From IMG/VR virus record IMGVR_UViG_3300047276_000199, positions 1-34,223 of that record: a stretch of DNA of 34,223 nucleotides, one strand, 5' to 3'. Below, one piece after another: positions 1 to 34,223 of this stretch. The notes under the pieces were generated by a model. That model did not search any database, had not been told where the DNA came from, and was given only the letters and a program-made list of their open reading frames with translations. Made by a program: the position numbers and the translations under genes. This DNA comes from a virus. The first letter of the stretch is position 1; every line of letters starts with the position of its first letter.

Positions 1-4
1 ACGC

Positions 5-1261
5 ATGACAGCAGACGCCAGCCTCACCATCGCCATGGCCAAGCGGATTGAGTTGTGGCCGTTGGAGCGGCTAAGGCCATACGAACGGAACGCAAGGACC
101 CATAGCGCTGAACAAGTCGCGCAGATCGCGGCGTCGATTGTGGAGTTCGGCTTCACCAACCCGATCCTGGTGGATAGCCACGACGGGATCATCGCCGGGC
201 ACGGCCGCTTGATGGCTGCGTCGGAGCTGGGGCTGAAGACGGTGCCGGTGGTGGTGCTCGACCACCTGAGTGAGCGGCAGCGCAAGGCGTACATTCTTGC
301 GGACAACCAGCTGGCGCTGAACGCCGGGTGGGACACCGATCTGCTGCGGGCGGAGCTGCAGGACCTAGCGGAGCAGGACTTTGATCTGACCCTGATCGGC
401 TTTAGCGACGACGAGCTGGCGGACCTGCTGCCGGATGTGGAGGAGCTGCCGCCGGAGGGTGCGGACGAGGAAGCGGTGCCGGAGGCACCGGCGGAGCCGG
501 TGACGAAGCCGGGGGACGTGTGGCTGCTGGGAAAGCACCGGGTGATGTGCGGTGATTCGACCGCCATCACCGAGGTAGAGCGGCTGATGGCCGGCGGCAA
601 GGCGGACCTGCTGCTGACCGACCCGCCCTACAACGTGGCCTACGAGGGCAAAACCGCAGAGGCGTTAACCATTCAGAACGACTCGATGAGTGACGACGAC
701 TTTCGCCAGTTTCTGCGAGACGTCTACTCGACGGCCGACTCGGTGATGAACCCTGGCGCAGTGTTCTACATCTGGCACGCCGACTCCGAGGGATACAACT
801 TCCGTGGTGCCGCCCATGACGTGGGCTGGCAGGTGCGGCAGTGCCTGATCTGGAACAAGAACAGCCTGGTGATGGGGCGTCAGGACTACCACTGGAAACA
901 CGAGCCGTGCCTTTACGGCTGGAAGGAAGGCGCTGGGCACTACTGGGGTAGCGACCGTTCGCAGACCACCGTCTTGGACTTCAACAGGCCGAGCCGCAAT
1001 GGCGAACACCCGACCATGAAACCTGTTGAGTTGTTTCAATACCAGGTTGAGAACAGCTCCAAACGCAAAGGCGTGGTATTGGACCTGTTTGGCGGCTCGG
1101 GCACTACTGCTATCGCCTGCGAGAAGACCGGCCGTTACGCCCGACTGATGGAGCTTGACCCGCGCTACTGCGACGTGATCGTGAAGCGGTGGCAGGCGTT
1201 CACGGGCAAGCGCGCCACGCTGGAGGCGACGGGCGAGCTGTTCCCTGAGGATGCTGCATGA
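5..1261 (+). CDS. ParB-domain DNA methyltransferase (N6-adenine/N4-cytosine type)
   Basis: This 418-residue protein joins two domains. The N-terminal part, roughly residues 13-105, resembles the ParB/sulfiredoxin-like domain, with GHGRLMAA at 65-72 matching the ParB GHRR box. After an acidic Pro/Glu-rich linker (about 144-168), a methyltransferase domain follows with DPPY at 206-209, HPTMKP at 335-340 and the AdoMet-binding FGGSGTT at 362-368. The order DPPY before FxGxG is that of beta-class amino-methyltransferases. Such fusions are known in phages and are expected to methylate adenine or cytosine in DNA, perhaps to protect phage DNA from host restriction. The stop overlaps the start of the small terminase gene (ATGA), which ties it to packaging. 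The start four bases into the window is accepted because the ParB-like fold begins right after it. Confidence 0.9.
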   Translation: MTADASLTIAMAKRIELWPLERLRPYERNARTHSAEQVAQIAASIVEFGFTNPILVDSHDGIIAGHGRLMAASELGLKTVPVVVLDHLSERQRKAYILADNQLALNAGWDTDLLRAELQDLAEQDFDLTLIGFSDDELADLLPDVEELPPEGADEEAVPEAPAEPVTKPGDVWLLGKHRVMCGDSTAITEVERLMAGGKADLLLTDPPYNVAYEGKTAEALTIQNDSMSDDDFRQFLRDVYSTADSVMNPGAVFYIWHADSEGYNFRGAAHDVGWQVRQCLIWNKNSLVMGRQDYHWKHEPCLYGWKEGAGHYWGSDRSQTTVLDFNRPSRNGEHPTMKPVELFQYQVENSSKRKGVVLDLFGGSGTTAIACEKTGRYARLMELDPRYCDVIVKRWQAFTGKRATLEATGELFPEDAA

Positions 1262-1776
1262 ACCTGCTGCAGTACGCCGAGGACCGCAAGGTCGAGTACA
1301 CGCAGCTGAGCAAGTGGGCTGGCCAAGGCCGGTTCACCAGCGATGCGCTGCGCAAGGAAGGCCGCCGGTGGATCGTGGCGGATGCGCAGGAGCTGGACCG
1401 GCAGGTGGCCGCGGCCAAGGCGCCGGACCGTGGTGGTCGCGGTGGGGCGCCGGCGATTGATCAGGCGCTGGTGCAGCAGCAGAACCAGGCCGCGGCCATC
1501 CCGTCGTTTGCGCAGTCGCGGGCAATCCGCGAGGCGTATGCGGCACGGCTGACCCGGCTGGAGTTTGATCAGAAGAGCGCGCGGCTGGTGGACAAGGCCG
1601 AGCTGAAGATGAAGCTGGCCAAACTCCACATGGCGGTGCGGGATAACCTGCGGACCATCCCAGATCGGGTGGCGCCTATCGTGGCGGCCGAGACCGACCA
1701 GGCAAAGATCCACGCGATGCTGCTGAAGGAGATCGGGCAAGCCTTGGAGGGCTTGGGCAGTGCCATCAGCGATTGA
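1258..1776 (+). CDS. Terminase small subunit (Nu1-like)
   Basis: This 172-residue protein sits between the methyltransferase and the large terminase and overlaps both, by 4 and 17 nt. Its N-terminus (about 1-45) resembles a winged-helix segment that would bind the packaging site. A Gln/Ala-rich linker follows, then a long charged helical region (about 85-140) rich in Arg, Lys and Leu with a repeated pattern around KAELKMKLAKLHMAVRD. In lambda-like phages the small terminase recognises cos DNA and recruits the large subunit through its C-terminus. Assignment rests on position, length and the Nu1-like helical pattern; I see no catalytic motif and none is expected. Confidence 0.75.
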   Translation: MNLLQYAEDRKVEYTQLSKWAGQGRFTSDALRKEGRRWIVADAQELDRQVAAAKAPDRGGRGGAPAIDQALVQQQNQAAAIPSFAQSRAIREAYAARLTRLEFDQKSARLVDKAELKMKLAKLHMAVRDNLRTIPDRVAPIVAAETDQAKIHAMLLKEIGQALEGLGSAISD

Positions 1777-3631
1777 CGATCTGCTGCAGGTCTGCCGCGA
1801 GGCGCTTCGGTTTGAGGCGGATCTGACGGTGAGCGAGTGGGCGGATGCGCACCGGGTGCTGTCGGGCAAGGCCAGCGCGGAGCCCGGACCGTGGCGGACC
1901 GACAGGACGCCTTACCTCAAGGACGTGATGGACTGCCTAAGCATCACCAGCCCGGTGCAGCGGGTGGTGCTGATGGCTGGTGCGCAGCTGGGCAAGACGG
2001 AGGGCGGCGCCAACTGGCTGGGCTATGTGATCGACCACGCGCCGGGACCGATGCTGATGGTGCAGCCGACCGTGGACATGGCGAAGCGTCTGAGCAAGCA
2101 GCGGCTGGAGAGTTTGATCACGGAGACGCCGGTGCTGGCGGAGAAGATCGCGCCAGCGCGCAGCCGGGACTCGGGCAACACGATGTTCAGCAAGGAGTTC
2201 CCCGGCGGGATGATGATCCTGACGGGTGCCAATTCCGCAACTGGCCTACGGTCGACGCCGTGCCGGTACATCTTCCTCGACGAGGTTGATGCGTTCCCGA
2301 GCGATGTGGATGGCGAGGGCGACCCGGTGACGCTGGCGGAACGGCGGAGCACCACGTTCAGCCGGCGCAAGATTTTCATGACCTCGACGCCCACGGTCAA
2401 GGACTTCAGCCGGATCGAGGCCGAGTACCTGCTGAGCGATCAGCGGCGGTTCTTCGTGCCGTGTCCGTGTTGCGGTGAGATGCAATGGCTGCAGTGGAAG
2501 CAGCTCAAGTATCAAGACAACGACCCGAGCACGGTGCAGTACGAGTGCGAGGCTTGTTGCGAACGATTCTCAGAAAGCCACAAGACGCGGATGCTGACCG
2601 CCGGTGAGTGGCGCGCGACTGCACCGGGCGATGGCAAGACGGCGGGCTTCCACATCTCATCGCTTTACAGCCCGCTGGGCTGGAAGTCGTGGGAGGAGGT
2701 GGTCGAGGATTTCCTGCGCGCCAAAGGCGATGCGCCCCGGCTAAAGACATGGGTCAACACCGTGCTGGGCGAGACCTGGGAGGAGGACTACGCCAGCAAG
2801 GTGAGCGCCGAGGGCTTGATGGAGCGGTGCGAGCACTACGACCCGCAGGTGCTGCCAGATGCAGCGCTGGCGCTGACGGTTGGCGTTGACGTGCAGGACA
2901 ATCGCTTCGCAGTGTCGGTGTGGGCGTGGGGGCGCGAGGAGGAAGGGTGGCTCATCTACCACCAGGAGATCTACGGCGACCCAGCGCGGCCCGAGCTTTG
3001 GAAGCAGCTGGACGAGGTGGTGCTGCGCGAGTGGCAGCACGGCACCGGCGCAAAGTTGCGGCCGGACGTGGTGGCCATCGACTCCGGCGGCCACTTCACC
3101 AGCGAGGTCTATGCCTACGCGCGTGAGCGTGCGCGGCAGGGCGTGGTGGCGATCAAGGGTCAAAGCCAGTCGGGCAAGCCGCCGATTGGCAAGGCCAGCA
3201 AGGTAGACGTGAACTACAAGGGCAAGACGCTGAAGCGCTCGGCACTCGTCTATCCGGTGGGTAGCGACACGGCAAAGACCACGCTGTTTGGGCGGCTGCG
3301 ACACAACGACAAGGGCGCCGGCTACCTGCACTTCCACATGGAAGCGACGGCTGAGTACTTCGAGCAGCTGACAGCGGAGAAGCAGGTGCTGCGCTACAAC
3401 CGCGGCGGTTTCCCGGTGCGCGAGTGGGTGAAGAAACCAAGCGCACGGAACGAGGCGTTGGACTGCCTGGTCTATGCCTATGCGGCGTTAAATCTGATGT
3501 ACCAGCGGTACGACCGGCGAACCATCTGGGACCAGCTGGAGAAGCGCCTGCAGAATGGAGATGCGAAGCAACAAAAGCCGCGCCTAAGATCGGGTGGAGC
3601 CGCGGCGTCGGCGTTCATCTCTAACTGGTGA
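1760..3631 (+). CDS. Terminase large subunit, GpA family
   Basis: This 623-residue protein is the DNA-packaging motor and nuclease of the lambda gpA family. The ATPase domain shows a Walker A-like AGAQLGKT at 73-80, a Walker B strand with acidic residues at 170-175 (IFLDEV) and a coupling motif TSTPT at 208-212. Cysteine pairs at 235-238 (CPCC) and 263-267 (CEACC) suggest a zinc-binding insert. The C-terminal nuclease has conserved Asp residues at GVDVQD (375-380) and AIDSGG (439-444). Length is close to lambda gpA (641). The start is GTG at 1760, inside the small terminase gene, suggesting translational coupling. GpA-family motors usually cut at cos sites, so cohesive ends are expected, although none is visible here. 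Confidence 0.95.
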   Translation: MPSAIDDLLQVCREALRFEADLTVSEWADAHRVLSGKASAEPGPWRTDRTPYLKDVMDCLSITSPVQRVVLMAGAQLGKTEGGANWLGYVIDHAPGPMLMVQPTVDMAKRLSKQRLESLITETPVLAEKIAPARSRDSGNTMFSKEFPGGMMILTGANSATGLRSTPCRYIFLDEVDAFPSDVDGEGDPVTLAERRSTTFSRRKIFMTSTPTVKDFSRIEAEYLLSDQRRFFVPCPCCGEMQWLQWKQLKYQDNDPSTVQYECEACCERFSESHKTRMLTAGEWRATAPGDGKTAGFHISSLYSPLGWKSWEEVVEDFLRAKGDAPRLKTWVNTVLGETWEEDYASKVSAEGLMERCEHYDPQVLPDAALALTVGVDVQDNRFAVSVWAWGREEEGWLIYHQEIYGDPARPELWKQLDEVVLREWQHGTGAKLRPDVVAIDSGGHFTSEVYAYARERARQGVVAIKGQSQSGKPPIGKASKVDVNYKGKTLKRSALVYPVGSDTAKTTLFGRLRHNDKGAGYLHFHMEATAEYFEQLTAEKQVLRYNRGGFPVREWVKKPSARNEALDCLVYAYAALNLMYQRYDRRTIWDQLEKRLQNGDAKQQKPRLRSGGAAASAFISNW

Positions 3632-3635
3632 GGCC

Positions 3636-4211
3636 GTGAACATCCCTGCAGCGATCCGTAGAGGCGACACGGTGAAGTGGCGTGATGACGCCAGCACCGA
3701 CACGCTGGGCAATGCGATCAGCAGCGGCACCGGCTGGACGCTCACCTATTACATCCGGTTCAACCGCAACAACCACGGCGCGACGGCGGTGGGCACTGCC
3801 TATGGGCAGGGCTGGGAGTTCACGCTCAGCAGCGCGACCACAGACGGCTTTCATGCGGATGACATTGGCTACTGGCAGGCAGTAGCGAGCAAGGCAGGCG
3901 AGAAGATCACGCTGGGTGCCGGCCAGTTTGAGGTTGATGAGAACCTCTACTACACGGGTACGCCTGCGGCTGTTGATAACCGCAGCCAAGCGCAGAAAGA
4001 TCTCGACGCAGTGCAAGCTGCGATGCGGGCGATCGTCTCGGGTGGTGCTGTTGCTGAATACAGCATCGGCACCCGGCGATTGAAGAAGATGGAGATGGCC
4101 GACCTGATCCAGCTGGAGGCCAAGTTGAAGGCGGAAGTTAAGCGCGAACAAGCGGCCACAATGGTGGCTAATGGGCTTGGAAGCCCGCATAACCTGTTCG
4201 TGAGGTTCTGA
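3636..4211 (+). CDS. Head-tail adaptor-like protein (gpW-like C-terminus)
   Basis: This 191-residue protein lies between terminase and portal, where lambda has gpW. The last 80 residues are helical (LDAVQAAMRAIVSGGAVAEY, then RRLKKMEMADLIQLEAKLKAE) and resemble gpW-type connector proteins, ending in the frequent GSPHNLFVRF-like tail. The first 105 residues are different, beta-rich with many Thr, Gly and Trp, and might be an extra immunoglobulin-like or decoration domain. I chose GTG at 3636, five bases after the terminase stop, because the longer reading lies within terminase. It overlaps the portal start (TGATG). The two-part composition suggests a fusion; function is inferred from position. 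Confidence 0.65.
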   Translation: MNIPAAIRRGDTVKWRDDASTDTLGNAISSGTGWTLTYYIRFNRNNHGATAVGTAYGQGWEFTLSSATTDGFHADDIGYWQAVASKAGEKITLGAGQFEVDENLYYTGTPAAVDNRSQAQKDLDAVQAAMRAIVSGGAVAEYSIGTRRLKKMEMADLIQLEAKLKAEVKREQAATMVANGLGSPHNLFVRF

Positions 4212-5761
4212 TGGGTGTCCGTAGCGCGATTCTGGGCTGGCTGCAGCGCGGCACACCGGAGCCTGTGAGGCAACCGCGGCGGCGGATGTATGAAGGCGCC
4301 AAGTTCAGCCGACTGACGGCGGACTGGGTGACGGGCAACACCAGCGCCGACAGCGAGGTGTATGGCTCAGCGCAGAAGCTGCGCGATCGTGCTCGCCAGC
4401 TGTGCCGCGACAACGACTACGCGCGCCAAGCACTGCGTGCGATCGAGGGCAACGTGGTTGGCCAAGGCATCCCGTTCCAGTCGCAGGTGCGGATGCTGCG
4501 CGGCGGCCGGCTTGATAAGGCCGTGAACGATCAGATCGAGGGTGCGTGGAAGCAGTGGACGAAGGCGAAGTATTGCCACACGGCCGGCAAGCTGACCTTC
4601 CACGACATCGAGCGGCTGTGCGTGCGCAGCGTGGCGGAATCTGGCGAGGTGTTTGTGCGGCTTGTGAAGCAGCCGTTCGGTGGCTCTGCGGTGCCACTAG
4701 CGCTGGAGGTGCTTGAGGCCGATCTGCTGGATGACGGCCTGAACGGGCGCAGTCAGCAGGGCAATGAGATCCGCATGGGCGTGGAGGTGGACACTTGGGG
4801 CCGCCCGGTGGCGTATCACTTCCTGGCGTATCACCCCGGCGATTATCAGTTCAGCAACCAGCAGATCAGCACGCAGCGCCACAAGCGCGTGCCGGCCGAT
4901 GAGGTAATTCACCTTTACCGGATGGAACGGCCGGGCATGACGCGCGGCGTGACCTGGATGGCCAGCGCGATCCAGCGGCTGCACCACCTGCAGGGCTATG
5001 AGCAGGCGGAGATCGTGCGTGCACGCGCCAGCTCGGCACTGATGGGCTTCATCACCAGCCCTGAGGGCGAGCTGCTGGGCGATGAGGTGATGAACGGCGA
5101 GCGGGTGAGCAACTTTGAGCCGGGCGTGTTCAAGTATTTGGCGCCGGGCGAAAGCGTGACGGTGCCGCAGCTGGATGCACCGGATGGGCAGTTTGAGCCG
5201 TTCCTGCGCGCGATGCTGCGCGCAATGGCTGCGGGCATTGGCTGCAGCTACGAAACGGTGAGCCGTGACTTCAGCCAAACGAACTACAGCAGCAGTCGGC
5301 TAAGCCTGCTTGAGGATCGCGATCACTGGCGGATCCTGCAGAACTGGCTGATCGAGAACCTGCACCAGCGGATCTTCGACATTTGGCTCGACATGGCGGT
5401 GCTGAGCGGTGCGCTGCCGCTGGCCAACTATGAGCTGGGCGCCGATCGATACAAGGCAGTGCGGTGGATGCCGCGCGGCTGGGCCTGGGTGGATCCGGTC
5501 AAGGAGGTGGACGCCTACAAGGAGGCAGTGCGCTGCGGGTTCAAGACGCTGGCCGAGGTGGTGGCCGAACAGGGTGGCGACCTTGAGGAGCTGATGCAGG
5601 GCCGCCGGCAGGAGCTGGATGTGGCTGCTGATCTCGACCTGAAGTTCGACACTGACCCTGGCTCTGACCCTGCGCCGGCTGCACCCGCACCGGCTGCTGC
5701 TGCACCGGCGGACGATAATGGTGACGACAACCCGGACAACACCGATGGATCTATCGCGTGA
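4211..5761 (+). CDS. Portal protein, lambda gpB family
   Basis: This 516-residue protein resembles lambda-type portal proteins, which form the dodecameric ring at the head vertex through which DNA enters. Family-like features are the N-terminal DNDYARQALRAIEGNVVGQG region (about 63-82), the central beta-strands around VLEADLLDD and HLYRMERPGMTRGVTW, and the helical SYETVSRDFSQTNYSSSR stretch near residue 350. The C-terminus is an Asp/Ala/Pro-rich low-complexity tail after about residue 475. Length matches lambda gpB (533). Its 3' end overlaps the start of the capsid fusion gene by 17 nt, so the two are probably translationally coupled. Confidence 0.93.
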   Translation: MGVRSAILGWLQRGTPEPVRQPRRRMYEGAKFSRLTADWVTGNTSADSEVYGSAQKLRDRARQLCRDNDYARQALRAIEGNVVGQGIPFQSQVRMLRGGRLDKAVNDQIEGAWKQWTKAKYCHTAGKLTFHDIERLCVRSVAESGEVFVRLVKQPFGGSAVPLALEVLEADLLDDGLNGRSQQGNEIRMGVEVDTWGRPVAYHFLAYHPGDYQFSNQQISTQRHKRVPADEVIHLYRMERPGMTRGVTWMASAIQRLHHLQGYEQAEIVRARASSALMGFITSPEGELLGDEVMNGERVSNFEPGVFKYLAPGESVTVPQLDAPDGQFEPFLRAMLRAMAAGIGCSYETVSRDFSQTNYSSSRLSLLEDRDHWRILQNWLIENLHQRIFDIWLDMAVLSGALPLANYELGADRYKAVRWMPRGWAWVDPVKEVDAYKEAVRCGFKTLAEVVAEQGGDLEELMQGRRQELDVAADLDLKFDTDPGSDPAPAAPAPAAAAPADDNGDDNPDNTDGSIA

Positions 5762-7538
5762 CCTAGAAGGGCAACTGTTGAAACGCTCTGAGGTTGCTGA
5801 CTTCCAGGTCAGCGATGATGAGCGGTCGATTGAGTTCCCTTTCTCTAGCGAGTTTCCTGTAGCTCGCTACTTCGGCAATGAGGTGCTCAGCCATGAGCGC
5901 GGCGCCGCTGATCTTGACCGGCTGAATGATTCAGCGCCGGTGCTATTTAACCACGACCCGAACAAAGTGATCGGTGTGGTTGAGCGCGCCTGGATCGATG
6001 ACAAAGCAAAGCGCGGCTACGTGAACGTGCGGTTCAGCAAGAATGCGTTCGCGCAGGAAGTGCTGGCGGACGTGCGTGATGGCGTGCTGCGCAATGTGTC
6101 GTTTGGCTATGCCATCAACGACATGGAGCAGCGTGGCGAAGACTTCGTGGCGACTCGCTGGAGTCCCTACGAAGTAAGCGTGGTTAGCATACCTGCAGAC
6201 CCAACGGTCGGCGTCGGGCGTGCTCTCGACGCTCAACCTGCGGCCTCCGCCGCATCACCAACCCCCGAAACAGAACCTGAGGTTCCGATGGAAAACACCC
6301 CCGATCTCACGGCGGTGCGGGCTGAAGCGGCTCAAGAAGCTGCCAAGGCTGAGCGCGCCCGTATCTCCGGCATCACCGCTCTGACTGAGAAGCACGGCAT
6401 GGCTGATCTCGGCCGCCAGCTGATCGAGGGTGGCCGCAGCCTCGATGAGGCACGCGCTGCTGTTCTCGACAAGCTGGGCGCCAAGGTTGAGCCCGTGGCT
6501 GAGAAGGCTGCCGACATCGGCCTGAGCGCTAAGGAGACCCGCGAGTTTTCCTTCCAGCGCGCGATTAACGCACTGGCCAACCCCAACGATCGCAAGATGT
6601 GGGAAGCCGCAGCGTTTGAGCGTGAGTGCTCTGAGGCTGCTGCCGCCAAGGCTGGCAAGACCGCACAGGGCATCATGGTGCCCAACGAAGTGCTGCGCCG
6701 CGATCTGACCGTTGGCACCGCATCTGCTGCTGGCGATCTGGTCGGCACTGACTTCCGCCCCGGTTCGTTTATCGAGCTGCTGCGCAACCGCTCCGCTCTG
6801 GCTGGCCTTGGCGTCGGCTCGCTGACCGGCCTGTCCGGCAACGTGGCGATTCCCCGCCAGACCGGCGCTGCTACCGCCTACTGGGTGGCTGAGTCCGGTG
6901 CTCCTACCGAGAGCAACCAGACCGTCGATCAGGTGAACCTCTCGCCCAAGACCGTTGGTGCGTTCACCGATTACAGCCGCAAGCTGATGCTGCAATCCAG
7001 CATCGATGTGGAGCAGATGATCCGCCAGGATCTCGCCACCGTGCTTGCACTCGAGATCGACCGCGTGGGCCTCTACGGCCTGGGCAACAGCAACCAGCCC
7101 CTGGGCATCAAGCTCACCACCGGCATCAACACCGTGAACTTCGGTGCTGCCACCCCCACCTACGCCGAGGTGGTGGACATGGAGAGCCAGATCGCTGCTG
7201 ACAACGCCGACATCGGCGCGATGGCCTATCTGATGAACGCCTCCATGCGCGGCGCTCTGAAGACAAAGGACAAGGGCACCGACACCGGCGCCTATGTGTT
7301 CGAGCCCGGCGGCACCGTCAACGGCTACAACGCTGTGGTGTCCAACCAGGTGGCCAGCGGCGACATCTTCTTCGCCGTGTGGAACCAGCTGATCATGGCG
7401 ATGTGGTCCGGTCTGGATCTGACCGTGGATCCGTACACCCACAGCACCAGCGGCACCGTGCGCGTGGTTGCTCTGCAGGATGTGGACTTCGCTGTCCGTC
7501 ATCCCGAGAGCTTCTGCCGCGGCGCTGACACCCTCTGA
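5745..7538 (+). CDS. Prohead protease-major capsid protein fusion (HK97 type)
   Basis: This single 597-residue frame carries two proteins that are usually separate. Residues 1-165 look like an S78-family prohead protease: LFNHDP (67-72) gives the candidate catalytic His70, RNVSFGY (116-122) the candidate Ser119, and YEVSVVSIPADP follows at 142-153. Residues 166-265 are a Pro/Glu/Ala-rich helical stretch that could act as scaffold (delta domain). Residues from about 270 form an HK97-fold major capsid protein, with typical phrases such as FRPGSFIELLRNRSAL and GLYGLGNSNQPLGI. The start at 5745 overlaps the portal stop; an earlier in-frame ATG at 5718 is possible. Self-cleavage after assembly would release mature capsid protein. 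A candidate internal start near 6288 is listed separately. Confidence 0.9.
   Translation: MDLSRDLEGQLLKRSEVADFQVSDDERSIEFPFSSEFPVARYFGNEVLSHERGAADLDRLNDSAPVLFNHDPNKVIGVVERAWIDDKAKRGYVNVRFSKNAFAQEVLADVRDGVLRNVSFGYAINDMEQRGEDFVATRWSPYEVSVVSIPADPTVGVGRALDAQPAASAASPTPETEPEVPMENTPDLTAVRAEAAQEAAKAERARISGITALTEKHGMADLGRQLIEGGRSLDEARAAVLDKLGAKVEPVAEKAADIGLSAKETREFSFQRAINALANPNDRKMWEAAAFERECSEAAAAKAGKTAQGIMVPNEVLRRDLTVGTASAAGDLVGTDFRPGSFIELLRNRSALAGLGVGSLTGLSGNVAIPRQTGAATAYWVAESGAPTESNQTVDQVNLSPKTVGAFTDYSRKLMLQSSIDVEQMIRQDLATVLALEIDRVGLYGLGNSNQPLGIKLTTGINTVNFGAATPTYAEVVDMESQIAADNADIGAMAYLMNASMRGALKTKDKGTDTGAYVFEPGGTVNGYNAVVSNQVASGDIFFAVWNQLIMAMWSGLDLTVDPYTHSTSGTVRVVALQDVDFAVRHPESFCRGADTL
6279..6290 (+). 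promoter_or_regulatory. Possible internal ribosome-binding site and start in the capsid fusion
   Basis: GAGG at 6279-6282 lies five bases before an in-frame ATG at 6288 (residue 182 of the fusion, reading MENTPDLTAV). This is good Shine-Dalgarno spacing and falls exactly at the boundary between protease and scaffold-capsid parts. Initiation here would give a separate scaffold-capsid protein of about 416 residues in excess of protease, as lambda does with its C/Nu3 pair. The spacing is seen; use of the site is inference. Confidence 0.45.
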
Positions 7539-7550
7539 TCTGCAGGGAGC

Positions 7551-7572
7551 GGGGCGGCCTAACGGTCGCCCC
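7551..7572 (+). terminator. Hairpin after the capsid gene
   Basis: GGGGCG at 7551-7556 pairs with CGCCCC at 7567-7572, extended inward by one G-U and two G-C pairs around a four-base loop. It starts 12 bases after the capsid stop. No run of T follows, so it may be a weak terminator or a 3' stabiliser of the highly expressed capsid message rather than a full stop. Confidence 0.5.
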
Positions 7573-7580
7573 TTCACACC

Positions 7581-7802
7581 ATGAAGATCAGAATCCTGAG
7601 AAACACTGTGGTGGGTGGTGAGGCCGTCAAGGCTGGCACTGTGGTTGAAGCTTCCGAGGCTGACGCCCGATACCTGCTCGCAGCAAACAAGGCCGAGGCG
7701 GTGGCTGATGCCCCTGCCCCTGAGCCTGAGCCCGTGGAGGCTCCCAAACGCAAACCCCGCACAAAGGTGACCCCCGATGGCGATCTATCAACAGACCCTT
7801 GA
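7581..7802 (+). CDS. Small head-region protein of unknown function
   Basis: This 73-residue protein follows the capsid gene and overlaps the next gene by 26 nt. Residues 1-36 read as a small beta-rich unit (MKIRILRNTVVGGEAVKAGT, then EADARYLLAANKAE), a pattern I associate with short proteins downstream of capsid genes in many siphophages. The rest is a Pro/Glu stretch and a basic KRKPRTK patch, likely disordered. Head assembly or decoration is guessed from position only. Confidence 0.6.
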   Translation: MKIRILRNTVVGGEAVKAGTVVEASEADARYLLAANKAEAVADAPAPEPEPVEAPKRKPRTKVTPDGDLSTDP

Positions 7803-8166
7803 GAAGCTGCAGCACTTCCCGCTGCATCCCGTGGCGCAGGAGACTGCCACCTTCACCGGCGCGACCACCAACATCGCTGACCTGAAGGATTTCGACGGCG
7901 ACATCCAGATCATCTTGGACGCTGGCGCTGCTGCTGCTTCCGGCACCATGACCGGCAAGCTTCAGCACAGCGACACCACTACCTCTGGCGACTTCTCTGA
8001 TGTCACCGGCGGCGGTTTCACTGCTGTGGCTCAAGCCGCTAGCAAGCAAGTGATCACGCTAAACCGCGATGAGCTGAAGCGCTACGTGCGTTTCGTCGGC
8101 ACCATCGCTTCGAGCGGCACCACCACCTACTCCGTCAACGGCTACGGCCTGAAGAAGTACGGCTGA
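7777..8166 (+). CDS. Putative head decoration or structural protein
   Basis: This 129-residue protein is Thr/Ser/Gly-rich and predicted largely beta. The core reads DLKDFDGDIQIILDAGAA, then MTGKLQHSDTTTSGDFSDVT and LKRYVRFVGTIASSGTTTYS, which suggests a compact beta-sandwich. It lies between capsid and head-tail connector genes and its stop overlaps the next start (TGATG). Proteins of this type in this position are often virion components, such as decoration proteins. No catalytic motif is visible. Confidence 0.6.
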   Translation: MAIYQQTLEKLQHFPLHPVAQETATFTGATTNIADLKDFDGDIQIILDAGAAAASGTMTGKLQHSDTTTSGDFSDVTGGGFTAVAQAASKQVITLNRDELKRYVRFVGTIASSGTTTYSVNGYGLKKYG

Positions 8167-8444
8167 TGGCGATCACCGAGGATCTAAATCTGTTCCTCGA
8201 CGACTTTGGCGTCAGCTGTACGGCTGGCGCCATTTCGGCATTGGGGATTCTCGACATGCCCACACAAGTGCTGGCAGGCGAGATGGTGCTGAGCACTGAC
8301 TACACGTTGACGGCACGCGCGAGCGATTTCGGCGCGCTGAAGTACGGCGACAGCATCACGGTGGCGACGGTGGCCTACACCGTGCGCGAGACGCGCCTGA
8401 TTGACGATGGCGCTTTCGTAGAGATCGGATTGCAGAAGACATGA
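8166..8444 (+). CDS. Head-tail joining protein (lambda FII-like)
   Basis: This 92-residue protein begins with an acidic helix (TEDLNLFLDDFGV) followed by beta-strands (TVATVAYTVRETRLIDDGAF, then VEIGLQKT). The shape and size resemble small head-tail joining proteins of the gpFII class, which attach the tail to the filled head. It overlaps both neighbours by a few bases, and the next gene is a tail-terminator candidate, which fits the lambda order FII-Z-U-V. Confidence 0.65.
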   Translation: MAITEDLNLFLDDFGVSCTAGAISALGILDMPTQVLAGEMVLSTDYTLTARASDFGALKYGDSITVATVAYTVRETRLIDDGAFVEIGLQKT

Positions 8445-8869
8445 CGACACGCCGCGAGACGATCCTGGCTGCAGTGCGCACGGCGCTGACCGGCACCACG
8501 GGAGTAAGCACGAGGATCTATCGCTCGCGGGTTGAACCGATGGCGCGAGCTGAGAGCCCGGCGATCGTCGTCGAGCCCGTAAGCGACACGGCTGAGCAGA
8601 ACACCAGCCTGCCCACACTCGACTGGAGCTTGACGGTGCGTGTGGCCGTGATCGTGCGTGGCGCAATTCCTGATCAGGCGGCTGATCCGATCGTTGAAAG
8701 CCTGCACAGCAAGCTGATGGCAGACCTGACGCTGGGCGGCTACGCGATCGACATCCAGCCGCAGAGTGTGAACTTTGAGATGGTGGAAGCAGATCAACCA
8801 GCTGGCGTGATCAGCTGCGATTACCTGATCCGCTACCGCACCAGTGTGACTAATCTGGCAACAGCGTGA
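8441..8869 (+). CDS. Tail terminator / minor tail protein (gpU- or gpZ-like)
   Basis: This 142-residue protein begins with a helix typical of tail terminators (TTRRETILAAVRTALTGTTG), continues through beta-strands (PAIVVEPVSDTAEQ, then DWSLTVRVAVIVRG) and a second helix (ADPIVESLHSKLMADLTLGG), and ends in a strand (CDYLIRYRT). This alpha-beta pattern and the position just before the tail tube fit a protein that caps the tube and joins it to the head. It overlaps the previous gene by 4 nt and the next by one base (TGATG). Confidence 0.65.
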   Translation: MTTRRETILAAVRTALTGTTGVSTRIYRSRVEPMARAESPAIVVEPVSDTAEQNTSLPTLDWSLTVRVAVIVRGAIPDQAADPIVESLHSKLMADLTLGGYAIDIQPQSVNFEMVEADQPAGVISCDYLIRYRTSVTNLATA

Positions 8870-9045
8870 TGGCTACGATGGTTGATGAATACTGGGGGCA
8901 AGGGGGCACCTACCTCCTGAATCCCAAAACCGGCAAGCGGAAGCTCATCGAGCGGACAGAGCCGGCCAATCCCTCCGAACCCCAACCCGAGGTAACGAGC
9001 AATGCCGCTCCTGAGCCGCAAACGCCTGATCCTGGCAAAGACTGA
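8869..9045 (+). CDS. Small protein overlapping the tail tube gene
   Basis: This 58-residue frame starts at the ATG overlapping the previous stop (TGATG) and runs 44 nt into the tail tube gene. The middle reads GGTYLLNPKTGKRKLIERTE, a compact basic motif I associate with short tail-region proteins of siphophages, and the C-terminus is Pro-rich. The overlapping start and family-like motif argue that it is expressed. Its role is unknown; translational coupling to tube synthesis is possible. Confidence 0.6.
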   Translation: MATMVDEYWGQGGTYLLNPKTGKRKLIERTEPANPSEPQPEVTSNAAPEPQTPDPGKD

Positions 9046-9937
9046 ATCGACCTACGGCACCGATCCCACTCCTACGGGTGCATCGAACGCCATCTTGGTG
9101 CGCAACCTTGAAATCACTCCGCTGCAGGCTGACACGGTTAGCCGCGACCTGATCCGCCCCTATTTGGGCGTGAGCGATCAGCTGCTGGCGCAGACCCGTG
9201 TAGAGGTGACCTTTGAGGTTGAACTGGCCGGCTCCGGCGCTGCCGGCACCGCTCCCGCCTATGGCCCTGTGCTGAAGGCTTGCGGCCTGAGCGAGACCGT
9301 AGTGGCCACCACCAGCGTGACCTATGCGCCGGTGAGCAGCAGCTTTGGCAGCTGCACGATCTATTTCCATAACGATGGCATCCGTCACAAGGTGACTGGC
9401 TGCCGCGGCACCTTCAGCCTCAACGCAGAGGTGGGAGCGATCCCGTTCATCAGCTTCACGATGACGGGCATCTATAACGCCCCGACCGATGAGGCGCTGC
9501 CCAGCCCGACCTATGCGAATCAGGCTGCGCCGCTCATCTTCAAGAACGGCAACACCAGCAACTTCACCGCCTTCAGCTACGCAGGGTGCCTGCAGAGCCT
9601 GAACTTTGATGTCGCCAATGAGCTGGTCTATCGCGAGCTGGTGGGCTGCACCAAAGAGGTGCTGATCACCAACCGCGGCCCCAACGGCACTGTGGTGATT
9701 GAAGCCCCGAGCATTGCGACGAAGGACTTTTTCACGATCGCCAACGGCTCGAGCACTGGCAGCATCACCTTCCAGCACGGCTCGACAGCTGGCAACATCG
9801 TGACCTTCACGACTGCGCAGTCCGACATTGGCAGCCCGACCTACTCTGATCAGGACGGGATTCAGATGCTGAACCTGCCCTACCTGGCCATCCCGACCAG
9901 CGCAGGCAATGATGAGCTGAGCCTCGCTTACACCTAA
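9002..9937 (+). CDS. Major tail tube protein
   Basis: This 311-residue protein is beta-rich and Thr/Ser/Gly-rich. Its N-terminus (LLSRKRLILAKTESTYGTDP) and internal pattern (VTFEVELAGSGAAGTAPAYG, then CRGTFSLNAEVGAIPFISFT) match a widespread siphophage tail tube family. The protein would polymerise into the hollow tail through which DNA is ejected. Position between the terminator and the two tail chaperones fits lambda gpV. A gap of 11 bases with AAGGAG upstream of the following ATG suggests the two are translated as one unit. Confidence 0.8.
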   Translation: MPLLSRKRLILAKTESTYGTDPTPTGASNAILVRNLEITPLQADTVSRDLIRPYLGVSDQLLAQTRVEVTFEVELAGSGAAGTAPAYGPVLKACGLSETVVATTSVTYAPVSSSFGSCTIYFHNDGIRHKVTGCRGTFSLNAEVGAIPFISFTMTGIYNAPTDEALPSPTYANQAAPLIFKNGNTSNFTAFSYAGCLQSLNFDVANELVYRELVGCTKEVLITNRGPNGTVVIEAPSIATKDFFTIANGSSTGSITFQHGSTAGNIVTFTTAQSDIGSPTYSDQDGIQMLNLPYLAIPTSAGNDELSLAYT

Positions 9938-9948
9938 GGAGCTACTGC

Positions 9949-10308
9949 ATGGCGTTTGTTCTCAAGCAATCCGAGACCTACAGCTGGCCGGTCACCCTCG
10001 ACATCCCCGTAGATGGTGGCCGGCATGAGCGACAGACCTTTGATGGTGAGTTCAAACGCCTACCGCAGAGCAAGGTTGGCCCGATGATCGCTGAGCTGAG
10101 CAAGCTCGAGGAGCTTGGCGATCTGGACCGAATCACCGAGATCGCTAGCGAGCTGCTGGTGGGCTGGTCTGGTGTTGCCGGTGATGACGGCAAAGACATT
10201 CCCTTCAGCCAAAAAGCGCTGCAGCAACTGCTCGAGGTGCCGTTCTTGGCGGTTGCGGTGATGAAGGCTTATGTGGACAGCCTGAAGGGAGCTAAGAGAA
10301 AAAACTGA
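9949..10308 (+). CDS. Tail assembly chaperone, short form (gpG-like)
   Basis: This 119-residue protein lies between the tail tube and tape measure genes, the standard place for gpG-type chaperones that coat the tape measure during tail assembly. The N-terminus (MAFVLKQSETYSWPVTLDIP) is beta-rich and the C-terminus is helical (FSQKALQQLLEVPFLAVAVM). AAGGAG lies eight bases before the start. The last codons contain a heptamer that can shift ribosomes by -1 into the next frame, giving a 225-residue long form; see the frameshift site and extension entries. Confidence 0.85.
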   Translation: MAFVLKQSETYSWPVTLDIPVDGGRHERQTFDGEFKRLPQSKVGPMIAELSKLEELGDLDRITEIASELLVGWSGVAGDDGKDIPFSQKALQQLLEVPFLAVAVMKAYVDSLKGAKRKN

Positions 10309-10337
10309 TCGAGGCCGCTGAGCATTGGGCCGGCGGC
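10286..10337 (+). promoter_or_regulatory. Probable -1 programmed frameshift signal
   Basis: The heptamer A AAA AAC spans 10299-10305 in the zero frame (codons AAA 10300, AAC 10303), just before the TGA at 10306. AGGGAG at 10286-10291 lies seven bases upstream, as in the dnaX signal. Eight bases downstream a possible stem pairs GCCGC (10314-10318) with GCGGC (10333-10337). After a -1 slip, reading resumes at 10305 and stays open to 10625. All three elements of a classical signal are present; efficiency is unknown. Confidence 0.85.
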
Positions 10338-10625
10338 GGCATTGTTGACGACACGCAGGCAGACGCAGCGGCGTTTGGCCTAGCGCTGCCGGAGCAGCCA
10401 AGTGTTGACTGTGAAGTGTGGGAAGAAAACTGGCCTGCAGTCGAGATGTTTCTGCGCGTTCAAACGCAATGGCGCACCACGATGAACGGCATCCTGGGCC
10501 TGGATTATGGGGCTGTGGCGTGGCTCTTTAGTATGTACTCAGTGGAAGACCCGCGCTCGCTGCTGGAGGATCTGCAGGTGATGGAAGCAGCAGCGATGGC
10601 GGTCATCAACGGGCGGAGCAACTGA
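10305..10625 (+). CDS. Tail assembly chaperone, frameshift extension (gpT-like part)
   Basis: This frame has no good start of its own but is open from the slippery heptamer to 10625, adding 106 residues to the short chaperone. It begins LIEAAEHWAGGGIVDDTQAD and contains a helical, aromatic part (WEENWPAVEMFLRVQTQW, then LDYGAVAWLFSMY). In lambda the equivalent gpGT form is a minor product that recruits tail tube subunits to the tape measure. Starting at the GTG at 10416 would lose the conserved-looking first third. The stop is one base before the tape measure start. Confidence 0.8.
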   Translation: MIEAAEHWAGGGIVDDTQADAAAFGLALPEQPSVDCEVWEENWPAVEMFLRVQTQWRTTMNGILGLDYGAVAWLFSMYSVEDPRSLLEDLQVMEAAAMAVINGRSN

Positions 10626-10626
10626 C

Positions 10627-13065
10627 ATGGCCATGAACATGGATGCCATGCTCCGCATCAAGGCGGACGTTCAAGGCGAGAACAACATCCGCCGGCTGGG
10701 TAACTCGATGCAGGGCCTGCAGGGGCAGGTCAAAAACGCTGCAGCGGGCTTCAGCAACCTGAAGGGCGCTGTGGCTGGCTTTGGTGCTGCGATCGCTGGC
10801 AGCGCCATTGTGGGCGGCCTGGGCATGATCGTGAAAAAGTCGATCGATGCAGGCGATGAGTTGTTCAACCTGCAGGCCAAGACCGGCATCGCAGCAAACG
10901 CGCTGATCGGTTTGGGCAATGCGGCCAAGCTGGCGGATGTTGATCAGGAGACACTTGGCAAGGGCCTTACCAAGCTCAGCATCAACCTAGTGAAGGCGGC
11001 TGAGGGCAACGACGATTTAGCGCGCAAGTTTGCGGCGCTTGGTGTCAGCGTCAAGGGCGCAGACGGCCAAGTTGTATCTGCTGATGTGGCGCTGAAGCAG
11101 ATCGCGGATCGCTTTGCTGATATGCCGGACGGTGCGCAGAAAGCGGCCGCGGCCGTGGCGTTGTTTGGCAAATCTGGTGCCGACCTGATCCCGCTGCTCA
11201 ATGAAGGCGCCGCAGCGATGGAGGAGTTCACCTACAAGGTGAGCGATGACTTTGCCGCTCGATCTGATCTGTTCAACGACACGATCACCGAGCTGGGCAT
11301 TAAGGCGCAGGGTTTCGGCATGGAGCTGACCGATGCGCTGCTGCCGGCGCTTCAGTCAATCCTCGAGGTGTTTGGTGATCTGTTCGACACCGACCAAGAC
11401 TGGACGGTTCTGTTTGAGGTGATCAAAGGTGGCTTGCGCGTGATCGCTACTGCGCTCTACGCCACAATCAAGCTGGTCGATCAATTCCTGAAAGCATGGG
11501 GCGCGACGTTCGACGCGCTCAACAAGGCAAGGCAGGGCGATTTTGCAGGCGCTGGCCGGGCGCTCTACCAAGGATTGACGCAAGGCATTGAGCAGGCGAA
11601 GCGGGACTTCCAGCAGATTCAGAAGATCTGGACCGATGCACCTTCCCCCGGCACCGGCCTGCGCCGCGGCGGCACTGCCATGGGGCTGGATACAACCGAT
11701 GCCGACAAGCGTGCAGCATCTGAGGCGGCCAAGGCTGAGGCTGCTGCCAAGCGTGCAGCAGCTGAAGCTGAAAGGCTGGCGGAGCGCCGCGCCTCGCTGG
11801 CTGAGCGTGCGATTGAGCTGCAGCGCCAGCTGACGCGCAGCGTTGAAGATTCCAACATCGCCTACGAACAAGTGGGCGCCACGCCGGTGGATGAATTGCT
11901 GCTGCGGCGCAATGAGGCCATCACCGAGAACAACCGGACGGTGGATGACTTCACGCTGAGCGTGGTCAACTTGGTGAAGGAGATCAACGACGCCGGTGGC
12001 CAGATCGACGTGAAGCCTTTTGAAGAGCTGATCAACCGGCTGTCGCAGGCCAATGTTGACCTTGCCGAAAAGGATCTGCTGCAGGGCCTCAAGGATCTGC
12101 TGCCATCGCTCGATGAATACGACGCCAAGATCAAGGAAGTGCAGCTTGGCAAAAAGGAGCTGACGGAGCTTGAGAAACTGAACGCGCAGGTCAATCTGCT
12201 GCAGCTCGACATCCTGGCGGCCACCAACCCGGCACTGGCTGAGCACATCAGGCTTTTACGCGAGCGCGCGGAGGCGCTTGACAAAGCAACAGCAGAGCAG
12301 AAGAAGCAGAACGAGAGCTTCGGCACCAAGTTCAAACAGCAACTGCAGGACGCCTACAAATCCGCAACCGATCTCGGCACGCAGCTGGGCGGTGTGGTCG
12401 TTGGCGGTATCGACAGCCTCACCAACGCCATCGTTGAGATGGCATCCACGGGTAAGGCTGCGTTCAAAGAGTTGGCCGCCAGCGCACTGAAAGAGCTGGG
12501 CGCCATCTTCATTAAGTACGCGCTGTTTAAGGCGCTGTTTGGCATCTTTCCTGGCCTCAGCATTGGCATGGCCGCCACTGGTGGCGCCACCGGCCCAAAC
12601 AGTTCGGCGCCGCTGAAGAAGTTCGCAACGGGCGGTGTGATGTCCAACAACGTGGTGCCGATGAGGCGCTACGCGGCTGGTGGCATTGCACGCGATCCGC
12701 AAATGGCCATCTACGGCGAGCGCGGTCCCGAAGCCTTTGTGCCGCTGCCTGACGGCCGCAGCATTCCGGTCAAGATGAAGCAGCGCAACGATGCGCTGAA
12801 CCGCTACCGGCCGATGGGTGGCACCGGCACAATGGCAGCTGACGGCGAGATGGCACCAGCTGGCGGCGGCGGTGCTGTTGGCCGCAACAATGCGATCGAC
12901 GTGCGCTACACCGTCGAGCGGATCAATAACGTCGAGTACGTGACCGCTGATCAATTCCAGAAGGGCATGAAGCAAGCGGCAGCACAGGGTGCCACGCTGG
13001 GTGAGCGCGCAGCACTACGCCGTCTGCAGTACAGCCCTGGCGGCCGTAAAGGGGTTGGAATCTGA
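10627..13065 (+). CDS. Tail tape measure protein
   Basis: This 812-residue protein is the longest helical protein in the tail block and follows the chaperones, as in lambda gpH. A hydrophobic Gly/Ala segment (about 45-70, GAVAGFGAAIAGSAIVGGLG) precedes a tape-measure-like region (about 70-300, with AKTGIAANALIGLGNAAKLA and AAAVALFGKSGADLIPLLNE). Residues 355-420 form an Ala/Glu/Lys/Arg-rich coiled coil. A second hydrophobic patch is near 625-650. The C-terminus contains IYGERGPEAFVPLPDG, a motif common at the ends of tape measures. At roughly 1.5 angstrom per residue the tail would be about 120 nm. The stop overlaps the next start. Confidence 0.93.
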   Translation: MAMNMDAMLRIKADVQGENNIRRLGNSMQGLQGQVKNAAAGFSNLKGAVAGFGAAIAGSAIVGGLGMIVKKSIDAGDELFNLQAKTGIAANALIGLGNAAKLADVDQETLGKGLTKLSINLVKAAEGNDDLARKFAALGVSVKGADGQVVSADVALKQIADRFADMPDGAQKAAAAVALFGKSGADLIPLLNEGAAAMEEFTYKVSDDFAARSDLFNDTITELGIKAQGFGMELTDALLPALQSILEVFGDLFDTDQDWTVLFEVIKGGLRVIATALYATIKLVDQFLKAWGATFDALNKARQGDFAGAGRALYQGLTQGIEQAKRDFQQIQKIWTDAPSPGTGLRRGGTAMGLDTTDADKRAASEAAKAEAAAKRAAAEAERLAERRASLAERAIELQRQLTRSVEDSNIAYEQVGATPVDELLLRRNEAITENNRTVDDFTLSVVNLVKEINDAGGQIDVKPFEELINRLSQANVDLAEKDLLQGLKDLLPSLDEYDAKIKEVQLGKKELTELEKLNAQVNLLQLDILAATNPALAEHIRLLRERAEALDKATAEQKKQNESFGTKFKQQLQDAYKSATDLGTQLGGVVVGGIDSLTNAIVEMASTGKAAFKELAASALKELGAIFIKYALFKALFGIFPGLSIGMAATGGATGPNSSAPLKKFATGGVMSNNVVPMRRYAAGGIARDPQMAIYGERGPEAFVPLPDGRSIPVKMKQRNDALNRYRPMGGTGTMAADGEMAPAGGGGAVGRNNAIDVRYTVERINNVEYVTADQFQKGMKQAAAQGATLGERAALRRLQYSPGGRKGVGI

Positions 13066-13526
13066 TGCAGTACGCAGTCGGTCATCTGCTGAAAGTCGGC
13101 CCCACGGGCAGCGTCCGGCACTGCTTCCAGAACTTTGCCGTCAACGCCGTGGTTTCATGGTCTGGCGTCAATCATTTATTCCTGCCATTCGGCTTCAGCG
13201 GTGCAGTGGCCAGCCTCAAAGGCGACAACCTGCAGGCCAGCATTCAGCTGGCCAACAACGATATTGCAAGACCGTGGGCCAAGCAGGCGCTTGATGAGGT
13301 TTGGGTCGCACAGGTGTCTGTGATGCTGTTCACTGTTGGCACCGGGACGCCGGAACGCTTGCTGTATGACTACTGGGGCGCAGTGAGTTCTGGCGGTTGG
13401 GACTACACCGCGCTGAACCTCAGCCTCGACAGCATCCTCGACGCAGTGGCCAGCGACATCCCCGCACGGAAACTGCATAGGGTGCAGGTTGGCAATTTGC
13501 CATTTACCGGGCAGATCCGTGTGTGA
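13065..13526 (+). CDS. Minor tail protein
   Basis: This 153-residue protein lies between the tape measure and the NlpC-like tip gene, where lambda-like phages carry gpM/gpL. It is mixed beta with aromatic residues (VVSWSGVNHLFLPFGFSGAV, then RPWAKQALDEVWVAQVSVML and RLLYDYWGAVSSGGWDYTAL), a pattern similar to DUF1833-type tail proteins. No catalytic residues stand out. The start ATG overlaps the tape measure stop by one base, and its last codons overlap the following gene. Confidence 0.65.
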   Translation: MQYAVGHLLKVGPTGSVRHCFQNFAVNAVVSWSGVNHLFLPFGFSGAVASLKGDNLQASIQLANNDIARPWAKQALDEVWVAQVSVMLFTVGTGTPERLLYDYWGAVSSGGWDYTALNLSLDSILDAVASDIPARKLHRVQVGNLPFTGQIRV

Positions 13527-13926
13527 TCATCTGATTGGATTGAAGTACAGACGTGGAGCAGACGGTAAAAGTGGAGAGATTGACTGTATTTCGCTGGTTT
13601 ATCGAGCATTAGAAGCTCTTGACTTTGCCCCTCCACCTTTCAAGGGTGAGTGGTATGGCATGGGTCCACGGGCGGTTCTGCGTGAGCTGGAGACCTATGC
13701 CGCTCGGGTTGGGCAGGCCACTTATGATGGCGACATTGCCCTGCTTGCTGGCAGCTGGCCGGCCTTCGGTGTGACATGGCAGAACGGCATCCTCTACATC
13801 AACCATCAGCTGCAGCGCAGCGACTGGAAGCCGGCACAAAGCCTTTTAATCCGCCGCTCTTACCGTTTGAGAAAGACTTCATCCGTCTTCTCGGCTGCAC
13901 TGAAGACGAATACCGCGAGTTCGTAA
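13519..13926 (+). CDS. NlpC/P60-like tail tip protein (gpK-like)
   Basis: Read from GTG at 13519, overlapping the previous stop, this is 135 residues. EIDCISLVYRAL (20-31) matches the NlpC/P60 nucleophile motif DCxxLV, giving Cys23; a candidate His is at 96 (INHQ). The usual HVGI-type His site reads FGVT instead, so the active site is only partly recognisable. Proteins of this type act at the tail tip as peptidoglycan hydrolases or tip assembly proteins, next to gpJ, as here. A TTG start at 13489 is possible but lies deep in the previous gene. The C-terminal 50 residues overlap the J-like gene if that begins at 13776. Confidence 0.75.
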   Translation: MCDHLIGLKYRRGADGKSGEIDCISLVYRALEALDFAPPPFKGEWYGMGPRAVLRELETYAARVGQATYDGDIALLAGSWPAFGVTWQNGILYINHQLQRSDWKPAQSLLIRRSYRLRKTSSVFSAALKTNTASS

Positions 13927-16900
13927 GGCACGCTGAGCTGCGCTCAAGGGTTCGCCCGGCCGGCTACGAGCACATCCCTGAGATCGTTGGCGATCCGGTC
14001 AACATCATCGTCAGTCTGGTGATTGGCCTTGCGCTGTCCGCAGCTAGTTCGCTGCTGACGCCAAAGCCGACGATGCCGAGGGCCGGCAAGGAAGTCACAA
14101 ACAAGGATTTGCCGGATCAGGTCGGCCCGAGCGCGTTCAACCAGACCACAGCGTTCGACAGTGTTGCGGCGCTGGCTGAGTATGGACAGGTCATCCCGAT
14201 CCCGTTCGGCAAGCTCGGCACCGGCGCCGACGGGAAGCTGACCGGTGGCCTGGTGCTGGCACCATCGCTGGTCTGGTCGCGTTGCTTCAGCTATGGCAGC
14301 TATCAGCGCTTTCTTGGCATGTATGTTGCCGGCGAGTGGAGTTTGGCGGCGCCCAATGTCAACGGCATGTGGCTCGGCACCACGCCGTTGACTGCACTTG
14401 CCTCGGATGACTTTGCGGTGTTCTGGTCATCGCGTGAAATTGGCAATCGCCTCAATCCTCTTCGCAAGATTGCCGGCACCACCGGATCCGACTCGCTGGG
14501 AAATCCAACGGTCAGCGGCGACATCATGCTGTGCCCAACGTCGAGGGGCACCGACGATGAGGGCTTCTCGATGGCCTACAACCCGAGAAGCAAGGTCACA
14601 TTTGGCACATCCACGCCGATCCACAACGGCTCAGCATTTCGCTTCAACTGGGAAGTAGTTACCAATCCTGGCGTCAAGGATCAGGATGATGATGCCAAGG
14701 CTCGGGTGCGCGACTTCCGCCGCAAGATCTGTGGCGAAGAAGCCGATGGTGTGGTTTACGGAAGCATCAACAGCCTTGGATTTGAAAAGACTGGGATGCC
14801 AGGTGTCGGCCGCGCTTACTCCCGCAAAATGGGGTTCATCGAGCTGAACGGTGCGCCGATCGAAAACCGAGCCATCCTTCCGATTGATGTTGGCAGCACT
14901 GCCAAGTTTTACATCGACGGCGGCAACTGGAAATCATTCGCACAAGATGATTTTAGGCGTAAAGTTGTCAAGCTGGACGACCTCGACAGCAGTGCTGATG
15001 CATGGCGACAGCGAGCTGATCAGCTGCTGAGCATTGGCTCCAAGTGGATCATTGGCGCAGCGGTCTGGAAGGTGACCGCACGCGACAGCGGCATTTGGAC
15101 GAAGGGCCGCAACATGACCTACACGTTCGAGTGCATCGAGACGCTCGGTCCGAAAGAGATCGGCATCCCTGGTCGGCGCACTGTGCAGGAGCCACTGGGC
15201 GGCTACGAAGGCGCTGACTTCAACCCCACAAAGCACTGCGGCGCTGCGTTCTATAACATCTGCCGCTTTGACGATGCCGTTGTGCGCAACGTGCGTTTCG
15301 CTGATGTCATTGAGATCGGCATCAGGTCTCAGGTGTGGAACAAAGCAGCCGGCCTATGCAACTTCAACGCCATTCCTGAACCGGAGCAACTGCAGACTTA
15401 CGACAATTACAGCATCTCGGTGAACACACCGAGGATGGATAAATATTTCGCCCGCACATCGTGCTTCTCGATTTGGGTGCGACCTATCGCTGATGGCGCG
15501 GATGGTGGAACAGTGCCTGCATGGAGCCGCATTCCGCAAGTGTTTTGTGTCACCGGCTCAGCGCCCATCGATCAGTACAACTGGCTGCGGATCCGTCCGA
15601 GAACTGCTGGCCGATACGAATATCGCTTTGTTCCGCGCACCGGCAGCGACATTGCGATCAACTCATTGGATTCCGCGATCTTCTGGCGCCTGAACGCACA
15701 AACAGGCACAATCCACGGTCAAGATTTTTCCACTGCTTACGGCAACTTCAGGATCACTATCGCCGGGGATCTAATCGCGTCAACAACTGTCACTCTGAAC
15801 TCTGAACTAACTAGCGCGCCGTCGATTACCGCAGTCGAAGAATTGAGCAGCGCTCCAAGCTCGGTTGCATCTCTTGGCCTGAGTTCTAACAACGGTGACA
15901 TCAATCACATCTTGCAAGCGTGGACGCAGCAGGTGTTGGGCAAGTCGGCTTGGAACTATGCCGGCCAGACTCATACCGGAACATTCACACAAACAAAGGA
16001 CGGCGGCGCCAGGAGCATCACCATCAAGGTGACGGCGACATCGATCAGTCTTTCGGGTCCGACCTATCAGGCGTTCACCGGATCCAGCTACACCTGGCAG
16101 AACCACACTTATCAAGTCGTCAGCTCGGTTGGACAGTGGACGCTGAACGAACCATTCAATCGTCCTGAATCGATACCGTCCGGCAATCCGTTCCGTAGCC
16201 AATGGGGTTACACGATCGTTTACCACAACTTCCAGATCTCTGGGATGGCAGACGTTGCCGGCAACTACAACGTCGCCACCGGCGAGCGAATCTTCGAGGA
16301 AAACAGTCAAGTCTCTGATTGCAGCCACTACCTCGAGCTGCAGAAGTCGAACGAGTCGGCGCCTGAGCACCAGATTGTCTATGTGAACGAGTGCGTCGCC
16401 AACGAAATCAAGCCGACCTATGACGGCATGAGCACGATGGCCTTGTCGATCAAGTCGAGCAACAACATCACGGCCGTCGATCAGCCGCGGATCTACACAC
16501 CGACTGGCATCAACGTCGAACGCTTGGTGGATGGCAATGTCGGCCCCAGCAATCTGTTTTCTGATTTCGTCTACTACCTGCTCACCTCGCGCACGCAAGG
16601 CGCTGGCGGCATTGTCCCGACCCGGCTGATTGACCGCGATTCACTGGTTGCCACTGGCCAGTTCCTGCGCGCCAATCGCCTGTATTTCGATTCGGTGCTC
16701 GAGCAGCCCACAAACCTGCGTGAATACATCTACAACATGGCGCCGCTGCTGCTGTGCAACTTCACAATCAAGAACGGCCGCTTCGGCATGATGCCGGCAC
16801 TGCCAACCGATTCATCAAACGCGATCAGCACTGGCCCGGTGCCCATTGAGCAGATCTTTACGGCCGGCAACATTATTGAGGATTCGCTGAATGTTGAATA

Positions 16901-17555
16901 CATCGGCAGCAGCCAACGCAAGGACTTCCGCGCTGTCGTCAGCTATCGCACCAACGTTGCCAACGAGCTGCCATCGCAGTCTGCCTTGGTGGTGGAGTGG
17001 GCAGATGCAGGCACCACAGTGCCGAAGGAAGAAACGATCGATCTCACCGACTTCTGCACCAACCGTGAGCAGGCGTTGTTGACCGCTCGTTTCCTGCTGA
17101 GCGTGAGGCGCCGCGTTGATCACACAATCAGCTTCAAAACAGTGCCCGATGGCATTGCAGTTGGACCTGGCTCCTACATCCGCGTGGTCACCGAGGCCAA
17201 TACCTATAACGCCGCCAACAACGGCATCATCACCGACGCCGGCACGTTGGTCAGCGCCACATCGGTCACGGACGGCACCTATTCGGCGATGGTCTACAGC
17301 ACCTCAACCGGTGAAGTCACTGAGCGGTCGATCACTGTGGTCAGCAACACGGTCACGGACTCGACCCTCTACAACTCGATCTTCACGCTGCTGGCGCCCA
17401 AGGTGTCAGAAGGCGTCTACCAGATCGAGCAGCTGACATTGAACGAGGATGCCCTAGTGGAGATCGCTGCTGTGCATGTTCCGACTGACGGAGCCATGGC
17501 GAGTATCGTGGCAAAGGACGTGATGACCCCTGGCCTGTTCCGGGTGTTTGAGTGA
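13776..17555 (+). CDS. Tail tip / host-specificity protein (gpJ-like)
   Basis: This 1259-residue protein is the size and position of lambda gpJ (1132), the central tip protein that contacts the receptor. The N-terminal region holds a conserved-looking PFEKDFIRLLGCTEDEYREF (30-49) and a hydrophobic Gly/Ala segment (about 76-94, ending SLLTPKP) reminiscent of gpI. The middle is beta-rich with many Thr/Ser/Asn, and the last part (LTARFLLSVRRRVDHTISFK, then VGPGSYIRVV) resembles phage tail hub domains. No separate gpI gene is seen, so an I-J fusion is possible. The start is uncertain: ATG 13776 gives a 151-nt overlap with the NlpC-like gene, and no better in-frame start precedes the conserved segment. 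Confidence 0.85.
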   Translation: MAERHPLHQPSAAAQRLEAGTKPFNPPLLPFEKDFIRLLGCTEDEYREFVRHAELRSRVRPAGYEHIPEIVGDPVNIIVSLVIGLALSAASSLLTPKPTMPRAGKEVTNKDLPDQVGPSAFNQTTAFDSVAALAEYGQVIPIPFGKLGTGADGKLTGGLVLAPSLVWSRCFSYGSYQRFLGMYVAGEWSLAAPNVNGMWLGTTPLTALASDDFAVFWSSREIGNRLNPLRKIAGTTGSDSLGNPTVSGDIMLCPTSRGTDDEGFSMAYNPRSKVTFGTSTPIHNGSAFRFNWEVVTNPGVKDQDDDAKARVRDFRRKICGEEADGVVYGSINSLGFEKTGMPGVGRAYSRKMGFIELNGAPIENRAILPIDVGSTAKFYIDGGNWKSFAQDDFRRKVVKLDDLDSSADAWRQRADQLLSIGSKWIIGAAVWKVTARDSGIWTKGRNMTYTFECIETLGPKEIGIPGRRTVQEPLGGYEGADFNPTKHCGAAFYNICRFDDAVVRNVRFADVIEIGIRSQVWNKAAGLCNFNAIPEPEQLQTYDNYSISVNTPRMDKYFARTSCFSIWVRPIADGADGGTVPAWSRIPQVFCVTGSAPIDQYNWLRIRPRTAGRYEYRFVPRTGSDIAINSLDSAIFWRLNAQTGTIHGQDFSTAYGNFRITIAGDLIASTTVTLNSELTSAPSITAVEELSSAPSSVASLGLSSNNGDINHILQAWTQQVLGKSAWNYAGQTHTGTFTQTKDGGARSITIKVTATSISLSGPTYQAFTGSSYTWQNHTYQVVSSVGQWTLNEPFNRPESIPSGNPFRSQWGYTIVYHNFQISGMADVAGNYNVATGERIFEENSQVSDCSHYLELQKSNESAPEHQIVYVNECVANEIKPTYDGMSTMALSIKSSNNITAVDQPRIYTPTGINVERLVDGNVGPSNLFSDFVYYLLTSRTQGAGGIVPTRLIDRDSLVATGQFLRANRLYFDSVLEQPTNLREYIYNMAPLLLCNFTIKNGRFGMMPALPTDSSNAISTGPVPIEQIFTAGNIIEDSLNVEYIGSSQRKDFRAVVSYRTNVANELPSQSALVVEWADAGTTVPKEETIDLTDFCTNREQALLTARFLLSVRRRVDHTISFKTVPDGIAVGPGSYIRVVTEANTYNAANNGIITDAGTLVSATSVTDGTYSAMVYSTSTGEVTERSITVVSNTVTDSTLYNSIFTLLAPKVSEGVYQIEQLTLNEDALVEIAAVHVPTDGAMASIVAKDVMTPGLFRVFE

Positions 17556-17929
17556 TGCCGTTTCCATCTCTCAGACCTTCTTCTCGATCTTTTGATCCAG
17601 GCGACTGGCCGATCAAGGCATTTCGCGCGCAATCCGGCGCTGAGGTTCGAATCCTGTACGGCAGTGCTCGCACTGGCATGACGATTGAGCTGAGTTACGA
17701 GAACATCACGGATAGTCAGGCGGAGACATTCTTGACCCACTACAACGAAACACTGGGCACCTTGCGCACGTTCACGCTGCCAACAGAAACCCGCGCCGGC
17801 TGGAGCGGCACCGCCGGCAGCATCAACGTGCCATCCGGCAATGCATGGCGCTACTCCAAGGCACCGGCGCTGACAGCTGTACGGCCTGGCGTTAGTACAG
17901 TGACAGTTAGTCTCGTCGGTGTGCTGTGA
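17555..17929 (+). CDS. Minor tail protein after gpJ
   Basis: This 124-residue protein starts at the ATG overlapping the J stop (TGATG). It opens with a Pro/Ser/Arg-rich stretch (PFPSLRPSSRSFDPGDWPIK) and continues as beta-strands with conserved-looking RTFTLPTETRAGWSGTAG and a Trp-Arg-Tyr patch (NAWRYSKAPAL). Similar short proteins of siphophage tail modules contain a helix such as SQAETFLTHYNETLG followed by strands. It is very likely a virion tail component; exact role unknown. Confidence 0.65.
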   Translation: MPFPSLRPSSRSFDPGDWPIKAFRAQSGAEVRILYGSARTGMTIELSYENITDSQAETFLTHYNETLGTLRTFTLPTETRAGWSGTAGSINVPSGNAWRYSKAPALTAVRPGVSTVTVSLVGVL

Positions 17930-18360
17930 TGGCTAAGGCTTACACCGGACGCGACGGTCAGCTGCTGCTCGGCACCAACGTGCTGGTGAAGGTGACCAGC
18001 TGGAGCCTGCAGTCTGACCTCGAGCTGCTGGAGACCACCAGCTTGGGCGATGGCGTGCGCAATTTCACGCCCGGCATCCAAGCCTTTAGCGGCAGCGCCA
18101 GCCTCATCTACTACAAGGACGACGACAACTCCAACGATGCCAGCACGCTGCTGCGCAGGTTGGTGAAGACGGGATCTGCTGGCGTGGCGGCGTCTGACAC
18201 GGTGACACTGACGCTGCGCCTGCTGGATGGCAACACCGCTAGCGACGTGACACTGACGGCCTACATCACCAGCGCCACCTTTGGCGCATCGGTTGGCGAG
18301 GTGGTTTCAGCGCAGATCAGCTTCCAGGCAACTGGGGCGCTCACCACGGCGACAGTCTGA
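17929..18360 (+). CDS. Tail-tube-like protein, small
   Basis: This 143-residue protein has the feel of a tail tube fold: an opening strand (KAYTGRDGQLLLGTNVLVKV), a middle ELLETTSLGDGVRNFTPGIQ that recalls the GD-R-F pattern of tube proteins, a SGSASLIYYKDDD strand and a C-terminal beta-sandwich half (GEVVSAQISFQATG). It would be a second tube-type protein besides the main tube gene at 9002, and overlaps both neighbours. It might build a tail-tip ring or adaptor instead of the tube. The start is the ATG at 17929 overlapping the previous stop. Confidence 0.6.
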   Translation: MAKAYTGRDGQLLLGTNVLVKVTSWSLQSDLELLETTSLGDGVRNFTPGIQAFSGSASLIYYKDDDNSNDASTLLRRLVKTGSAGVAASDTVTLTLRLLDGNTASDVTLTAYITSATFGASVGEVVSAQISFQATGALTTATV

Positions 18361-19256
18361 TGGCGGTCTATCTCGGCACATTTGGCGAGGTGCAGCTTCT
18401 GCGGAAGTCCGTGGAAGGTGCCAAAGAGTCGGTGGTCAACCCCTCCGATGTAAACGTGATGCGCAAGCGGTTCTCGTTCGACTTTGAGACTGGCTTCCTG
18501 ATTACTGGCGATCAAATCGAAATCACCAGCACCAACGGCGCGGTGCTCGGTTTTGTTGATGAAACGGGATGGAGTGATGGGACCAAGCAATCAAATGGCA
18601 AATGGTTTGTGCATGTTGATGAGCTAGGAGGGATTCGCCTGTATTCGGATTTTGGAGACGCATTGAGCGGCACCACTGCTGCGGCTATCGCTATGGACAC
18701 CATCGCGGCAAACATCCCGATCCGTGTTGTGGTGGCCAATGCACTGCCCCGCATCCTTGGCGCGATCACGAGCTACGAATTGAACACCAGCCGGGAGACG
18801 ATCGACATCACAGCGCTGTCGGATCAGTTTCGCAGCCAGTGGAGCAGCCTGATGTCGGGCTCTGGCCGCATCAGTTGTCAGTGGGATTACAAGGATTGCT
18901 GCGGCGGCGGCGGTTACGAGACCCCGCACTACCTGCTACAGCTCGCGGTTCGTTCTGAGGTTGGCTCTGAGTTTTCTGCGCGGTTGTTTCTCAAGACCGA
19001 CAGCTACAACCCCAGCGGCGAGATAGCCGCTAGCGACGACCAGATCTGGTACGAAATCGACGGAATCATTACTGCATCGGCGGTGCAGTTTGCTCCCGGC
19101 ACGATCGTTGAGATGACTGCCGAGTTCATCACCACTGGACCAATACGACTGCTCACTAAGACCGTTGTTGAAGACAAGATCCTGCAAGAGGACACCGGTG
19201 AAATCAGGCTTGAGCAGGACGCGACTGCTAGCCTGCTTCAAGAGGGTGCAAGCTAA
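18360..19256 (+). CDS. Tail-tube-like protein, large
   Basis: This 298-residue protein begins with a short region (AVYLGTFGEVQLLRKSVEGA) and in the middle carries YELNTSRETIDITALSDQFR followed by LMSGSGRISCQWDYKDCC, a clear tube-like signature (ETIDxTxLxDxFR, then SGSG and a strand). The C-terminus (RLLTKTVVEDKILQEDTGEI) is acidic and helical. It overlaps the previous tube-like gene by one base, suggesting paired expression. The adjacent cysteines in DCCGGGG are unusual for a tube protein. Its place between tip and fibre genes suggests a tip or fibre-attachment ring. Confidence 0.6.
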   Translation: MAVYLGTFGEVQLLRKSVEGAKESVVNPSDVNVMRKRFSFDFETGFLITGDQIEITSTNGAVLGFVDETGWSDGTKQSNGKWFVHVDELGGIRLYSDFGDALSGTTAAAIAMDTIAANIPIRVVVANALPRILGAITSYELNTSRETIDITALSDQFRSQWSSLMSGSGRISCQWDYKDCCGGGGYETPHYLLQLAVRSEVGSEFSARLFLKTDSYNPSGEIAASDDQIWYEIDGIITASAVQFAPGTIVEMTAEFITTGPIRLLTKTVVEDKILQEDTGEIRLEQDATASLLQEGAS

Positions 19257-19270
19257 CCAGCTGGGTTGTC

Positions 19271-22200
19271 ATGGCTGATCTAAGGATTTCCGAACTCGCT
19301 GCCCTCGCCGGCGCCAATCTTGCGGCAAGCGACCTGCTGCCGGTTGTCGATGTCTCAGCGAGCGAGACGAAGAAGATCACCGTCATCGATCTGGTGGGCA
19401 ATGCCACCACGCTGATCGCAGACGCGACCATCCCTGGCGCCAAGATTCTGTTCGGATCCAGCCAAGTGCCCGGCACGGCGTTGATCAACAGCGGCGTCAG
19501 CACCAGCAAGTTGGCAAACGATGCTGTCACGGCAGCCAAGCTGGGCGATGAGTCAACCGTCGATCTTGTCACCACGCTGCCAGCGAGCGGCGCGTTTATC
19601 GGCCAACTGGCCCTCGATACGGACGACCTGAAGTTCTACTGCTGGGATGGCAGCGTCTGGCAGTCTATCAAGGCCGCTGGTTCCATCAATACCGTCACGG
19701 GTAGCGGCGCCGGCATCGTCAACGTCAGCGTCACCACCAGCGGCGATGCGGCCACGATCTCGACCACGCTCGACAACACCGCAGCTGCCGGTCAATTCCT
19801 TGCTGGGCCGTCATCAGGCGCTGGTGCTGTCGGTTATCGCAACATCATCGGCACTGATCTGCCTGCTGCAACCACGTCCGCAAAGGGTGGCGTAATCGTC
19901 AACGGCAACGGCCTGACCATGAGTGGCGACACAATCGTTGTCGACAACACGGTCACAGCCAGCACGTCTGAGTATCAAGTTGTTCAATACAACAACAAAG
20001 GACTTATCACTGGCGGTCGCGCTATCACTGGCGCCGACCTGCCGCTGGCGACTGGTGGCTCAGTCGGCGCAATTAGGCCAGATGCTGACCTAACAGTCAG
20101 CGGTGCTGGCGTGCTCACTCACACCAATGCGGTCACGGCTGGCACTGCCACAAAGGTCACCTTTAACGCGCAAGGGCACATCACAACTGGCACCAACTTG
20201 GTGGCCGCTGACATCCCCGAAATACCTGCCAGCAAGCTCACCTCAGGCACGCTGTCAACGTCGCTGATTGCAAACAACTCAATCGCTGGCACCAAGCTCG
20301 CAAATGCTTCCACGGTGAAGTTTGGCGGTGCCGGATCAACCGCGGGCGTGGTCACGTTCCCCACGGCTGACTATCAGGGCCAATACTTTTTTGATGCGCT
20401 CAATGAAGACCTTTACTTGTATGACGGCGCAGCTTGGCAGCCGATCACAATCACATCGGGTGAGCTGATCTACGCAGGCACCTACAACGCCAACACAAAC
20501 CGCGTGAAGTCGCTCACAGCGGCAGGCACAGCAGCTGGTCTGGTGGTGGGGAGCGCACTGCCAGCGGGATCAAACGGCAATCTTCGCTATTACCTGGTTG
20601 TTGCCGACAGCGGAACCGGCGTAGCTCCGGCCCCTGCGGTTTCTCTGGCACCGCCGGACATGATCGTGTCCAACGGTGCGACGTGGGATTTGATCGATGT
20701 CTCAAATGCCATCGCTGGTCAAACCGCCACAAACATCTCATTCACGCCCTATTCAAACCTTGCGGCAACAAACGTCCAGACCGCTCTTCAAGAGCTTGAG
20801 GATGAAAAGCTGCCCATCGCCGGTGGAACGATCACCGGCAATCTAGAGATCGGCACAACCGGCAGCTTGACCTTTGAAGGCTCGACGGCTGACGGATTTG
20901 AGACTGCTCTGGCGGTCACCGACCCAACAGCAGATCGCACCATCACATTGCCTGACGCAACCGGCACAGTGGTGTTGAGCGGCGCAATCGTTAACGCCGA
21001 CATCAACGCCAGCGCCGCTATTGCCGACAGCAAGCTGGCCACAATCTCAACCGCCGGCAAGGTATCTAACTCGGCCACCACAGCCACCAGCGCAAACACT
21101 GCCAGCGCGATCGTTGCACGCGATGGATCAGGCAATTTCACTGCCGGCACCATCACCGCTACGACGTTCAGCGGTAGCGGTGCATCGCTCACCAACGTAC
21201 CGGCCGGCCAGCTGAGCGGAACGGTGCCGAGTGGCGTGCTGGGCAACAGCAGCCTGTTTGTTGGCACCACCTCAGTCGCACTTAACCGCTCGAGCGCCAA
21301 CCAGGCACTTACCGGTATCAGCTCAATCGCGCTGCCTGGTTCCACCAGCGGCACCGTCACCCTGCTGCCGTCTGGAACTGCTGGCACCACGACGATCACG
21401 CTGCCGGCAACCACCGGCACGGTGATCACCTCCGGCGATACCGGCACGGTCACCAACACAATGCTGGCCGGCTCAATTACCGACAGCAAGCTCAGCACGA
21501 TCAGCACCGCTGGCAAGGTGGCCAACAGTGCCACGACTGCGACAAATGCCAACACCGCTAGCGCGATCGTTGCCCGTGATGGCAGCGGCAACTTTGCGGC
21601 AGGCCAAATCTCCAGCACCACCGGTTTGGTTGGTGCATCAACGGCGCTGAGCAACGTCTATTCGATCTCCACTCAGCTCACGCCTGCGCTGCAGGTTGAG
21701 GGCAACACCGGCAGCGCTGCAGCACTGTCGATCACCCGGCAGACCAGCGCTGCTGCCAACCTGTTCTTGCAGCGCGGCGTGACCGGGACACCGGTTGCTG
21801 ACACAGAAGCTGTCGGCCAAGTCAATTTCAACGGCTTTGACGGCACCAACTATTTCAACGCGGCACTGATTCGCGCTGTTGTTGACGGAACGCCAAGCAC
21901 AGGGTCAATGCCTGGCCGATTAAGCCTTCAAACAACGCCAAGCGGATCAACCACGCCAGTGGAGCGGCTGCGCATTACAGCCGCTGGCCGACTTCAAACA
22001 ACCGGCGCTTACGACTCAAACATCACCGCTGTCAGCGCCCTCGACATTGATTGCGCTACCAGCAACTACTTCACCAAGACCATCAACGGAGCTTCGACGT
22101 TCACGGTATCCAATGTGCCCAGCAGCCGCTCCTATGCGTTCACACTGGAGCTGACGCACACCAGTGGAGCCATTACATGGTTTAGCGGTGTGGAGTGGCC

Positions 22201-22312
22201 TAATGGCACTGCACCAACGCTGACCACTGGCAAAACGCACCTATTCATGTTCGTCACCGATGACGGCGGCACTCGCTGGCGGGCATCGAGCCTGATCAAC
22301 TACACGAACTAA
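19271..22312 (+). CDS. Tail fibre protein with internal repeats
   Basis: This 1013-residue protein is low in Cys and Trp and very rich in Thr, Ser, Ala, Gly and Asn, as in trimeric beta-fibres. The N-terminus (MADLRISELAALAGANLAAS) resembles the attachment end of cyanophage fibres as I recall them. The shaft contains repeated units such as ITLPDATGTVVLSG and a 40-residue block repeated twice (see the repeat entries). The C-terminal 90 residues (from about ALDIDCATSNYFTKTINGAS to TDDGGTRWRASSLINYTN) look like a conserved knob shared among cyanophage fibres, also by memory. It probably binds the host surface. CTAACCAGCTGG lies just upstream. Confidence 0.85.
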   Translation: MADLRISELAALAGANLAASDLLPVVDVSASETKKITVIDLVGNATTLIADATIPGAKILFGSSQVPGTALINSGVSTSKLANDAVTAAKLGDESTVDLVTTLPASGAFIGQLALDTDDLKFYCWDGSVWQSIKAAGSINTVTGSGAGIVNVSVTTSGDAATISTTLDNTAAAGQFLAGPSSGAGAVGYRNIIGTDLPAATTSAKGGVIVNGNGLTMSGDTIVVDNTVTASTSEYQVVQYNNKGLITGGRAITGADLPLATGGSVGAIRPDADLTVSGAGVLTHTNAVTAGTATKVTFNAQGHITTGTNLVAADIPEIPASKLTSGTLSTSLIANNSIAGTKLANASTVKFGGAGSTAGVVTFPTADYQGQYFFDALNEDLYLYDGAAWQPITITSGELIYAGTYNANTNRVKSLTAAGTAAGLVVGSALPAGSNGNLRYYLVVADSGTGVAPAPAVSLAPPDMIVSNGATWDLIDVSNAIAGQTATNISFTPYSNLAATNVQTALQELEDEKLPIAGGTITGNLEIGTTGSLTFEGSTADGFETALAVTDPTADRTITLPDATGTVVLSGAIVNADINASAAIADSKLATISTAGKVSNSATTATSANTASAIVARDGSGNFTAGTITATTFSGSGASLTNVPAGQLSGTVPSGVLGNSSLFVGTTSVALNRSSANQALTGISSIALPGSTSGTVTLLPSGTAGTTTITLPATTGTVITSGDTGTVTNTMLAGSITDSKLSTISTAGKVANSATTATNANTASAIVARDGSGNFAAGQISSTTGLVGASTALSNVYSISTQLTPALQVEGNTGSAAALSITRQTSAAANLFLQRGVTGTPVADTEAVGQVNFNGFDGTNYFNAALIRAVVDGTPSTGSMPGRLSLQTTPSGSTTPVERLRITAAGRLQTTGAYDSNITAVSALDIDCATSNYFTKTINGASTFTVSNVPSSRSYAFTLELTHTSGAITWFSGVEWPNGTAPTLTTGKTHLFMFVTDDGGTRWRASSLINYTN
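21028..21148 (+). repeat. Fibre repeat, copy 1
   Basis: This 121-base block encodes the fibre residues beginning DSKLATISTAGKVSNSATTA and ending near ARDGSGNFTAG. A second copy lies 456 bases downstream with nearly the same protein and diverged third codon positions, so the duplication is old and maintained for protein structure. Confidence 0.8.
21484..21604 (+). repeat. Fibre repeat, copy 2
   Basis: Second copy of the 121-base unit, encoding DSKLSTISTAGKVANSATTA through ARDGSGNFAAG. Most differences from copy 1 are synonymous or conservative. Recombination between copies would shorten the fibre shaft in frame (456 is a multiple of 3). Confidence 0.8.
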
Positions 22313-22315
22313 ACC

Positions 22316-22966
22316 ATGGATCCTACAAGTCTTCGATTGATGCAAGGGGCGTCTGGAAGTGGAACTGCCATTGAGTTTGTGGCGTCAGCACAAGCACAAA
22401 ATGCAGGGGGTTCAACAGTCGTTATTTCCAAGCCTACGGGAACTCAGCAAGGCGATCTAGTGGTCGCATTATGCGCTGCTGCTACAGGCAGAACCTGGAC
22501 CGGCGACACAGGTTGGACAGAAGTAATTGATCAAGGTTCAGCGCCTTCTATTCGCGTTGCGTACAAACTTGCTGGAGCAAGTGAGCCTGCAAATTATACA
22601 TTTACATTAAGTGCTTCAACGAATGCCAGCGGCGTAGTTGTGACATTTCGAAATGCTGCTTACGATACAGTTGGAACCATCTCAACAACAGCCTCAGGCA
22701 GTATTCAAACTGCCCCAGCGATTACATTGTCATCCTCGTCGTCTGCAATTCTTGCCCTTTTTGCACACGATGTTAATAGCAGAACGTGGAGCAGCCCTAC
22801 ATCTGGCCTTGTGTCAACGGCCACTGATTCTGATGGGAACAACCCGTCGTGGGCGCTGTACCGCGAGCTAAATCTGTCGTCTGGAAGTACAGGTACCCGT
22901 TCTGCCACTTGTTCCAACGTTACTGGCAATATTGGTTGCCTTCTTGTCGGCATCAAGCCGGCCTAA
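22316..22966 (+). CDS. Beta-rich adhesin-like protein of lower GC
   Basis: This 216-residue protein is rich in Ser, Thr, Ala and Gly with regular beta-like spacing. The phrase KPTGTQQGDLVVALCAAATG, then WTGDTGWTEV and AYKLAGASEPANYTFTLSAS, reads like a jelly-roll domain that I associate with cyanobacterial and phage surface proteins. It follows the fibre by three bases and precedes the fibre chaperone, so it is a candidate receptor-binding or fibre-tip protein. The DNA is visibly richer in A and T than its neighbours, with different codon choice, which suggests recent acquisition. Function is inferred from position. Confidence 0.65.
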   Translation: MDPTSLRLMQGASGSGTAIEFVASAQAQNAGGSTVVISKPTGTQQGDLVVALCAAATGRTWTGDTGWTEVIDQGSAPSIRVAYKLAGASEPANYTFTLSASTNASGVVVTFRNAAYDTVGTISTTASGSIQTAPAITLSSSSSAILALFAHDVNSRTWSSPTSGLVSTATDSDGNNPSWALYRELNLSSGSTGTRSATCSNVTGNIGCLLVGIKPA

Positions 22967-22981
22967 CCCCTGTCGAGATCC

Positions 22982-23434
22982 ATGGCCTACATCAACACAA
23001 TCACCGGCCATTATCCGCTCTCTGCAGCGGATGTTCGCGCCGCACACCCAAACACAAGTTTCCCGGCAGAAGTCGCAGGCTTTGAAGAATCCCTTGCCGA
23101 AATGGGCTACGCCGTCGTGCAGCAGGTTCCCGAACCTGTCATCACCTACACCCAAAACGTCACGGAAGGTGTCCCCAAGAAAGGCAAAAACGGCTACACC
23201 CAGACCTGGGTGGTCAGTGATGCCAGTGCCGAAGAGGTGGCGCAGCGCACCGCCGATAAATCGACCAACGTTCGCCAAGAACGCAACCAGCGTCTAGCAG
23301 ATTGCGATTGGACCCAGCTTTCCGACGCACCTGTGGATGCAGCAGCCTGGGCCACTTATCGTCAAAATCTGCGGGATGTCACCAGCGAAGCAGGTTTCCC
23401 GTGGAACATCACTTGGCCTTCTGAACCCTCCTGA
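22982..23434 (+). CDS. Tail fibre assembly chaperone (Phage_tail_APC-like)
   Basis: This 150-residue protein ends with the distinctive stretch RNQRLADCDWTQLSDAPVDA followed by WATYRQNLRDVTSEAGFPWN, which matches the tail assembly chaperone family PF16778 as I know it. Such proteins help fold or attach the fibre and may stay on the virion. The N-terminal half (HYPLSAADVRAAHPNTSFPA) is a small domain of unknown role often found with it. The start ATG is 16 bases after the adhesin-like gene, and the stop overlaps the next start. Confidence 0.8.
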   Translation: MAYINTITGHYPLSAADVRAAHPNTSFPAEVAGFEESLAEMGYAVVQQVPEPVITYTQNVTEGVPKKGKNGYTQTWVVSDASAEEVAQRTADKSTNVRQERNQRLADCDWTQLSDAPVDAAAWATYRQNLRDVTSEAGFPWNITWPSEPS

Positions 23435-23571
23435 TGGCTGTACGCAGCAAGACCGGCACCGCTCGCATCGAGCACCAGCCCGGCCCGCCAAAAACAACAC
23501 GCCAGGGATTTGGCCAACATTCGCGGCCACGTCGTAGAGGCAGAAAGCCTTACAGGGGACAAGGGCGCTAA
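23434..23571 (+). CDS. Very basic 45-residue protein
   Basis: This short frame starts at the ATG overlapping the fibre chaperone stop (TGATG). It is strongly basic: MAVRSKTGTARIEHQPGPPK, then a second half dominated by Arg, Lys, Gly and Gln, ending GRKPYRGQGR. The composition suggests a disordered nucleic-acid- or polyanion-binding peptide. I recall similar short basic proteins in cyanophages but cannot verify this here. The overlapping start supports it as a gene. Confidence 0.6.
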   Translation: MAVRSKTGTARIEHQPGPPKTTRQGFGQHSRPRRRGRKPYRGQGR

Positions 23572-23581
23572 CCAGTGCTTG

Positions 23582-23629
23582 CGATCACGCACGCGATCAG
23601 TAACGGTCCCACTCGTTACGATGTGATCG
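23582..23629 (+). promoter_or_regulatory. Nested inverted repeat before the lysis cassette
   Basis: CGATCAC (23582-23588) pairs with GTGATCG (23623-23629), and inside it GTAACG (23600-23605) pairs with CGTTAC (23614-23619) around an eight-base loop. It sits 16 bases before the first lysis gene. There is no T run, so an operator, an RNA processing site or a translation-control hairpin is more likely than a terminator. Confidence 0.5.
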
Positions 23630-23644
23630 AGCGCAGGCGCCCTG

Positions 23645-23878
23645 ATGGCTGACGATCCGAAGACCGTTGGCGGAGTGTTTGCTGCTTCCCTCCCGGCAGC
23701 ACTCGCAGCCGGCATGGTCGCCATCGGGGCGCTTCTGATCTCGATGCAGGTTCAATCTGCACGCATTGAGGCCACCATCGTGCAGATGGCCAAATCAGTG
23801 GATGAGCTGAAGACTGACGCGCGATCGCAGCTGGCTGATCTAGACGAGCGTGTGCGTGCTCTTGAAATGCGGAACTAA
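23645..23878 (+). CDS. Holin-like or spanin-like small membrane protein
   Basis: This 77-residue protein has one clear membrane segment (about 10-34, GVFAASLPAALAAGMVAIGA, then LLISM) followed by a charged heptad-like coiled coil (VQMAKSVDELKTDARSQLAD). A short acidic N-terminus precedes the membrane part. Its place two genes before the endolysin suggests a lysis role. A single segment with a coiled-coil tail could be a class III-type holin, a pinholin or the inner part of a spanin; the sequence does not decide between them. Confidence 0.6.
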   Translation: MADDPKTVGGVFAASLPAALAAGMVAIGALLISMQVQSARIEATIVQMAKSVDELKTDARSQLADLDERVRALEMRN

Positions 23879-23893
23879 CTTAGGAGCAACAGC

Positions 23894-24052
23894 ATGGACA
23901 CTATGAGCCCTGAAACCGCTGCCGTCATTGCGATCGTCATCGCGGCCGGCTCTGAAATCATTGCACTCAGCCCGCTCAAATCCAACAGCTGGATCCAACT
24001 GCTGCTGCAAGCTGCTCGGCTGATGTTCCCAAAAAAGCCCGCCGGTCGCTGA
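23894..24052 (+). CDS. Small hydrophobic protein, holin candidate
   Basis: This 52-residue frame has GGAGCAAC nine bases before its ATG. An N-terminal hydrophobic segment (TAAVIAIVIAAGSEIIALSP) is followed by a second amphipathic stretch (WIQLLLQAARLMFP) and a basic end (KKPAGR). I recall proteins with the SEIIALSPLKSNSWIQ-type motif in many cyanophages. Located three bases before the endolysin, it is a good holin candidate. The role is inferred from topology and context. Confidence 0.65.
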   Translation: MDTMSPETAAVIAIVIAAGSEIIALSPLKSNSWIQLLLQAARLMFPKKPAGR

Positions 24053-24055
24053 ACG

Positions 24056-25138
24056 ATGGCCAACGCCGCACCGATCACCCTCGAGCAGCTGTTTCGCTTC
24101 TACATGGGGTTGCCACATCAGGCCGCGGCGATCGCTCAGCTCGAACAGGATCTCGCCCTGAACGGTTACGCCGCAGCGATGCGACGGGACCGGGCGTGGT
24201 TCAACACTTGGAGCCAAGACGGCAAGCAGGCGGACTTGGCAGCCGCGCTGAAGCTGATCAAGGACTTCGAGGGCTGTCACCTCGACGCCTACCCCGACCC
24301 GCTCTCAGGCGGCGCACCGTGGACGATCGGCTACGGGACAACCCGCTACAGCGACGGCAGGCCCGTAAGCAAAGGCGACAGGATCAACGCGATCGAGGCT
24401 GACCTGCTGCTGCGGCAGGAAGTGGACAGCATCGCCGCCAAGCTGCGCAGCTCGGTCCCCTACTGGATCGAGATGGGCGACCACCAAAAGTGCGCGCTGA
24501 TCTCCTTCGCCTACAACCTCGGCGCTGGCTTCTACGGCGCAAAGGGATTCGAGACGATCAGCGCCAGGTTACGCGACAAGAACTGGGCCGGCGTGCCCGA
24601 TGCCCTGCTGCTCTACCATAACCCTGGCACCAACGTGGAGGCTGGCCTCAAGCGGCGCCGCATTGCAGAGGGTGATCTGTGGGGCCGCGAGCGGCAGACC
24701 ACTGGCCCGATCTCCGCGATGTTCACGCCGGAGTCGCCCTTCTCCCACAAGCTCACGCCGCACATCACCTACGGCGAGTTCGCGCTCGGCCAAGAGGCGC
24801 GGCGTTTCGACCACCAGCACCAATGCGACACCGCCATGCGGATCGCGCAGTTCTTGGAGAAGACACGCGCACAGTTCGGCGGCCGGCCGGTGGTGATCAC
24901 CTCGGGCTACAGGCCCACAGCAATCAACAAACTGGTGGGTGGCGCCAGCAGCTCCGAGCATCTCTATGACGCGCCCGGCGTGGGTGCGGTCGATTTCTAC
25001 ATCGAGGGCGCCGACATCAATGCGGTGCAGGCCTGGTGCGACAAACAATGGCCGTACAGCGTGGGGTACGGTGCGCCGCGTGGCTTTGTCCACCTTGGCA
25101 TCCGCAAAGGCGCGCCTAGGGTTCGCTGGGATTACTAA
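24056..25138 (+). CDS. Two-domain endolysin (GH24 muramidase + M15 peptidase)
   Basis: This 360-residue protein carries two wall-cutting domains. Residues 60-210 look like a GH24 lysozyme: candidate catalytic Glu72 in DFEGC, then YPDPLSGGAPWTIGYGTT (79-96) with the family Gly-Tyr-Gly-Thr motif. Residues 230-360 look like an M15-type peptidase: SGYRPTAIN (283-291), SSEHLYD with His302, GAVDFYI with Asp313, and FVHLGI with His346 as zinc ligands. The first would cut the glycan strand and the second the peptide stem. The N-terminal 55 residues are helical with no clear signal peptide, so release probably needs the upstream holin-like proteins. Confidence 0.9.
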   Translation: MANAAPITLEQLFRFYMGLPHQAAAIAQLEQDLALNGYAAAMRRDRAWFNTWSQDGKQADLAAALKLIKDFEGCHLDAYPDPLSGGAPWTIGYGTTRYSDGRPVSKGDRINAIEADLLLRQEVDSIAAKLRSSVPYWIEMGDHQKCALISFAYNLGAGFYGAKGFETISARLRDKNWAGVPDALLLYHNPGTNVEAGLKRRRIAEGDLWGRERQTTGPISAMFTPESPFSHKLTPHITYGEFALGQEARRFDHQHQCDTAMRIAQFLEKTRAQFGGRPVVITSGYRPTAINKLVGGASSSEHLYDAPGVGAVDFYIEGADINAVQAWCDKQWPYSVGYGAPRGFVHLGIRKGAPRVRWDY

Positions 25139-25146
25139 CCAGCTGG

Positions 25147-25662
25147 ATGCCCCTCCCCGACTATGAGATCCACGATCTCTGCAAGCGTCACGCGATGGTG
25201 GTGCCGTTTGATCCTGATCTAGTCAACCCGGCCAGCATTGATGTGCTGCTGGGCGATCGGATCATGATCGAGGTGCCTGAGTCACCGCAGCTGCAGATCC
25301 ACGGCATCGCCGGCCACACAGCAGAGGATCCGTACTGGCTGCAGCCGGGTGAGTTCTGCCTGGCGGAAACGCGCGAGATCTTCAACCTGCCCGACTGCAT
25401 CGCTGCGCAGTTCGTGCTGAAGTCCAGCCGCGCACGCGAAGGTCTTGAGCATCTGCTGGCCGGCTGGTGTGATCCTGGCTGGCATGGCAGCCGCCTCACC
25501 TTGGAGCTGAGCAACGCGCGCAAGATGCACCCGGTCGCAATCTGGCCTGGCATGAAGATCGGCCAGATGGTGTTCCACAAGATGGAAGGCATCCCCGGCC
25601 GCAGTTATGCGGTGACCGGCAGGTACAACGGCGACCTAGCGGTGACAGCCAGCAAGGGCTAG
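25147..25662 (+). CDS. dCTP deaminase / dUTPase-fold protein
   Basis: This 171-residue protein resembles the Dcd family, which deaminates dCTP or removes dUTP. FVLKSSRAREGLEHLLAGWC (about 95-114), WCDPGWHGSRLTLELSN and IWPGMKIGQMVF match the conserved motif order of dCTP deaminases (SSxAR, DPG..G..TLE.N, pG..IgQ). It would lower dUTP or supply dUMP for thymidylate synthesis. It is the last rightward gene of the late block, right after the endolysin and before a terminator, so its expression would be late. Some dUTPase-fold phage proteins have regulatory roles, which cannot be excluded. CTAACCAGCTGG immediately precedes its ATG. Confidence 0.85.
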   Translation: MPLPDYEIHDLCKRHAMVVPFDPDLVNPASIDVLLGDRIMIEVPESPQLQIHGIAGHTAEDPYWLQPGEFCLAETREIFNLPDCIAAQFVLKSSRAREGLEHLLAGWCDPGWHGSRLTLELSNARKMHPVAIWPGMKIGQMVFHKMEGIPGRSYAVTGRYNGDLAVTASKG

Positions 25663-25682
25663 CGTTGGCGCGTGGACGACGG

Positions 25683-25709
25683 AGCCCGGTCTAGCCAGCC
25701 GGGTTTTTT
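25683..25709 (+). terminator. Rho-independent terminator inside the integrase 3' end
   Basis: AGCCCGG (25683-25689) pairs with CCGGGTT (25699-25705) around a nine-base loop, including one G-U pair, and a six-T run occupies 25704-25709. It follows the Dcd-like gene by 20 bases and ends rightward late transcription. The 3' half lies within the last codons of the convergent integrase gene (I-K-N-P-A-G-stop). Confidence 0.85.
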
Positions 25710-26815
25710 ATTTGCCCGGCCACCAGCGCAGCAGCAGCCGCGGCCGACTCATCAATCAGATGAGCGTAACGCTGCGTCGTCTGCGGGCTGGCATGGCCAA
25801 GCAGACCACCGATCTGTGGCAGTGTGAGCCCGGCGCTGATGGCCAAGCTCGCGTAGTTGTGCCGCAGATCATGGATGCGCAGGTTTTGGATGCCGGCTGC
25901 AGCGATCAGTTGCGACCACATGCGCCAGTAACTGACCAGCGGGCCATTGCCATCGCCAGCGATGATCCACTCGCTGTTTGTCTCGCATCGCAGCCTTCGT
26001 AGGATCGCCATAGCAGCAGGCGGCAGATGCACTACGCGCTCACTGCCATCGCCGCCTGTCTTGTGGGCTTCGGGTGGCAAGGTCAGCCGCGCTGCACCCT
26101 CATCGAGCCAGCACCAGCGCGCGCACATGATTTCGCGCACGCGGCAGCCAGTGAACAGCAGCAGCCTGACCATCTGACCAAACCGCCAGCGGATGCCAGC
26201 CGCAGGGAGCTGATCCAGTGCGGTGAGCAGCCGTTGCAATTCATCGCGGGACAGGTAGCGCCGTCGTTTGCGCTCGATGTTGGCGATCACGCCACTGCAT
26301 GGGTTGGTTCCCTGTGGCCGCAGCTCCCACAGCTCGGCCAGTGACATGGCCTTGCTGAGCACCTCAAGCGATCGGTTTGCGCGCGTGGGCCGATCAGCGC
26401 TGTGAACGTTGAACCACGCGATCACTTGCCGTCGCTGCAGCTCGACGACCTTTGTCGATCCAAATACCGGCAGCAGGTGCAGCCGCCAGATCAGTTCGTT
26501 ATTGGCCACGGTGCCGGGCCGCAGCCGCGGCCAGTGCTCGCGCTTGATGCGCTCCAGCAGCTGGGCAATAGTTGGCGCTCTGCGGCGCTCCTGCCTTGCG
26601 CTGGTGGGTGCCTGTCCGGTGGCGACGGCTGCCAGCAGCTTGTGCGCCTCCTCCCTGGCCAGCGTGCGGCTCACCACATCAGCCCGGCCGATCCGGTGGT
26701 GTTGTTGCTTGCCGCCGGGCTCCCGGTAACGCAGATACCAGGTGCGCACACCTGACGGCAGCTGCAGGATGCCAAGGCCGGGAACTTTCGAGTCTGCTAT
26801 CCATTCGCGCACCAT
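25691..26815 (-). CDS. int: Tyrosine-family site-specific integrase
   Basis: This leftward gene encodes a tyrosine recombinase for phage integration. Taken from the ATG at 26815 it has 374 residues, with an N-terminal arm-binding segment (MVREWIADSKVPGLGILQLP), a SAM-like core-binding domain, and a catalytic domain. In that numbering the active residues are Arg225 (TGCRVREI), Lys252 (HKTG), His315 and Arg318 (IHDLRHNYAS), His341 (LLGHAS) and nucleophile Tyr350 (TQRYAHL). A GGAGG nine bases before this ATG supports it over the longer frame reaching 26884. Its start region overlaps two candidate integrase-binding repeats, which could couple binding to autoregulation. The attP core lies about 120 bases upstream. 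Confidence 0.93.
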   Translation of the reverse strand: MVREWIADSKVPGLGILQLPSGVRTWYLRYREPGGKQQHHRIGRADVVSRTLAREEAHKLLAAVATGQAPTSARQERRRAPTIAQLLERIKREHWPRLRPGTVANNELIWRLHLLPVFGSTKVVELQRRQVIAWFNVHSADRPTRANRSLEVLSKAMSLAELWELRPQGTNPCSGVIANIERKRRRYLSRDELQRLLTALDQLPAAGIRWRFGQMVRLLLFTGCRVREIMCARWCWLDEGAARLTLPPEAHKTGGDGSERVVHLPPAAMAILRRLRCETNSEWIIAGDGNGPLVSYWRMWSQLIAAAGIQNLRIHDLRHNYASLAISAGLTLPQIGGLLGHASPQTTQRYAHLIDESAAAAAALVAGQIKNPAG

Positions 26816-26822
26816 TCGCGCA
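26804..26822. repeat. Candidate integrase arm sites, left pair
   Basis: TTCGCGCA occurs at 26804-26811 and again at 26815-26822, 11 bases apart, about one helical turn. The integrase start codon lies at the second copy. An inverted copy (TGCGCGAA) is at 26847-26854 and a looser one (AGCGCAAA) at 26872-26879. Repeats with the same spacing on the other side of attP make arm-type sites likely. Confidence 0.65.
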
Positions 26823-26846
26823 ATCCTCCGTGAAACGGCGTGAATC

Positions 26847-26879
26847 TGCGCGAACAAACGAGAGAAGGTCAAGCGCAAA
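26847..26879. repeat. Candidate integrase arm sites, inverted copies
   Basis: TGCGCGAA at 26847-26854 is the exact reverse complement of the arm-site unit TTCGCGCA. AGCGCAAA at 26872-26879 is the reverse complement of TTTGCGCT, one mismatch from the right-hand copy TTTGCGCA. Both lie between the left pair and the attP core. Confidence 0.45.
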
Positions 26880-26937
26880 AGCATTGACCGGCCAGAGGCT
26901 TAGCGAGCCACAGTGAACAATCGGTAACTGATACACC

Positions 26938-26986
26938 GAGGCTCATAACCTGAAGGCCGCAGGTTCAAATCCTGCCCCCGCAACCA
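26938..26986 (+). other. attP: attP core: 3' half of tRNA-Met(CAT), initiator-like
   Basis: From GAGGCTCATAACC to the CCA at 26984-26986 this is the 3' half of a tRNA: anticodon loop CTCATAA with anticodon CAT, T-arm GCAGG-TTCAAAT-CCTGC, acceptor strand CCCCGCA, discriminator A and CCA. The 5' half is missing: no TGCGGGG lies upstream and the outer anticodon stem does not pair. GGCTCATAACC and the CCCCCGCAACCA end are those of bacterial initiator tRNA. Tyrosine-integrase phages often carry such a part-tRNA as attP so that the host gene is restored on insertion. The crossover is likely in the anticodon loop, where AGG-7-CCT gives a dyad. Confidence 0.85.
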
Positions 26987-26991
26987 AAAGC

Positions 26992-27023
26992 GCCCGCTAG
27001 GTCAGTGACTTAGCGGGCTTTTT
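26992..27023 (+). terminator. Rho-independent terminator after the tRNA half
   Basis: GCCCGCTA (26992-26999) pairs perfectly with TAGCGGGC (27011-27018) around an 11-base loop and is followed by five Ts (27019-27023). It begins five bases after the tRNA CCA. After integration it would end transcription of the repaired host tRNA gene and keep it out of phage DNA. Confidence 0.9.
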
Positions 27024-27052
27024 GATTCTTGAACTAGCAGCCTGCGCGGCCG

Positions 27053-27071
27053 TTCGCGCACTATTTGCGCA
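27053..27071. repeat. Candidate integrase arm sites, right pair
   Basis: TTCGCGCA at 27053-27060 and TTTGCGCA at 27064-27071 are again 11 bases apart, matching the left pair in sequence and spacing on the other side of the core. The pair overlaps the last codons of the small leftward gene ending at 27061. Confidence 0.65.
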
Positions 27072-27249
27072 TCGGATGCTTCAGCTCCGCCATTCGAATC
27101 CGGTGGATCCGGTTGGGCGCTTCGCAGGGGTCATCGAGCGGGATCAAGGTGTAGTCGTCACAGCCATGGCGCTCGGCCCAGACTTGGGCGCCGATGTGGT
27201 TGTCGAACGGTCCAACGTGCCAGGGACCGATGCGGAGGATGTAGGTCAT
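27061..27249 (-). CDS. Small hypothetical protein next to attP
   Basis: This 62-residue protein begins MTYILRIGPWHVGPFDNHIG and contains DDYTLIPLDDP and RIHRIRMAELKHPMRK. I recall short proteins with this WHVGPF/GPFD...DDYTLIPL pattern from cyanophages and picocyanobacteria but know no function. The start at 27249 is chosen over one 30 bases earlier because the extra N-terminus is basic and unlike the rest. It lies alone between attP and a divergent promoter-like region. An excisionase is possible from position, but no HTH is visible. Confidence 0.6.
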   Translation of the reverse strand: MTYILRIGPWHVGPFDNHIGAQVWAERHGCDDYTLIPLDDPCEAPNRIHRIRMAELKHPMRK

Positions 27250-27355
27250 GCGGGAAACGCTAACCCGCATACGGGGCACACCGTGGCGTAGTCACAATCC
27301 GTCACAGGCCCGATTCGGTTCTCCTCGCTACCGTGCGTCAAGCGGCGGCCAGCCC
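27250..27355. promoter_or_regulatory. Divergent intergenic region with direct and inverted repeats
   Basis: Between two divergent small genes this 106-base stretch contains CCCG-CATA-CGGG (27274-27285) and GTCACA repeated at 27291-27296 and 27301-27306, ten bases apart. Repeats with one-turn spacing are typical of repressor or activator operators. No convincing -10/-35 pair is visible, so a promoter here is inference. Confidence 0.35.
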
Positions 27356-27538
27356 ATGCGGGCGTTCTACCTAGAGATCTCCGCCAAGCTGATCATCCGA
27401 TCCGATTCCGAACCCGACGACCTGCCAGCTGACATCTATAGCCACCTGGCCGAGTTCATCCCCTCCGATGAGGACATCATCGACATCGAGGTGAACTGCG
27501 TTCCCCTGCCGCCGGACCTTGGACCGTCACCACATTGA
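27356..27538 (+). CDS. Small acidic hypothetical protein
   Basis: This 60-residue protein reads MRAFYLEISAKLIIRSDSEP, then DDLPADIYSHLAEFIPSDED, and is rich in Asp and Glu. The pattern of a strand, an acidic loop, a helix and a strand (IIDIEVNCVPLP) suggests a small alpha-beta fold. It overlaps the HNH gene by 20 nt, so the two are probably co-expressed. Acidic proteins in early phage regions sometimes act as DNA mimics; here that is only a possibility. A start further upstream would add a basic, unlikely stretch. Confidence 0.55.
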   Translation: MRAFYLEISAKLIIRSDSEPDDLPADIYSHLAEFIPSDEDIIDIEVNCVPLPPDLGPSPH

Positions 27539-27824
27539 TGAGACGCGCCTAGTCACACGGCGCTCGGCACGCGATCAGATCTTGCTGGCCTGGAATTACC
27601 GCTGCGCCTATTGCGGCGATCCGCTGGGCCGATCACCAACGCTCGACCACGTAGTGCCCAAGGTCCACGGCGGCCTGACAGTGCGCGAGAACCTAGTGGC
27701 CTGCTGCTGGGCGTGCAACTCATCTAAAAGCGGGTCACCGTGGGTCGATTGGTATAGGCGCCAGCCGTTCTGGTCCACGCTGGGCGAGTGGGCAATCGCG
27801 CGCTGGGTGGCGGGTGAGCGCTAA
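27519..27824 (+). CDS. HNH endonuclease
   Basis: This 101-residue protein is an HNH nuclease. The zinc knuckle is CAYC (29-32) with CWAC (63-66). The active-site motif is built from LDHVVP (42-47, Asp43-His44), Asn58 in RENLV and Asn67 in CNSSK. Such enzymes nick or cut DNA, often beside terminases or as homing nucleases; here it is in the early region far from the terminase. The reading begins at a TTG at 27519, overlapping the previous gene, with no in-frame ATG before the motif, so the exact start is uncertain. Confidence 0.85.
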   Translation: MDRHHIDETRLVTRRSARDQILLAWNYRCAYCGDPLGRSPTLDHVVPKVHGGLTVRENLVACCWACNSSKSGSPWVDWYRRQPFWSTLGEWAIARWVAGER

Positions 27825-27907
27825 GGCAGGATCCGGCTGCAGACCCACAGCGCAATCAGGCACGTCGCCCAATACTCCACGATCAAGATCAGCACGTCGC
27901 GGAGCAT
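27821..27907 (-). CDS. 28-residue single-span membrane peptide
   Basis: This tiny leftward frame starts at an ATG that overlaps the stop of the gene before it (ATGA, one shared base) and ends on the other strand over the HNH stop. It reads MLRDVLILIVEYWATCLIAL, then WVCSRILP, a single hydrophobic helix with basic residues near both ends. The overlapping start fits the style of all genes in this operon. It might be a membrane toxin, a superinfection-exclusion factor or a regulator; the role is unknown. Confidence 0.45.
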   Translation of the reverse strand: MLRDVLILIVEYWATCLIALWVCSRILP

Positions 27908-28080
27908 CAGCGGGCGAGCAGGTGGTCGAGATACAGCTCGGCCTGCCACAGGTCGCTCGAGTAGCGGCAGGTGCCACCGACGCAGCTGCGGTAGTACAGC
28001 TCCCCGCCGCCGTCAGGCTCGAGAGTTTCGATCCATCCGCCGTCACGATCAGTGCGGCCAATCACCTTCGGCTGGCTCAT
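27907..28080 (-). CDS. Small hypothetical protein with two cysteines
   Basis: This 57-residue protein reads MSQPKVIGRTDRDGGWIETL, then ELYYRSCVGGTCRYSSDLWQ and a helical end AELYLDHLLAR. The strand-rich first part and CVGGTC pair suggest a small fold that may be stabilised by a disulfide or bound metal. The start at 28080 lies 32 bases inside the previous gene; the preceding codons (RPGARS) look non-native. It is the penultimate gene of the leftward chain. No family is recognised. Confidence 0.55.
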   Translation of the reverse strand: MSQPKVIGRTDRDGGWIETLEPDGGGELYYRSCVGGTCRYSSDLWQAELYLDHLLAR

Positions 28081-28390
28081 AGATCTCGCACCTGGCCGCA
28101 TAACGGCCGCCGCTCTGCTTCGATTCTGGCAACGACATCTCGCAGCGATTGCGGTGAGTGTCCCAGTGCAGACAATCCCAGCACATCCGCTGGCCGCCAG
28201 CTGGGCGCAGCTGCACCAGTGCCGCTTGATAGATAGCTTGCGCGCGGATCAGAGCGGTCTGAAGGTGCATGGTGCCGGTGTCGGCATCCAGCTGGTGCTC
28301 AGGCTTCGGCCCCAGAATCACCTTGGCGTGCCAGTTGCGATCGGAGCGGCTGCACACCAGCAGCAGTCGGCCGGCGTGCAATCTGATCAC
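28049..28390 (-). CDS. Hypothetical protein with four-cysteine zinc-binding C-terminus
   Basis: This 113-residue protein has a helical N-terminal half (HLQTALIRAQAIYQAALVQL) and a C-terminal cysteine module: Cys70 and Cys73 (MCWDCLHWD), Cys83 (NRCEMSLPES) and Cys101 (YAARCEIYEP). The C-x2-C-x9-C-x17-C spacing, with HWD after the first pair, suggests a zinc site. I recall short proteins with this CxxCxHWD...YAxxC pattern in cyanophages. The ATGA overlap with the gene before supports the start. Nucleic-acid or protein binding is likely; function unknown. Confidence 0.6.
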   Translation of the reverse strand: MIRLHAGRLLLVCSRSDRNWHAKVILGPKPEHQLDADTGTMHLQTALIRAQAIYQAALVQLRPAGGQRMCWDCLHWDTHRNRCEMSLPESKQSGGRYAARCEIYEPAEGDWPH

Positions 28391-28620
28391 TCATCCTCTC
28401 CGTATGCCGGCTGGTGAAAAATCCTCTCCAGCTGCATCGATGCCGGCTCTGGCTTGTAGTTGGAGACGTAAGCAGCCACTGGGTCAGTCGGATCGGCCGC
28501 TGTAAACACAATCGGCCAGCGGCGTTCCTTGACCACCACCAAGCAAGTGCGAGGGCTGCGCACCAAGATCCACAACGCAAGGCGCTCAATGAGGTTTAAG
28601 CCGGGCAGGATGCGCATCAT
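28387..28620 (-). CDS. Hypothetical early protein
   Basis: This 77-residue protein begins MMRILPGLNLIERLALWILV and continues RSPRTCLVVVKERRWPIVFT, with a Pro/Glu-rich C-terminus (ASMQLERIFHQPAYGEDE). The first 25 residues are amphipathic to hydrophobic and could touch a membrane, but they are too charged for a sure membrane span. It overlaps both neighbours by four bases (ATGA). No family is recognised; the operon context suggests an early host-takeover or regulatory function. Confidence 0.55.
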   Translation of the reverse strand: MMRILPGLNLIERLALWILVRSPRTCLVVVKERRWPIVFTAADPTDPVAAYVSNYKPEPASMQLERIFHQPAYGEDE

Positions 28621-28829
28621 CCTTCCAGTTTGCCGAGCAGTCGCCGTAGATACCACTGCGCCTTGGCCAGCGATACCGCCTCACCCTTGTGGCGCTCGCG
28701 CCAGGTGTACTTGATCACGTTGCCCTTGCAGTAACCGCGGAACTCCTCTGGCGTCAGGGCAGCCTCGATCGCATCGATGCACTCGATGCCACCCTGCCGA
28801 TAGTGCTCTGGGTTGATCTGGTCGCTCAT
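28617..28829 (-). CDS. DUF3310-family protein
   Basis: This 70-residue protein matches the DUF3310 pattern: NPEHYRQGGIECIDAIEAAL (6-25), a Gly-Tyr-Cys-Lys-Gly-Asn core (YCKGNVIKYTWRERHKG, 33-49) and an Ala-Lys-Trp-Tyr helix at the end (SLAKAQWYLRRLLGKLEG). This family is common in phages and plasmids, occurs near replication and nucleotide genes and has been loosely linked to nucleotide kinases. The start is the ATG in the ATGA overlap with the HTH gene. The biochemical role is not established. Confidence 0.85.
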   Translation of the reverse strand: MSDQINPEHYRQGGIECIDAIEAALTPEEFRGYCKGNVIKYTWRERHKGEAVSLAKAQWYLRRLLGKLEG

Positions 28830-29041
28830 GCCAGCACCTGCTGCTCTGCGTTCTTCCAGCGTTTGCGGTTCACGATGTCGCAAACGTGCGCCACAGAGAT
28901 GCCGTAGGTGATCGCGATCTGCAACATGGTCTCGCCCTTGGCGTGCAGCTGACGGATCTCGATCGCGTTCTGCGGCGTTAGCACCGCAGTACTTGGAATG
29001 TGGCCGGCCTTGAAACTATGGCGGTTGCTGGTCACGCCCAC
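28826..29041 (-). CDS. Small HTH DNA-binding protein
   Basis: This 71-residue protein has a basic N-terminus (MGVTSNRHSFKAGHIPSTAV) and a helix-turn-helix of the HTH_23/resolvase type at about 24-60: EIRQLHAKGETMLQIAITYG, then ISVAHVCDIVNRKRWKN, with the turn at TYGIS. Such proteins bind DNA in regulation or alongside HNH nucleases. It lies in the early operon and overlaps neighbours by 10 and 4 bases. It could regulate early genes, but no target site can be assigned. Confidence 0.7.
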   Translation of the reverse strand: MGVTSNRHSFKAGHIPSTAVLTPQNAIEIRQLHAKGETMLQIAITYGISVAHVCDIVNRKRWKNAEQQVLA

Positions 29042-29325
29042 TTCTCCCCCAACAGCTGCGCACGGCAGACCTGGATCGCCTGCTGCGCGTTCTTCTGCGT
29101 CATCACCGACTCGGTGGCATCCATGGCGCGCACCACACGGTCGAGCAGGTCGGGGTAGTAGGTGTCGCGGAAGTTAGCGGCCAGATCGCGGCAGAACTCC
29201 TCCCACAATCCGGTGTAGGTGGAACGCAACGGGTGACCGTAAGGCAGCTGATCGCGACCGCTGCGCTCGTAGAGCGCGTCCATCATGTCGGCGCGCTGCT
29301 GATCTGGGAACGTGGCAGATTTCAT
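29032..29325 (-). CDS. Helical early protein of unknown function
   Basis: This 97-residue protein is predicted mostly helical: DQQRADMMDALYERSGRDQL, TYTGLWEEFCRDLAANFRDT, and DRVVRAMDATESVMTQKNAQ. Charged and aromatic residues (Tyr, Trp) are spaced for a compact bundle. No motif of a known enzyme is seen. It overlaps the previous gene by four bases (ATGA) and the next by ten. A role in early host interaction or replication is only suggested by the operon. Confidence 0.55.
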   Translation of the reverse strand: MKSATFPDQQRADMMDALYERSGRDQLPYGHPLRSTYTGLWEEFCRDLAANFRDTYYPDLLDRVVRAMDATESVMTQKNAQQAIQVCRAQLLGEKWA

Positions 29326-29510
29326 GTGTCAAGTAATTGGCGAATGTGCAACAGCTCAGCGCAGAGCAGTTCGGTGCGTGGCACGGTGCGTAGCTGGTCG
29401 ATTCTGATGTCAATCAGCTGCTGCAGCCGGTGGCGTTCATCATGGCGACCCTGCTGATAGGTGCCGCTATCGGTGAGCAGCTGATTGATGCGGTCGCGGA
29501 TCTCCCTCAC
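29322..29510 (-). CDS. Small coiled-coil-like protein, GTG start
   Basis: This 62-residue protein starts at a GTG overlapping the previous stop (GTGA) and reads VREIRDRINQLLTDSGTYQQ, then HDERHRLQQLIDIRIDQLRT and a final helix ELLCAELLHIRQLLDT. Leucine and isoleucine at heptad-like spacing suggest a helical hairpin or dimer. Longer frames starting further upstream are low-complexity antisense of the next gene and were not used. Unknown function. Confidence 0.5.
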   Translation of the reverse strand: MREIRDRINQLLTDSGTYQQGRHDERHRLQQLIDIRIDQLRTVPRTELLCAELLHIRQLLDT

Positions 29511-29740
29511 GCCACCTCCACTGCAGCACCCGGCCAGCGGGCTTGTGCGTACCGGATTGCGTGCCGCTTGGATTCCGCGCGCGTGATCCAGGTCATCGGC
29601 CGGCAGCCCTGCGGATAGATCAGCAACTTGAACTCCTTGGTGCGCGCCTTCGGCTTCGGCCGGCTGATGCCGTCGCCGTGCTGGCTGGTCGATTCTTCGC
29701 GCCACTGCCACGGCAGCATGGCGCCAACGGTTTCAGGCAT
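29507..29740 (-). CDS. Small early protein, basic C-terminal domain
   Basis: This 77-residue protein has a Trp/Gln-rich start (MPETVGAMLPWQWREESTSQ), a basic linker (RPKPKARTK) and a compact end FKLLIYPQGCRPMTWITRAE, then SKRHAIRYAQARWPGAAVEV. I recall short proteins ending with this LIYPxGC...TRAESKRHAxRYA...WPGA phrase in cyanophages, unknown in function. The basic helix suggests nucleic-acid contact. It overlaps neighbours by four and eight bases. Confidence 0.6.
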   Translation of the reverse strand: MPETVGAMLPWQWREESTSQHGDGISRPKPKARTKEFKLLIYPQGCRPMTWITRAESKRHAIRYAQARWPGAAVEVA

Positions 29741-29894
29741 CGGTCTCAGGGGTAGGTGTGATCCACTCGATCTGCGACCACCACTCGATCCACGTGTCGG
29801 CGGCGATCAGCTTGGCTTCGGTGAGGCTGGAGGCCGTGACGCACTCCAGCACGTTCGCGGCCTTGATCTGGAAGTAGAAGCGGTGCTCAGTCAT
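29733..29894 (-). CDS. 53-residue hypothetical protein
   Basis: This short frame reads MTEHRFYFQIKAANVLECVT, then ASSLTEAKLIAADTWIEWWS and an acidic end ITPTPETDA. A strand-helix pattern with two Trp pairs suggests a small alpha-beta fold. It starts at an ATG that overlaps the previous stop within ATGACTGA, the same junction used one gene earlier. No family recognised. Longer starts exist but would run through the previous gene. Confidence 0.5.
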   Translation of the reverse strand: MTEHRFYFQIKAANVLECVTASSLTEAKLIAADTWIEWWSQIEWITPTPETDA

Positions 29895-30093
29895 GAGTGT
29901 CGATGGCAAGGATCGACAGTTGCGCATTTGTTGGCTGGTGCGTTTGCACGTATCCGCCTGCACCCCATAAAGCCAGTACAGCTCTCGCAAATCTTTGTGG
30001 TTGATGTTTGTAGCCGTAATCGTCTTCACATTCGATGACGGCCCACAGACGCCTGAGCTGTTCTTCTGTTGGGTACTCTTTGCGCTCAGTCAT
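29887..30093 (-). CDS. 68-residue hypothetical helical protein
   Basis: This protein reads MTERKEYPTEEQLRRLWAVI, then ECEDDYGYKHQPQRFARAVL and ALWGAGGYVQTHQPTNAQLS. The first half is a charged helix; a second helix and a loop follow. Its start lies in ATGACTGA, overlapping the 43-residue gene before it by eight bases. There is no enzyme motif. Function unknown. Confidence 0.5.
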   Translation of the reverse strand: MTERKEYPTEEQLRRLWAVIECEDDYGYKHQPQRFARAVLALWGAGGYVQTHQPTNAQLSILAIDTHD

Positions 30094-30217
30094 GCCGCAC
30101 CACCTGCTGCGTGCCGGAGTGGGTGGGGCTGTGATGTGCGCCGGACTCGATGCCGATCATGGCGAACACAGCCGCGGCGATCAGCAGGCAGATGGCGTTG
30201 TTAATGCGGTTGATCAT
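30086..30217 (-). CDS. 43-residue membrane or secreted peptide
   Basis: This frame reads MINRINNAICLLIAAAVFAM, then IGIESGAHHSPTHSGTQQVV and RHD. A short basic start and 15-residue hydrophobic run resemble an uncleaved signal anchor or a signal peptide followed by a His/Ser/Gly-rich periplasmic tail. It ends by overlapping the next gene's start by eight bases (ATGACTGA). Size and place in the early operon suggest a membrane effector such as a superinfection-exclusion or host-inhibitor peptide; this is inference. Confidence 0.45.
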   Translation of the reverse strand: MINRINNAICLLIAAAVFAMIGIESGAHHSPTHSGTQQVVRHD

Positions 30218-30238
30218 GGATCTGCGGGATAGGTGGGA

Positions 30239-30254
30239 GAGCCCCGAAGGGCTC
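30239..30254 (-). terminator. UUCG-loop hairpin between early genes
   Basis: On the leftward strand GAGCCC-TTCG-GGGCTC forms a six-pair stem with a stable UUCG tetraloop, right at the stop of the gene ending at 30253. There is no U run after it, so it may slow degradation or act as a partial terminator within the early operon. Confidence 0.5.
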
Positions 30255-30426
30255 AGGCAGCGTGCGCCTCGCAGGTGCTGATCCAGCGCTGCAGCTCGCC
30301 GTAGCGACGGGTCAGCTCCAGGTAACGACCGGGATCGCTGTGGGGCAGGAAGCCACGCAGCTCCTGAGCGATCTCATCGGCCTCAGCCTTGAACTGAGCG
30401 ATCAGAGCAGTCAGCTGATCCAGCAT
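30253..30426 (-). CDS. Small helical protein of unknown function
   Basis: Read from the ATG at 30426 this has 57 residues: MLDQLTALIAQFKAEADEIA, then QELRGFLPHSDPGRYLELTR and RYGELQRWISTCEAHAA. It is almost wholly helical and acidic with heptad-like leucines, so a coiled-coil dimer is likely. A longer reading from a GTG at 30504 adds an improbable Arg/Pro/Gly-rich leader, but no good ribosome-binding site is visible for either start. Function unknown. Confidence 0.45.
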   Translation of the reverse strand: MLDQLTALIAQFKAEADEIAQELRGFLPHSDPGRYLELTRRYGELQRWISTCEAHAA

Positions 30427-30528
30427 CTGAAGCGCAGCCTCTGGGCTGCCGAGTGGAGGGCCGATCGCCTCCGGTCCCCTAAGTATGCACCGCCTGCGGG
30501 TCACCCTGCTAAGCGCTGTGACAGTTCT

Positions 30529-30762
30529 TCACACTGCCTCTTTCCCTACCGCCAGATCCACGGGCACACGCAGCACCGGAACGCTCTTCTTCGTGTCAGG
30601 CGTCCGCGCCCAGCCGATCACCGCCACGCTCACAGGCAGCTCCACCGTGTACCAGACATGACGGCAATCCAAGCACCTCCGCTGGCGGGTCACTCTCCCA
30701 GCTTCCTTGCCGTTGGTACTGATCGCCCTGATCTCACCGCTACTGCAGCGTGGGCACTCCAT
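30529..30762 (-). CDS. NrdR-like zinc-ribbon protein
   Basis: This 77-residue protein begins MECPRCSSGEIRAISTNGKE and continues VTRQRRCLDCRHVWYTVELP. Cys3, Cys6, Cys30 and Cys33 with a basic RQRR between match the N-terminal zinc ribbon of NrdR, the repressor of ribonucleotide reductase genes. The ATP-cone that senses nucleotides in NrdR is absent; the rest is a short strand-rich tail ending LAVGKEAV. It could mimic or oppose host NrdR, or be a general single-ribbon regulator. AGGTTACC just upstream provides a ribosome-binding site. Confidence 0.65.
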   Translation of the reverse strand: MECPRCSSGEIRAISTNGKEAGRVTRQRRCLDCRHVWYTVELPVSVAVIGWARTPDTKKSVPVLRVPVDLAVGKEAV

Positions 30763-30816
30763 AGGTAACCTAAACCTGTACCCCGCCACTATGGCACAGT
30801 GAACTTCGGTGAGTGG

Positions 30817-31032
30817 ATGGCGGTGGAACTCTCCACCGAGCAGCAATTCGAGATTGAAAAACAAGCCCGCGCCCTGCTCGAAAGCAAGGACGCGGGCCTT
30901 CTCGCAGCTGCTCTCCTCAAACAGACCTGCTATCAGCAGCAGCTGCTGCAGCAGGCCGTGAACGAGATCGCCCGCCTCGAGTGCGAGCTGATGGGCTGGC
31001 CTAAAACAGATCCGCCTCAATCACCTCAGTAA
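30817..31032 (+). CDS. Small rightward helical protein inside the early region
   Basis: This 71-residue protein is helical: MAVELSTEQQFEIEKQARAL, then LESKDAGLLAAALLKQTCYQ and QQAVNEIARLECELMG, ending in a Pro/Gln tail. The TEQQFEIEKQxRAL type of start resembles short early proteins I associate with cyanobacteria and their phages. It is the only rightward gene between 27824 and 33207, diverges from the NrdR-like gene and ends 32 bases inside the 3' end of the opposing gene at 31001, giving antisense overlap. A GTG at 30799 could extend it by six residues. Confidence 0.6.
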   Translation: MAVELSTEQQFEIEKQARALLESKDAGLLAAALLKQTCYQQQLLQQAVNEIARLECELMGWPKTDPPQSPQ

Positions 31033-31327
31033 CCACGCCATCGGTCGCCTTGGCCAGGCTCTCGGCGGCGCTCTGCGCAGTCACAGGCGGCACCCAATCA
31101 CGAGGCGGCTGTGCCACTGCGCTCACATACGCCAAGCCACTCTTGGCGGTCTTCTTCCAGCCGCTGATGGGCACCTGGACGCTGCCGTACTGATCCGGCG
31201 TCTGGCTCATCACAAACGCACAGAAGGCGTCCAGCTCCTCGACCTTCACGTTCAACATGCCGGAAAAGTCAACCTTGCTCTCGGGCTTGGTGCTTTTGAA
31301 AATGCTCAGGTTCAGTTTGAAGCTCAT
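31001..31327 (-). CDS. Possible single-strand DNA-binding-like early protein
   Basis: This 108-residue protein opens with strands (MSFKLNLSIFKSTKPESKVD), a conserved-looking FSGMLNVKVEELDAFCAFVM segment and QYGSVQVPISGWKKTAKSGL, which could form an OB-like barrel. The C-terminus is disordered then acidic, ending VTEVIEADLF, similar in spirit to the acidic Phe-ended tip of SSB. It lies directly downstream of recT and the HTH gene (ATGA overlap). SSB activity is inference from neighbours and tail; no firm motif is seen. Confidence 0.55.
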   Translation of the reverse strand: MSFKLNLSIFKSTKPESKVDFSGMLNVKVEELDAFCAFVMSQTPDQYGSVQVPISGWKKTAKSGLAYVSAVAQPPRDWVPPVTAQSAAESLAKATDGVVTEVIEADLF

Positions 31328-31557
31328 GGTCTCTGTTGGTTAGTTGGGTGATTTGGCATCCCGCGGAGGTTTCGGGCCTCATAAGCCTCCACCTCAGCCA
31401 CGGGGTACAGGACACGGCCTCCGATCTTCACGAACCTCGGGCCTCGGTTCTGGCTCCTCCAGTTGTCCAGCGTGGCCAGCGTCACGGTGTTGCACCACCG
31501 CGCCACCAGATCCACCGGCCGCAGATAGCCAGGCTGTTCAGAAAATCTCATCGTCAT
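31324..31557 (-). CDS. AlpA/excisionase-like HTH protein
   Basis: This 77-residue protein has a winged-helix, MerR/HTH_17-like core: YLRPVDLVARWCNTVTLATL, then DNWRSQNRGPRFVKIGGRVL and YPVAEVEAYEARNL. The pattern, with a Lys-Ile-Gly-Gly-Arg wing and Tyr-Pro-x-x-x-Val, is that of AlpA- and excisionase-type DNA-bending proteins. The ATG at 31557 has GGAGG five bases upstream; ATGs at 31560 and 31551 compete. It overlaps the end of recT by 20 bases. As excisionase it would bend attP, but distance from int leaves room for a regulatory role. Confidence 0.75.
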   Translation of the reverse strand: MTMRFSEQPGYLRPVDLVARWCNTVTLATLDNWRSQNRGPRFVKIGGRVLYPVAEVEAYEARNLRGMPNHPTNQQRP

Positions 31558-32221
31558 CATTCCCTCCCTCTGCCGGTGCTGCAGCTGCAGGCGGCTCCAC
31601 GATCTTGGCGTTTAGGTCTGTGATGGTCACCGGCGCCGGTGCCGCAGGGCTCACGTCCACCGTTTCAACGTCGATCACCTCCTCCTGCGTCTGGATGCCC
31701 ACCAGCAGGTCAGGGATGAACAGACGCCCCCAAAAGGCCGCAGCCCGGTAGCGGATCATCAGATCGGGCATGGTCAGCCATTTGCTGCCGCTCTTACTCG
31801 CCCACCCTTCTTTTTTGGCCATGGCCATCGTCACCTCAGGACCGCGCAGCTCCTCGCCGGTCTTCAGCTCGGTGGCGACGGCCGTGCAGGCCAGCGTGTC
31901 ACCCTTGCCGGTGATGTCGTACCACAGCGGGCTGAAACGCCCGCATCCGTTGATCAGGCCAATGATGAACTGGCTCGACCAGCTCGGCCGGCCGTGGATG
32001 ATGTGCAGGTTTTGCATCACCATCAGCGGATCCATGCCCATCCGCCGGCTGATGTTCAACGCCACCAAGCAGTTGGCAAAGCCCTGCTGCCCTTGAAACT
32101 GCGGCGGGATTAACGTGCTGCTGGCCAGCGCCTTGGCGATCCGCTGGGCGTCCTCAAACGCCTGGATGCCGCTGAACACGCCAGCGGGTTGTGTTGTCGT
32201 GAGTGCTGTGCTGTCGGTCAT
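31538..32221 (-). CDS. recT: RecT-family single-strand annealing protein
   Basis: This 227-residue protein resembles phage RecT-type annealing proteins. The core reads FANCLVALNISRRMGMDPLM (48-67), VMQNLHIIHGRPSWSSQFII (68-87), then LINGCGRFSPLWYDITGKGD, which fits the family phrase about marker-frequency with HGRPxW. It would anneal strands made by the adjacent exonuclease. The C-terminus is a flexible Pro/Ala tail ending EGGNDDDEIF, strikingly close to the SSB tip DDDIPF. The start ATG lies two bases after the exonuclease stop, placing it in the same operon. Total length is a little short of RecT (269). Confidence 0.85.
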   Translation of the reverse strand: MTDSTALTTTQPAGVFSGIQAFEDAQRIAKALASSTLIPPQFQGQQGFANCLVALNISRRMGMDPLMVMQNLHIIHGRPSWSSQFIIGLINGCGRFSPLWYDITGKGDTLACTAVATELKTGEELRGPEVTMAMAKKEGWASKSGSKWLTMPDLMIRYRAAAFWGRLFIPDLLVGIQTQEEVIDVETVDVSPAAPAPVTITDLNAKIVEPPAAAAPAEGGNDDDEIF

Positions 32222-32222
32222 G

Positions 32223-33104
32223 TCAGTAGGTCTCAATGTCAGGTGCTGTGGTGGGCATTGATCCATCCGGCCGCGGCCGCATCCAGCCGGGCAGACTGAT
32301 CAGCTCGATCTGCTCGCTGTAGCTCGGCCAGCTGTCAGCTGACTTGCACTGAGCCAGCAGCGCCAAGTCGCGCGCGGCATTAGCAGCGCCTGCAGCGATC
32401 ATTTCGTCGTCTGCGGCGTACACGGCAACTGCGTGCGGCCATTTCTTCTCCACGCACACGAACACAAACTGGGCGGGGCGCTGGCCAGTGGCAGCCTGCA
32501 ATCCATCTAGATACCAGCTGGCCTGCAGGTGGTATCTCCATGAGCTGATGCTCTTGCGGAAGCCAGCCGGGCTCGCGTCTTCGGTGGTCTTGAGATCCAC
32601 CACGAGCGAGCCGTCGCTGGTCAGCCAGTCCGGCCGACACTTGCACTCCAGCCCGGTCGCCTCATCCGTCCACATGTGCGTGGTCTCAGCAGCGCCCGGC
32701 AGGTTGAGCAGCATCGCAGCAGCTGGGTGCTTATACACCGCACGCGCCATATGCATCACCTGCTCGGCATCACTGCGGCTGATCACCGTACGACCGCTGG
32801 CGGCCACCGTGAACGCCTCCCATTCCGCCTTGCCTTGCTTGGTGCGCCGGTCGATCCCTTCAGGCGCCATCACATAGCGCGCGTCCCATGCGTCCAGTTC
32901 TAAGACGTGCGTATGGAGCGCAGTGCCCAGCAGCATCGCAGGCGTTGGCTCCGGCTCCACCCGGTTCGGGTCCACATAGCGCGCCCAGTAGTGCAGCGGG
33001 CTGCGCGCCACTAGGTCCAAGTGGCTTTTGCTGACTGCGGAGTGCCGGTGATACTCGGCGTTCTCCATAAACTCGATCTCATCAGGGCTCACGCAACCTA
33101 TCAT
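32223..33104 (-). CDS. RecE-like PD-(D/E)XK exonuclease
   Basis: From the ATG at 33104 this has 293 residues. It matches phage RecE/exonuclease VIII-like proteins: SKSHLDLVARSPLHYWARYV (25-44), GTALHTHVLE (60-69), then CKCRPDWLTSDGSLVVDLKT (154-173) holding candidate Asp159, Asp170 and Lys172, and WRYHLQASWYLDGLQ (189-203) with the Gln-x3-Tyr helix. It would chew back double-stranded ends to feed RecT. AGGAAATG gives a good binding site for this start; ATGs at 33107 and 33068 are alternatives. It is the first gene of the leftward early operon, sharing a divergent region with the helicase. Confidence 0.87.
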   Translation of the reverse strand: MIGCVSPDEIEFMENAEYHRHSAVSKSHLDLVARSPLHYWARYVDPNRVEPEPTPAMLLGTALHTHVLELDAWDARYVMAPEGIDRRTKQGKAEWEAFTVAASGRTVISRSDAEQVMHMARAVYKHPAAAMLLNLPGAAETTHMWTDEATGLECKCRPDWLTSDGSLVVDLKTTEDASPAGFRKSISSWRYHLQASWYLDGLQAATGQRPAQFVFVCVEKKWPHAVAVYAADDEMIAAGAANAARDLALLAQCKSADSWPSYSEQIELISLPGWMRPRPDGSMPTTAPDIETY

Positions 33105-33206
33105 CATTTCCTCCCCCTTCACTGCGGTTCCCGCTAACTCATTGATTTTCTTTGGCTTTCTGGCCTCTGACTCGACTACCACTAGCCGTATCGCAGGTCT
33201 AGTCCC
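33105..33206. promoter_or_regulatory. Divergent control region of exonuclease operon and helicase
   Basis: This 102-base stretch separates two divergent gene sets. It contains a pyrimidine-rich run (TTGATTTTCTTTGGCTTTCT, about 33142-33161) and CTAG repeats flanking CCGTATCGCAGGT near 33182-33202. No clear -10/-35 is visible on either strand. Two opposite promoters with an operator are expected from the layout, but not shown by sequence. Confidence 0.4.
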
Positions 33207-34223
33207 ATGAGTCTTATCCTCCGTCCCTATCAACAGCGCGCCGTTCACGATCTCCGCCTCGCCTTCCGCGATGGCGCACGCGCCCCCCTGCTGGTGCTAC
33301 CCACTGGTGGCGGCAAGACCATCTGCATGGCTGAGATCCTTAGAGGTGTGGCCGCACGCGATCGGTCGGCGGTGGTGCTTGTGCATCGCCGTGAGCTGAT
33401 CACACAGACCGCCAACAAGCTCACACTCGCCGGCGTAGACCACGGTGTAATCGCGGCCGGCACACAGCCAACCGATCACGCCATCCAAGTCGCTTCAGTC
33501 CAGACGCTCGTGCGCCGTCTGGAGCAGGTCAATACCACCCCCGATTTGATCGTTATTGATGAGGCGCACCACGCCACCGCAGGCAGTTGGAAGCGTGTTA
33601 TGGACCACTGGCCCGACGCTCTCCGCCTTGGAGTCACCGCCACACCTGTTCGCCTGGATGGGCGCGGATTATCAGCAGTCTTCGACCGCCTTATTCATGG
33701 CCCGTCTGTTGCGGACCTGATCTTCACTGACCATTTGGTCAATTCTCGGATATACGCACCGCCTGCTGTCGCGGATCTGTCTGCGTTGAAACGTCGAGCT
33801 GGTGACTTTGCCACCGACCAGGCAACAGCTGCAATGGATCGCCCCACGGTCACGGGTGATGCGATCGACCATTACCAGCGCCTAGCTAAAGGCCAGCGCG
33901 CGATTGTTTTCTGCTGCAGTGTTCAGCACGCGGAGCATGTCGCCGCGCAGTTCCTAGCTGCTGGCATCCCGGCTGCCACGCTGCTCGGTTCAACGGACTC
34001 GCTGCGGCGGGATGCCACAGTCTCCGCGTTCGCCTCCGGTCAGCTGCAGGTGCTGGTGACCGTTGATGTGGTCTCTGAGGGCTTCGACATCCCCGCCGCC
34101 TCCTGCGCCATCCTGCTCCGCCCCACCCAGTCGCTCGGCTTCTACCTGCAGCAGGTCGGCCGCGTGCGGCGCCCCGCACCCGGCAAAACCCACGCAGTGA
34201 TCCTCGACCACGTTGGCAACGTC
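33207..34223 (+). CDS. SF2 DEAD/DEAH-type helicase, partial at window end
   Basis: The reading runs from ATG 33207 off the end of the window, 339 residues with no stop. Motifs: RPYQQRAV (6-13, Q-like), LPTGGGKT (31-38, Walker A), VIDEAHH (116-122, DEAH), GVTATP (142-147, motif III), VSEGFDIP near 290-297 (motif V) and QQVGRVRRPAPGK from 315 (motif VI, arginine finger). These order and spacings are those of ResIII/UvrB-like SF2 helicases found in phage replication modules. It would unwind DNA for replication or recombination. It diverges from the RecE-like gene and begins a rightward early transcript. Confidence 0.92.
   Translation, partial: MSLILRPYQQRAVHDLRLAFRDGARAPLLVLPTGGGKTICMAEILRGVAARDRSAVVLVHRRELITQTANKLTLAGVDHGVIAAGTQPTDHAIQVASVQTLVRRLEQVNTTPDLIVIDEAHHATAGSWKRVMDHWPDALRLGVTATPVRLDGRGLSAVFDRLIHGPSVADLIFTDHLVNSRIYAPPAVADLSALKRRAGDFATDQATAAMDRPTVTGDAIDHYQRLAKGQRAIVFCCSVQHAEHVAAQFLAAGIPAATLLGSTDSLRRDATVSAFASGQLQVLVTVDVVSEGFDIPAASCAILLRPTQSLGFYLQQVGRVRRPAPGKTHAVILDHVGNV

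Follow-up and report, generated by a model that had tools for sequence, protein, structure and literature searches.

The attP of CrimD and other Cluster K1 phages carries two pairs of 11-bp arm-type sites around a tmRNA-derived core that lies 5′ of int, and a terminator-like hairpin stands between the core and one of the pairs (PMC3203893). Direct arm-type pairs are attributed to the attP of mycobacteriophages L5 and Giles, going by the citations given in the CrimD paper (cited in PMC3203893). The KplE1 integrase IntS represses its own promoter, with an arm site overlapping the −10 region of int, and the same is predicted for most tRNA-associated integrases (PMC2951348). A further mode of integration, tRNA-dependent lysogeny, has been described for mycobacteriophages Fionnbharth and Gaia (PMC10865867). 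Of the cultured Synechococcus siphophages, S-CBS1 and S-CBS3 are without an integrase, and S-LBS1 has one, for which an att motif was proposed but is weak, and integration is unproven (PMC6157547).

We analyzed the viral record IMGVR_UViG_3300047276_000199 over its 34,223 bp (positions 1 to 34,223), hereafter the window. Its closest cultured phages are the Synechococcus siphophages S-CBS3, S-LBS1, and S-CBS1, with a portal protein identity of 61–63% and ~70% DNA identity in the head region. Because portal and head genes match these phages, we infer a picocyanobacterial host. The likeness ends at the integrase, which in the three phages is either missing or of another position and type, and comparison of the consensus arm region with cultured phages gave no credible match. 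The S-LBS1 integrase (284 aa, 23% identity over 176 aa, at another genome position) was rejected as a homologue. It is shorter and of a different type, and the published S-LBS1 att motif CAGCAGCCGCTTGG (our locus L228), which lies inside the portal and helicase genes and is not tRNA-derived as described (PMC6157547), merits re-examination. Other genes recognized in the window include a fusion of a ParB-like protein and a DNA methylase at the left end (5–1261), a dCTP deaminase-like gene adjoining int (25147–25662), and RecT-like and exonuclease VIII-like recombination genes at the right end (31538–33248).

The window encodes a tyrosine integrase of 374 aa on the minus strand (25691–26815) with arm-binding, SAM-like, and catalytic domains (PF00589, 1.5e-18; PF13356 Arm-DNA-bind_3, 8.3e-12; PF14659, 8.7e-7) and a match to the phrog_1 integrase (3.4e-62). 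It has both the N-terminal arm-binding domain (PF13356) and the conserved R, K, HxxR, H, and Y of the catalytic domain of lambda-type tyrosine integrases; R248, K275, H338/R341, H364, and Y373 (numbered from the long ORF) were invariant in 13 integrase sequences. The start codon is the ATG at 26815–26813, so that the gene begins at 26815 and not at 26884, the start of the longest ORF. No match to a recombination directionality factor (RDF) was found among ten ORFs scanned.

The original prediction was that matching repeat pairs of 11-bp spacing flank a tRNA-derived core and serve as arm-type sites of this integrase. The coordinates and sequences of both pairs proved correct. The int-side pair (26804–26822, plus strand) reads TTCGCGCA-CCA-TTCGCGCA and consists of two exact copies 11 bp apart, one inside integrase codons and invariant in relatives (26804–26811) and one (26815–26822) whose last base is, on the int strand, the A of the int ATG. 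This second unit is kept although the start codon shifts relative to it among relatives. The far pair (27053–27071, plus strand) reads TTCGCGCA-CTA-TTTGCGCA, with an exact copy at 27053–27060 followed by TTTGCGCA at 27064–27071, one base off the consensus. A single inverted unit, predicted at 26847, is indeed an exact copy of TTCGCGCA on the minus strand (26847–26854); it lies upstream of the int-side pair, at a start-to-start distance of 32 bp. A weaker copy claimed at 26872 had to be abandoned as a fourth site: it lies beside TTGACC (minus strand, 26872–26867) and is not conserved, relatives having unrelated bases there. The actual repeat unit is ~11 bp long, TGCGCGAA-Y-G/A-G on the int strand, and the copies within a pair therefore abut head to tail. 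Counts of the single octamer TTYGCGCA were dropped as evidence, since it is not enriched (8 in the window vs 5.75 expected from shuffles). Exact TTYGCGCA-N3-TTYGCGCA pairs occur twice in the whole record, both at attP, and a count over the record returned no other pair with 11-bp spacing. Such a pair appeared in none of 300 Markov simulations of the window, and the analytic expectation is 0.0002.

Between the pairs lies the attP core (26940–26986, plus strand), a 47-bp 3′ part of a tRNA of the tRNA-Met type that comprises the anticodon arm (CAT at 26944–26946), variable loop, T arm, acceptor 3′ strand, and CCA. The Rfam tRNA model matched 26923–26975 with 20.4 bits; a value under the gathering score is what a partial tRNA should give. 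Directly after the CCA follows a terminator-like hairpin (26992–27018, plus strand; 12 pairs and a T tail; −23.1 kcal/mol, z −5.8) that is probably the terminator of the rebuilt tRNA. A 62-aa ORF (MTYILRIGPWHVGPF..., 27061–27249, minus strand), conserved in many relatives and without a Pfam or PHROG match, terminates in the far pair, whose 3-bp spacer serves as its TAG stop codon. The stretch between core and int-side arm (26857–26936) is degenerate in the window; in relatives it holds 3–4 TCACG-type repeats in 10-bp steps, with an autocorrelation peak at 10–11 bp, and it may be a region for an RDF or a bending protein. CrimD and Cluster K1 resemble the window in the two pairs, the core 5′ of int, and the hairpin between the core and one pair. 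Because CrimD too has two 11-bp pairs and a hairpin, the arm-pair layout of the window belongs to a known kind. The pairs of CrimD are mutually inverted, whereas those of the window are direct and accompanied by the extra single inverted unit; sequence and target also differ, as presumably does the host. Arm binding by the L5 integrase has reportedly been shown experimentally. L5 has several additional arm sites compared with the window, and its likeness is one of arrangement.

Relatives of the integrase were found at 31 IMG/VR loci. An alignment of these on the int start shows three elements in nearly every one: the far pair, the lone inverted copy, and the int-side pair. The spacing within pairs is 11 bp, and the inverted copy stands 32 bp from the int-side pair, a distance constant in most relatives; conservation of the pairs and of their spacing at attP was thereby borne out. 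Units have drifted in a few divergent members (L027–L031), e.g., to TGTGCAAA, and arm units are absent from L032, whose integrase is 38% identical. A scan of 2.9 million IMG/VR viral contigs with the pattern TGCGCGAANNNTGCGCGAA gave at least 120 matches, and among those listed, 50 of 120 loci had two pairs in the same direction, 207–251 bp apart. The reversed-letter control of the pair pattern matched 12 times in the whole collection and was never doubled. A narrower pattern for the int side, made up of the inverted unit, 24 bp, and the pair, occurred in 64 of the 2.9 million contigs; in 63 of them an integrase of the window's family begins at the pair, and the 64th contig ends 50 bp past it. 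Only the int side entered this search, so that looking for the far pair amounts to an independent check; the far pair was present with 0–3 mismatches in 50 of 52 distinct sequences, the other two contigs ending first. Every close relative with sequence on both sides has an intact attP. No integrated copy of a close relative was found, no integrase exceeding ~40% full-length identity in any genome searched, and matches in the genome-contig search were distantly related integrases of other bacteria only. Exact arm pairs were also seen near a more divergent integrase (L133, L134, and L224), and two loci (L135 and L149) have an exact arm pair with a 4-mismatch partner 182 bp away.

The arms remain unchanged while the core between them varies over seven tRNA isotypes and both orientations. 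Normally oriented cores are 3′ parts of tRNAs of Met type (CAT), Lys (TTT), Phe (GAA), Thr (TGT), and Asn (GTT), and reversed cores derive from Arg (TCT), Gly (CCC), and Thr (TGT). The CAT anticodon of the window is exactly 89 bp from the inverted unit, and this distance is the same across the Met, Lys, Phe, Thr, and Asn cores in normal orientation; an alignment of 45 sequences is gap-free from core to int (one row ending at a contig end was left out of the conservation profile). Pair-to-pair distances around normally oriented cores fall at 207–209, 229, 239, and 249–251 bp, i.e., in steps of ~10.5 bp, with a period-10.5 concentration of R = 0.94 over 19 clusters; taking the four length classes alone, random lengths reach such concentration in 0.15% of draws. 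Five reversed cores (215–228 bp, off by 1–3.5 bp) were excluded from this periodicity test. In these loci (L140, L151, L154, L170, and L174), which have Arg, Gly, or Thr targets, the core is inverted relative to arms and int, the distance to the far arm is ~61–62 bp, and the int-side distance is lengthened instead. The target tRNA tracks the integrase tree (11 changes vs a shuffled mean of 26).

Repeated sites on both sides of the core are common to the integrase family, and their sequence is different elsewhere. Three distant relatives (L034, L035, and L042; integrases of 30–36% identity) come from genomes of Rhodobacteraceae and Phyllobacteriaceae. Immediately in front of int, next to a displaced tRNA end, each has an 11-bp tandem pair that differs in sequence. 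If these pairs are prophage arm sites, a second pair is expected at the other prophage end beside the rebuilt tRNA. Searching each whole genome with its own pair retrieved the second pair with 3 (L034), 1 (L035), and 0 (L042) mismatches, in each case just beyond an intact tRNA-Arg. The shared cores are 47–49 bp long, and the two ends, which lie on different contigs of draft assemblies, presumably bound one prophage. A pair TTTGAAAGCTTTGTAAAAGCT in L257 was rejected as a weak chance match with no tRNA nearby. Anticodon-to-pair distances in the distant relatives are 119–130 bp on the int side and 87–88 bp on the far side, compared with 121 and 106 bp in the window, and the geometry is thus more or less preserved, whereas the arm sequence varies along with the integrase.

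Judged from sequence, the two head-to-tail pairs and the inverted copy are very probably arm-type sites for the N-terminal domain of the integrase, flanking an attP core made of the 3′ part of a tRNA (CAT) and used in lambda-like integration at a tRNA-Met-type gene. Conservation, linkage to the integrase family, the Arm-DNA-bind_3 domain, and the pairs of the distant relatives lend strong support to the architecture originally predicted. By analogy with the lambda-type paradigm, the N-terminal domain would hold the arm pairs and the catalytic domain the core, so that the intasome bridges arm and core. Strand exchange between attP and attB would take place at the anticodon region of the host gene, which would be of the tRNA-Met type. 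The 3′ end and terminator of the host tRNA would then be supplied by the phage core and hairpin, and the tRNA would thereby be rebuilt. In the provirus, the far pair would come to lie beside the rebuilt tRNA, and int would be at the opposite end with the int-side pair and the inverted unit.

The int-side sites bear on int expression as well. Because they overlap the leader, ribosome-binding region, and start codon of int, bound integrase may well lower its own expression, and we give autorepression about even chances. A sigma-70 consensus promoter scan for int yielded nothing above threshold; a weak possible promoter (TTGACC, 18 bp, CAGATT; 26843–26872, minus strand) has the inverted unit inside, and its −35-like TTGAC/TTGC is conserved in relatives. 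The KplE1 intS likewise belongs to a tRNA-targeted integrase (PMC2951348). It differs in that the int promoter of the window is weakly recognizable, autorepression is putative, and no TorI-like RDF was found. The overlap of the int-side pair and inverted copy with the int leader and start would also suit operators for a phage repressor or another regulator of int, with no role as integrase sites. This is very improbable, given that the far pair lies more than 230 bp away, beyond core and terminator and at the end of another ORF or beside a tRNA gene, that distances to the core are either constant or differ by helical turns, that the sites track the integrase family, with the pair nowhere else in the record, and that no repressor gene was recognized among the ORFs scanned. 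Selection could instead act on RNA, not (only) on protein binding, if inverted and direct copies paired into a hairpin masking the ribosome-binding site of int. RNA transcribed across the inverted copy would fold into a 13-bp helix around the Shine-Dalgarno sequence and start codon (−26.4 kcal/mol, z −2.1), but such folding leaves the far pair unexplained, has no need of the first direct unit, and would lose the inverted copy if transcription started at the putative promoter. We regard this explanation as unlikely, if less so than the other alternatives; the hairpin could also coexist with arm function.

To our knowledge, RDF sites of lambda and its relatives lie on one side of the core. Repeats that bind the excisionase and not the integrase, and that control directionality only, are hard to reconcile with the same pair on both sides of the core here, as in the arm sites of CrimD (PMC3203893), and no RDF gene was recognized next to the repeats. 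RDF sites too are short direct repeats about one turn apart, and relatives of the window carry the TCACG-type repeats at 10-bp steps in the same region; even so, we consider this reading as improbable as that of regulator operators. Conservation by coding constraint or shared descent alone is the least credible of all and can practically be set aside. The int-side pair does encode MVREWIA in the window, and close relatives have much sequence in common, but the arm DNA is constant while the reading frame and int start codon shift; this codon falls within the pair in the window, at the end of the pair in the L124 group, and past it in L143 and others. The far pair, in turn, is read through in other frames by other relatives or has a tRNA gene there in place of the ORF, and arm units average 1.92–2.0 bits vs 0.89 in the inter-arm stretch.

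All 12 relatives with short Lys cores, which cover the anticodon loop only (L119, L126, L145, L150, L158, L194, L197, L200, L212, L217, L227, and L236), encode a complete tRNA-Lys(TTT) in the orientation of the core, the gene lying ~8 bp past the far pair. Among the long-core Lys relatives, eight have sequence that reaches past the far pair, and none of these carries such a gene. The short-core state requires at least four changes on the integrase tree. These short-core relatives look like cases of tRNA-dependent lysogeny, by analogy with Fionnbharth, which likewise carries a full tRNA-Lys(TTT), and the position of the replacement tRNA could allow readthrough from the promoter of the host tRNA. 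The window differs from Fionnbharth and Gaia in that it has no tRNA gene and its 47-bp core, which is not short and runs from the anticodon arm through CCA, would rebuild the tRNA. We lean, with some reserve, towards the broader reading of a re-aimed integration module, in which one integrase family with one conserved complement of arm sites has come to target at least seven tRNA isotypes in both core orientations. In this reading, arm-to-crossover distances are quantized in helical turns, and lineages switched repeatedly between two states, one that rebuilds the host tRNA and one that brings along a whole replacement tRNA just past the far pair, where its expression could be driven by the promoter of the host tRNA.

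Lysogeny in picocyanobacteria has so far been hard to show. If the host assignment is right, the attP of the window points to a tRNA with a CAT anticodon, whose 3′ half is the target, and to a recombinase, and the two would be testable on plasmids. The integrase family amounts to a set of natural intasome variants, with the same arms, swapped cores, helical-turn spacing, and other arm sequences in distant members, and from this variation the geometric rules that arm-type integrases follow can be read at the sequence level. If the reading of a re-aimed module is true, tRNA-dependent lysogeny, which was shown in actinobacteriophages (PMC10865867), would reach beyond that group.
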